Source: Methanococcus voltae
Lineage (GTDB): Archaea; AGJL01; Methanococci; Methanococcales; Methanococcaceae
Assembly (NCBI RefSeq): GCF_017875395.1
Contig: NZ_JAGGMO010000009.1
Span: forward strand, 1-51,220
Reading direction: 5' to 3'
Length of the DNA stretch: 51,220 nt
The translations under genes were made by a program, and so were the position numbers. How positions within the stretch are numbered: the stretch's first letter is position 1; each line of letters begins with the position of its first letter. Positions 1-51,220 of the stretch are shown in pieces. Under the pieces are notes generated by a model. That model worked only from the letters and a program-made list of their open reading frames with translations, was not told where the DNA came from and did not search any database.

Positions 1-241
1 ATTAAAACAAGGATTGAAACCCATATACTCGAGCCCTTGCGTCCTCAGTCCCTGCATTGTCACAGTGGCAATTCCATTAAAACAAGGATTGAAACTAGTC
101 AATGCCTGTATTTCCACCATTAAGCACACCAGTCACAGTGGCAATTCCATTAAAACAAGGATTGAAACACTTTGAATTCTTGTTCATTGATATATATAAT
201 TTCAGTCGCAGTGGCAATTCCATTAAAACAAGGATTGAAAG
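1..241 (+). CRISPR. Trailer end of a CRISPR array (4 repeats, first one cut by the window edge)
   Basis: A 37-nt repeat beginning GTCACAGTGG and ending GGATTGAAAC occurs at 59-95 and 132-168. Its last 20 nt are at 1-20, and a degenerate copy lies at 205-241 (A to G at its 4th base, final C to G). Spacers are 21-58 (38 nt, about 55% GC, far above the local DNA, so probably foreign), 96-131 and 169-204 (36 nt each). The ATTGAAAC end is the usual 8-nt crRNA tag of archaeal type I/III repeats, so crRNA would read on the plus strand, the leader lies to the left outside the window, and the degenerate copy marks the trailer. No cas gene is present. A 24-nt relic of the repeat recurs at 520-543. Confidence 0.93.
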
Positions 242-761
242 CCCAACTGCCTCTGGGCGATTGGCATTTACTCAAATCGGAGATTTGATATTTTTTTACA
301 TTTCAAGTCCATCAAAGGATTTTATGAACGAAGTGAATAAAAGGGTTTGGTTGAAAGCCCAACTGCCTTTAAATAAATCTTTCAGATTTATAGCTCGCCA
401 ACTACGTTGTCGATGGGCGGACGGCTTCATGTCAAATCGGAGATTTGATATTTTTATTTTCTTATTAAATTCCCATCAAAGGATTTTTACGAGTGAAACG
501 AGTAAAAAGGGTTTGGGATATTCCATTAAAACAAGGATTGAAAGCCCAACTGCCTTAGGGCGGACGGCTTCATGTCAAATCGGAGATTTGATATTTTTTT
601 ACATTTCAAGTCCATCAAAGGATTTTATGAACGAAGTGAATAAAAGGGTTTGGTTGAAAGCCCAACTGCCTTTAAATAAATCTTTCAGATTTATAGCTCG
701 CCAACTACGTTGTCGATGGGCGGACGGCTTCATGTCAAATCGTAGATTTGATATTTTTATT
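217..761 (+). repeat. Segmental duplication (about 242 bp, 303-bp offset) of CRISPR-repeat end plus hairpin tract
   Basis: Bases 217-458 recur at 520-761. From 272/575 onward the copies are almost identical over about 187 bp (one difference, in a hairpin loop, at 440/743); the 30 bp before that are diverged. Each copy starts with the 3' part of the CRISPR repeat followed by GCCCAACTGCC; the string TTGAAAGCCCAACTGCC occurs four times (about 235, 352, 538, 655). The unit holds short hairpins with 3-nt loops: TCAAATC/GATTTGA (loop GGA or GTA), ATAAATCT/AGATTTAT (loop TTC), and TCGCCAAC/GTTGTCGA with one mismatch (loop TAC). An open reading frame spanning 102-830 here is only a translation of these repeats. 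Confidence 0.85.
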
Positions 762-1163
762 ACATTTCAAGTCCGTCATCTTAAAAATCTTAGATTTTTG
801 AGATACCTAAAATCTATGATTTTAGTGTAAAGGATTTTTACGAGTGAAACGAGTAAAAATGGTTTGTTTTATGAGCATAGCGAATAAAATGGTTTAGAGT
901 GAAACGAGTAAAAAGGGTTCGATAGAAATTTCAAGTTTTATTTTATCAAATTATGCCTATTCGTAATAATTTCAGAAATCTTTTCTGAATAGATTCTGCT
1001 TCAATCTATATTTTAACTCTCAACTTATTTTTCTAAATTTTGGTTTTTTATTGATTTATATACGATTGATAACCCTAAAATCATTTGATGTCTTAATATT
1101 CATCTATTTTATGGAGTTTTGAAATATCCTTTTTTTAAAAAAAGTAAAAAAGTAAGTAATATA
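762..1163 (+). repeat. Hairpin-module array downstream of the CRISPR trailer; remainder empty
   Basis: From 775 to 920 this tract carries a diverged copy of the element found at 17343-17464. It has a hairpin around 780-802 (CTTAAAAATC/GATTTTTGAG, loop TTA), a perfect 8-bp hairpin CTAAAATC/GATTTTAG (loop TAT), then hairpins at 829-865 and 867-889 with tandem GA/GA internal mismatches, and a partial one at 892-920. From 921 to 1163 I see no gene, only AT-rich DNA with a T-run/A-run pair (about 1129-1144) next to the 3' end of the P1 gene, plausibly its transcription termination area. Confidence 0.75.
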
Positions 1164-4100
1164 TTATTCAACCACCCTAAATCCATCAGCAGTCCACTCA
1201 ACGATAATAGGTTCTTCAGGAAGTTCTGTAAGAGTTTCAAAGTATTTTAAAGCAGCTTCAGTTCCTAATCTATCGGAACCAGCTATATATATCAACTTAT
1301 AATTCTGAATTACAGTTGAAGAGCCTGAAGGTATTGAAATAACTTGTATAATTCCTCTATTTTCCCCAGGATTATCATTAGTTACAGGGATAGAGAATCT
1401 ATCATTATATTGGTTAGCTATTCTGTTAGCTATTGGCCCACCTACGATAATTGTATCTCCATCTATTTCAGTATCGTCTGAATGTATATTTTCTTTTAAG
1501 TTTTCAGCTAACTGTTTATCGAAGCTACTTCCGTAAACTACGTTTGAATCTGAAACTGTCCTTCTTAAAGACTTAGAATCGATACTAGTGGAAGCATCTA
1601 TTGTTCTATGTCTATTATTGTTATTTGAAGGTACGTGAGTATCTATTGTAAATGTTGTAGTTGTTGAATTACTGTTGTTAGCATTATCGGTAGATGTAAC
1701 GTTTAATAGATATGTTCCATCGTTTAATGTTTTTTCCGCTACGTAGTAATCTCCTGTTTTAGTTAATGTAACGTTTTCATTAATATTTCCATTAGTTATG
1801 TTTGCTTTTACTTCTTTAACTTTAGATCCAGAATCTAAAGAGCTAACGTTTATTAAGAATTTATTAGTTTTTAAAGTTCCTGTTGGTGTGTTTATTGATA
1901 CGTTTGGAGCTGTTGTATCAACTATAAATGTAGTTGTTGAGGATATTGCTTTATTATTTAACGTATCTATTGCATAGATTGTTAAATTGTAATTATTATC
2001 TGATAATGTTTTATCTATAATGTAGTAACCATCAGTTAATGTTAAAGTATTATTTTCTCCATTTATGTTTGCCTTTACTTCTTTAATTCCAGTTTTATCA
2101 ATTACTGTTGCATTTATTGTAATATCGGATTCATTTTGAATTCCAATTGGAGAGTTTAATGTGATTGTTGGGGCAGATGAATCCAAGGTAAAGTTTATTA
2201 CTTTGGTTTTATTGTAGTTACCTGCTTTATCGTAAGCAGTTATTACATAAGTATAATTACCACTAGACAATGAATTAATTGCAGATGTACTGTATATGTT
2301 TCCACCAATGTCATTCATTGTGTAATTATTTTCATTTAATTCAACGGTAACGTTTTTAACTTCCCTATTATCAGTTACTGTTGCATTTATTGTAAATCCT
2401 GTGTTTACAATTGTTCTGTTTGGTTTTTCATTTGTTATTACAGGTTTAGTTAAATCAATTATAATTTCATTTGGCTGAGTTTTATTTATATTTCCTAAAT
2501 TATTCGTTGCATAGATGGTTATATTGTAATCACCTTCTGCTAACGTATTAGTATTTCCAATATAATTGTCAGTATCTTTTGATAAAGTTACGTTTTTATT
2601 TACAGCACTAGATTTTATATTTGCCTTTACTTCTTTTATCCCGTAAGTATCGGTTACAGTTGCATTTATTTCAATATCTGATTTATTATATATTGAATTA
2701 TTTGTAGGTTCTGCTATTTCCATAACCGGTTTAGTTTCATCCACTATGAAGGTAGATTCGTTTGTATAGGTATTTTTATACAAATCTGTTGCAGTTACTT
2801 TTAATGTATAAGTACCTGCTTCCAAATTACTTATTAATTTAGTGTGTAAGTTTTCATTGTGCAAATCTTCAGTTAAATCATATTTAAATGTCTCAGTACC
2901 TTTTGTTAATGAAATATTAACAGTTGATTTTTCATTAACTGTTACTTGAATATTTGTTGCGATTCCCACTGTTGAACTATCTGTTGGTTTAACTGTAATT
3001 ATCTTTGGAGCAGTTGTATCAACTGCGAATATTACTTCATCAGTTACGTTTTTATTTCCTACAGTATCTTCCGCATAAACTTTTATAACATATTTGTTAT
3101 CTGCGAAGTTTCTACTTAATGTGTAGTAATTATCTGTTTTACTTAAAGTTACATTAGTTCCATTTATGTTCGCTATTACTTCTTTTATTGCACTTGAATC
3201 GTTTGCAGTTGCATTTATTACAATATCGCTTATATTGTAGATTTTATTGTTTATAGGAGTGTTTATTGATACGTTTGGAGCTGTTGTATCTACTATAAAG
3301 CTAATAACTTTCTCATCACTATTTCCTGCAGTATCTTTAACGGATATATTTATATTGTGTAACCCTTCTTTCAATCCACTAGCAGTTCCTGTATATGTTA
3401 AATCCGTTGGATTTACAGTCACTGTTTTTTCATCACCCGTTCCTCTATCGATAATTACTGTAGAACTTGAAACTGATTCGTTTACTGTAAAGTTTACTTT
3501 AACTTCACTCAAATTGTAGATTTTATTGTTTACTGGTGAATTTACTGTTATTCCAGGTTTAGTTGTATCAACTGAGAATATTATTTCATCGGTTACGTTT
3601 TTATTTCCGGCATTATCTTCGGCATAAACCTTTAAACCATGTTTACCATCGGATAACGTTTTACTTACTATGTAATAGTCATTATCTTTATTCATTGTAT
3701 AGTTAGTTCCGTTTATGATTGCTTTTACTTCTTTTATTCCATATGTATCATTTACAGTTGCATTTATCAACATATAATTTTTAGAATATGTTTTATTATT
3801 TATTGGAGTGTTTAATGATACATTTGGCTTGGTTGTATCAACCATAAATGTTATTTCATTTACATTTTTAATACCTAAATTATCTTCAGCGTAAACCTTT
3901 AAACTATGTTTACCATCGGATAACGTTTTGCTTAATGTATAATAGTCACCAGTTTTGCTTAATGTTTCATTAGTTCCATTTATGTTTACCTTTACTTCTT
4001 TTATACCTATTGCATCTGTTGCATTTATATTTATTAGTATATCTCTTGTATTATAGCTAGTATTGTTTATTGGATTATTTATTATTATTTCAGGTGCTTC

Positions 4101-5216
4101 TGTATTTACAACAATCCATTGTTTTTTAACACTTCTATGCCCCAGGTTATCAAAAGCATAGAATGTTAATGAGTAATTACCATCAAGTATTCCGTTATAT
4201 CCTAAGTAGAAGTAATTAGGATACTCTGCAAGTGATACATTCCAATCATCTAGTCCGGACACTATATAATCAACACCGCTTGCATCTACTGCAGTTATAT
4301 TTACTATAAAATTCTTTACGTTTAATATTGATTTATTAGCTGGCGAATGCACTGTCATTACTGGACCTGTGGTATCCATACATTTTGGTAAATAATCAAT
4401 AAGACCTGCTTTTATCGAATGTATGTCGTCACAGAAACCATCACCATTATTATCAGGATGAGTTTCAGAGAAACCGGGTCCTGTTGAATTAAACCAGTAG
4501 TTTCCACCACCGTTCTCTTTTGTAGTATTTAAGTCATTTGTACATTGATAAGCATCAATATTATACATAGAGTTATTAAAAAAATTGTCATATATTAAAT
4601 TACCATTTGAAGATTCTAGATATGCACCATACTGATTGTTTAAATAAATACTATTATTGAATACCTCATTACCTGTACTTTGCATGGTATAAAATCCTAT
4701 ACCATTATTGCTGTATATTTCATTACTTTTTATGGTTGAATTCGTAGTATACCATAGTATTATACCATTCCAGTTATTGTGCGCGGTATTGTTTAGTATG
4801 GTATTATTTATTCCTTGTACCCTAATGCCAAATCCACAATTTGATGTAGTACTGTTGAAAACAATGCTGTCATCACATTTTTGAAGGTATATACCCTCCT
4901 CCATAAAATCTTTTACATTGAGATTTTTTATCGTAACATTTTTAAGTACTACGCCTGATTTATATACTAAAACACCTGTGCTTGCAGCACTATTTTTTCC
5001 ATCTATTGTAAGTCCTTTTCCATCTAATGTTACATTGTCACTAGTAATTACAATTATATTACCCATATTGTGGGATATACTGTTATTTAAATAATACTTT
5101 CCCGGCGTATCTATCGTATCGGGTCCAGATATCGGCGTATCTGCATATGTAGTATTGATTGCTAACATTGTCACCATTAGTACCATAAAAAATGCTATTT
5201 TGTAGTTTTTTTTCAT
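1164..5216 (-). CDS. P1: secreted beta-helix plus Ig-like repeat surface protein with S-layer-like C-terminal domain
   Basis: A 1350-residue protein whose start is set by GGAGG five bases before the ATG at 5216; an upstream in-frame ATG at 5228 overlaps that site. A signal peptide (about residues 1-25, ending TYA before DT) leads into an Asn-rich NosD/PbH1 beta-helix to about 240. A GGGNYW motif and an acidic DNNGDGFCDD loop follow at about 240-280. Then come about ten Ig-like repeats of 85-90 residues, each opening like TTKPNV or TTAPNV and holding motifs such as IKEVKANING and YAEDN. The last 140 residues are the C-terminal domain shared with P2-P5, resembling archaeal S-layer C-terminal domains (GGPIANRIAN, YIAGSDRLGTEAAL). 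N-x-S/T sequons are abundant. It is probably extracellular, glycosylated and attached to the S-layer; its ligand is unknown. It is the only family member with Ig repeats. Confidence 0.88.
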   Translation of the reverse strand: MKKNYKIAFFMVLMVTMLAINTTYADTPISGPDTIDTPGKYYLNNSISHNMGNIIVITSDNVTLDGKGLTIDGKNSAASTGVLVYKSGVVLKNVTIKNLNVKDFMEEGIYLQKCDDSIVFNSTTSNCGFGIRVQGINNTILNNTAHNNWNGIILWYTTNSTIKSNEIYSNNGIGFYTMQSTGNEVFNNSIYLNNQYGAYLESSNGNLIYDNFFNNSMYNIDAYQCTNDLNTTKENGGGNYWFNSTGPGFSETHPDNNGDGFCDDIHSIKAGLIDYLPKCMDTTGPVMTVHSPANKSILNVKNFIVNITAVDASGVDYIVSGLDDWNVSLAEYPNYFYLGYNGILDGNYSLTFYAFDNLGHRSVKKQWIVVNTEAPEIIINNPINNTSYNTRDILININATDAIGIKEVKVNINGTNETLSKTGDYYTLSKTLSDGKHSLKVYAEDNLGIKNVNEITFMVDTTKPNVSLNTPINNKTYSKNYMLINATVNDTYGIKEVKAIINGTNYTMNKDNDYYIVSKTLSDGKHGLKVYAEDNAGNKNVTDEIIFSVDTTKPGITVNSPVNNKIYNLSEVKVNFTVNESVSSSTVIIDRGTGDEKTVTVNPTDLTYTGTASGLKEGLHNINISVKDTAGNSDEKVISFIVDTTAPNVSINTPINNKIYNISDIVINATANDSSAIKEVIANINGTNVTLSKTDNYYTLSRNFADNKYVIKVYAEDTVGNKNVTDEVIFAVDTTAPKIITVKPTDSSTVGIATNIQVTVNEKSTVNISLTKGTETFKYDLTEDLHNENLHTKLISNLEAGTYTLKVTATDLYKNTYTNESTFIVDETKPVMEIAEPTNNSIYNKSDIEINATVTDTYGIKEVKANIKSSAVNKNVTLSKDTDNYIGNTNTLAEGDYNITIYATNNLGNINKTQPNEIIIDLTKPVITNEKPNRTIVNTGFTINATVTDNREVKNVTVELNENNYTMNDIGGNIYSTSAINSLSSGNYTYVITAYDKAGNYNKTKVINFTLDSSAPTITLNSPIGIQNESDITINATVIDKTGIKEVKANINGENNTLTLTDGYYIIDKTLSDNNYNLTIYAIDTLNNKAISSTTTFIVDTTAPNVSINTPTGTLKTNKFLINVSSLDSGSKVKEVKANITNGNINENVTLTKTGDYYVAEKTLNDGTYLLNVTSTDNANNSNSTTTTFTIDTHVPSNNNNRHRTIDASTSIDSKSLRRTVSDSNVVYGSSFDKQLAENLKENIHSDDTEIDGDTIIVGGPIANRIANQYNDRFSIPVTNDNPGENRGIIQVISIPSGSSTVIQNYKLIYIAGSDRLGTEAALKYFETLTELPEEPIIVEWTADGFRVVE

Positions 5217-5261
5217 ATTATCCTCCATTATATTTTACATAATTATTTATTTTTTTAATTG

Positions 5262-5284
5262 AATATATAATTATTTATTTAAAT
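5262..5284 (-). promoter_or_regulatory. Shared 23-bp upstream box of P1
   Basis: Read on the minus strand it starts ATTTAAATAAATAATTAT and begins 68 nt before the P1 ATG. Near-identical 23-mers lie upstream of P2 (8248-8270), P4 (14721-14743) and P5 (18282-18304). The region around the P1 and P5 boxes is alike down to GGAGGATAATATG. It may contain the TATA element or a regulator site; which of these cannot be told from sequence. Confidence 0.55.
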
Positions 5285-5386
5285 TGGGCATATTATAATA
5301 TTAAATAACTTTAAAACAGTAATATATATTAAAAAAAAGATGAATAAGAGGAATGAAATAAATTTATAAGTTGATAATTAGGAATA

Positions 5387-5644
5387 TTAATCATTTTTTG
5401 GTAAAATAATATATGTATAGCCGTCTTCTTTTTTAACAAATTCACATTTGTCTAAATCTACGTTTTCGTTAAATAATTCCTTTATTTCAGATTTAATCAT
5501 TTCTAAAATTTCTTTATTTGAAATTGGTTCATCAATATCTACATCCATATGTACTATTAAAGAATCTTTTTCTTTATTATTTTCAAAAGGTATAATTTCA
5601 AAAGTTCCATATTCATTTCTGAATTTATATAGTATGTTTTCCAT
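5387..5644 (-). CDS. Small hypothetical protein (85 aa)
   Basis: This small acidic soluble protein has a GAGGTG ribosome-binding site spaced correctly for the ATG at 5644; an upstream TTG at 5647 is less likely. It starts MENILYKFRNEYGTFEIIPF and has a lysine/glutamate-rich middle (ISNKEILEMIKSEIKELF, probably a helix) flanked by beta-like segments (SLIVHMDVDID and YTYIILP). There is no signal peptide or membrane segment, and I do not recognise a family. It lies alone between P1 and P2 on the same strand. The clear ribosome-binding site and coding-like composition support a real gene. Confidence 0.7.
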   Translation of the reverse strand: MENILYKFRNEYGTFEIIPFENNKEKDSLIVHMDVDIDEPISNKEILEMIKSEIKELFNENVDLDKCEFVKKEDGYTYIILPKND

Positions 5645-5799
5645 CAATTCACCTCGAAACCTATAATAATAAATTTTTATTTAAAGCTTTATATACCTTA
5701 ATAATTTTTAAATAGTGAAAAATAGTACTAAAATAAAATAGTAAACTGAGGTATACTTGATAAACTAAAATAAAAAAATAAAAAAAAGTAAGTAGTATA

Positions 5800-5817
5800 T
5801 TATTCGACTACTCTAAA
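5800..5817 (-). pseudogene. Relic of a second P-family C-terminus (FRVVE-stop)
   Basis: On the minus strand this reads TTT AGA GTA GTC GAA TAA, encoding FRVVE and a stop, the tail of P1 (which ends in FRVVE). The bases beyond it (5787-5799) match the P1 3' flank at 1148-1163 with few differences. It lies behind the P2 gene, which already ends in its own tail plus hairpin, so it looks like a recombination scar joining two paralogous 3' ends. Confidence 0.6.
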
Positions 5818-5830
5818 CGAAACTTTTGAA

Positions 5831-5952
5831 AAAAGCTTCACTCCAAACCATTTTATTCACTTCGTTCATAAAATCCTTTACACTAAAATCATAGATTTTA
5901 GGTATTTTAAAAACCGTAGGTTTTTAAGATGATGGATATATTTTGTATTTTT
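5831..5952 (-). mobile_element. 122-bp hairpin element inserted behind P2
   Basis: As far as I could compare by eye, this is identical, in reverse orientation, to 17343-17464 behind P4. It is bracketed by a 10-bp near-repeat (minus strand TGAAACTTTT at 5953-5962 and TGAAGCTTTT at 5831-5840) where P3 and P5 have one uninterrupted copy, so empty and filled sites can be compared. It encodes no protein and contains three hairpins with 3-nt loops. It resembles a MITE- or REP-like non-autonomous element; no transposase is in the window. Confidence 0.7.
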
Positions 5953-5970
5953 AAAAGTTTCATCAAAAGG

Positions 5971-8202
5971 TTAGTTAACTACTTTATAACCAGAACTAGT
6001 CCGCCCTACAACAATAGGTTCAGTAGGTAACTCTGTAAGAGTTTCAAAGTATTTTAAAGCAGCTTCAGTTCCTAATCTATCGGAACCAGCTATATATATC
6101 AACTTATAATTCTGTATTACAGTTGAAGAGCCTGAAGGAATACTTATAACTTGTATAATTCCTCTATTTTCTCCAGGATTATCATTAGTTACAGGGATAG
6201 AGAATCTATCATTATATTGGTTAGCTATTCTATTAGATCTAGGCCCTCCGATAATAATGGTATCTCCATCTATTTCAGTATCGTCTGAATGTATATTTTC
6301 TTTTAATTCTTTTGCTAACTGTTTATCGAAGCTACTTCCGTAAACTACGTTTGAATTTGAAACTGTCCTTCTTAATGAGCTTGATTCTATGCTTGGTGAA
6401 TCATCTATTGGTTTACGTTTGTTATTATCGTTATTGTTACTATTTGTTGGCTCTGACCCTAGTACAGAGGTTGATTTTCCACGATATATCGGTAAATAGT
6501 CTACGTTTCTTTTTGAAATATTGTATGGTTCATCACAGAAACCGTCTTTATCTAAATCTGCATGAGTTTCAGAGAAACCCGTCCCTTTTGGAGTTATCCA
6601 GGTGTTTCCCCCACCTTTCTCTTTGGTAGTGTTCCAATAATTTAGCCCATATCCCATATGTACATTTTTTACATTGTTAAATACATTTTTTACAATATAA
6701 TTATTATGGGAATTCGATAAAAAGACACCTGTATCCTTGTTTAAACTTATTGTATTATTTATTATTTGATTATTATTAGACAAATCTTCTATGTAAATAC
6801 CATTTACTATGTTTAAACTTATTGTATTATTTATTACAGGATTACTTTGTGACTTATATATGTGAATACCATATCTAAGGTTTGAATGTACAGTATTCGT
6901 TATAACGGTATTATTTTTAGAATGCGATAAATAAATACCACTGTTCTTGTTTGAATTTACAGTATTATTGGTAATTGTGCTATTTTGAGAATACCCCATA
7001 TAAATACCACTGTTCTTGTTTGAATTTGCAGTATTATTGGTAATTGTGCTATTTTGAGAATTTTCTATATATAGGCCATAACTGTTTGAATTTACAGTAT
7101 TATTGGTAAAATTACAGTTTGTACTGTACTGTGCGGTTATTCCAAAATTTGCACCTGATATATTTAAATTCTCGACAAGCATATTTGAACAGTTCATAAG
7201 TATTACTTGCCCAGCGTCTTCGGGAACTTTTCCAGTATTGTTATTTTTGTAATAGTAAATTGGTCTACCGTTCATCGTGTTATTTTTGATTGTATGCGTA
7301 TTTGTACCACCAATGCGGTCGTATGTATTTCCCACCCTAATTCCACGGATATCTAACGAATTATTGACGAGAATACAGCCATGTGAAGAATAATCTATCA
7401 CAATATCATTAATACTATTTGAATTTGCAGTATTATTTTTAATAGTATTATTCTTGGAATTATCTATATACATACCATTTTTGTTTGAATTTATTCTGTT
7501 ATTTATAATGGGGGTATTTGGGGAATTAAATATGTGTATACCACATTCGCTTGAATCTGCAGTATTATTTACAAAGAAGCTGTTCGGAGAGCTCCATAGT
7601 GTAATGCCATAATTGCTTGAACTTACAGTATTATTTATAATAGTGCTGTTTGGAGATTTTTCCAAATGAATACAAGCATCTCCCCTCGAACTTACAGTAT
7701 TATCTATAACAGAGGAATTGGGACAATTATAAGTATAAATATCCCGTGTTATGCCTGAACTTACGGTATTATTTATAATAGTGCTGTTTGGGCAGTCTAT
7801 TAAATGGATATTATAATCACCATTTGACTTTAGATTATTATTTATAATGGATATGTTAGTTACATTAATCATATGGATACCCATATGGTATCCAGATATA
7901 TTCGTATTTTTTATTGTAATGTTTTTTAAATTTTGTCCATAAATACCCCGTGCTAAACCATTATTGGAAATTAAAGGAGCGGCTCTACCTATAATTGTTA
8001 CATCATCAGATTTAATTACGATGGCATCGTACTGGGTAGTTGGTAGGGTATGGTCAATGTAATAAATCCCTGGTCCGCATATCGTACGTCCAGCTGGTTC
8101 ATAACCTACGTTAGTGGTTTCATATTCTGCATAAACTGTATTTATGGATAATATCGCTATTATCAATAGTATAAAAAATATTAGATTATTATTTAGTTTC
8201 AT
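5971..8202 (-). CDS. P2: secreted Asn-rich beta-helix surface protein with S-layer-like C-terminal domain
   Basis: A 743-residue protein with AAGGGGT upstream of the ATG. The signal peptide (about 1-25, ending VYA) is followed by NosD/PbH1 beta-helix repeats of about 23 residues (recurring NSTIINNTVSS units). The family insert GRPIYYYKNN...VPEDAGQVIL sits mid-protein and is followed by further helix turns. Near 530-570 come the GGGNTW motif and the calcium-loop-like DLDKDGFCDE. A low-complexity Asn linker leads to the common C-terminal domain, here with the alleles PSIESS, KELKEN and GGPRSN and the tail VVGRTSSGYKVVN. No membrane anchor is visible. It is probably cell-surface and glycosylated. 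Its 3' 0.4 kb is nearly identical, in inverted orientation, to that of P3. Confidence 0.88.
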   Translation of the reverse strand: MKLNNNLIFFILLIIAILSINTVYAEYETTNVGYEPAGRTICGPGIYYIDHTLPTTQYDAIVIKSDDVTIIGRAAPLISNNGLARGIYGQNLKNITIKNTNISGYHMGIHMINVTNISIINNNLKSNGDYNIHLIDCPNSTIINNTVSSGITRDIYTYNCPNSSVIDNTVSSRGDACIHLEKSPNSTIINNTVSSSNYGITLWSSPNSFFVNNTADSSECGIHIFNSPNTPIINNRINSNKNGMYIDNSKNNTIKNNTANSNSINDIVIDYSSHGCILVNNSLDIRGIRVGNTYDRIGGTNTHTIKNNTMNGRPIYYYKNNNTGKVPEDAGQVILMNCSNMLVENLNISGANFGITAQYSTNCNFTNNTVNSNSYGLYIENSQNSTITNNTANSNKNSGIYMGYSQNSTITNNTVNSNKNSGIYLSHSKNNTVITNTVHSNLRYGIHIYKSQSNPVINNTISLNIVNGIYIEDLSNNNQIINNTISLNKDTGVFLSNSHNNYIVKNVFNNVKNVHMGYGLNYWNTTKEKGGGNTWITPKGTGFSETHADLDKDGFCDEPYNISKRNVDYLPIYRGKSTSVLGSEPTNSNNNDNNKRKPIDDSPSIESSSLRRTVSNSNVVYGSSFDKQLAKELKENIHSDDTEIDGDTIIIGGPRSNRIANQYNDRFSIPVTNDNPGENRGIIQVISIPSGSSTVIQNYKLIYIAGSDRLGTEAALKYFETLTELPTEPIVVGRTSSGYKVVN

Positions 8203-8247
8203 TATTTACCCCTTAATATATTAATAAATTAGATATTTTAATTATTT

Positions 8248-8270
8248 AATAAATAATTATTTATTTAAAT
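8248..8270 (-). promoter_or_regulatory. Shared 23-bp upstream box of P2
   Basis: On the minus strand it starts ATTTAAATAAATAATTAT, identical over 18 nt to the P1 box, and begins 68 nt before the P2 ATG, the same distance as in P1. Confidence 0.55.
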
Positions 8271-8344
8271 CCCGAAGCAAACGAAAAAATTAACCTATAA
8301 AATAATAATCTAAAAATAAGTAAAAAATAAGTAAAAAAAGTAAA

Positions 8345-8656
8345 TTAGTATTTATAATTTGGATTAGGTTCAAATGAAATATTTTTAGTTTCTTTATCAA
8401 TTTTTACAAGAATTCCAAGATATTCCATTTCTTCTAAATCTTTTGAAAGCATATATTGTGCTAATTCACTACAAATTTGAAGTATTTCATTATCTATATT
8501 ATTTTGTAATTTTAACATCTTTTTCTTACTCGTAGCTTCTTCCAAATCTGCTTTAACTAACGCCATTGTCGTGTAGTTGTTTATCATTGTAGCTATTGCT
8601 AATTCTTCTTTATCTTCTTCAGTAGCTAATTTACCCAATATTTTTTTAGTTTTCAT
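8345..8656 (-). CDS. Hypothetical protein (103 aa), paralogue of the next upstream gene
   Basis: A soluble, probably helical protein preceded by GAGGAAATAAA. Its length is aligned by eye with the first 105 residues of the product of 8750-9418: both open with (K)KxLxxL followed by an acidic run and share a central ATxxxKxLxLxxxIxxE pattern and a DLEEMEY/DLEEVEF motif near residue 75. A TTA/ATT triplet run (about 8683-8705) separates the two genes. It is probably the distal gene of a fic-9418-8656 unit on the minus strand. No known domain was recognised. Confidence 0.72.
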   Translation of the reverse strand: MKTKKILGKLATEEDKEELAIATMINNYTTMALVKADLEEATSKKKMLKLQNNIDNEILQICSELAQYMLSKDLEEMEYLGILVKIDKETKNISFEPNPNYKY

Positions 8657-8749
8657 TTTATTTCCTCGGTTTATTTTGTGATTATTATTATTATTATTAT
8701 TATTGCCATTATTATTTTTTTATTTATTTTAATAACTTAGTTTATTAAG

Positions 8750-9418
8750 TTATTTTATTAATTTTATTACAAAATTATGATTTATACTAGATTCATCAGT
8801 TGTAGAGTAATCAAGGATTTTGGTGCCATCGCATTTGTTTAATTCTTCACTACTAAATATGTTCCCATCTACTTTTAACGCCCCATTATGTACTAAATCC
8901 TGAAGTTTACTGATAATATCAAATTTACCCGTATCTTCTTCCCAGGTATCTTCAGGAAGTTCATTACAAAGCTGTAAAAATGTATAATTTTCCGTACTAT
9001 TGGCATAATGGTTATTTACCACATCTACAATATTATTTTTTATTCTAGTCTCCCAAGCCAAATACTTCTGCTCTTCTTCGCTGATTTCTTTTTCAACTTC
9101 TTCATCAACTTCATAAGGGATTAATTCAAATGAAACAGTTGCATTTTTTTCATTTTCCTTATTGAGCTTAATTTTGTGGTCAAAAAATTCTACTTCTTCC
9201 AAATCGTTTGAAATCATATTATCTGCTAAATCTAACTTTATATTTTCCATCTGTTCTTCGATAAAGCTTTTTAATTGTAATATTTTTCTTCTATTGGTTG
9301 CACCATCTAAATCTTCCAAAAACATCCTGTTTAATTCATATGTCCTAAACATGTCTATTATAAACAATTCTTTAAGATCTTCTTCGGATAAATTACTTAA
9401 AAGTTTTTTACTTGCCAA
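8750..9418 (-). CDS. Hypothetical two-part protein (222 aa) between fic and its short paralogue
   Basis: Translation likely begins at TTG 9418, preceded by GGTGA at normal spacing; no good ATG fits. Residues 1-105 match the 103-aa neighbour (helical, with a DLEEVEF motif). Residues 105-222 are unique: an acidic stretch (EVDEEVEKEISEEEQK), then a segment with WETRIKNNIVDVV and LHNGALKVDGNIFSSEEL that could be a small winged-helix-like fold, though this is weak. There is no signal or membrane segment. It lies 93 bp downstream of the Fic gene on the same strand, so co-expression is plausible. The function is unknown. Confidence 0.7.
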   Translation of the reverse strand: MASKKLLSNLSEEDLKELFIIDMFRTYELNRMFLEDLDGATNRRKILQLKSFIEEQMENIKLDLADNMISNDLEEVEFFDHKIKLNKENEKNATVSFELIPYEVDEEVEKEISEEEQKYLAWETRIKNNIVDVVNNHYANSTENYTFLQLCNELPEDTWEEDTGKFDIISKLQDLVHNGALKVDGNIFSSEELNKCDGTKILDYSTTDESSINHNFVIKLIK

Positions 9419-9511
9419 ATTTTCACCAGTTGAGATACTAACTTAATTATGGATTTATTAAATTATTAATTTTATCAGATAATTATTTTATTAGCATTAC
9501 CATCATTTTTA

Positions 9512-10915
9512 TTAGTTATTATTTAAAATTGCCATATATTCAAATCTTTTTCCATTTTTACGTTTAATAATTTTATTATTTTTAACCAGTAACTCCAAAT
9601 CATTCCTTGCAGTATCGTAGGCAACAAAAAACATGTTTTGAACTTCTTTGATAGTAACATACTTTTCAGGGTTATTATAAAAATATCTAAGAATATCCGC
9701 TTGTCTTGAATTTAGGGCAGTATTTTCATAAAACTCCTCGCCAATATCCACTAGTTCTTTTTCTCGTCTAGATATATATCTATTCATTTCCTCGATTGAT
9801 TTTTCAATGGCGTCTAAATTATAATTTATAAAGTAGGTTAAATCATTTTCATCCGTTTCAGAATACAAATAGGCTTTTGCATACTTCTTTTTAGCATTTT
9901 TCAATATTCTTGAAATGGCAGTATACCTAAATCCAACGTAGCCTCTCGAAAGTACGTACCAATAGAATATCGCTCGTGCAGTTCTTCCGTTTCCGTCGTT
10001 AAATGGGTGAATATAACCAATTAAAAAGTGAAGAATTATCCCTTTTATTATTGGCGGTATAAAATACCCATCTTCATCAGAATTTGCAAAATTGCAAAAC
10101 TCTTCCATTAGTTCAGGGATTTCTGCGTATTTAGGGGGCGTATGGTAAGTAATACCAACGTCTAAGTTATCGCCCACAACTATTTCATCGTTATCTCGAT
10201 ATTGCATCTCATCTTTTTTATCATTCAACGTATCTTCTGTTATCGACCTATGAAGCTCCAAAATAACTTCGGGAGTTAATTGCTCGTTTATAAGGTTATC
10301 ATAGATGTATTCCATCGTAATATATCCATTATATATCATTTTTTCAGAGTTATTTGTAGGCTTTTTCTGTTGAAGAATCATTTCTTTAGCTTTTTTACGA
10401 GTTGTAGTAGCTCCTTCAATTTGACTCGATGCAATTGCCTCTTCGATTAGGGAAGCTATAAGATATTTTTTCTTATATTTTTCGTTTACATTTTTAAGGC
10501 CAATATTCATTTCCCCGAAAGTTGCCTTATCAATTTCATGTATCCTCTTCAATAAGGTGTTTGTTAAGCAATATTTAAAACTATACCCTTTTATTTTAAA
10601 ATTCTGGTTTTTAAAAGCCCTTAATAATTGTAATATAAACCAAAGTTCTTTTTTATCCATGCTGAAATCTTTATATTTTAAATCATCCCAATGAACGTAA
10701 TTTACATTCAATAGTATTTCTTTTTCTTTTTCAGGAACATTTAATTCTTCGCCCTTAACTATAGAATTTATTAAATTAAAATACTTTAAAATACTTAAAA
10801 AGTCCAATTTAAATTTTTTATCATCATTGGAACTTAAATTTATGCCGTTAGTTGTATTAAGACCAAAATCACTCATTAAATCTAGCATATTCGGTGGTTT
10901 TTCAGGAATTTTCAT
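9512..10915 (-). CDS. Fic-domain protein with C-terminal winged helix (putative AMPylase/regulator)
   Basis: The catalytic motif HPFNDGNGRTAR is complete, so nucleotide-monophosphate transfer (usually AMPylation) is expected. Upstream, SSQIEG matches the inhibitory S-x-x-x-E-G helix motif, placing it with self-inhibited (class II-like) Fic proteins. The C-terminal 65 residues (RQADILRYF, ITIKEVQ-like turn, TARNDLELLVKNNKI) form a DeoR/MarR-like winged helix suggesting DNA binding. The longer frame from GTG 10990 would translate the operator repeats as its N-terminus; the ATG at 10915, with GGTGAAGTT in front, is much better and gives 467 aa. A TATA-like AGTATATAAG (minus strand, about 10991-11000) lies between two operator blocks, so autorepression is likely. 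The target protein is unknown. Confidence 0.88.
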   Translation of the reverse strand: MKIPEKPPNMLDLMSDFGLNTTNGINLSSNDDKKFKLDFLSILKYFNLINSIVKGEELNVPEKEKEILLNVNYVHWDDLKYKDFSMDKKELWFILQLLRAFKNQNFKIKGYSFKYCLTNTLLKRIHEIDKATFGEMNIGLKNVNEKYKKKYLIASLIEEAIASSQIEGATTTRKKAKEMILQQKKPTNNSEKMIYNGYITMEYIYDNLINEQLTPEVILELHRSITEDTLNDKKDEMQYRDNDEIVVGDNLDVGITYHTPPKYAEIPELMEEFCNFANSDEDGYFIPPIIKGIILHFLIGYIHPFNDGNGRTARAIFYWYVLSRGYVGFRYTAISRILKNAKKKYAKAYLYSETDENDLTYFINYNLDAIEKSIEEMNRYISRREKELVDIGEEFYENTALNSRQADILRYFYNNPEKYVTIKEVQNMFFVAYDTARNDLELLVKNNKIIKRKNGKRFEYMAILNNN

Positions 10916-10935
10916 AACTTCACCATCCGTACCAA

Positions 10936-11060
10936 CTACCAATTTGGTAGATTTTGGTAGGTATTGGTAGTAAGTTATGAAGTTTGACACTTATATACTT
11001 ATCTACCAATTTGGTAGATTTTGGTAGATTTTGGTAGATTTTGGTAGATTTTGGTAGATT
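10936..11060. promoter_or_regulatory. Operator array upstream of fic: palindromes plus 10-bp phased repeats
   Basis: The 15-bp perfect palindrome CTACCAATTTGGTAG occurs at 10936-10950 and 11003-11017. TTGGTAGATT is repeated five times head-to-tail at 11011-11060, and two further TTGGTAG half sites lie at 10954-10970. Repeats spaced 10 bp apart put every half site on one face of the helix, typical of cooperative protein binding. The two blocks flank the fic TATA box, and the array also lies about 80 bp upstream of the divergent P3 gene, so both may be controlled. Confidence 0.8.
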
Positions 11061-11141
11061 TTGATATTAAATTAATCCTTAACTATATATCTAATAATTA
11101 AAATATTTTAATATATATTATTTATAAATGAGGGGAAAATA

Positions 11142-13082
11142 ATGAAGATATGTATCAAAATAGTACTTTTTATGTTACTAATGGTGACGATGTTGGCTGT
11201 TAATACGGTATATGCAGATACTGAAATAAATAGTAGCGATTATACCATCAATAAATCAGGTAAATATTATTTAGCAAAAAATATAATTTGTAATGATAGC
11301 AATAATTGTATATCTATTACTTGCAACGATGTAGTTATAGATGGTAAGGGTTTTGCATTAGATGGGAATAATTCTGGAAGTAATGGGATTTATATGGCAG
11401 TAATGTTTACCCAACTCCGAAATATAACTATAAAAAATTTAAAGATAAGAAATTTTACAAATAGTGGAATTTATCAATATGGTGCTGTTTCTGGCTTAAT
11501 TAAAAATAATACCCTATACCATAACGGGATGGGTGGAATTACAGCATATGATACTCACCGTTATGAGATTGTAAATAATAATATATCTTCAAATGAAGGG
11601 TATGGTTTTACCGCGTATTATTCAGATAATAATAACATAATAAATAATACCGTAGGACAAAATAATTATCATGGAATACACCTATACGATTCGCTACGTA
11701 ACATGTTGGAAAATAATATTTTATCAAAAAATAAGTGGCACGATATACAGGTAGCAAGTTCCGACCGAACTACGATTAAAAATACAACCGTATCTTCAAA
11801 TGATTCATTAGGAATTGCAATTTTAGATTCAAAATATAATGTTTTAACCAATAATTCGTTAAAAAGTGGTGGTATATCCATTACAGGTCGTTTTTTGGAA
11901 AATTGGAACACACATACCTTTGAAAATAATACGGTCGATGGAAAACCAATTTATTATTATAAAGACGTTAATAATACTACCGTACCAGAAGATGCTGGAC
12001 AAATAATACTTGCAAACTGTAATGGTTTTTTAATTGAAAATATAAACGTCTCTAATCTTTTTACAGGTTTACAAATGGTTTATTCGTCAAATAATCTATT
12101 AAATAATGTTAATGTATCAAATTCTAAAAATGGAATGTTAATTCATATGTCCCATAATAATAGTTTCATAAATAATAAAATTTACTTAAATAATAATTAC
12201 GGTATTTATTTACAACTTTCAGATAATAATACAATATATAATTGCGATATTTCAAATAATAGAGAAGGATTTAAATTTTCCGGTAATAATAACAACACTA
12301 TAAACAATAATTTATTAAAAAATAATGAAATTGGTATGTATTTAAGTAATTTAAATAATAATTCGATATATAACAACACATTTAACAATACGGAAAATAC
12401 CAAAACAGGTAGAATCATTGGTTTAAATCATTGGAATACCACAAAAGAGAACGGTGGTGGAAACTACTGGTTTACTCCAAACGGAACAGGCTTCTCTGAA
12501 ACTCATGCAGATTTAGATAACGACGGTTTCTGTGATGAAATATACAATATTTCAAAAGGAAACATAGATTACTTACCAAAATGTTTTAAAAGAGAAGAAC
12601 CGGCACCTAAACCAAGCAATAATAACAATAATAGGCATAGAACAATAGATGCTTCACCAAGCATAGAATCAAGCTCATTAAGAAGGACAGTTTCAGATTC
12701 AAACGTAGTTTACGGAAGTAGCTTCGATAAACAATTAGCTGAAAATCTAAAGGAAAATATACATTCAGACGATACTGAAATAGATGGAGATACCATTATT
12801 ATCGGAGGGCCAATAGCTAATAGAATAGCTAACCAATATAATGATAGATTCTCTATCCCTGTAACTAATGATAATCCTGGAGAAAATAGAGGAATTATAC
12901 AAGTTATTTCAATTCCTTCAGGTTCTTCAACTATAGTTCAAAGTTATAAGTTAATCTATATAGCTGGTTCTGATAGATTAGGAACTGAAGCTGCTTTAAA
13001 ATACTTTGAAACTCTTACAGAGTTACCTACTGAACCTATTATCGTTGAGTGGACTAGTTCTGGTTGTAAGGTAGTTAACTAA
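11142..13082 (+). CDS. P3: secreted Asn-rich beta-helix surface protein with S-layer-like C-terminal domain
   Basis: The shortest intact family member (646 aa), with GAGGGG before the ATG. A signal peptide (about 1-25, ending VYA before DTEI) is followed by about 400 residues of irregular NosD/PbH1 helix with many N-x-S/T sites. The insert GKPIYYYKDVNN...VPEDAGQIIL lies near 270, then GGGNYW and DLDNDGFCDE at about 440-465, a KREEPAPKP linker and the common C-terminal domain (alleles PSIESS, ENLKEN, GGPIAN, IVQSYK). It diverges from the fic gene and lacks a good match to the 23-bp box of its paralogues, so its expression may instead respond to the fic operator region. Confidence 0.88.
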   Translation: MKICIKIVLFMLLMVTMLAVNTVYADTEINSSDYTINKSGKYYLAKNIICNDSNNCISITCNDVVIDGKGFALDGNNSGSNGIYMAVMFTQLRNITIKNLKIRNFTNSGIYQYGAVSGLIKNNTLYHNGMGGITAYDTHRYEIVNNNISSNEGYGFTAYYSDNNNIINNTVGQNNYHGIHLYDSLRNMLENNILSKNKWHDIQVASSDRTTIKNTTVSSNDSLGIAILDSKYNVLTNNSLKSGGISITGRFLENWNTHTFENNTVDGKPIYYYKDVNNTTVPEDAGQIILANCNGFLIENINVSNLFTGLQMVYSSNNLLNNVNVSNSKNGMLIHMSHNNSFINNKIYLNNNYGIYLQLSDNNTIYNCDISNNREGFKFSGNNNNTINNNLLKNNEIGMYLSNLNNNSIYNNTFNNTENTKTGRIIGLNHWNTTKENGGGNYWFTPNGTGFSETHADLDNDGFCDEIYNISKGNIDYLPKCFKREEPAPKPSNNNNNRHRTIDASPSIESSSLRRTVSDSNVVYGSSFDKQLAENLKENIHSDDTEIDGDTIIIGGPIANRIANQYNDRFSIPVTNDNPGENRGIIQVISIPSGSSTIVQSYKLIYIAGSDRLGTEAALKYFETLTELPTEPIIVEWTSSGCKVVN

Positions 13083-13091
13083 CCTTTTGAT

Positions 13092-13112
13092 GAAACTTTT
13101 TTCAAAAGTTTC
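13092..13112 (+). terminator. Hairpin 10 bp past the P3 stop (empty site of the 122-bp element)
   Basis: GAAACTTTT and AAAAGTTTC pair perfectly (9 bp) around a TTC loop, followed within 20 nt by a T-rich run (ACTTACTTTTTTTAC). It may aid termination. The same site behind P4 and P2 is split by the 122-bp element. Confidence 0.5.
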
Positions 13113-13302
13113 GTTTCATTACTTACTTTTTTTACTTTTTTAGATTATGTTGGTATTACTCAAAGTATTTTTATAAGCTCATAGTATGATATAATATATT
13201 TTTATAATCATTTAGTAATACTTTATATTAAATGTGTATGATTTATATAGTTGGTTATCTTAAGTAGTAATCGGCAGTATTCGTAAACGGGAGGTTAAAA
13301 TT

Positions 13303-14076
13303 ATGCCTAAATTAATCATTTGTGGCCGTGGAGGTTGTGGAAAAAGTACCTTAATCACACTCATGGCTCAGAAAATTGAAGAACAAGGAAAAAAGGTCTT
13401 AATTGTAGATTCGGATGAATCCAACCTCGGTCTTAGTGCCATGGTAGGGATAGAATCTCCAGAAAAAACTCTTATGAATTATTTGGGGGGTAGACCTATA
13501 TTGGATGGTAAGTTAATGGAAGTTTTCCTAAATGGCGGGATTGAGCAATTAGATCTCTTTTCAGAGACTTCATTAGATAAACTCCCATCCGAATTTGTTA
13601 GTTGGAATGGAAACAAAGGCTTTATGCAAATTGGGAAAATAGAACACAACAATGAGGGCTGTGCATGCCCTATGGGTGTAGTAGGAAATGATTTCTTAAA
13701 TAAACTTATTTTAAATCAAAATGAGTGGGTTTTAATAGATACCGAGGCTGGAGTGGAACACTTTGGACGTGGAACTGTTGAAGAAGTAGACGCTGTGATT
13801 ATGGTGGTTGACCCATCTAACGATGCAGTTTTGTTGAGTGAAAAAATATCGAAATTATCTAATGACGCAGGTAAACCCTTTGGAATTGTTCTAAATAGAG
13901 TTGACGATGAAACAAAGGTAATACTCGAAGATGCCATTTCAAAGAAGAAAATTTCTATTATGGGTGCCATACCATATTCAAAGACAATGGCTCGTGAAAA
14001 TCTTGTAGGAAACAGGCTTGATAATAATATGGTCGAAGGTAACGTAGGGGAAATACTAAAAAATCTTGAAAATTAA
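13303..14076 (+). CDS. CooC-like MinD/ParA-family ATPase
   Basis: A 257-aa P-loop ATPase with a good GGGAGG site before the ATG. The deviant Walker A is GRGGCGKST (residues 8-16), Walker B-like strands are VLIVDSDESN and WVLIDTEAGVEH, and a C-x-C pair occurs in GCACPMG near residue 120. The combination of a MinD-type fold and the CxC pair is characteristic of CooC, the nickel-insertion ATPase for carbon monoxide dehydrogenase; an equivalent role for the methanogen CODH/acetyl-CoA synthase is inferred. No CODH gene is nearby, and it stands alone among the surface-protein genes. Other nickel or Fe-S maturation targets are possible. Confidence 0.8.
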   Translation: MPKLIICGRGGCGKSTLITLMAQKIEEQGKKVLIVDSDESNLGLSAMVGIESPEKTLMNYLGGRPILDGKLMEVFLNGGIEQLDLFSETSLDKLPSEFVSWNGNKGFMQIGKIEHNNEGCACPMGVVGNDFLNKLILNQNEWVLIDTEAGVEHFGRGTVEEVDAVIMVVDPSNDAVLLSEKISKLSNDAGKPFGIVLNRVDDETKVILEDAISKKKISIMGAIPYSKTMARENLVGNRLDNNMVEGNVGEILKNLEN

Positions 14077-14222
14077 TAATTAAAATAAATAAAAACATAA
14101 TTTTTCTTTTTTTAAATATATCGTTTTAAAACATTCCTTAATATCGTATATCATCCCAAAAATTTGATTATAATAGCATATTTATAAAACTATATAATGA
14201 TTTTATAAATTTTTTAAAAAAC

Positions 14223-14520
14223 TAAATATCTCCATCTATTTCAGTATCGTCTGAATGTATATTTTCTTTTAATTCTTTTGCTAACTGTTTATCGAAGCTA
14301 CTTCCGTAAACTACGTTTGAATCTGAAACAGTTCTTCTTTAATTGTAACAATTAATTGTAATAGAATCTCCCCCCTAGAATATCAAATTACTGTTTAAAT
14401 AATAGTTACCTGGCTTATTATTGTAGTTTGACCAGTTATACGCATATCCATGTAACTACAATTAAAAGATAGAGTTATTGCTAGTAATAGCATATATAAT
14501 ATTATTTTATCATTTTTCAT
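14223..14520 (-). pseudogene. Decayed sixth member of the P family
   Basis: The minus strand starts at an ATG (14520) with a signal-peptide-like start (MKNDKIILYMLLLAITL), then a frameshifted remnant of the helix start (PGNYYLNSN in another frame, then GGDSITINC). It jumps near 14340 directly to the conserved tail (RRTVSDSNVVYGSSFDKQL... through DDTEIDGD), ending abruptly at about 14223. The whole beta-helix and the last 90 residues are missing. The tail DNA is nearly identical to the living copies, so the decay is recent or the fragment is still converted by its paralogues. Confidence 0.85.
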
Positions 14521-14720
14521 GTTATTCCATAAATCTTATACCATAATTATTTCGTTAATTAAATAACTAATTAGCAATTAAAATAATGCCAAAAAAAGTT
14601 ATAAAATTAAAAGATGTTAAAATTATAAAATAATTATGAAATAAGTGTGACATAATATCAATAATATAAAGTAAATAGGGTTAATTTATTGTTTTTTTCC
14701 ATAATTACACCTAATTAAAA

Positions 14721-14743
14721 ATTTAAATCACTAATTATTTATT
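14721..14743 (+). promoter_or_regulatory. Shared 23-bp upstream box of P4
   Basis: ATTTAAATCACTAATTAT plus TTATT matches the P1, P2 and P5 boxes with one or two changes. It begins 111 nt before the P4 ATG, further than in the others (66-68 nt). The rest of 14521-14831 is AT-rich with no other feature seen. Confidence 0.45.
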
Positions 14744-14831
14744 TTATTAAATGGCTAATTAATTTATTAGATATATCATAATAAAGTTATAATAAAGTTA
14801 TAATAAATTACAAACCGATAATGGTGAATAT

Positions 14832-17324
14832 ATGAAAAAAAGTTGTTTTAAATTGACATTTTTTGTATTATTGGTAACAATAGTATTGTCCCTTAATTCA
14901 GCATATGCAGACACTGAAATAAGTGGCCCCTACAATATTAGCACGCCAGGGAATTACTATTTAATAAACAATATAACTCCAGGGGAACTTGGAGAAAATG
15001 ATGCAATAATAAATATTTTTTGCAGTAACGTAACCTTGGATGGTAAGGGATATACCATAAAGGGAAATTATAATTCATATGGTATAGTAGTACGTAAAAA
15101 TCCCAAATTTATAAAAAATATCACAATAAAAAATTTTAAAATGGAAAATTTAGAGAGATTTGGAATTTGTATCATGAATACAACTAATTCTCATATATTA
15201 AATAACACTGTCAATTCAGCATATGATTCAATTGCATTGATGAATTCATCAAATAACACTATTAAAAATAACAATGTTTCATTATCTGTACGTACAGGTA
15301 TCGAAGCAGTAATGGGCAGTAATAACAATACCATTATTAATAACACTGTTTCAAATTGCCAATTTGGAATTGATATGGGTAAATCGTTAAATAACACTGT
15401 GATAAATAATACATTGTACAATGCAGGGATATGCGTTGGTGGAGATTATTATGGTAACCTTAATCCTAATATTATGCAATGGATTAATCATACAATAGTA
15501 AATAACACCGTAAATGGAAAACCAATTTACTATTACAAAAATAATATTACTGGAAAAGTTCCAAAGGATGCTGGACAAGTAATACTCGTAAATTGTTCAA
15601 ATATGAATGTTGAAAACTTGACCCTAAATAACGTTTCAATGGGCATAGACCTTGGTTTCTGTTCAAATATAACCGTTAAAAACATTACCATGGGTAATAA
15701 TTCAATGGCAAATATTTTGGCATATCAGTTACATAATAGTAGTATTTCAAACAATACTATTGGTTCAGGAAAATATGGAATTTCACTACATTATTCAAAT
15801 AACAATACAATTTGTAATAACAATATTTCAAAGTTTAGCGAGGTAGGAATTATAGTTGCTACCCACTGTACGAATAATACAATTGAAAACAATGAACTCT
15901 ACAAAAATAATATAGACTGTATGTTGGACAATTCTTTTAACAATACTATAAAATCCAATAAATTTACTATGGGTGGTCTTACAATTCGTGGATCACAAAA
16001 ACAATACTGGAATACACACAATATCACAGATAACACCGTAAATGGAAAACCAATTTACTATTACAAAAATAACAATTCAGAAAAAGTGCCAGAAGATGCA
16101 GGACAAGTAATACTTGCAAATTGTTCAAATATGAATGTTGAAAATTTAGCTATAAATAACGTTTCAATAGGTATAAGCCTTGGTTTCTGTTCAAATATAA
16201 CAGTTATAAACACTAACATGACAAATATATACGATTACGGAGTATATTGTAGTAAGTCACCCAATACAACAATTAATAATACTAGAATAGTTGGTATTCC
16301 ATATCAGGGTTGTGGGATATATTTAAAGTATTCAGAATATAGCTCATGTATAAATAATAACATAGTTTCAGTTAGTGTCGGCATACTTACCACATATTCA
16401 AACAACTTAAAACTAATTAATAACGACATATCATCTAAATCTACGAATTTAGCATTTATAACATCGGATAATTCAGAAATAGCTTCTAATAAAATATACA
16501 ATAGTGCTTTAGGAATATACCTAAATGCAAAAAATACTAAAATATATAATAATTATATATATTCAAATAATAATGGATTATTACAAGATAATCCAAATAA
16601 TAACTCAATATATAACAATACATTTAACAATACAAGAAATGTTCTCGTATATGATATTATGGGATTAAATTACTTCAACACTACAAAAGAGAACGGTGGT
16701 GGAAACTACTGGTTTACACCAGAAGGAACAGGTTTCTCTGAAATAACGCCTGACAAAGACGGAGACGGTTTCTGTGATGAAATATACAATATTTCAAAAG
16801 GAAACATTGATTACTTACCAAAATGTTTTAAAAGAGAAGAACCGGCACCTAAACCAGGCAATAATAACAATAATAGGCATAGAACAATAGATGCTTCCAC
16901 TAGTATCGATTCTAAGTCTTTAAGAAGAACTGTTTCAGAATCATCAGTAGTTTACGGAAGTAGCTTCGATAAACAGTTAGCTGAAAATCTAAAGGAAAAT
17001 ATACATTCAGACGATACTGAAATAGATGGAGATACCATTATTATCGGAGGGCCTAGATCTAATAGAATAGCTAACCAATATAATGATAGATTCTCTATCC
17101 CTGTAACTAATGATAATCCTGGAGAAAATAGAGGAATTATACAAGTTATAAGTATTCCTTCAGGCTCTTCAACTGTAATACAGAATTATAAGTTAATCTA
17201 TATAGCTGGTTCCGATAGATTAGGAACTGAAGCTGCTTTAAAATACTTTGAAACTCTTACAGAACTTCCTGAAGAACCTATTATCGTTGAGTGGACCAGT
17301 TCTGGTTATAATGTAGTTAACTAA
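14832..17324 (+). CDS. P4: secreted Asn-rich beta-helix surface protein with S-layer-like C-terminal domain
   Basis: An 830-aa protein with GGTGA before the ATG. The signal peptide (about 1-26, ending AYA before DTEI) precedes a long NosD/PbH1 helix. Unlike its paralogues it carries the GKPIYYYKNN...VPEDAGQVIL insert twice (about 230 and 400), each followed by SNMNVENL and the same SLGFCSNITV-type turn, so an internal duplication of about 180 residues occurred. GGGNYW and DKDGDGFCDE lie at about 620-650, then KREEPAPKP and the shared C-terminal domain (alleles TSIDSK, ENLKEN, GGPRSN, tail SSGYNVVN). It is probably surface-exposed and heavily glycosylated. Confidence 0.88.
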   Translation: MKKSCFKLTFFVLLVTIVLSLNSAYADTEISGPYNISTPGNYYLINNITPGELGENDAIINIFCSNVTLDGKGYTIKGNYNSYGIVVRKNPKFIKNITIKNFKMENLERFGICIMNTTNSHILNNTVNSAYDSIALMNSSNNTIKNNNVSLSVRTGIEAVMGSNNNTIINNTVSNCQFGIDMGKSLNNTVINNTLYNAGICVGGDYYGNLNPNIMQWINHTIVNNTVNGKPIYYYKNNITGKVPKDAGQVILVNCSNMNVENLTLNNVSMGIDLGFCSNITVKNITMGNNSMANILAYQLHNSSISNNTIGSGKYGISLHYSNNNTICNNNISKFSEVGIIVATHCTNNTIENNELYKNNIDCMLDNSFNNTIKSNKFTMGGLTIRGSQKQYWNTHNITDNTVNGKPIYYYKNNNSEKVPEDAGQVILANCSNMNVENLAINNVSIGISLGFCSNITVINTNMTNIYDYGVYCSKSPNTTINNTRIVGIPYQGCGIYLKYSEYSSCINNNIVSVSVGILTTYSNNLKLINNDISSKSTNLAFITSDNSEIASNKIYNSALGIYLNAKNTKIYNNYIYSNNNGLLQDNPNNNSIYNNTFNNTRNVLVYDIMGLNYFNTTKENGGGNYWFTPEGTGFSEITPDKDGDGFCDEIYNISKGNIDYLPKCFKREEPAPKPGNNNNNRHRTIDASTSIDSKSLRRTVSESSVVYGSSFDKQLAENLKENIHSDDTEIDGDTIIIGGPRSNRIANQYNDRFSIPVTNDNPGENRGIIQVISIPSGSSTVIQNYKLIYIAGSDRLGTEAALKYFETLTELPEEPIIVEWTSSGYNVVN

Positions 17325-17342
17325 CCTTTTGATGAAACTTTT

Positions 17343-17464
17343 AAAAATACAAAATATATCCATCATCTTAAAAACCTACGGTTTTTAAAATACCTAAAAT
17401 CTATGATTTTAGTGTAAAGGATTTTATGAACGAAGTGAATAAAATGGTTTGGAGTGAAGCTTTT
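17343..17464 (+). mobile_element. 122-bp tri-loop hairpin element inserted behind P4
   Basis: It is inserted in the 3' hairpin found intact behind P3 and P5, with near-duplicate flanks TGAAACTTTT (17333-17342) and TGAAGCTTTT (17455-17464). Three hairpins are seen: TTAAAAACC/GGTTTTTAA at 17368-17388 (loop TAC), CTAAAATC/GATTTTAG at 17394-17412 (loop TAT) and a long one at 17416-17450 (loop GAA) with symmetric GG/GG and GA/GA internal loops. It has no coding capacity. A matching copy is at 5831-5952 and diverged relatives lie at 290-920. Confidence 0.72.
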
Positions 17465-17628
17465 TTCAAAAGTTTCGTTTCATTACTTACTTTTTTTAGT
17501 TTTTCATCTTAATTATATTTTAGTTCTATTTTAATCATGTATTATTTCTTATTTTTTTATCAAATTTTGCAATAGTTATATAAATTAAGAATTCATATAT
17601 GTAACTATAATTTATGATGTGAATATCT

Positions 17629-17802
17629 ATGTTAAAAAGGAAAAAATACTACGGAAATGACCCCATAAAAAAACTTATGAACGACCCTGAAAAAGCGGAA
17701 AAATACTATAAGGTCGCATTTTTACTAAATATTTGGATGTGGTTTTCAATTTTCTTGGGTTCATTGATATTTATATATTGGACATATATCTCACTATCCT
17801 AG
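17629..17802 (+). CDS. Small single-span membrane protein (57 aa)
   Basis: This ORF starts MLKRKKYYGNDPIKKLMNDP with a basic cytoplasmic-looking head, followed by one long hydrophobic helix (about residues 31-55, LLNIWMWFSIFLGSLIFIYW) and a TAG stop. A TATA-like element (GTTATATAAATT, about 17573-17585) lies at a suitable distance; the ribosome site is weak (GTGAATATCT). It is 30 bp upstream of the next small membrane protein, so the two probably form an operon. I do not recognise it; a small subunit of a membrane complex is a reasonable guess. Confidence 0.65.
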   Translation: MLKRKKYYGNDPIKKLMNDPEKAEKYYKVAFLLNIWMWFSIFLGSLIFIYWTYISLS

Positions 17803-17832
17803 GAATCCAAAATTATAAAAGAGTTGGTTTAA

Positions 17833-18114
17833 ATGAATGAATATGTAATATACTTTACATTGTTTACTTTGGTTATAGGAGCATTCTCCTCTTTAAAGTT
17901 ATGCTTTCATAAAAATACTTCAAACGTTTTAATTGGTGAAGGATTATTAGCTATCATCGTAGCTACATTTTTAATTGTTATCAATGAAATATATTACATA
18001 GGTTTTGCGCAGTCTGTAGCATTATTTTTGCTAATCTGCGGACCAGTTGGCACATTGGCATTCTCAAAAACTATGATAAAGGGTAATTCAAAAATTACTA
18101 CAAAAGAAAATTAA
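17833..18114 (+). CDS. MrpF-like small membrane protein, possibly an Ehb hydrogenase subunit
   Basis: A 93-aa protein with three predicted membrane helices (about 3-21, 33-52 and 58-80). The pattern resembles MrpF/MnhF antiporter subunits: an acidic residue in helix 2 (GEGLLAIIVATFLIV), and a last helix ending in a G-T-x-A-F-x-K motif (GTLAFSKTMIKG). Mrp-like small subunits occur in the energy-converting hydrogenases Eha and Ehb of methanogens, and an Ehb-type large subunit is encoded at 36668, so a role in that complex (EhbB position) is plausible but inferred. It is transcribed with the 57-aa gene. The following 18115-18281 is T-rich and probably terminates the unit. Confidence 0.55.
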   Translation: MNEYVIYFTLFTLVIGAFSSLKLCFHKNTSNVLIGEGLLAIIVATFLIVINEIYYIGFAQSVALFLLICGPVGTLAFSKTMIKGNSKITTKEN

Positions 18115-18281
18115 TTTTTAAATACCTGTTAATTCTACTTTTTTAGTTTTTATATTATTATTTTATTATTATTTTATTATTTTATTATTTTATTAATTAA
18201 TTTTTAATTTTATTTTCTACTTTTTTTTAGTTTTTATATATTCTATTTTTTATATTATTTAGATAGTTTATTTATGTCTAG

Positions 18282-18304
18282 ATTTAAATCAATAATTATA
18301 TATT
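18282..18304 (+). promoter_or_regulatory. Shared 23-bp upstream box of P5
   Basis: ATTTAAATCAATAATTAT plus ATATT, beginning 66 nt before the P5 ATG; it differs from the P1 box at one base and the likeness extends through TCAATTA downstream. Confidence 0.55.
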
Positions 18305-18347
18305 CAATTAATTAAATAACTAATTTTATAATACACTGGAGGATAAT

Positions 18348-21300
18348 ATGAACAAAAACTACAAAATAGCACTTTTTATGTTACTAATGGTAACAATGTT
18401 AGCAATCAATACTACATATGCAGATACGCCGATATCTGGACCCGATACGATAGATACGCCGGGAAAGTATTATTTAACAAATAATATAACAGTTTCCAGT
18501 GGTCGAGTTATTGTAATTACCAGTGACAATGTAACATTGGATGGAAAAGGCTTTACTATAAAAGATAATGATAGCATTAATGTTTTAGACTATGGTATTT
18601 ATGTACCTAATGTAAAGAATATTACAATAAAAAACTTTAATATATCTACTATTGGTTACGGTATTAGAATCGAAGGGTCTGAAAATACCGCCCTAATTAA
18701 TAATACTTTAAATTCAAATTACCATAATATCAATATAAAATCTTCAAAAAATTCAACCATTCTTAACAATACGATAATTTCTAGTGATATTTCAGGTATA
18801 TCAATATCAGATTCACCTAACACTAGTATTATAGGCAATAATGTAAGTTTAAACAAAGATTGGAGTATAGCCATATCTGGAACTTCTAATGATTTAGTTA
18901 TTTCAAATAACAACGTAAGTTTAAATAAAAATGGTGTTAAACTACATGACTTACATAATGCAGATATTAGTGGTAATAATATAAGTTCAAATAACAATCG
19001 TGGTATTGACCTATATAATGTATATAATCTAACTATTGCTAATAACAATATAAGTTCAAATACAAATTATGGTATTGTTGCTGCTGAAATAACAAATATA
19101 TCCATTATAAACAATACTATAAACTCAAATACGGCCAATGGTATTCATATGTATGAGGTCGTTAGTCCTATTACAATCATAGGCAATAATGTAAGCTCAA
19201 ATCTAGATAATGGTATTTATATCAAGAGTTCTAATAACAATTTCATTATAAATAACACTGTAGATTCAAACACTGTTAATGGTATATATCTAGAGAGTTG
19301 CGATAATAATTCTATATGGAATAATAATGCAAGTTCAAACAAACAGGGTATTTATGTGCGAAATTCAAACAATAACACAGTTTTAAATAATAATGCAAGT
19401 TCAAACAAACAGGGTATTTATTTAGAAAATTGTGATAATACCTCCATTATAAATAATACTGCAAGTTCAAACGATCAGGGTATTTTCGTATACTACTCCA
19501 ATAATAACTCCATTATAAATAATACTGCAAGTTCAAACGATCAGGGTATGTATTTAGCTAATTCTAATAATAACACAGTTTTAAATAATAATGCAAGTTC
19601 AAACAATAATGGTATTTTCGCATACTACTCCAATAATACCTCCATTATAAATAACACTTTAAATTCAAACACTGTTAATGGTATTTATTTAGAAAGTTCA
19701 AATGATAACTCCTTTATAAATGCTACTGCAAATTCAAACATTTTCGGCATTTACATATACAAGTCCAATAATAACTCCATTATAAATAGTAATGTAAATT
19801 CAAACAATAATGGTATTTATGTGCGAAATTCTAATAATACCGCCTTTATAAATAATACTGCAAATTCAAATAATGATAAGAGTATTTACCTACAATATTC
19901 CAATAATAATTCCTTTATAAATAATACTGCAAATTCAAATAATAATGGTATTTACGTATACTATTCCAATAATAATTCCTTTATAAATACCAATGTAAAT
20001 TCAAACAGTGATAATGGTATTTATTTACGAAATTCTGATAATAATTCCTTTATAAATAATAATGCAAGTTCAAACAATAATGGTATTTACCTACAATATT
20101 CCAATAATACCGCCTTTATAAATAATACTGCAAATTCAAACATTGTTAATGGTATTTATTTAGAAGATTCTAATAATAACTCCGTTATAAATAATACTTT
20201 AAATTCAAACGTTGATAGGGGTATTTATTTACGAAATTCTAATAATAACTCCATTATAAATACTAATGCAAATTCAAACAAACAGGGTATTTATGTAGAC
20301 TATTCAAATAATACTCACATTATAAATAATACTTTAAATTCAAACATTTTTGGTATTTATTTAGGTATTTCTGATAATAACTCTCTTATAAATAATACTT
20401 TAAATTCAAGTGATACTTGTATAGAATTGGAAGATTCACAAAATAATACATTTATTGAAAATTCATTGACGAACGGTATTGATATAGAAGGAAGTTCTTT
20501 ATTACAATATAATAGCCATACGATACTAAATAACACAGCAAATGGTAAACCAATTTACTACTATAAAAATAACAATACAGGAAAAGTTCCAGAAGATGCT
20601 GTACAGGTAATACTCGCAAACTGTTCGAATATGATTGTTGAAAATTTGAATTTATCCAATGTATGTAATGGACTATTTATGATATATAGCTCAAATTGTT
20701 CAGTAAAAAATAATGATATAAGTTCAAACGGTTGCGGTATTTATTTAGTTAATTCTACTGATAACTCCATTATAAATACTAATGCAAGTTCAAACACCGA
20801 GGGTATTTATTTACGAAATTCTGATAATAACTCCATTATAACCAATAATGCAAATTCAAACCTGGTAGGTATTTATTTACGAAATTCTAATAATACTTCC
20901 ATTATAAATACTAATGCAAATTCAAACTATTATGGTATTTATTTAGACCATTCTAATAATAACTCCATTATAAATAATAATGCAAATTCAAACATTTTTA
21001 ATGGTATTTTATTAGGTAATTCGAATGATAACTCCTTTATAAATAGTAATGCAAATTCAAACAATGATAAAGGTATTTTCCTATTATATTCAAACAATAC
21101 CTCCTTTATAAATAATACTGCAAGTTCAAACGCTGTTAATGGTATTTATTTAGAAAGTTCAAATGATAACTCCTTTATAAACAATTTATTTAATAATACG
21201 AAAAATATAGAATTCCAAGGGGTTAGTTCAAACTACTGGAGTACTACAAAAGAGAAAGGTGGAGGAAACTATTGGGCAACTCCAAACGGAACAGGTTTCT

Positions 21301-21899
21301 CTGAAACTCATAACGATTCAGATAACGACGGTTTCTGTGACGAAATATACAATATATCCTTAGGTAACATAGATTACTTACCGATTTCTGGCAAAAAAGT
21401 AGAACCAACGCCTGAGCCACAGCCTGAGCCAACATACAACAGAAATAATAACAATAAAAAATTAGATGCTTCACCAAGCATAGAATCAAGCTCATTAAGA
21501 AGGACAGTTTCAAATTCAAACGTAGTTTACGGAAGTAGCTTCGATAAACAGTTAGCAAAAGAATTAAAAGAAAATATACATTCAGATGATACTGAAATAG
21601 ATGGAGATACAATTATCGTAGGTGGACCAATAGCTAACAGAATAGCTAACGTTTACAACGATAGATTCTCTATCCCTGTAACTAATGATAATCCTGGAGA
21701 AAATAGAGGAATTATACAAGTTATAAGTATTCCTTCAGGCTCTTCAACTGTAATACAGAATTATAAGTTAATCTATATAGCTGGTTCCGATAGATTAGGA
21801 ACTGAAGCTGCTTTAAAGTACTTTGAAACTCTTACAGAGTTACCTACTGAACCTATTATCGTTGAGTGGACTAGTTCTGGTTATAAGGTAGTTAACTAA
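18348..21899 (+). CDS. P5: giant Asn-rich beta-helix surface protein with S-layer-like C-terminal domain
   Basis: An 1183-aa protein with GGAGGATAAT before the ATG, as in P1. After a signal peptide (1-25, ending TYA) it has about 930 residues of very regular 23-24-residue beta-helix turns of the type ANSNxxGIYLxxSNNNSFIN, giving ladders of Asn and Ser and dozens of N-x-S/T sequons. The GKPIYYYKNN...VPEDAVQVIL insert interrupts the helix near 725 (AGQ changed to AVQ). GGGNYW and DSDNDGFCDE lie at about 985-1010, then a PTPEPQPEP linker and the shared C-terminal domain (alleles PSIESS, KELKEN, IANVYND). The regularity points to recent expansion by unit duplication. It is probably a long glycosylated rod on the cell surface. 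Confidence 0.9.
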   Translation: MNKNYKIALFMLLMVTMLAINTTYADTPISGPDTIDTPGKYYLTNNITVSSGRVIVITSDNVTLDGKGFTIKDNDSINVLDYGIYVPNVKNITIKNFNISTIGYGIRIEGSENTALINNTLNSNYHNINIKSSKNSTILNNTIISSDISGISISDSPNTSIIGNNVSLNKDWSIAISGTSNDLVISNNNVSLNKNGVKLHDLHNADISGNNISSNNNRGIDLYNVYNLTIANNNISSNTNYGIVAAEITNISIINNTINSNTANGIHMYEVVSPITIIGNNVSSNLDNGIYIKSSNNNFIINNTVDSNTVNGIYLESCDNNSIWNNNASSNKQGIYVRNSNNNTVLNNNASSNKQGIYLENCDNTSIINNTASSNDQGIFVYYSNNNSIINNTASSNDQGMYLANSNNNTVLNNNASSNNNGIFAYYSNNTSIINNTLNSNTVNGIYLESSNDNSFINATANSNIFGIYIYKSNNNSIINSNVNSNNNGIYVRNSNNTAFINNTANSNNDKSIYLQYSNNNSFINNTANSNNNGIYVYYSNNNSFINTNVNSNSDNGIYLRNSDNNSFINNNASSNNNGIYLQYSNNTAFINNTANSNIVNGIYLEDSNNNSVINNTLNSNVDRGIYLRNSNNNSIINTNANSNKQGIYVDYSNNTHIINNTLNSNIFGIYLGISDNNSLINNTLNSSDTCIELEDSQNNTFIENSLTNGIDIEGSSLLQYNSHTILNNTANGKPIYYYKNNNTGKVPEDAVQVILANCSNMIVENLNLSNVCNGLFMIYSSNCSVKNNDISSNGCGIYLVNSTDNSIINTNASSNTEGIYLRNSDNNSIITNNANSNLVGIYLRNSNNTSIINTNANSNYYGIYLDHSNNNSIINNNANSNIFNGILLGNSNDNSFINSNANSNNDKGIFLLYSNNTSFINNTASSNAVNGIYLESSNDNSFINNLFNNTKNIEFQGVSSNYWSTTKEKGGGNYWATPNGTGFSETHNDSDNDGFCDEIYNISLGNIDYLPISGKKVEPTPEPQPEPTYNRNNNNKKLDASPSIESSSLRRTVSNSNVVYGSSFDKQLAKELKENIHSDDTEIDGDTIIVGGPIANRIANVYNDRFSIPVTNDNPGENRGIIQVISIPSGSSTVIQNYKLIYIAGSDRLGTEAALKYFETLTELPTEPIIVEWTSSGYKVVN
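19230..21185 (+). repeat. Intragenic tandem repeats of 69-72 bp in P5
   Basis: Units such as AATAATACTGCAAGTTCAAA followed by GGTATTTATTTA and AATAATAACTCC recur in two blocks (about 19230-20410 and 20750-21185), one unit per beta-helix turn and interrupted by the non-repetitive insert. Neighbouring units are often nearly identical at the DNA level, so copy number could change by slippage or recombination while staying in frame. Confidence 0.8.
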
Positions 21900-21908
21900 C
21901 CTTTTGAT

Positions 21909-21929
21909 GAAGCTTTTTTCAAAAGTTTC
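21909..21929 (+). terminator. Hairpin past the P5 stop (second empty site)
   Basis: GAAGCTTTT pairs with AAAAGTTTC (one G-T pair) around TTC, followed by T-runs. The left arm carries the GAAGC allele seen at the right border of the inserted 122-bp elements. Confidence 0.5.
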
Positions 21930-22052
21930 ATTTCATTTTTTACTTTTTTACTTTTTTTAGATTGTTTTAATCGTAATCTATATATTTTAAATTAAACTGA
22001 TTAATTATAATTAATAATTTAAAAATTTAAAATATTTGAAAAGGCGATAATT

Positions 22053-22835
22053 ATGATATTACGAGGACATGTTTTTTCTAACGTATTGGAAATGGAAACA
22101 GGGATAACGGCGGTTATACCTAATGAATTTAACCCTGATGAAAAATATAAAGTAATATATTTATTACATGGTATGTGTGGTAGAAGTGGAGATTGGGTTG
22201 ATTATACCATGCTACCCGTTTACGCAAACGATTATCACACTATTTTCATAATGCCCGAAGTTATACGGAGTTTTTACACAGATATGAAGTATGGCCAAAA
22301 ATTCTTTAAATATGTTACAGAAGAATTACCTACATTATGTAGAAGTGTTTTTAATATATCTGATAAACGTGAAGATACAGGAATTATTGGTGCATCCATG
22401 GGCGGATATGGAGCTTTAAAAAGTGCATTATCAAAACCTGAACAATACGGGTATTGCTGTGCGTTTTCTTCACCATGTTTATTTTTAAAAGAAGGTATGG
22501 ATTATCAGCGTGAAAATGAGCATACTGAAGAATTCAAAGCAATGTATGGCGAACAGTTGATTAGAGATTTTCATGCCTGCTTTGGTGAACGTTTGGAATG
22601 GATCCCCGAATATGAAATATTAGAACTTGCGAAAAAAGTTAGTGATAATCAGCTTAAACCCAAAATATACTGCAATTGTGGAAACGAAGATTATTTCCTC
22701 AATGAAAACATGAGATTTAGTGAAGAAATGAAAAAGCTCGATTTTGACTTTACATTTGAAGAATTACCGGGTAATCATGATTGGTATTTTTTCAATCAGG
22801 CTTTGAAAAAATCATTAGAATTTTGCTTTAAATAA
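22053..22835 (+). CDS. Alpha/beta-hydrolase esterase (EstA/tributyrin esterase, esterase D family)
   Basis: A 260-aa soluble serine hydrolase. The oxyanion region is LLHGMCG (near 36-42), the nucleophile elbow GASMGGYG is near 112-119, and an acid in CGNEDYF and a histidine in GNHDW complete the catalytic triad in the correct order. It has no signal peptide, so it acts in the cytoplasm on short-chain carboxylesters or S-acyl compounds; the natural substrate is unknown. The closest general resemblance is to Firmicutes acetylesterases, so bacterial origin by transfer is possible but untested. AAGGCGATAATT precedes the ATG. It is a single gene at the border between the surface-protein locus and the core genes. 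Confidence 0.85.
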   Translation: MILRGHVFSNVLEMETGITAVIPNEFNPDEKYKVIYLLHGMCGRSGDWVDYTMLPVYANDYHTIFIMPEVIRSFYTDMKYGQKFFKYVTEELPTLCRSVFNISDKREDTGIIGASMGGYGALKSALSKPEQYGYCCAFSSPCLFLKEGMDYQRENEHTEEFKAMYGEQLIRDFHACFGERLEWIPEYEILELAKKVSDNQLKPKIYCNCGNEDYFLNENMRFSEEMKKLDFDFTFEELPGNHDWYFFNQALKKSLEFCFK

Positions 22836-22900
22836 TATTAAAAGAATATTTATATTTTTAATTTATTGTACTTTCTTTTAGTTTATTCTATTTTAGTTTA

Positions 22901-23626
22901 TTATTTTTTAAAATTTGAAATATCTTTAATTATATGATTTAACATCTCAAATCCATCGACCATTTTCATATCTTTTTGAGATTTTATATAATTCATCAAG
23001 TTATCCATTGTTTCCTTAGAAATTTGCGACTTCTCAAATACAGTTTCATATGTTCTAAGGGGATAATAGAGCTCTTTTGCATTTTTAATTAATATATCAT
23101 GTTCTTCCCGAGTTACAATATTATCAGATAGTGCGTTTGCCATAAATTCCCTAAAGCTAACCATTGAAAAAGTTACCTGTACAATTTCAAATTCAGATTG
23201 TTCTTTTTGGCTTAAATTTTGATTATGATTTAATATTTTATCAAATGTAACTGCAACTTCGTCATCATCGCATAGAGCTCCTGACTTGTAGAGGTTATAA
23301 ACTTTGCCTACTCCAACCATTCCAAAATCGTCTAATTCGGAAGCCCTTAAAGCACCCATAGAGCCTGCACCATAGACTTTGATACCTTTCTTTATAATAT
23401 TTAATATTTCCCGGTGTCCCACTGCAGTATTTTGTAAAAAACAGCCATCTATTATACCTATTATGTCATAATTAAGCATTTCAGGCTTTTGTAAGTCCCC
23501 TCTTTTTATAGGGTCATATATGTGCAAATCTACGTTTTTAAGCTTATTATGACTTTCAAATAAATTTTTAATCTCATTTTCTTTTAGAGTTAGTTTAGAA
23601 AATATTGCTACTTTCAAATTTTCCAT
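22901..23626 (-). CDS. tfuA: TfuA-like protein (YcaO partner for peptide thioamidation)
   Basis: A 241-aa protein with the TfuA core motif YGAGSMGALRASEL (about 86-99) followed by FGMVGVGKVYNLY, and a conserved DDDEVAV stretch. In methanogens TfuA works with the ATP-dependent YcaO enzyme to install thioglycine in the alpha subunit of methyl-coenzyme M reductase, probably by supplying sulfur. That role is inferred from the family; ycaO is not in the window. It is convergent with the esterase gene and divergent from purM, with no obvious operon partner. Length fits the stand-alone archaeal TfuA. Confidence 0.88.
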   Translation of the reverse strand: MENLKVAIFSKLTLKENEIKNLFESHNKLKNVDLHIYDPIKRGDLQKPEMLNYDIIGIIDGCFLQNTAVGHREILNIIKKGIKVYGAGSMGALRASELDDFGMVGVGKVYNLYKSGALCDDDEVAVTFDKILNHNQNLSQKEQSEFEIVQVTFSMVSFREFMANALSDNIVTREEHDILIKNAKELYYPLRTYETVFEKSQISKETMDNLMNYIKSQKDMKMVDGFEMLNHIIKDISNFKK

Positions 23627-23906
23627 AAAATCACTATTATTTTGTTTTATTTTGTTTTTTTATACTTTTATATTATTATACAATATATATTTATTTATGT
23701 GCATATTGCAATTTCGTTTAAATTTAAATAAATTATAAATACTATGTTTAAATAGATAATAGATAAATCTATTAGTAAATAATATAAAAAGATTAAATAG
23801 ACCAATATTATTATAAAAATTAATAAAACTATAATGTTATAAAATATGATTTATATTGTATGTATATTTATAGGTATATTTATATTTGAATACTTGAGGT
23901 GTAATT

Positions 23907-24965
23907 TTGGTTACTTACAAAGACGCAGGCGTAGATATTTACGGCGAAGACAAAATAATAAAAGCATTAGTTTCACAAATCAACTTTAAAAGAACAGACG
24001 CAATAAAACCAGCTGATTTAGATGGTCACTATGCAGGAGCTATCGAATTTGGCGATTATTACTTAGTACTCTGCACTGACGGAGTAGGTAGTAAAATGGT
24101 AGTTGCAGAGATGGCTAATAAATTTGATACTGTTCCTATAGACATGATTGCCATGAATGTTAACGATGCTATTTGCATTGGTGCTGAACCGGTCGCATTA
24201 GTCGATTATATGGCAGTTGAAACAATCACCGAAGATATTGCAAAACAAATCGGTAAAGGATTAAATGAAGGATTAGAGCAGTCCAATATAAACTTAATCG
24301 GTGGAGAAACTGCTTCATTACCAAGTATGATAAACGGTGTCGACCTTGCAGGAACTGTTTTAGCAGTTGTTAAAAAGGATGAAATAATTACAGGTAAGGA
24401 AGCTAAAAAAGGCGACGTAATCGTTGGTTTAAGAAGTAGTGGAGTTCACAGTAACGGTTTATCACTTGCAAGAAAAGTATTCTTTGATATTGCAAATTTG
24501 GACGTTAACTCAAAATTAAAACACGGAAAAACAGTTGCTGAGGAATTACTCACTCCTACAAAAATATATGTAAAACCAGTTATGGATATGATTAAAAAAT
24601 CCGATATAAACGTTAAAGGTCTTGCACATATTACAGGTGGTGGATTTAGGAAGATTAAAAGGTTAAACAAGAACGTTACATATGTAATAAATGAGTTACC
24701 AGAACCATTACCTGTATTTAAAGAAATACAAGAGCTTGGAAGCGTTGATACTCATGAAATGTTTAAAACATTCAACATGGGAATAGGTTTCTGTGTCGTA
24801 GTTGCAAAAGAAGATGCTGAAAAAGTAATCGAAATGGCAAATCAATACTTGATACCTGCTCAAATTATAGGTAAAATAGACGATGAATACACATTAGAGA
24901 ATGGCGAAACTGTTAAGGATACAGTTATTGTCAAATACGGAAAAGACGAATTTATAATGGAATAA
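23907..24965 (+). CDS. purM: Phosphoribosylformylglycinamidine cyclo-ligase (AIR synthetase)
   Basis: A 352-aa ATP-dependent enzyme of purine synthesis that converts FGAM to AIR. Family marks include YKDAGVDI at the N-terminus, LCTDGVGSK near 55-64, DMIAMNVNDAI near 80, GGETASLP near 130, GLRSSGVHSNG near 165 and HITGGGF near 230. The start codon is TTG, set by GAGGTG six bases upstream (MVTYKDAG); there is no in-frame ATG nearby. It lies 78 bp ahead of pheT on the same strand, so co-transcription is likely. The 23627-23906 gap with pheT-side TATA-like runs is its promoter region. Confidence 0.96.
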   Translation: MVTYKDAGVDIYGEDKIIKALVSQINFKRTDAIKPADLDGHYAGAIEFGDYYLVLCTDGVGSKMVVAEMANKFDTVPIDMIAMNVNDAICIGAEPVALVDYMAVETITEDIAKQIGKGLNEGLEQSNINLIGGETASLPSMINGVDLAGTVLAVVKKDEIITGKEAKKGDVIVGLRSSGVHSNGLSLARKVFFDIANLDVNSKLKHGKTVAEELLTPTKIYVKPVMDMIKKSDINVKGLAHITGGGFRKIKRLNKNVTYVINELPEPLPVFKEIQELGSVDTHEMFKTFNMGIGFCVVVAKEDAEKVIEMANQYLIPAQIIGKIDDEYTLENGETVKDTVIVKYGKDEFIME

Positions 24966-25043
24966 TTAAGAATAACTATAAAAAATAAACTAATAAAATA
25001 AAAAATAATAAAATAAAGAAAACTAAAAATTTGGTGAATAAAA

Positions 25044-26762
25044 ATGCCTACAATCAATGTTGATAAGAAGGATTTAGAATATTTGGCAAATTTATCACTT
25101 TCTGATAAATTAATCGAAGATAAATTCCCTATGATGGGCGTTGAAGTTGAAGAACTTTTCGAAGAAGATAAAAGAGAAATGGTTCAATTTTCAATTAACC
25201 CGAATAGACCAGACTATTTAAGCGTAGAAGGTCTTGCAAGAGGTTTTAGGGGCTTTATGGGTATTCAAACAGGTTTATCCAAATACGATATTCATGATAG
25301 TGATATCGAAGTAATCGTTAAAAACAACAAAGAAAGACCATATATAGCTTTTGCACTAGTTAAAAACGTAATTGTAGATGATTTGATACTTGAAAGCATC
25401 ATCAACCTTCAAGAAAAGTTACACTGGGCAATCGGTAGAGATAGGAAAAAATTGGCTATTGGTGTTCACGATTATGATAAAATCGAAGCTCCATTTACTT
25501 ATGATGAAGTAGAAGGCGATGCAGTTAAATTTGTACCTTTAGCAATGGCAGAAGCTGGCGAAATGACCCCTGCTGAAATAATCGAAAAACACGAAAAAGG
25601 TCAAAAATACGCACACCTTATAAAAGATAAATTCCCGTTAATCACTGATAAAAACGGAAGTGTATTGTCAATGCCTCCGATAATCAACGGAGAATTAACC
25701 AAAGTTACTACAAACACTAAAAATCTCTTAATAGATATTACGGGAACTGAAAAAGGTGCTGTTGAAAATACATTGAATATTGTAGCAACTGCCCTTGCTG
25801 AAAGAAGAGGAACCATTTACAGCGTAAAAGTAATTTACGAAGAAGATGGAAAGGTTGTTGATACAAAAACCTACCCTAACTTAGAACCAACACAAATGGA
25901 AATCGACTTAGAGTTTATTAATAAAAAATTAGGATTAGAGTTAAACTTTGGTCAAGTTATTTCAGCTTTGAGAAAAGCAGGTTTAGACGCTGAATTAATC
26001 AATAAAGATGGCAATAACGTACTTAACGTTTACATTCCTGCATACAGAAACGATATGTTAGGAAAAGTAGATATTGTTGAAGAAATAGCTATTAACTACG
26101 GTTACGAAAAATTCAAAGGCGCTAAAATAAACGTACATACAATTGGACAGAAAAACGAATTGGAAGTTAAATCAACAGAAATCAAAAATACAATGATTGG
26201 TTTAGGATTCCAAGAAGTTATGAACTTAACACTTACAAATAAAGGCATTTTATTTGATAAAATGAATTTAGAGGTAGGCAATGTTGAAGAAGGTTGTAAA
26301 GATTACATCGAAGTTTTAAAACCGGCTTCAATTGAGCATAACGTCATTAGAACTTCAATTATTCCTCAATTGTTGGAAACGCTTAAAATAAACAAGCACA
26401 ATGAATTACCTCAAAAAATCTTTGAAATTGGAGACTGTGTAATCATTGATGAAGAAGCAGACGAGACTGAAAAATGCTTTGATACCAAATGTAAAGACAT
26501 TAGAAAAGTTTCTGGTGCTATAATTCAACCAAATGGTAACTTTAATGAAATTAGAAGTGCAATAGACGCACTTTTAAGAGAACAGTTTGAAAATTACACA
26601 ATTGAAAACTACGTTCACCCATCATTTATTAAAGGCAGATGTGCTAAAATTTTAATAAATGGAGAATACAAAGGATTATTTGGAGAAATTAATCCACAAG
26701 TTATTGTTAATTTCGAATTAGAACATCCAATAACTGCTTTTGAAATTGAAATAGACAATTAA
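25044..26762 (+). CDS. pheT: Phenylalanyl-tRNA synthetase beta subunit (archaeal type)
   Basis: A 572-aa protein of the archaeal/eukaryotic PheRS beta class, lacking the N-terminal EMAP-like domain of the bacterial form. It starts [14 protein letters not shown] and has [17 protein letters not shown] (B3/B4-linked core) near 50-66, a B5 domain with [20 protein letters not shown] (residues about 333-352) and the catalytic-like core with [12 protein letters not shown] and EIGD. It pairs with PheS (not in this window) to charge tRNA-Phe. GGTGAATAAAA precedes the ATG. Confidence 0.96.
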
Positions 26763-26980
26763 AATGATAATTAATTAAATGGTTATTATAATTTCATTTT
26801 AATTATATTGACTATAAATACATAATAATTATAATTAACTAATAATTACTACTTAAATATCTAAAATTACCACTTAAATACCTAATTTCATTATTTTTTA
26901 AGTAAAAATACTACTTTTTATAACTTATAACTAGTTAATATATGCGTATCATTTTAAAATCAAATTTAACGGGGTTTAAA

Positions 26981-28180
26981 ATGGAAAATACTGAAAAAAC
27001 TATGATTGGAACTGAAATAAATACCGATAAGTACAAAAATATTAAAAGACATCTCGAAAGAGAAATGATTAACTTAAACCCGATTCAGAGGGGCGGAATT
27101 TTACCAACTGAGTCCAAAAAGGTTATTTATGAGTATTGGGACGGCTACAGTGTTTGTGACTACTGCGCTGGTAGATTAGACCAGGTTGAAACACCTCCTA
27201 TTCATGAATATTTGGACGACGCGTCAAAATTCTTCGGTGCTGATATTACTAGACCTACACACGGGGCAAGGGAAAGTAAGTACGTTATAATGAATTCAGT
27301 ATGTAATCGCGGTGATTACGTAATTATGGATGGTAACGCACACTATACATCTTTTGTAGCTGCTGAACGTGCAAGATTAAACATTGATATCGCACCTGTG
27401 GAAGATTACCCTACTTACAGAGTAAATCCTGAAAAATATAAGGAAAGAATTGAAATATTGGAAGATGAAGGTAAACCTATAGGTTTACTATTACTTACAC
27501 ACGTTGATGGTAACTACGGGAACGTAGCAGACGCTAAAAAGGTTGGGAAGATTGCAAAAGATAAAGGATACCCATTCTTATTAAATTGTGCTTACTCCGC
27601 AGGTAGGATGCCAGTAAACGCAGAAGACTTAAACGCTGATTTTTTGGCTATTTCAGGTCACAAAAGTATGTCTGGCTCAGGACCTTGCGGTTTATTGTCC
27701 ATTAGCAATAAAAATGAAGATTACGGCAAAAAAATCTTAAAAACGTCCAAAAAAAATATTGTAAAAGAGCTCGAAATGTTAGGTTGTACAAGTAGGGGTA
27801 TTCCAATATTAACACTTATGACAAGCTTCGCACACGTTATTGAAAGAGTTAACAACTGGGATAAAGAAGTTAAACGTGCAAGATGGATTATTGATGAATT
27901 AGAGACTTTAGGATTTAAACAAATCGGTGAGAAACCTAAAAATCACGATTTAATTAAATTCGAAACTCCTATTCTTGATGAAATTGCTGAGCATGACAAA
28001 AGAAAAGGTTACTTCTTCTACGAAGAACTTAAAAGAAGGGGTATCGGCGGTATAAGAAGAGGAGCTACTAAAGAGTTTAAAATGAGTACTTTCGGCTTAA
28101 CTGACGAGCAAACAAAATATGTTGTTGATAGTTTCAAAGAAATTATTGAAAACGGAAAAAAAGAAAACAAATTAAATTAA
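26981..28180 (+). CDS. pscS: Sep-tRNA:Cys-tRNA synthase (SepCysS)
   Basis: A 399-aa PLP enzyme that converts phosphoseryl-tRNA-Cys to cysteinyl-tRNA-Cys, the second step of tRNA-dependent cysteine synthesis after SepRS in methanogens. NPIQRGGIL and CDYCAGRLD (the conserved Cys pair) lie near the N-terminus, THGARESKY binds the cofactor region, and SGHKSMSGSGPCG holds the PLP lysine and a third conserved Cys. The ATG at 26981 follows GGGGTTTAAA; the frame is open 13 codons further up but without a site, so this start is preferred. It is a single gene with TATA-like DNA around 26920-26945. Confidence 0.95.
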   Translation: MENTEKTMIGTEINTDKYKNIKRHLEREMINLNPIQRGGILPTESKKVIYEYWDGYSVCDYCAGRLDQVETPPIHEYLDDASKFFGADITRPTHGARESKYVIMNSVCNRGDYVIMDGNAHYTSFVAAERARLNIDIAPVEDYPTYRVNPEKYKERIEILEDEGKPIGLLLLTHVDGNYGNVADAKKVGKIAKDKGYPFLLNCAYSAGRMPVNAEDLNADFLAISGHKSMSGSGPCGLLSISNKNEDYGKKILKTSKKNIVKELEMLGCTSRGIPILTLMTSFAHVIERVNNWDKEVKRARWIIDELETLGFKQIGEKPKNHDLIKFETPILDEIAEHDKRKGYFFYEELKRRGIGGIRRGATKEFKMSTFGLTDEQTKYVVDSFKEIIENGKKENKLN

Positions 28181-28271
28181 ATACTTAAATTAAATATAAT
28201 TTATATTTTTAATTCAATTTTTACTTTATTTTTATATTTTTATATTATTATATTTTTATATTATTATATTT

Positions 28272-29516
28272 TTATATTTTTTTACCAAATAACGAAGCTT
28301 CTACGATTTTTTTCAATATTACAGATGGTTCGTCCATTTTACCATTTGCATTTATATAGTCTACTAAATTTTTATCATTTACGTATTTTAAAATTCGACT
28401 AATATTTTTATTATTCAATTTATTCATTAAATAATTCATTTTTAGGCCGTAATTTATTTCTTTGCCAATTTCTGACTTCCAAAGGTCTTCATATACCTTT
28501 AAATAATCCAAACTAGCGTTATCATTATTAGTAGTATTATTGTAATAATTATTAATGGTTTTTGCACATAATTTTGCACATTTTGCACCAAAGTAAAGAC
28601 CGCCTCCACTAAGTGGTTTTACCTGATTAACTGCGTCTCCTACAAGCATTACGTTGTTTAAAACGCTTTTACTATTATATCCTATCGGTATGGCACCTAT
28701 ACTATATTCCACAGGTGTGGCACCTTTTAATATTTCTTTTGCATTCTCATTTGTATTTATAAAGTTATTTAATTTATTTAAAGCATTTGACGTGTCGCAC
28801 ATCCCTACACGTACTCGGTCTTTTCCCGTTGGTATTATCCAGGTGAAAAAGTTTTTGCTATATCTTTTATCATAAAAAACATTTACAAAGTCACTATCAA
28901 TATTGGTCACATTTGCGTATTCTATTTGAACACCGGTTACGATTTGTCGTTTTTTGTGCATATCTAAAGATTTACCCACTCCTGATTTTACGCCATCAGC
29001 TCCTACAATTATTTCCGGCGAAAATAAGTATTTTTCATCTTTCAAATTGTTTTTAATTTCAACATTGTACTTAAAATTAGTAATATTGGCATTATTCTCA
29101 ATATTATTAGTAATATTATTAGTAATATTGGCATTCAAAATTTTTCCGTGCGATTTTAGCATTAAATTTACATTATTATTTTTTAAAGCCCTTTTTGCAA
29201 TGTCTTTGTCCATTTCTTTCCTTTCATAGACCATTGCCCTTGTTTGTCCATCATCGCCAACAGTTACTTTATGATTTTCGCAAAAAATATTTGCACCATT
29301 AACTTTATTTACTATGCCTTTGGGATTTCCAAGTTCTTTTGAACATTGCTTACTTAATAATCCTGCGCATTGTAATGGCACGCCAATTGATTGATGTTCT
29401 TCTACAACCAATACATTTAAATCTTTTTTAATATTTTCCGCAGTTATAAAACCTGCAGGACCGCCACCTACGATGATAACGTCATATTTTTGACTATTTT
29501 CCATTTTATATCCCAT
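28272..29516 (-). CDS. Geranylgeranyl reductase family flavoprotein (archaeal lipid saturation)
   Basis: An FAD protein with the Rossmann motif VIIVGGGPAG at the N-terminus, the QCAGLLS motif typical of digeranylgeranylglycerophospholipid reductases, VGADGVKS-like second motif and VGDAVNQVKPLSGGG (FAD phosphate site). It reduces the isoprenoid chains of membrane lipids at the membrane surface. The frame stays open to an ATG at 29606, but GAGGATATC places the start at ATG 29516 (414 aa); the extra 30 residues would include a duplicated EDTIEDTIEG. An Asn-rich stretch near 145-160 (NITNNITNNIENN) is a species-specific insert. Confidence 0.9.
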   Translation of the reverse strand: MGYKMENSQKYDVIIVGGGPAGFITAENIKKDLNVLVVEEHQSIGVPLQCAGLLSKQCSKELGNPKGIVNKVNGANIFCENHKVTVGDDGQTRAMVYERKEMDKDIAKRALKNNNVNLMLKSHGKILNANITNNITNNIENNANITNFKYNVEIKNNLKDEKYLFSPEIIVGADGVKSGVGKSLDMHKKRQIVTGVQIEYANVTNIDSDFVNVFYDKRYSKNFFTWIIPTGKDRVRVGMCDTSNALNKLNNFINTNENAKEILKGATPVEYSIGAIPIGYNSKSVLNNVMLVGDAVNQVKPLSGGGLYFGAKCAKLCAKTINNYYNNTTNNDNASLDYLKVYEDLWKSEIGKEINYGLKMNYLMNKLNNKNISRILKYVNDKNLVDYINANGKMDEPSVILKKIVEASLFGKKI

Positions 29517-29873
29517 GATATCCTCGCATCTACCTTCAATTGTATCTTCAATTGTATCTTCATTTCCTAGTTTACTTTTTTCAGGGTTATAATCTAAATT
29601 TGACATTTTTTCAATCCTTATATTATATTTAGCATTTATATATTTGGTATTTTTGTTTTTACAATACTTATTATTCTAAACTATAAATGATTTGCTAAAA
29701 TTTTAACGTTTAAATTTTAAAGGTTAATTTCATATTTTTAAAATTCATCGATTATCGTGTGAATAAAAAAATCAAAACTAAAATTAATATCGCCATTAAC
29801 ATAATTACTAATATCATGTTAAAAAATTAAAAAAGTTATTTAAATAAAATTAGTTAAATTTATTTACATTTAT

Positions 29874-31124
29874 TTACATTGCATTTTCAAGTGTCATGTC
29901 CATCATATTCTTAACACTTTTGGCAAGTTCTTCCGGTAAGCCTGTAATGTCCACGCTAAGGAACCCTTTAATAATTAAAGAAGTCGCCTCATCCTCGGTA
30001 AGCCCTCTTGACATTAAATATATAAGTTGGTCCTCTGCAATCTTACCTACTGCTGCTTCGTGAGATAAATCCAAATCGGTTTCAGTAGCCTCCAATTCAG
30101 GAACTGCTAATATTCTACCGTCTTTTGAAAGGATTAAACCCCTACATTCAAGGTGTCCCTTAACTTCTTTTTCAGCACCTACGAGGTGACCTCTTGAAAC
30201 GATTTCTGATTCATCAACTGCGATAACTCTTGAAATCATGTCTGCACTAGCACCTTTTCCATTAAGAACTACTCTTGAGCCCATATCGTACTTAGATTTA
30301 CCGCTACCGTATACGATTGTTTGGAAAGTTGCTTTACTGTTGTCTCCCTCACAATAAGCTGTTGGATAGCTTTGTATAGACTTAACAGGCATTGTCGTAA
30401 CGTAGTTGTTAATGAATACAGCGTCTTCTTCTAATCTTACACCGGTTCTAGGTCTAACGTGTACGTTTTCGCCCCAATTATGTATCATTGTATAGGTTAA
30501 TTTACCGCCTTTTTTAACGTAAAATTCTGAAACACCCAAGTGAAGACCTGATTTTACGTGAGGGGATGTTGTACATCCTGTTATTACGTTTAATTCAGCT
30601 CCTTCTTCTACAATGATGATATTGTGGACGTTTTGTGAAACATCTTCTTTACCAATTAAGAGGCAAGTTTGTAAAGGTATTGATTCTTTTACGCCTTTTG
30701 GTGCGTAGATGAAATAACCTTCGGATAATTCATTCTCTACTCTTGCAGCGTATTTATCCTTGATATCTACTACATTCCAGTAGTATTCACTTAAATCATG
30801 CTTTTTAAATGCTTCAGTAATAGGCATTATTTCGATATTTTTGTACATTTTTGAGTATATCGGTTCGTTGTTAACTTGTACGTATGAACCAGATGTACTT
30901 TTTTCGTTTATATCGATTCCTACTTTTGAAAGTGCTATCTTTTCATCGTCGTCAATTTCTTTCAATGATTCAACTTCTCTGTTTGTAGGAGCAGGTGTTG
31001 GGTAGTCATTGAAGTCTATATCTTCCCCAAATGGTGCGGGAACGTCTTTAAACTTCTCTGCTTTGATTTTAGCTTCTTTTATTTTTTGATTCATTTTTTC
31101 GCTAAATTCTGGACTTGGATTCAT
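29874..31124 (-). CDS. sufB: SufB/SufD-family Fe-S scaffold protein (SmsB-type)
   Basis: A 416-aa protein of the SufBD family, which forms the beta-helical scaffold for Fe-S cluster assembly with the ATPase SufC. Seen motifs include an N-terminal helical region, [10 protein letters not shown], the core with [18 protein letters not shown] and the C-terminal [25 protein letters not shown] (split here as DLSHEAAVG and YLMSRGLT), with GFL and [10 protein letters not shown] at the end. The start ATG 31124 overlaps the sufC stop as ATGA, with GGTGGG before it; an in-frame ATG at 31139 is less likely. Only sufC and sufB are present, matching the minimal two-gene system (SmsCB) of methanogens, which lacks SufS/E. 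Confidence 0.93.
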
Positions 31125-31873
31125 TTTCCCACCACGCATTTTTTATTTCTTGAGCAAGCTACGCATCTTTCGTAACCGTTTTTAATGATTTCAGGAAGTA
31201 TCTCGTTAGGTGAGCCAGAGCAAGCAATTACTCCGTCATATAAAACGTGTGCTTTGTCCACATCCATAAAGTTTAAGATATAACCTAAGTGTGTAATGAT
31301 TAATCCTGATTTTTTACGTTCACTTGGTTTTTTATCTTTATCAAGTAAGTGGTTTATAATTCCACCTAATAATTCAACGTTTTCAACGTCTACACCACTA
31401 TCTGGTTCATCAAACATGATTAACTCAGGGTTTTGGGCATAGATTTGTAATAATTCAGACCTTTTAACTTCACCGCCAGAAAAACCAACGTTTACATCTC
31501 TGTCATAGAAATGTTTAATGTTCAATTTTTCTGCCATTTCATTTATTTTGCTCATATCCTTAGTGGTTATTGACTCAAGTAATGTATTTAATCTTACACC
31601 AGATAAGGAAGGCGGTGATTGGTAGGAAATGCCTATTCCAAGTTTCGCTCTTTCATACATTGGCATATCTGTTATATCGTGACCTTTAAAGTAAATATTA
31701 CCACGTACAACTTCGTATTTTGGGTTTCCTAGTATAGTATTTAAAAGTGTGGACTTACCCGCACCATTAGGGCCAAATAAAACGTGACTTTCGCCCTTAT
31801 CGATATATAGATGAATATCTTTTAAAATTACCTTATCCCCAGTTTTAACCGATAAATCTTCAATTTGTAGCAT
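31121..31873 (-). CDS. sufC: SufC Fe-S assembly ATPase (SmsC-type)
   Basis: A 250-aa ABC-type ATPase without membrane domain. Walker A is GPNGAGKST (about 35-43), the signature is [13 protein letters not shown], Walker [11 protein letters not shown], and the H-loop ITHLG. These are typical of SufC, which energises the SufB scaffold. The C-terminus ends with two cysteine pairs ([14 protein letters not shown]) that I would not assign a role. AAGGTG precedes the ATG. It is translationally coupled to sufB (ATGA overlap). The region 31874-32288 upstream is empty apart from AT runs. Confidence 0.95.
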
Positions 31874-32288
31874 ATAAACACCTTTTTATATTCGGTATTA
31901 TTGATTTATTTATAAATAGGCTTTATCAATAAAATTTAATAAAATATAAAATATAAAATATAAAATTTAATAAAATCTATAATGTTTAATATATTTTTAT
32001 TTTGTAGATTATCTATTTTATCTATTTTATCCATTTTTTTATTTATCTTATCTATTTTATTAATTATGACCCATATGAATTTGAGTAGTGGCTTTGAATT
32101 AACAACATATGCATATATGATTATGTAATTAAAAAAATAATCGTTAATAGTATATATTAGTTTATATTTGATTTTATTCAAATGTATAATATATATAAAT
32201 AAATATATGGAATTTACTTCGAGTAATTAAATAAATTTATTATCTTTATTATTTTTATTATTCACTATTATTTACTATTATTATTTTA

Positions 32289-32864
32289 TTATTCACTATT
32301 ATCTTTATTTTCTAATTTTTCAAATAAATTTTTTAAAGCGGGCTTTATTTCACTTACTGAATCTAAAACATCTATTTCTTCCATCTGTTTTATGGTTGCT
32401 ACATTTTTATAGTCTACATCCCTAAGGTGTAGCTTTATTGTCCTGCCATCTGGTATGATTGTATTTATTTCCCCCAATCTATTGTCTGGAGGATACATAA
32501 ATATTGGAACTCTTGCTTTCGCCCCTTGAGCGACGGAATTTGTTATCAAAGTGTCTGCAATACCGTAAGCTATTTTTGCAGTCGAGTTTGCAGTTACAGG
32601 AGCTACTAAAAACGCGTCATATTTTCCAGTTTGCAATTTACCTGGTAAAAACGGAGCGTTTGCATTTGCTTCAGGCAGTACCTTTTCAAAGTTTTCTTTT
32701 AATAAATCAAGCAAATTATAGAGACTTAAGACCATTCTTGCATTTTGAGAGTAATAAATGTGTACCTCAAGATCAGGGTATTCCTCTTTTAATTCAACCA
32801 TGGTCTTCACAATCTCTTCTATCTTATCGCCACAACCTGTTATTCCCCATGCAATTCTAACCAT
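32289..32864 (-). CDS. afpA: Archaeoflavoprotein AfpA-like FMN protein (MJ0208 family)
   Basis: A 191-aa flavoprotein with the MVRIAWGITGCGDKI opening, a PVTANSTAKIAYGIADTL loop that forms the FMN site of the PF02441 fold, and MYPPDNR. The family (archaeoflavoprotein, MJ0208 type) is known to take electrons from ferredoxin and pass them to iron-sulfur flavoprotein; the neighbouring gene at 33094 encodes just such a partner on the same strand. GTGAT is spaced for the second of two adjacent ATGs (32864). Relatives include dihydromethanopterin reductase, so that reaction cannot be excluded. Confidence 0.82.
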   Translation of the reverse strand: MVRIAWGITGCGDKIEEIVKTMVELKEEYPDLEVHIYYSQNARMVLSLYNLLDLLKENFEKVLPEANANAPFLPGKLQTGKYDAFLVAPVTANSTAKIAYGIADTLITNSVAQGAKARVPIFMYPPDNRLGEINTIIPDGRTIKLHLRDVDYKNVATIKQMEEIDVLDSVSEIKPALKNLFEKLENKDNSE

Positions 32865-33093
32865 CATATCACTTTTTTAATAGTATATTAATCTTAAAAT
32901 TTTTATAGTTATTATTCATAATCTTTATTCATACTCATTATTGTATTTGTTATTCAATATTCTAATATATTATTCTATAATGGTATATGATATACTATAA
33001 ATTAGTTTATATTTGCTTTTACTTGCTTTTATTCTATTATTAATTTATTATTAATTTATTATTAATTTACTATTTTATTATTCTATTAATTTA

Positions 33094-33699
33094 CTACTTT
33101 TTACTTAATTCATTATAGAATTTATTTAACGTTCTTTTTAAAACTCTCGCACCTTCGGTGTCATTTTCTACGCCCTCTCGCCCTAAGTCACGTGACCAGA
33201 ACGTAGCGCCCAGGTTAGAGCCAAAAGAACCGCCACTAACGGGTAAAGCACCATTTAAGATATAAAAGTCGTGAATCGTTTTTAAAGCCACTTCCTGACC
33301 CCCATTTCTATCCCCGCCTACTGAAATACCCATTCCATACTTATCACGTATTGCATGGAGGTCCATTGCAAATAACGCTCTGCATCTGTCCATTACTGTT
33401 TTTAACTGTCCGGATACATTCCCATTATAGCAAGGGGTACCCATAATTATACCATCTGCCCATTGTAACGCACCATAAACTTCTTGCATACTGTCCTTAT
33501 GAACGCAACCTTGTTTTTTTCTTATACAATGGTCACAATGTATGCAAAAATTTAATTCCTTTCTTGCCACGGTTATATATTTAGTTTCACATTCTATTCC
33601 ATCAGTTTTACACTTATCAGACAAATAATTTAAAGCATGCTGTACTGCAAAATCAGTCCCTTCTAATCTTGGGCTTCCACTAATACCTAAAATTTTCAA
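33094..33699 (-). CDS. Iron-sulfur flavoprotein (Isf-like, NADPH-dependent FMN reductase fold)
   Basis: A 201-aa flavodoxin-like protein. The FMN phosphate loop is SGSPRLEGTD near residue 7, the compact cluster motif C-x2-C-x2-C-x6-C is CIHCDHCIRKKQGC (about 52-65), and GTPCYNGNVSGQLK forms the isoalloxazine loop. The C-x2-C-x2-C pattern is the Isf 4Fe-4S signature. Isf proteins are dimeric electron carriers, proposed in oxidative-stress protection. It sits 230 bp upstream of afpA on the same strand; functional pairing is inferred. AAATCACCTGGC upstream (reading as GGTGATTTC on the minus strand) gives a good ribosome site. Confidence 0.88.
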   Translation of the reverse strand: MKILGISGSPRLEGTDFAVQHALNYLSDKCKTDGIECETKYITVARKELNFCIHCDHCIRKKQGCVHKDSMQEVYGALQWADGIIMGTPCYNGNVSGQLKTVMDRCRALFAMDLHAIRDKYGMGISVGGDRNGGQEVALKTIHDFYILNGALPVSGGSFGSNLGATFWSRDLGREGVENDTEGARVLKRTLNKFYNELSKK

Positions 33700-33930
33700 G
33701 AAATCACCTGGCTATAGATAAACAGATATAATAACTTTGACTGTATTTTTAATTATTATATACTATTCTGTAATTTGATTAATAAATAGTTTAATAAAAA
33801 AATTAGAATGTATTAAATACATATAAATAGTATATAAAAAAATAAAAAGAATAATAAAGGTAATATTAAAATTAATAAAAAAGAAATAAACTAAATTAAA
33901 ATCAATAAAAATAAAAAGAAGGTAATTATT

Positions 33931-34401
33931 ATGATAATGGGCGCAAACATCTCTAAAGAGTTTTTTGAAAATTTGGACGAAAAACAAATTCAACAGTGTG
34001 GTATTGATTTAAAAGTAGGTACTATTTCTAAATTAAACGGTACAGGTTGCATAGATTACTCAAATAAAGATAGAGTATTACCTGAATACGTTGAAATCTT
34101 TGACTCTGAAAAAGATGAATACATAGATTTAGAACCTGGTATATATATTGTTAAAGTAGCAGATAAAATGAGCATACCTGAAGATATGGCAGGCTTTGCA
34201 TATCCTAGAAGTACATTAATTAGAATGGGTGCAACACTCTACACAGCAGTTCACGACCCCGGATATATTGGATATCCTGCTTACGCTTTGCACGTAATCA
34301 ACCCATTAAGAATTAAAAAGTATGCTAGAATTGCACAAGTCGTATTTGTTGCTACAAAAGATTCAAACGGAACCTACGAAGGAATTTACAAAAATAAATA
34401 A
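33931..34401 (+). CDS. dut: dUTP diphosphatase / dCTP deaminase superfamily protein
   Basis: A 156-aa member of the trimeric dUTPase/DCD fold. QCGIDLKVG (near 29), a YPRSTLIRMGA motif (residues about 87-97, the nucleotide-binding serine region), VHDPGYIGYPAYAL and VINPL are the conserved blocks. The short length fits the stand-alone archaeal dUTPase (MJ1102 type) rather than the 200-aa bifunctional deaminase. It removes dUTP to keep uracil out of DNA. GAAGGTAATTATT precedes the first ATG; a second ATG is two codons in. A single gene, divergent from isf. Confidence 0.82.
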   Translation: MIMGANISKEFFENLDEKQIQQCGIDLKVGTISKLNGTGCIDYSNKDRVLPEYVEIFDSEKDEYIDLEPGIYIVKVADKMSIPEDMAGFAYPRSTLIRMGATLYTAVHDPGYIGYPAYALHVINPLRIKKYARIAQVVFVATKDSNGTYEGIYKNK

Positions 34402-34469
34402 TTTTTTTAATTTTACGTTTTCTATTTTCTTTATTATTCTATTTTCTTTATTATTCTATTTTTTATACC

Positions 34470-34492
34470 TCGAATGTTAATTGATAAATTTA
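34470..34492 (+). promoter_or_regulatory. 23-bp sequence shared with the upp upstream region
   Basis: TCGAATGTTAATTGATAAAT plus TTA is identical to 46040-46062. Here it lies about 88 bp before the ATG of the membrane protein gene and runs into the TATA-like TTTATATTC. It could be a promoter-proximal operator or a small repeat. Confidence 0.4.
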
Positions 34493-34579
34493 TATTCTAT
34501 TAAAATAGATAATTTATTATGACATTATACAATTATAAAATATAAAAGAGGATTTAAAATCAATTAAGGGGGTTTTAAT

Positions 34580-34942
34580 ATGGGATTGGCGAATACTACA
34601 AAAATACTAATCATAGGGATAATTGTATGGCTATTCTATAAGCCACTTGGTTATTTAATCATTATATCGTTAATTTTAAATGGGTTATACTGTGCACTCA
34701 AAAGTAAAAATCTAAAAAAAATAGACAAGGTAATCTATTTTTTAATGGCAATATTTGTAATTGGCGTAACAATTCCTACGGGCTTTTTACCTGATAGTTA
34801 CAACGGAGAACAGTTCATACGGGATAATTGGATGCTATATGTTATTGCCGTTGCTATTACCGTTTTATTGATTGGTATATACTCATATAGGATGAAAAAA
34901 TACTATATTGAGGTAGATTTCCAAAAAAAGGCACTTAAATAA
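34580..34942 (+). CDS. Small membrane protein, hypothetical (120 aa)
   Basis: A 120-aa integral membrane protein with about four hydrophobic helices (near 8-21, 23-40, 51-66 and 84-102), a short extracytoplasmic loop with PTGFLPDSYNGEQFIRDNW, and a basic tail ending QKKALK. I do not recognise a family. An AAGGGGGTT site precedes the ATG, and a 23-bp element shared with the uracil phosphoribosyltransferase gene lies upstream. It is monocistronic, between dut and the convergent ABC ATPase. Confidence 0.7.
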   Translation: MGLANTTKILIIGIIVWLFYKPLGYLIIISLILNGLYCALKSKNLKKIDKVIYFLMAIFVIGVTIPTGFLPDSYNGEQFIRDNWMLYVIAVAITVLLIGIYSYRMKKYYIEVDFQKKALK

Positions 34943-35042
34943 TAAAATAATAGTGTATTGTAATAAAATAAGATGATATAAAATAATAAATAATAAAATA
35001 ATACTAAAAATAATAGTATAATAAATAATAAGATTAAAATTG

Positions 35043-36275
35043 TTATAAATTTTGTAACGAATCTATCGAACCGTCAAATTTTACAATTTTAATATCTTGC
35101 GATTTTGCAAATTCAACTAACTCATTATTTTTTTGGTTAATTTCTCCAACTGGGAAATTGGAATATACAAACATTTCACAATTTAACAACTGTTTTTTGG
35201 CGTTTTCGAATGTGTTATCATCAATATTTGAAAATGATTTTTCAGAAATTATATTTACTTCCATTGTTTTAGATATTGCATAATCGATGTCATTTTCGTG
35301 TAAGATACCCACCGTAATGTCGTAACCGTTTTTCTTAAAGTATCTCAAAGCTTTTGCACCTGTTCCACCACCACAGGTTATAAACACTTTTTTAGGTGGT
35401 AATATGTCGCTTGTATCAATTTTTGAATCAAATTCTGAACTAAATTCTGAATTATTTTGGTTTAAATCGGAATTTGAATCTGAATTTAAATTATCACTTA
35501 ATTCGTTATTATAATTATTTTTTAATTCAAAATAACCGATTTGTTCGTTATAATTTGCCTCAGTCAATCCATAAAGGTAATTTACGGTTTCTGTGGTCAT
35601 TATATCCTCTGGAAAACCATAAGCTAGTATTTTATTATCTTTAACTAGTGCCATCTTGTCTGCAATTCTTAAAGCAAGTTCTATATCATGTAAAGTAACT
35701 ATGATAGCTATATCTTTTTTAGATAACTTTCTAAGTAATAAAGTAAGTTCTATTTTGTGATTAGCATCTAAAAAACTTGTAGGTTCATCGAGTATCAATA
35801 TCTCCGGCTCTTGTGCAAGAGCTCTTGCAATCATTATTTTTTGGCGCTCCCCATCGCTCATCTCGAAAAAGTTCTTCTCAAGCAATTTGGTTGCATTCAC
35901 AAGTTTTGCACTGTGCATTATTATTTCTTTATCTTTTTTGCTTAATCTACCCAATAAACCAGTATATGGGTGCCTACCAATAGAAATTACATCATATCCC
36001 GTCATATTTGCAGGATTAATCCTGTCCGTTAAAACTACTGCCATTTCTTTTGCAAGTTGTGAAGGTTTTAAGTTGTGGATTTTTGAACTGTTTATATATA
36101 CTGCCCCTTTTTTGGGAGTTAGATATGTTGCAATGGTTTTTAAAAGTGTAGATTTCCCCGCCCCGTTAGGTCCTATAATACACAATATTTCATTTTTATG
36201 TACATTTAAATTTACATCCGTTAGTACTTCTGAATTAGCATATCCTACAGTTAAATTTTCCGTTTTTAGCATCAT
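35043..36275 (-). CDS. ABC transporter ATPase (FecE/BtuD type) with extra C-terminal domain
   Basis: A 410-aa protein. Residues 1-245 are a metal-chelate-type ATPase: Walker [10 protein letters not shown], signature MSDGERQKIMIARALA, Walker B ILILDEPTSFLD, H-loop TLHD. Such ATPases drive uptake of iron siderophore, heme or cobalamin. A low-complexity Asn/Ser/Asp linker (about 250-295) leads to about 115 residues that are unusual: PPKKVFITCGGGTGAKALRYF followed by a Rossmann-like series ending FVYSNFPVGEIN. This tail may bind a nucleotide or cofactor. No permease or binding-protein gene is adjacent. The start could be either of two adjacent ATGs (36275 or 36272). Confidence 0.85.
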   Translation of the reverse strand: MMLKTENLTVGYANSEVLTDVNLNVHKNEILCIIGPNGAGKSTLLKTIATYLTPKKGAVYINSSKIHNLKPSQLAKEMAVVLTDRINPANMTGYDVISIGRHPYTGLLGRLSKKDKEIIMHSAKLVNATKLLEKNFFEMSDGERQKIMIARALAQEPEILILDEPTSFLDANHKIELTLLLRKLSKKDIAIIVTLHDIELALRIADKMALVKDNKILAYGFPEDIMTTETVNYLYGLTEANYNEQIGYFELKNNYNNELSDNLNSDSNSDLNQNNSEFSSEFDSKIDTSDILPPKKVFITCGGGTGAKALRYFKKNGYDITVGILHENDIDYAISKTMEVNIISEKSFSNIDDNTFENAKKQLLNCEMFVYSNFPVGEINQKNNELVEFAKSQDIKIVKFDGSIDSLQNL

Positions 36276-36429
36276 ATAACCTTTAAATTATTTTTATTTT
36301 ATTTATTTATTTATTTTATTTCCTTTTAGTTCCCTATAGTTACTTTTACTTTATTTTATTTCATTTTTAGAGTGTAGCTTTCAATTTTCAATAATAGAAT
36401 TATTATTAAATATGGAATTACTACTTATT

Positions 36430-36462
36430 AAAGTTATCTTAATTTTTTTAAAGTTATCTTAA
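36430..36462. promoter_or_regulatory. Two 13-bp direct repeats upstream of ehbN
   Basis: AAAGTTATCTTAA occurs at 36430-36442 and 36450-36462, exactly 20 bp apart (two helical turns), in the 390-bp gap between the ABC gene and ehbN. It could be an operator. The rest of the gap is AT-rich, with GATTGAAGATTAAAGATT-like short repeats at 36590-36635. Confidence 0.35.
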
Positions 36463-36667
36463 CTAGACAGTACATTCAAATAAATAAATTTACAATTATT
36501 ATTTATATTAATAGAAACATCATATTTGTTAAATTTTAATGATTAATAATGTAAAATAAATGTTAAAGTTAAAATTAATTAAAAATATTTAAAATTGAAT
36601 ATTGAAGATAAAGATTGAAGATTAAAGATTAAAAATATATTTAAAAATTAAGGAATCGTGAAGTCAT

Positions 36668-37813
36668 ATGTATGAAGGAGAAATAGCAATTGGACCAGTA
36701 CACTCTACAATGTTAGAACCGCACAGATTAAGACTTTTTATAGATGATGAGATTGTAAAAGACGCAGAATTAATAATCGGTGTTAACCATAGGGGCGTCG
36801 AAAGATTAATGGAAGGTTTACCCGTAGAAAAAGCTTGTATATTAACTGAAAAAATATGTGGTATCTGCTCACATATACACCTCTGGAGTTCTGTAAGATT
36901 AACGGAAATTGCAAGTAAAATATACGTGCCTGAAAGAGCACAGCATATTAGAGTTATTGTTGAAGAATTAGAAAGATTACACTCCCATAATTTATTATTT
37001 GGTCACGCTTTTGAAATATTAGGGCATGAAACCATGTCAATGAGATGTTTTATGACAAGGGAGCCTATTATGCAAATATTCTTCGAGATATCTGGTAGTA
37101 GGGTTCACTATTCTTGCCCGCTAATCGGTGGAATTAGACCTCGTTGTAACATAACTGAAGAACAGAGCAAAAGAATACTTTTAAAATTGGATGAATACGA
37201 AGAAAACATAACCGCTATTATCGATAGAGTTTTAAATGACCCGCTCTTAATTTCAAGAATGAAAGGTGTTGGTATACTCGACAGAAAAACTGCGGCTAAA
37301 TTCCACGCTGTAGGTCCAACTGCAAGAGGTAGCAATGTAAAATCCGATATGCGTAAAATGGGTTGGGTTCCAGAATATGACGCTTACGAATTTGATGAAA
37401 TATTATTTGACGATTGTGACGTATTATCTAGAATTGCAGTTCGTGGATTTGAAATCCTTGAAAGTATTAAAATAATAAGACAAGCTTTAGACTTATTAAA
37501 CGATAAAAGCTTAAGTCCTGAAATTTACAACTCAGACTATGAAGTAAAAGAATTTAAACCTATTGAATGCTACACTGAAGCCCAAAGAGGTCAGCAATAC
37601 TATTCGTATGGTGTTGATAAAGACGGTAGAGTAAGACATGCACGTATAAGGACCCCTACTGCTACAAACTTAGGTGCTATGGAAGAAATCGTTAAAGGAT
37701 ACCATGTAAGCGATGCAGAACTTATCATTGCAAGTTGCGACCCTTGTTTTACTTGTACGGATAGATTATCTATATTAAAAGAAGATTACAATACCTATTC
37801 CAAAAAAATCTAA
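36668..37813 (+). CDS. ehbN: Energy-converting [NiFe]-hydrogenase large subunit (EhbN type)
   Basis: A 381-aa group 4 [NiFe]-hydrogenase catalytic subunit. The two nickel-binding motifs are intact: [11 protein letters not shown] near residue 62 and DPCFTCTDR near 358, followed by a short 15-residue tail. Ehb couples membrane ion flux to reduction of low-potential ferredoxin used for CO2 assimilation in hydrogenotrophic methanogens. Assignment to Ehb rather than Eha rests on general resemblance and on its isolated position; in Methanococcus ehbN is known to lie outside the main ehb operon. No small subunit or maturation gene is next to it. The start ATG follows a weak site (GTGAAGTCAT). Confidence 0.82.
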
Positions 37814-37963
37814 AAATTTAAAAGACATAAAAAATCCAAATATATTTTATAATTTATTTTTATTATCTTATTATTCTTATTATTCTTATTATTTTTATTA
37901 TCTTATTATTCTTAATTTATTATTTTATAAATTATTCTTATCTATTTTATAATATCAATGTGT

Positions 37964-38119
37964 GGAAACCTTTTTATATGGGAAATATATAACTAATGAG
38001 TTATAGGTACAAATATTGTAACATATAATAATGATTACATTACCCTGTGTACCGATAGGATGAATATCCCACTAAATAGAACATACGAAGAAACATAAGA
38101 AACAAGTGGAGGTAATAAT
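37964..38119 (+). promoter_or_regulatory. rpl34e promoter and structured leader
   Basis: A BRE/TATA-like stretch (GGAAACCTTTTTATATGGG, 37964-37982) predicts transcription from about 38005, leaving a leader of about 115 nt. In it GGTACA (38006-38011) pairs with TGTACC (38048-38053), enclosing TGTAA/TTACA, and GGAT/ATCC forms a hairpin with a GAAT loop at 38058-38069. The ribosome site GGAGG is at 38108-38112. The rest of 37814-37963 is T/A runs only. Confidence 0.55.
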
Positions 38120-38386
38120 ATGCCTGCCCCAAGATATAAATCTGGCTCAATGAAAAAAACCTGTGTAAGAGTAACCAAAGGAAATACAGCTCACTACAGA
38201 AGAAAAAAACAAGGTACAGCTAAATGCGGTGCTTGTGGCGCTGTTTTAAACGGTGTACCTAACGGCAGAATTGCAGAAATATCAAAATTAGCAAAAACCG
38301 AAAAAAGACCTGAAAGAATATATGGTGGACACTTATGTGCAGCATGTGTTAAAAAAATGATGGTCGAAAAAGCAAGAAACTTTTAA
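38120..38386 (+). CDS. rpl34e: 50S ribosomal protein L34e
   Basis: An 88-aa archaeal/eukaryotic ribosomal protein. It begins MPAPRYKSGSMKKT, is rich in basic residues, and has two Cys pairs (CGACG near 38 and CAAC near 75) that would bind zinc. GGAGG is eight bases before the ATG. It is followed by cmk and rpl14e, a gene order common in archaea, and likely heads that operon. The leader upstream may be regulatory. Confidence 0.97.
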   Translation: MPAPRYKSGSMKKTCVRVTKGNTAHYRRKKQGTAKCGACGAVLNGVPNGRIAEISKLAKTEKRPERIYGGHLCAACVKKMMVEKARNF

Positions 38387-38398
38387 TTAGGTGCTATG

Positions 38399-38935
38399 AT
38401 GATTATAACCATTGGAGGATTACCTGGAACTGGAACAACCACAATCGCCAAATTAATTTCTGAAAAATATAACTTAGACCATGTATGTGCGGGTTTTATC
38501 TTCAGAGATATGGCCAAAGAAAATAATATGTCTTTAAAAGAGTTCAGTGAATATGCTGAAGCTAATGATAAGGTAGATTATGAAATTGACCGTAGGCAGA
38601 TTGAATGTGCTAAAAAGGGTAGTATAGTCCTCGAAGGAAGATTAGCAGGTTGGGTGCTTGAAAATAATAATATTAAAGCAGATTTAAGCATCTGGTTAAA
38701 AGCGGACCCAATGGTTAGATGCAAAAGAATAAGCTTGCGAGAAAACGAAGGCATCGAAAAAGCGATGGAAGAGATGATTCTTAGAGAAAACTCTGAGAAA
38801 AAACGATATAATGAAATATACGACATAAACATTGATGATTTATCAATCTACGATATAATTATCGAATCATCCAAATGGGATATTAACGGGGTATTTAAAC
38901 TCATTGATTTTGCAATAGGTAATAAAATTCAATAA
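38399..38935 (+). CDS. cmk: Cytidylate kinase (archaeal)
   Basis: A 178-aa P-loop kinase that phosphorylates CMP and dCMP. Walker [10 protein letters not shown] is near residue 6, followed by [10 protein letters not shown] and the acceptor-side VLEGRLAGW. Two adjacent ATGs are possible (38396 and 38399); the GGTG site five bases ahead fits the second. It lies 12 bp after rpl34e in the ribosomal-protein cluster, consistent with translational coupling. Confidence 0.93.
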
Positions 38936-38973
38936 GTTAAGTTATTTAATTTAATTTTATTATCGTTCGGAAT

Positions 38974-39026
38974 GAAGTTAAATACTTCCCTATTTCAAGA
39001 ATGAAGTGCGTAACGGCGACGTTCAC
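38974..39026 (+). promoter_or_regulatory. Two hairpins in the rpl14e leader
   Basis: GAAGT/ACTTC encloses TAAAT at 38974-38988. AACG/CGTT encloses GCGA (a GNRA tetraloop) at 39012-39023, extended by GTG (39006-39008) pairing with CAC (39024-39026) across a bulge. The patch is much GC-richer than the surrounding spacer and lies just before the rpl14e ribosome site, so a protein- or RNA-binding control element is plausible. Confidence 0.45.
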
Positions 39027-39056
39027 ATTAACAAAAAATAAGGCGAGGTAATACTT

Positions 39057-39290
39057 ATGTCAGCTATAGAAGTAGGTAGAATTTGTATTAAAACATTAGG
39101 TAGAGAAGCAGGTAACACATGTGTTATCGTGGAAGTATTAGATGCAAACTTTGCAGTAATTGACGGAAACGTTAAAAGAAGAAGATGCAACTTAAAACAC
39201 GTTGAACCTACCGAAAAAACCGTTGAGTTAGAAAAAGGAGCATCAACAGAAGAAGTTAAATTAGCTTTAGATGCTGCAGGTTTATTATAA
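39057..39290 (+). CDS. rpl14e: 50S ribosomal protein L14e
   Basis: A 77-aa ribosomal protein with a KOW-like SH3 fold: IEVGRICIKTLGREAGNTCV at the start, FAVIDGNVKRRRCN in the middle and HVEPTE near residue 50. It has the length of archaeal L14e, much shorter than the eukaryotic protein. GCGAGGTAATACTT precedes the ATG. It is the last gene of the rpl34e-cmk-rpl14e unit. Confidence 0.96.
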   Translation: MSAIEVGRICIKTLGREAGNTCVIVEVLDANFAVIDGNVKRRRCNLKHVEPTEKTVELEKGASTEEVKLALDAAGLL

Positions 39291-39983
39291 TTATATATCT
39301 TCACTAAACTGATGTAAATTAGTTTAAGTAGTTACGGTATTAATTTATTATTAATTTATTATTAATTTAATAATATTTTGAATTAATACTTTTTAGCTAC
39401 ATATTTTGATTATGTACTCTATTTTGTTATTTTAATTTAGATTTTAAGTTTAGATTTTAATTTTAGTTCATGTTATCTTATTCGATATCTATTTTATGAG
39501 TATTAGTTTTATATTACCCATGTGGCTAAAAATCTTTTATTTTACGGTTAATTTTATAACAAATAGTAATATTATGTTAAAATTTTAATATATTAATAAT
39601 ATTCTAATTAATTATCTAATCTAGTTTAAATTATTAAACGTTTGAATCCTAAATATATAAAATTAACTATTTGTTCCCAATAAAAATATAATTATATTAA
39701 AATATTAATAACTACTTTTGTTCCTATTATGGGGCATAAAATATAAAATATAGGTAATATTCGATCAATGTACAATATAAATTATCACTTAAAGAAATAT
39801 GACATATATAATGAAAATATATTTAGAAAACTAACTAATTAGAATTTTGTAGATATTACTTCATAAATAACATTATTTACAAACCCCAAAATGGTAAATA
39901 CTGTAAAATAGCGTAAAATAGCTTAAAATAATGTTAAAATTAGCAAAAAATTCTATTAAAAGCTAACAATATTGAGGGCAATA
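39291..39983. other. Gene-free AT-rich spacer between rpl14e and the MCP gene
   Basis: About 690 bases with TTATTAATT-type repeats at 39340-39375 and no credible ORF or RNA gene on either strand. The MCP promoter presumably lies at its right end, but no single TATA candidate stands out. Confidence 0.6.
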
Positions 39984-42209
39984 ATGAAAAAAATTAACAG
40001 TATAGTGAAAAAATTAAGTCATAAAATGTTAATTCTGTCTATGATATCTATTATAATACCCATGGTTGCCTTAAGTGCATTTTCAATAAATGGGCTTGAT
40101 AATTTGGCTTCCGAAAGTTTAGATAAATCTGCAGAATTGTCATTGAATTCCGGATGTGTGGCCTTAAATGATAAAATAAATTATTATGAGAAATTTTCAG
40201 AGTATGTTTCAAGTACAACTGGACTAAAAAAAGAAATACTAGCAGAAGATATTCCTAGTATTAAAAATAGGATTAATCTGCTAAATAATGTTCAGAATGT
40301 AGAATTAATGGTTATTGCAGACGATAAGGGCAATATATTAGCATCTAATGCAAAAAACAATGATTTTGAAGTTAACAGTGTCATATCCAAATTTTCAAAA
40401 TCCTCCAAAACCATAGCATTTGAATCAATACCTGGAAATATTGCTGAAAAATTCAGCAACTATAAAGTCAGGAATACAAACGATGCCCTATCTATAGTTT
40501 CAGTTACCCCTATATACTGTACTGAAGAAGTAATGAGTACTTCAGATAAGAGTGGAGACACAATCGGCTATTTTATAATCGTAGATGTTTTAAATAATGA
40601 CGTAAATTATCTTTCACAACTTCAGAAAGAAACTGGCAGTAGTGCAGCTTTAACGTTGTATGACTCAAGGATATCCACCACTGCAGATAATAAAGATTTG
40701 CTCGGTGAAAAAATTAATTCTGAAGCTTACAATTACTTAAAAACTCAAGATAAATACTATGAGAGCATGGTAATTAATGGAGAATACTATTATTGTGCAT
40801 ATAAAGCGTTAAGAGATGTAAATGGTAATTTAGTTGGTACTTTGGGGATTGGAGTACCTACTGAAGAGATAATATCCGTTTTAGATGATACAAAACGTCA
40901 AAACGTAACTGTTATAATCGTAGGTATATTATTAGGCTTATTGATATCCTTATACACTAGTAGACTTATTACAAGACCATTAGGTAGATTAAAAGAAATT
41001 GCCGAACAATTTGGAGCTGGAAACTTTTCCAGTCGTGCCGATATTAAAACAGGAGATGAATTAGAAGCTTTAAGTAATTCATTTAATGGTATGGCAGACA
41101 ATATTCAATCAATGAACAAATTGATGGAAACGGATAAAGAAAAATTAGCGGAAACCATTATGGACGTTTCAAAAGTCATGAAAAAACTTTCAGAGGGTGA
41201 TTTTACAGCCCATGCTGACGAAAGCAAAGACATCAATGGCTTGCAAAAGTCAATTAACTTAGCAATTGAAAATATTGGCGAATTAATCAAAGACTTAAGA
41301 AAAGATATAGAAGTATTGGATAATGAAATAGAATTGGTCGAAAGTCAATTGGTAAATGCTGAAGAAAGTGCTGAACAATTAACCGATGCAGCCTCACAAG
41401 TGGCTAATGCAGCGTCTGAACAATCTGTAAAATTACAAAACTCTACTGAACAATTGATGGAAACTTTTGAAGATGCTAAATCGGTCAACGATACGATAGA
41501 GAATATGGTTAAAATTGCTGGGTCAATAAAGGTAAATTCAAATGAAGGAATAGAAAAAGTTGAAAATGCTACAGGAACTATGGATAATATTGCTAGTGTT
41601 ATTGATGACCTTAGTAAATCCATTAGCGAGCTAGGAACTGAAAGTAAGAAAATTAACGAAGTAACTACGTTAATTAAGGATATTGCAGACCAAACAGGTC
41701 TTTTAGCACTCAATGCAAGTATTGAAGCAGCAAGAGCAGGGGAAGCAGGAAAAGGCTTTGCCGTTGTAGCAAGTGAAATTAAAGACCTTGCCGAAGAAAT
41801 TAAGAAATCTGTGGAAGATATTAATAAAACCATCAAAGGTATTAATTCTAAAATCGATGAAACAATTGAACTTGGAAATAATGGAAAATTACAAGTTGAA
41901 AAAGGAGTTTTAGCTATTGATGAAGTTAACTCAGCCTTTGAAGGTATACAAGATGGCGTAGCTAATTCAGGTTCAAGAATGAATACTATATATACAGGCT
42001 CACAGAATGCGTCCACTAATGTAAATTTAGCACTAAAAAACTCACAAGAAGTTGCGGCTATTGCAGAAGAATTTGCAGCTACTGCTGAAGAAGTAACCGC
42101 GTCTACAGAAGAGTTGAATAGTATTATTGAAGAAATAAGGAACGCTTCCGAGGAATTGACGAAAATTTCCCGTAATGTTTCTAAAAAAACTAATGAATTT
42201 AAAGTATAA
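39984..42209 (+). CDS. Methyl-accepting chemotaxis protein
   Basis: A 741-aa transmembrane receptor that signals through CheA/CheW to the archaellum. Membrane helix 1 is at about 14-35, followed by a 270-residue extracellular ligand domain of Cache type (with a C-terminal [21 protein letters not shown] strand series), helix 2 ([15 protein letters not shown]), a HAMP domain ([16 protein letters not shown]), a second HAMP-like segment and the signalling hairpin with [20 protein letters not shown] and [11 protein letters not shown]. The start at ATG 39984 with GAGGG in front beats the upstream TTG. The ligand is unknown. No che genes are near. Confidence 0.94.
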
Positions 42210-42295
42210 TATAATTTAATAACAATATTAAAAAATAGGAATATTAAAAAATAAAATAAAATAAAATAAAAATAATAGCAGTATATTTTATAATA

Positions 42296-43243
42296 TTACT
42301 GTATATAATCCTCAATTTCCTTTAAATTGGGGAAATACATAATTTCTTTTTCTTTTATTATTGGATAAATTTTTTCTTTAAAACTTTCAGATTTAAGTTC
42401 TTTCAAATAGGGTGATAAAAAATTACCAAATAATTCATTTATTTTTACTCCCGAAGGTATATTTGAAAATGAGGGTAATACTAAAATATTTTTTAAATCA
42501 TGATTTTTATAATTTTTATTATCATTATCATTATCATTATTTTCTTTATTATTTTCAAAATAAGTACTATAATCTGCAATATGTAAATAACTTGGAAATC
42601 TGTGATTATTTAATTCTAAAACCGGGTGTTCATGCCCCATAACCATTAAGGTTATATCTGATTTGAAATTTAAATTTTCTTGGTTTAGTATTTTATGACC
42701 ATGATAATAAAGTAAACCATCTACCTTGTAATATTCGTATATTTCATACAGATCACTATCTTCAAGCTTTGAATATTCTTGATAAATTCCATCGCCTTTA
42801 TCCTTCATTTTTTTCTTCAATTCTGCATTTTTCTCATTTATTTCATCATTAAACCTATTTAAACATTCATTTAATACATAATCAATCATTATATCGTGAT
42901 TACCCCTAACTAATATTAATTTGGTATCTTTATACTCGTTATGTATTAATTTCAATATTTCATACATTACATCGTAAGTCTTGTAAGGTATTTTATTAAA
43001 ATGATGTAAAATATCTCCAACCATTATAAATTTTTTAGGTCGATATTTATCTAATAAATAAACAATTCTATTAATTATAACGGTTTTTTCGTGCAATGGA
43101 AATAATACACCCTTTCTTTTAAATTGCTCTTCTAATCCGATGTGCAAATCAGAAACTGCCACAGTTTTGTTTCTAGAATCTATCAAAGCATTCTTATCAA
43201 AATTTAAATCTAAATCTCTGTAAAAATTGGCTATTTCCTGCAT
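42296..43243 (-). CDS. Calcineurin-like metallophosphoesterase (archaeal SbcD/Mre11-related)
   Basis: A 315-aa two-metal phosphoesterase: VSDLHIG (near 31-37), VGDILHHFN (near 77), VRGNHDIM (near 112), and MGHEHP (near 205). These are the full metal ligands of the family found in most archaea and related to Mre11/SbcD nucleases; in some archaea it occurs near Lhr-type helicases. An acidic, Asn-rich insert (NNKENNDNDNDNKNYKNHD) lies near 235-255. Nuclease or phosphodiesterase activity is expected, the substrate is unknown. Confidence 0.85.
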   Translation of the reverse strand: MQEIANFYRDLDLNFDKNALIDSRNKTVAVSDLHIGLEEQFKRKGVLFPLHEKTVIINRIVYLLDKYRPKKFIMVGDILHHFNKIPYKTYDVMYEILKLIHNEYKDTKLILVRGNHDIMIDYVLNECLNRFNDEINEKNAELKKKMKDKGDGIYQEYSKLEDSDLYEIYEYYKVDGLLYYHGHKILNQENLNFKSDITLMVMGHEHPVLELNNHRFPSYLHIADYSTYFENNKENNDNDNDNKNYKNHDLKNILVLPSFSNIPSGVKINELFGNFLSPYLKELKSESFKEKIYPIIKEKEIMYFPNLKEIEDYIQ

Positions 43244-43362
43244 TTTATCAAATCTCTTATAATTGCTATTAATAAAATTAAAATTAAGTAATAAATTTAT
43301 AATAATTTATAATAATTTATAATACGTTATAATACCATGTACTAATTTATTATTTTATGAAA

Positions 43363-44364
43363 TTATTCAAATTTTTGTAAGTATTTTGAAGCACTCGAAA
43401 AGGCGTAGACTCCTTCACCTACTGCTTTAGAAACTTGCAAAACTCCTCCCGTTATATCCCCGCAAGCATATATCCCTTCGATATTCGTTTCACAGTTTTT
43501 ATTAGTTACTACAAATCCTTTGTTTAGCTCTATGTTACTATCACTTAAAAATTCATTATTTGGCGTGTAACCAAGCATTATAAACGCTCCATCTCCATTT
43601 ATAACTTGTTTTTGATTATTATTATTATTATTATTATTATTAGCATTAGTATTATTCTTAGTATCTAGCATTTCAACTTCTATACCCTCAAATTTAACTT
43701 CCCCTTTAAATTCCAATGGTTTTGCATTGTATATTATCTCTAAATTCTCAATTTTTTCAAGTCTATCCATAATAATTTTTTCTACGACTTTTATTTCTGA
43801 TTTATCCGTTACTATTGTAATCTTTTTGGCAATATCTTTTAAATTGTACGCCGCCATAGCTGCAGGTGTATTTCTACCGATTACTAAAACGTGTCTGTCT
43901 TTAAAGAAGAAAGCATCACACATAACACAGTAACCAACACCTTTACCGACATACTCGTCTTCATTTATGCCCAAAGACTTATATTTGCTACCTGAAGCAA
44001 TTACAACAGTTTTTGTTATGTAGTCGTTGTTACTAGTTACTACTTTATGGTAAGATAATTTATTATTCCCATTTTCATCGTGTATGGTAACCGCGTTAGG
44101 TACAACATTAATCACTTCTTCGTGTACTATTGGTAGGTTTAAGCTGTTGGCGTGCTCTGCAAAATTATTAGCAAGTTCAAAACCTTTTATTTGAGAATAG
44201 CCCAGGTAATTTTCAACTACGCCTGCTTCTGCTATTTTACCGCCTGCATTTTCCTTCTCGATACATATCGCATTAACTCCGCCACGCATTGCATATATGC
44301 CTGCAACAAGTCCCGCAGGACCTCCGCCAATAATTATCATGTCTTTAAGATTTCCAATTTCCAT
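43363..44364 (-). CDS. trxB: Thioredoxin reductase-like flavoprotein
   Basis: A 333-aa FAD-dependent disulfide reductase. The FAD motif is IIGGGPAGLVAG (about 11-22), the redox-active pair is in CVMCDAFFF (near 144-152), the second dinucleotide loop VIGRNTPAA follows, and GIYACGDITGG closes the fold. In methanogens the related MJ1536 enzyme uses reduced F420 rather than NADPH; the changed second loop here could fit that, but this is inference. A poly-Asn insert lies near 240. AAGGGATATT precedes the ATG. Confidence 0.86.
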   Translation of the reverse strand: MEIGNLKDMIIIGGGPAGLVAGIYAMRGGVNAICIEKENAGGKIAEAGVVENYLGYSQIKGFELANNFAEHANSLNLPIVHEEVINVVPNAVTIHDENGNNKLSYHKVVTSNNDYITKTVVIASGSKYKSLGINEDEYVGKGVGYCVMCDAFFFKDRHVLVIGRNTPAAMAAYNLKDIAKKITIVTDKSEIKVVEKIIMDRLEKIENLEIIYNAKPLEFKGEVKFEGIEVEMLDTKNNTNANNNNNNNNNQKQVINGDGAFIMLGYTPNNEFLSDSNIELNKGFVVTNKNCETNIEGIYACGDITGGVLQVSKAVGEGVYAFSSASKYLQKFE

Positions 44365-44531
44365 AATATCCCTTTTTTACATTAATTCTTATATAATTTA
44401 ATATATCTTTGATGTTATTTTCCAATATTATTTTAATAGTATTTTGATATTGTTAATTCTCAGTATTTAATTCTCAGTTTATTATTTATCTTTCTACATT
44501 TTTATAGATTATTTTATGAATTTCGTAAATG

Positions 44532-44567
44532 TTACAAATATTACAAATATTACAAATATTACAAATG
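44532..44567. repeat. Four 9-bp tandem repeats upstream of uraA
   Basis: TTACAAATA is repeated at 44532, 44541 and 44550, with a fourth copy TTACAAATG at 44559. It lies about 190 bp before the uraA start in a 389-bp intergenic region (44365-44753) that otherwise shows only AT runs. It could be a protein-binding array or a slippage tract. Confidence 0.5.
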
Positions 44568-44753
44568 TTAAAAATCATATACTTTTAAATTTATTCTATT
44601 TATTTTCTATTTTTTAAAATAATTATGATTTTATATAGGATTATTAATAAATTATATATAGGAAAAAACAGTACACTATTGAGGATAGATAATTCAAAGT
44701 CCTATCGTATTTTATTACATAATTGTTTAACAAGTATATATTGGAGGGAAAAT

Positions 44754-46001
44754 ATGAAAAAAATTGCATTGGGTTTCCAGCACGTTTTAGCGATGTTTGG
44801 AGCTACTGTTACAGTACCCCTGGTAGTGGGTAGTGCTATTGGGTTACCACTCGAACAAATAGCGGTCTTAATTCAAGCCGTTCTTTTAACGATGGGTATC
44901 GCTACCATATTACAGACTACAATTGGTTCAAAGTTTCCTATTGTTCAAGGTTCAAGTTTTGCTTTTATTCCTGCTTTAATCTATATCGGCAGTAGCGTTG
45001 GATTGGCAGCTGTTGAAGGTGCTTTAATCGTTGGAGGTATCCTCGAGGCGATAACTGGTGCTTTCGGTTTAATCGGAAAATTAAAAAAATTATTTACCCC
45101 TGTTGTTACTGGTGTTACCATCATGTTGGTTGGTTTCAGTTTGGCTAGTACGGCTATGAAATACACGTTCAACTTTTTTGGAGACCCTACCGGTGCTTCT
45201 ATACCATACGCTGCTTTTGTTGCATTGTTAACCTTTTTTACAACTGTTATAATCACATTAAAATCAAAAGGAACCTTAAAAACTATGCCTGTTGTTATTG
45301 GTGCAACTGTTGGATACCTTGCAAGTATCGCTTTAGGACTTGTAGATTTCACATTAGTTTCAAGTTTACCACTTTTCAGCCTACCGCAACTTATGCCTTG
45401 GGGTATGCCAGTATTCAACGCTGATGCGATAATCATTATATTATTTGCGTTCCTTGTAAGTATTATTGAGAGCGTAGGGGATTATCATGCTATTTCTACA
45501 ATATCTGAGGAACCCATCGACAATAAAAAAATAAACAAAGGTATTACATCAGAAGGTTTATCCTGTACAATTGCGGGTTTACTCGGTGGTTGTGGTACAA
45601 CAAGTTATTCTGAAAACATAGGACTTGTAGCACTTACAAAAGTTTCAAGCGTTCAGGTTGTGCAAATTGGTGCAGTAATCTTAATGTTATTCTCATTAAT
45701 TCCTAAATTCACCGGTATTTTAGCATCTATACCGGGACCAGTTTTGGGTGGTCTTACAATTGCTTTATATGGTATGATTGGTTTAACAGGTCTTAAATTA
45801 ATCAAGGATAAAGTAGAATTAAACGATAAAAATACTTTGGTTCTTGCAAGCGCATTAATTGTTGGTTTGGGCTCTCCTCAGTTACCAGCGGAGTTTTTAG
45901 CACACTTCCCTAAAATAATAGCGAGTATATTAGAATCAGGAATGGCAATGGGTGCAATAACTGCTATAGTACTTGACCAATTGTTTAAAATTAAAAATTA
46001 A
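44754..46001 (+). CDS. uraA: Uracil/xanthine permease (NCS2 family)
   Basis: A 415-aa integral membrane transporter with about 12-14 helices. GFQHVLAMFGATVTVPLVVG at the start, PIVQGSSFAFIP near 68, and VSIIESVGDYHAI with CGTTSYSENIG in the second half are NCS2 hallmarks; the glutamate in VSIIES and NIG motif line the substrate site. It takes up uracil by proton (or ion) symport. Start ATG 44754 has GGAGGG in front; an ORF running 43 codons further up has none. uraA and upp are on the same strand 232 bp apart and act in sequence. Confidence 0.92.
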   Translation: MKKIALGFQHVLAMFGATVTVPLVVGSAIGLPLEQIAVLIQAVLLTMGIATILQTTIGSKFPIVQGSSFAFIPALIYIGSSVGLAAVEGALIVGGILEAITGAFGLIGKLKKLFTPVVTGVTIMLVGFSLASTAMKYTFNFFGDPTGASIPYAAFVALLTFFTTVIITLKSKGTLKTMPVVIGATVGYLASIALGLVDFTLVSSLPLFSLPQLMPWGMPVFNADAIIIILFAFLVSIIESVGDYHAISTISEEPIDNKKINKGITSEGLSCTIAGLLGGCGTTSYSENIGLVALTKVSSVQVVQIGAVILMLFSLIPKFTGILASIPGPVLGGLTIALYGMIGLTGLKLIKDKVELNDKNTLVLASALIVGLGSPQLPAEFLAHFPKIIASILESGMAMGAITAIVLDQLFKIKN

Positions 46002-46039
46002 TATTTTTTATCTCTTAATTTTTAAAATAAGGTTTATTA

Positions 46040-46062
46040 TCGAATGTTAATTGATAAATTTA
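46040..46062 (+). promoter_or_regulatory. 23-bp sequence shared with 34470-34492
   Basis: Identical at all 23 positions to the sequence upstream of the 120-aa membrane protein gene. Here it lies between uraA and upp, about 170 bp before the upp start. A shorter 12-nt match (TTGATAAATTTA) occurs at about 47013 downstream of upp. Confidence 0.4.
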
Positions 46063-46233
46063 AGTATATGTCATCAAAACATTAAAATAGTATATATACC
46101 AAAATAAAATATGATTATAAATTATATGATTATAAATTAAATTTTATAATTATATCTTTAATGCTTTTACTATATTGAAATTATTATTTCTAAATATTAT
46201 TTTTAGCATATCAAAAATTAACGAGGCGATATA

Positions 46234-46932
46234 ATGAAAAAAGATACAAGATGGGAAGGAGTATACTCATTTGAAGACTCACCTTTTTTAATTGAAACAC
46301 TTTCAGATTTAAGAGAGCAAGATACTGACAACATTGCGTTCAGAAAAGGTCTTGTAAGACTTGGTAGGTATATGGGCTACGAATTAACAAAAACAATGGA
46401 TTTTGAAGAAGTAGAAATCGAAACACCCCTTGAAGCTACAATTGGTTTAAAAGGAAAAGACAGGAAAAATGTATTAATCATTACAGTTTTAAGAGTTGCT
46501 ATTCCTTTAATGGAAGGTTTAATCAAAACACTAGAATCTGCCAGAGTAGGTATTGTTTCAGCTTCAAGAGGACCGGCTCCAGACTTTGAAATTAAAATGG
46601 ACTACATAAAAGTACCTAAATTAAAAGAAGAAGACACCTTGATTATCTGCGACCCTATGATTGCTACAGGTTCAACTTTAATCAGCGTTATGAGAGAACT
46701 CAAAAGCTGTGGTATGCCAAAAAGAGTTGTTGTAGTTGGTGTAATTGGTGCTCCTGAAGGTATCGATGCAATTAAAAAAGAATTCCCTGAAACAGAGATA
46801 TATGTTACTAAAATGGACAGAGAATTAAACAAAAAAGGTTATATATTACCAGGTCTCGGAGATGCAGGAGATAGAGCATTTGGAGAACCTGTGAAAGTTT
46901 CATTATTACCACAAATGCACAACCTTGAATAA
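46234..46932 (+). CDS. upp: Uracil phosphoribosyltransferase
   Basis: A 232-aa salvage enzyme making UMP from uracil and PRPP. The PRPP loop is DPMIATGST (about 142-150), [10 protein letters not shown] is the family's flexible segment, and GDAGDRAFG near the C-terminus is the uracil-binding loop. Together with uraA it forms a uracil uptake and salvage pair. GAGGCGATATA precedes the ATG. Confidence 0.95.
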
Positions 46933-48163
46933 TTAAAAATGTGAACTACATTATAATGCTACATAAATGTTAACTACATATAACATCACATAAACTTACA
47001 AGATAACCTAATATTGATAAATTTACATGATAAATTTACCATATTTTATTTTTTTTAAGAATAATTTTTATTATATGATAAGATAATTTATCTATTATGA
47101 TAATTAAATATCATTATTTTAATTTTACCATATAATCGTTTAATTTTATTAAAAACCCATATTTTTGTTTTGAAATATTTTTTAAGCATAATTTAGCATT
47201 TATTTGGTTAAAAGGTTATTTTACTATAACAGTTTAATTAACTACATTCTATTAACCCGAATCTATATATAGAAATTATAATATATACATAATAGGACTT
47301 TATGACCCTTATGGGGGATAATAAGGTCTAAACAGTTTAACTTAAGAAGCGTAGAATACTAAAAATATATGCAAATAAAATAACATAATAATGTAATTTT
47401 AAATATTATATACGTGCGATATTACAACATAAGGATATATATTGACTTTATGGTTCTAGAACATTAGTCTCACGGTAACCATTATAGTATTAAAAATATA
47501 TGACATTTATAATTGTATAATCTATATGTTACATTTAATTATAATTTAAAGATATAAGAGTTTAATTAATAATTTATCCTCAAAATTTAGGATAATGCCA
47601 ATAGTTTATCCAACAATATGCTATTATTCTATTATACTATTATTCTATTATACTATTATTCTATTATTCTATTATGTACTATTCAATCACTTTATTTAAT
47701 CTTCTATTTTTTAATTTTTAATTTTTAATTTAGTAATTCAATTAATTAAGTTATTAAGCTACTAAGCTACTAAGCTACTAAGTTAGTAAATTATTTACCC
47801 TTCGATTTTGACAATATTTCCAATTTCTTTTTATATGACGACGATATTCGAACTAAATTTATCGAAAAACTATTTATATGATACTAATTATATGTATAGT
47901 ACCATATGATTATAATATTAATATAAAAATAAAATTAAATTAAATTAAATTAAAAATAGTATATTAATAGAAATAATATCGATAAGAGTATTATACGAAT
48001 GGGTAAAAATAGATAATAATAAGTAAAAATAGGTAAGATAGACAAGATATTTAACTATGGCTATATTACTATATTCATTAAAAATTACCATATGTTATTA
48101 ATATATCCATTTTTAAATATATATCGCCACATAATTAATTTTAAAATTTGATGGAGGACAATT
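46933..48163. other. 1.2-kb gene-free spacer between upp and lhr
   Basis: No convincing ORF. It contains the candidate RNA at 47295-47360, a second inverted repeat (ATGGTT 47450-47455 with AACCAT 47477-47482), a TATTATTCTA-type microsatellite at about 47618-47680, and four CTACTAAG-like 8-bp repeats at about 47755-47782. The two structured sites share GACTTTATG preceded by TATA-like DNA. Confidence 0.6.
47295..47360 (+). ncRNA. Candidate small RNA
   Basis: A GC-richer patch in otherwise very AT-rich DNA, about 30 bp after a TATA-like TCTATATATAG. GACC plus TTAT (47304-47312, with one bulged C) can pair with ATAAGGTC (47321-47328); an alternative hairpin CCC/GGG with a TTAT loop uses the same bases. 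No similarity to a known RNA family was recognised. Confidence 0.3.
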
Positions 48164-50959
48164 ATGAATATCATCTCAAAAACAAACGACTCGACTACAA
48201 ACTCAAAAACCCTAGAACAAGAAATAAGGGAAGAACTAAACGTCAAAAAGGAACAAAATTTAGTTTCAAAAAGTATATCTTACAGTACTGGAAAATATGC
48301 TTTTGATATAGATTCTGACGAAAAAATACTGGATTTATTCCAAGATGGGGTTAAAGATTGGTGGGTACAAAAATTCGAAAAATACAAAGAATTTAACGAG
48401 GGTTATTTCACACCCCCTCAACGTCAAGCAATCCCCCGTATTCATTACGGGAGAAATACTCTTATTTGTAGCCCTACTGGTAGTGGTAAGACTCTAAGTA
48501 GTTTTATGAGTATCATAAACGAGCTTTTCAGAATTGAAAAAGAAGAAGGACTCGAAAATAGCGTGTATTGTATATACATAAGTCCCTTGAAGAGTTTGGC
48601 AAATGACATTCACGTAAATCTTGAAGAGCCACTCGTAGAAATCAAAGAAATTTTAAAGGAAAAGTATGGAAAAGAAGATATGGGGGATATAAGGCACGCT
48701 ATAAGACACGGAGATACTACAAGTTACCAAAAAAGTAAAATGTTGAAGCAAACACCCCATATTTTAAATACTACCCCTGAAAGTTTAGCAATTATCTTGA
48801 ACTCACCCAAGTTTAAAGAAAAATTAAGGACTGTTAGATGGGTTGTTATTGATGAAATACACTCTCTAGCAGATAATAAAAGAGGGGTACACCTTAGTTT
48901 AAGCCTTGAAAGACTGCGAGAACTTACAAATAACGAATTCGTAAGAATTGGTTGTAGTGCTACGGTTGAACCACTTGATGAAGTTGCAAGTTATCTGGGC
49001 GGTTACTATGATATAGAAACCCCTAGACCTGTGGAAATTGTAGATACGAGATTTGTACGTAGCTACGATATGAAATTAATTTGTCCAGTTCCGGATTTAA
49101 TTATGAGTACGCCAGAGGAAATTTCAAAAAAATTATACGGTGAATTACATAATTTAATTCAAGAACATGAAAATACCCTTATATTTACAAATACGAGGGG
49201 TGGAGCAGAACGTATATTGTACAACTTACGTAGAAAATTCCCAGAATATACGGAAGAAAATAGTGGTAGCCACCACGGTAGTTTATCTAGGGATAAAAGG
49301 TTAGAAATAGAATCTAAGCTTAAAAAGGGTGAATTAAAAGTAGTAACCACGAGCAGTAGTCTTGAACTTGGTATTGATATGCCATACGTGGACTTGGTTA
49401 TTCAGATCGGTAGCCCGAAAAGTGTTAAAGTACTACTTCAACGTATTGGTAGAGCAGGTCACGGTATTGAGAGGATTGCTAAAGGTAGATTAATAGCTTT
49501 AGATAGGGATGAACTTGTAGAATGTACAGTTATGCTAAAAAAAGCAAGAGAAGGGTTTATAGATAAGGTTCAGATACCTAAGAAGCCTTTAGATGTACTT
49601 GTTCAACATATCTATGGAATTGCAATTAATGGAATAATTGAATTTGAAAAAGTTAAAGATATAGTACGAAGAAGTTATAATTATAACACGATGACCGAAG
49701 AGGACTTTAAAATAGTTTTAAACTACATGACTGCTAGTTATGCAGGAATGGAAGATAGAAACATCTATTCTAAAATTTGGTATGACGAAGAAACCAAAAA
49801 AATTGGAAAATCAGGTAAAACTGCAAGAATGATATATTACATGAATATCGGCACTATTCCAGATGATTTTAGCTGTGATGTATATGTAAGAGCAAATAAA
49901 GCTTGGATTGGTAAATTAGACGAACAATACCTTGATAGACTTGAAAAAGGCGATGTTTTTGCATTGGGTGGCGAACATTTGAAGTTTATATACCGTAGAG
50001 GTAGTAAGGTATACGTTGATAAAACGTCTGAAAAACCAAATATTCCAAATTGGTACTCTGAAAGACTCCCACTTAGCTATGATTTGGGTAAAAACGTTTT
50101 AGAGTTTAAAAAGACTGCAATAGAGAAATATGGCAATGGCATATTAAAAGAATGGCTTTCCGAATTACCTATAGATAATAACAGTATAGAAAGTCTTTAT
50201 GGGCTATTCGGTCAGCAAATTCAGTATAAGGGTAATAGTAGCATTAGTTTACCTAATAGACTTGTTATAGAAGAATATAATGGTGAAGGCTACGATGGCT
50301 ACAAGAAAGATAAGAAAGGAAAAACTGAAAATAAGTATCTTTACATCCACAGTAATTATGGAAGAAAATTCAACGATGGATTCAGTAGAGCCATAGCTTA
50401 TAAAATTAGTGAGCATTTTGGCGTTGGTGTGCTAGTTAGCGTCTCAGATACTGGTTTTTCATTGGAAGTGCCAAAGAAAAAACGTATTGACATAGTTCAA
50501 ATTATCAAAGAGCTAACTCCGAATAACGTATATGGCATTTTAAAGCTTGCTCTTGAAAATACCAATCTTATGAAGAGAAATTTTAGAATAAACGCTACAA
50601 GAAGCTTGATGATACTTAGAAACTACGCTGGACGTAAAAAATCCGCTAAAAGACAGCAAGTCAGTGCTGATTTGTTGATACACTATGCTAAAAAGTTAGA
50701 TAGATTTGCACCACTTGAAGAGACTTACCGTGAAATTATCGAAGATAGTTTGGAAGTTGAGCATTTGCAGGAAATTTTGGGTAAAATACAGTCTGGGCAT
50801 ATTAAATTAGAACATATTGATGTATCAGTGCCAACTCCAATGAGTTTCGGGCTTGCCACACTTACTGCGAGCGATGCAGTACTTGCAGAGGATAAAAATA
50901 ATTTATTAAAATTATTCCACGCTCAAGTAATGTATAAAATTTCAAAAAAGGGCAAATAA
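48164..50959 (+). CDS. lhr: Large helicase-related protein (Lhr-type superfamily 2 helicase)
   Basis: A 931-aa ATP-dependent DNA helicase. Motif I is SPTGSGKT near 105, motif II DEIH near 236, motif III SAT in GCSATVEPL, and motif VI RIGRAGH near 430; ISPLKSLAND and NTRGGAERI are family-specific. The C-terminal half is the Lhr-core winged-helix and extension region. Archaeal Lhr proteins unwind branched DNA and RNA-DNA hybrids and take part in repair. GGAGG precedes the ATG. It is long for archaeal Lhr-core because of an N-terminal 50-residue polar extension and a charged insert (KKDKKGKTENK) near 710. Confidence 0.93.
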   Translation: MNIISKTNDSTTNSKTLEQEIREELNVKKEQNLVSKSISYSTGKYAFDIDSDEKILDLFQDGVKDWWVQKFEKYKEFNEGYFTPPQRQAIPRIHYGRNTLICSPTGSGKTLSSFMSIINELFRIEKEEGLENSVYCIYISPLKSLANDIHVNLEEPLVEIKEILKEKYGKEDMGDIRHAIRHGDTTSYQKSKMLKQTPHILNTTPESLAIILNSPKFKEKLRTVRWVVIDEIHSLADNKRGVHLSLSLERLRELTNNEFVRIGCSATVEPLDEVASYLGGYYDIETPRPVEIVDTRFVRSYDMKLICPVPDLIMSTPEEISKKLYGELHNLIQEHENTLIFTNTRGGAERILYNLRRKFPEYTEENSGSHHGSLSRDKRLEIESKLKKGELKVVTTSSSLELGIDMPYVDLVIQIGSPKSVKVLLQRIGRAGHGIERIAKGRLIALDRDELVECTVMLKKAREGFIDKVQIPKKPLDVLVQHIYGIAINGIIEFEKVKDIVRRSYNYNTMTEEDFKIVLNYMTASYAGMEDRNIYSKIWYDEETKKIGKSGKTARMIYYMNIGTIPDDFSCDVYVRANKAWIGKLDEQYLDRLEKGDVFALGGEHLKFIYRRGSKVYVDKTSEKPNIPNWYSERLPLSYDLGKNVLEFKKTAIEKYGNGILKEWLSELPIDNNSIESLYGLFGQQIQYKGNSSISLPNRLVIEEYNGEGYDGYKKDKKGKTENKYLYIHSNYGRKFNDGFSRAIAYKISEHFGVGVLVSVSDTGFSLEVPKKKRIDIVQIIKELTPNNVYGILKLALENTNLMKRNFRINATRSLMILRNYAGRKKSAKRQQVSADLLIHYAKKLDRFAPLEETYREIIEDSLEVEHLQEILGKIQSGHIKLEHIDVSVPTPMSFGLATLTASDAVLAEDKNNLLKLFHAQVMYKISKKGK

Positions 50960-51135
50960 TTTGTTAAATTAAATTTAATGCTGAAAAAAGTAATAAACTA
51001 AAAAACTTTTACTCTTTTTAATATCTTTTAAAAATTGAAAATAATATTTTTATTTATTATAATATAATAATATTTAAAAATAATAAGTTAATAAGTTAAT
51101 AAGTTAAGATGAATAATTTAAGATAAATAATTTAA

Positions 51136-51220
51136 TTATTCAATCTTAAATCTTCCTGCAGATTGCTCAACTCTTTCAGCAACTTGTACAACTTGTTTTG
51201 AAATAGATTCGATTTCTGAA
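51136..51220 (-). CDS. 3' end of a second methyl-accepting chemotaxis protein (partial)
   Basis: On the minus strand the last 28 codons read SEIESISKQVVQVAERVEQS, then AGRFKIE and a stop (TAA at 51136-51138). The heptad pattern and the FKIE-type tail match the C-terminal end of MCP cytoplasmic domains, as in the receptor at 39984 (ending NEFKV). The rest lies beyond the window. It is convergent with lhr. Confidence 0.75.
   Translation of the reverse strand, partial: SEIESISKQVVQVAERVEQSAGRFKIE

Follow-up and report, generated by a model that had tools for sequence, protein, structure and literature searches.

Composite hairpin elements at CRISPR array ends in Methanococcus voltae and their probable amplification by recombination between repeats

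The window analysed here, a stretch of 51,220 nucleotides that constitutes contig C9 of the Methanococcus voltae draft genome (GCF_017875395.1; 1.9 Mb in 15 contigs, labelled G000), starts within the tail of a CRISPR array, which is joined to a tract of hairpin sequences (Table 1). The Rfam scan detected CRISPR-DR7 at 59–95 and 132–168. The leader end of the array probably lies on contig C11, as indicated by shared sequence: 77 nt, located inside a duplicated spacer unit, are common to the C11 end and the window start, and the contigs seem to have been split there by the assembly at a k-mer overlap. Comparison of window positions 1–76 with positions 14067–14218 of C11 (L141) placed the split within the tandemly duplicated spacer CCATATACTCGAGCCCTTGCGTCCTCAGTCCCTGCATT. 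Another array of the genome, with a near-identical repeat, is adjoined by Cas1, Cas8b (TM1802) and Cas7, which indicate a type I-B system.

In the original prediction, made from the letters of the window, the last repeat was said to have a changed final base, and we found that 205–241 reads GTCGCAGTGGCAATTCCATTAAAACAAGGATTGAAAG, with the remaining repeats of the window array ending in C. As GCCCAACTGCC (241–251) itself starts with G241, a cleaner reading is that 36 nt of repeat are followed by the element. The tracts in the arrays could be described as chains of units, here termed E, which are 78–208 nt long and are composites of three hairpin modules, HP1, HP2 and HP3; after each unit comes a partial repeat of 24–27 nt (r), a 6-nt TTGAAA and a further unit, or the flank of the array. 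The partial repeat followed by GCCCAACTGCC was present where it had been predicted. The 17-mer TTGAAAGCCCAACTGCC recurs twice as expected, at 351–367 and 654–670, its starts being one base ahead of those first given (352 and 655). The copy at an offset of 303 bp is a tandem duplication (217–458 versus 520–761, 95% identical), whose mismatches are one patch at about 253–272, where HP1 has been swapped, and one base at 440, and whose copies diverge past 458. The left edge of this duplication is the exact start of the partial repeat (217 and 520).

Table 1. Array, hairpin units and non-CRISPR hairpin copies in the window
Feature	Position	Strand	Remark
CRISPR array, trailer-proximal part	1–204	+	Repeats 1–20 (cut by contig end), 59–95 and 132–168 (GTCACAG type), with spacers
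Last full repeat, without final C	205–240	+	GTCGCAG type; rest of window array GTCACAG
E1, composite hairpin unit (short HP1, HP2, HP3)	241–350	+	GCCCAACTGCC...GGGTTTGG
TTGAAA, 6-nt repeat remnant between E1 and E2	351–356	+	Same E-E joint in three other arrays
E2, composite hairpin unit, long branched HP1	357–516	+
r, partial repeat ATTCCATTAAAACAAGGATTGAAA (24 nt)	520–543	+	GCCCAACTGCC from 544
E3, copy of E1 with a different short HP1 version	544–653	+
TTGAAA remnant between E3 and E4	654–659	+
E4, long HP1 unit with extended HP3	660–866	+	Array trailer end
Extended HP3 hairpin, non-CRISPR copy	5844–5936	-	3' end of surface-protein gene
Extended HP3 hairpin, non-CRISPR copy	17359–17451	+	3' end of surface-protein gene

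The claim of an exact junction between the hairpin tract and the repeat's 3' end held beyond the window. The junction, GATTGAAA directly followed by GCCCAACTGCC, was recovered at all five array ends examined in this genome (contig C2 at about 5.8–6.4 kb, 31.5 kb and 54.8 kb, contig C4 at about 58.0 kb, and the window) and in one array of the congener G006, where it begins four tandem units with a period of 139 bp; the main limit on reading these counts, alongside the draft assembly, is the shared ancestry of all the junctions. A second array of G006 and the arrays examined in G003 and G011 are without the hairpin tract, and one E copy sits in the middle of array C2-1, with ordinary spacers after it. 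In the M. voltae genome the 17-mer TTGAAAGCCCAACTGCC has 12 copies, all of them in or at CRISPR arrays, and since the reversed control pattern has none, its presence at arrays is not due to chance. A tract starting with TTGAAAG away from any CRISPR array, which would have suggested coincidence, was searched for in the same genome and not found.

Searches for the junction outside the genus returned 20 matches from the genome collection, in assorted bacteria, which were taken as chance by their number and taxonomy and were not individually inspected. Nine viral-contig matches were inspected and look like chance, none lying beside a CRISPR repeat, and phage and plasmid records gave no match. Apart from the CRISPR repeat, the Rfam search returned a single match, well under its threshold, and a literature search gave nothing specific on such hairpin elements in Methanococcus. 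As to what borders these trailers, that of array C2-2 runs directly into an ORF resembling a viral terminase (L137, 10684–11436, minus strand; no Pfam match), the start codon and first codons of which come from the hairpin sequence ATGAACGAAGTGAATAAAA, and two divergent serine-recombinase-like ORFs (L071, 1–430 on the minus and 720–1264 on the plus strand) come after the G006 hairpin trailer.

Parts of the element are also found away from arrays. The 11-mer GCCCAACTGCC occurs at five non-CRISPR sites of the M. voltae genome, none of them preceded by TTGAAA, and is the left end of the element itself. HP1 copies lie off arrays in the related species G001, G005 and G006. Copies of HP3 are found off arrays too, two of them within the window. 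The ends of E as a whole do not match each other, the palindromes being its modules. For the long HP1 we obtained a conserved branched fold of 18 pairs with 97.2% of cells paired and four pairs (nine cells) changed on both sides, and none of 500 shuffles scored as high in paired cells or covariation, although the structure comes from RNAalifold on the same sequences that were tested and thus leans towards itself. It replaced a hand-made structure whose pairing register was off and which yielded no signal.

Several gene ends carry hairpins. The window encodes paralogous surface-type proteins (1164–5228, 5971–8202, 11142–13082, 14832–17324 and 18348–21899) with Asn-rich repeats and a common C-terminal domain; at least two of their genes have hairpins at the 3' end, and some of the gene end seems to be repeated past the hairpin. 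The end of contig C4 (L254) and the start of C2 (L243) consist of a tandem unit of about 148 bp with a short HP1 at an apparent hsdS 3' end, and in G001 (L093) HP1 likewise lies at an hsdS-like end.

Among the arrays that carry the element are chimeric ones. The window repeat before E is of the GTCGCAG type in a GTCACAG array, array C2-3, otherwise of the GTCGCAG type, has a GTCACAG repeat after E, and the partial repeat in C2-1 is of the ATAATCC type, as in G006, where the local type is AATTCC. The units in the arrays also combine different versions of HP1, linker and HP3. In G006 the tandem period corresponds to E plus r, and this, like the left edge of the window duplication at the start of r, is as expected for unequal exchange between a full repeat (R) and r. 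Taken together, the chimeric arrays, the mixing of modules, the tandem periods (139 bp and 303 bp) and the duplication edge point to recombination between repeat cores, through which the ends of arrays would exchange DNA, one main limit on reading the tandem and chimeric structures being that contigs of the draft assembly break at repeats. This bears on the suggestion that the repeat end had been used as a target: the element's own boundary at GCCCAACTGCC, its dispersal and the long flanking duplication fit such insertion, but recombination links the six arrays to one another, and hence independent insertions at the repeat end cannot be counted.

Every insert within an array is flanked by direct repeats, and so r alone is no proof of target duplication. 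In this genus, 5 of 16 non-CRISPR hairpin loci had long flanking direct repeats against a null of 1.25%, it being noted that the positive L018 may reflect within-tract repeats and that the few null matches are probably homologous flanks. In G008, of a different genus in the same family, 14 clusters of an unrelated hairpin family were searched outside arrays, and eight had flanking direct repeats scoring at least 17, compared with none among 182 flank-swapped pairs; core limits in this test were from BLAST matches, neighbouring matches were merged by eye and the threshold of 17 was set after a first look. At the end of an integrase gene in G005 a perfect 26-nt repeat surrounds HP3, and the same arrangement is seen in G000. 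Since long direct repeats frequently surround hairpins away from arrays, r may represent the same kind of long target duplication, which at the array we infer, no empty site for E having been found. All three arrays examined in G008 carry composite hairpins at their trailer ends, where these split the terminal repeats, and the invasion of array ends by hairpins is therefore not unique to M. voltae. A separate 93-bp hairpin unit of G008 is present in at least four tandem copies away from any CRISPR array (L297–L300; C1:884194–884499).

We consider it reasonably probable that a dispersed hairpin element reached a repeat end in one or a few events, after which recombination between repeats copied and amplified it. 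On this view E, with its three hairpin modules, would be a palindromic element that is dispersed, structured and non-autonomous. An ancestor of G000 and G006, or a lineage that exchanged DNA with them, would have acquired it at the 3' end of one CRISPR repeat, with the last 24–27 nt of a repeat after it (R-E-r). The first insertion probably duplicated a long stretch of target, as at many of the copies outside arrays. E-r would then have behaved as a cassette bounded by repeat cores, with recombination of R with r giving rise to tandem copies (the 139-bp period of G006 and the 303-bp offset of the window), and exchange between arrays may have carried it to all five G000 array ends examined.

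The alternative that survives best, though we regard it as unlikely, is a single chance landing at a repeat end, with no preference and no target duplication, in which r is a deletion leftover and the rest reflects common descent and exchange between arrays by recombination. R-E-r would also remain if a spacer had been deleted together with the 5' part of the repeat after it, one junction is common to all copies, the arrays show recombination, and for a single event the exact boundary is only a coincidence of about 1 in 73, the length of a repeat and spacer unit. Against it stand the long direct repeats that often flank non-CRISPR hairpins and the unrelated hairpins at array ends in another genus.

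It is improbable that the tract is a functional CRISPR trailer, such as a terminator or a source of structured RNA excised by Cas6 at R and r. Its presence at every G000 array end examined and one in G006, the retention in r of the 3' part of the repeat with its ATTGAAA tag and the conserved HP1 fold would favor such a role, but the tract is missing from the second G006 array and from those examined in G003 and G011, the C2-1 copy is not terminal, whole-tract folding was no better than that of shuffled sequence and the modules also occur far from arrays. Processing by Cas6 on either side of E would be expected to yield RNAs that begin with the tag ATTGAAAG and run on into GCCCAACTGCC. We see still less chance that a hairpin class of this methanogen family is moved by a widely staggered integrase (about 25 nt), possibly Cas1-Cas2 or Cas1-like, which favors CRISPR repeat ends, so that the adaptation machinery would also be a hairpin transposase. 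Least probable of all is the proposal that E entered like a spacer, captured by Cas1-Cas2 at abnormal length with later decay of the neighboring repeat: E does lie between a repeat and part of one, and the C2-1 copy precedes ordinary spacers, but E far exceeds the 33–49 nt of the spacers, the downstream repeat is 24–27 nt or 6 nt in every case, the upstream one lacks its final C, and all copies lie at or near the trailer end rather than the leader end.

The reading we prefer, a dispersed element amplified by recombination between repeats, can be set against several known systems. Like REP/BIME sequences (PMC3733652), E consists of short extragenic palindromes that are dispersed, form clusters or mosaics, frequently lie at the 3' ends of genes and show compensatory stem changes, but its units are larger composites with flanking long direct repeats. 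It is short, non-coding and dispersed, as are MITEs, which have been reported in archaeal CRISPR loci, one in Haloquadratum (PMC3119063) and one of 132 bp in a euryarchaeal locus (cited in PMC4390879), and which are likewise non-coding mobile repeats within a CRISPR array. However, the Haloquadratum MITE lies within a spacer (PMC3119063), whereas E lies at the repeat 3' end in several arrays and is amplified; moreover, E as a whole has unmatched ends, and the direct repeats flanking its non-CRISPR copies are long for a MITE. The palindrome-associated transposable elements (PATEs) of Haloquadratum are similarly short, transposase-free, palindromic archaeal repeats, but are described as making no target duplications (PMC3119063), while long direct repeats are frequent around the hairpins studied here. 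Casposons use a Cas1 and have flanking direct repeats of 1–27 nt (PMC4046053), the upper end of which approximates r in length; however, they are large and encode Cas1 and PolB, which the non-coding E, at less than 210 nt, is too short to contain, and nothing in this analysis ties E to Cas1. Mobile repeats inside archaeal CRISPR loci have been reported as rare (PMC4390879), yet here hairpins occur at every G000 array end examined, in a congener and, from a different hairpin family, in another genus. The arrays provide an ordered setting for tracing how such elements move and multiply, and it would be worthwhile to identify the insertion mechanism suggested by the long direct repeats that flank them.
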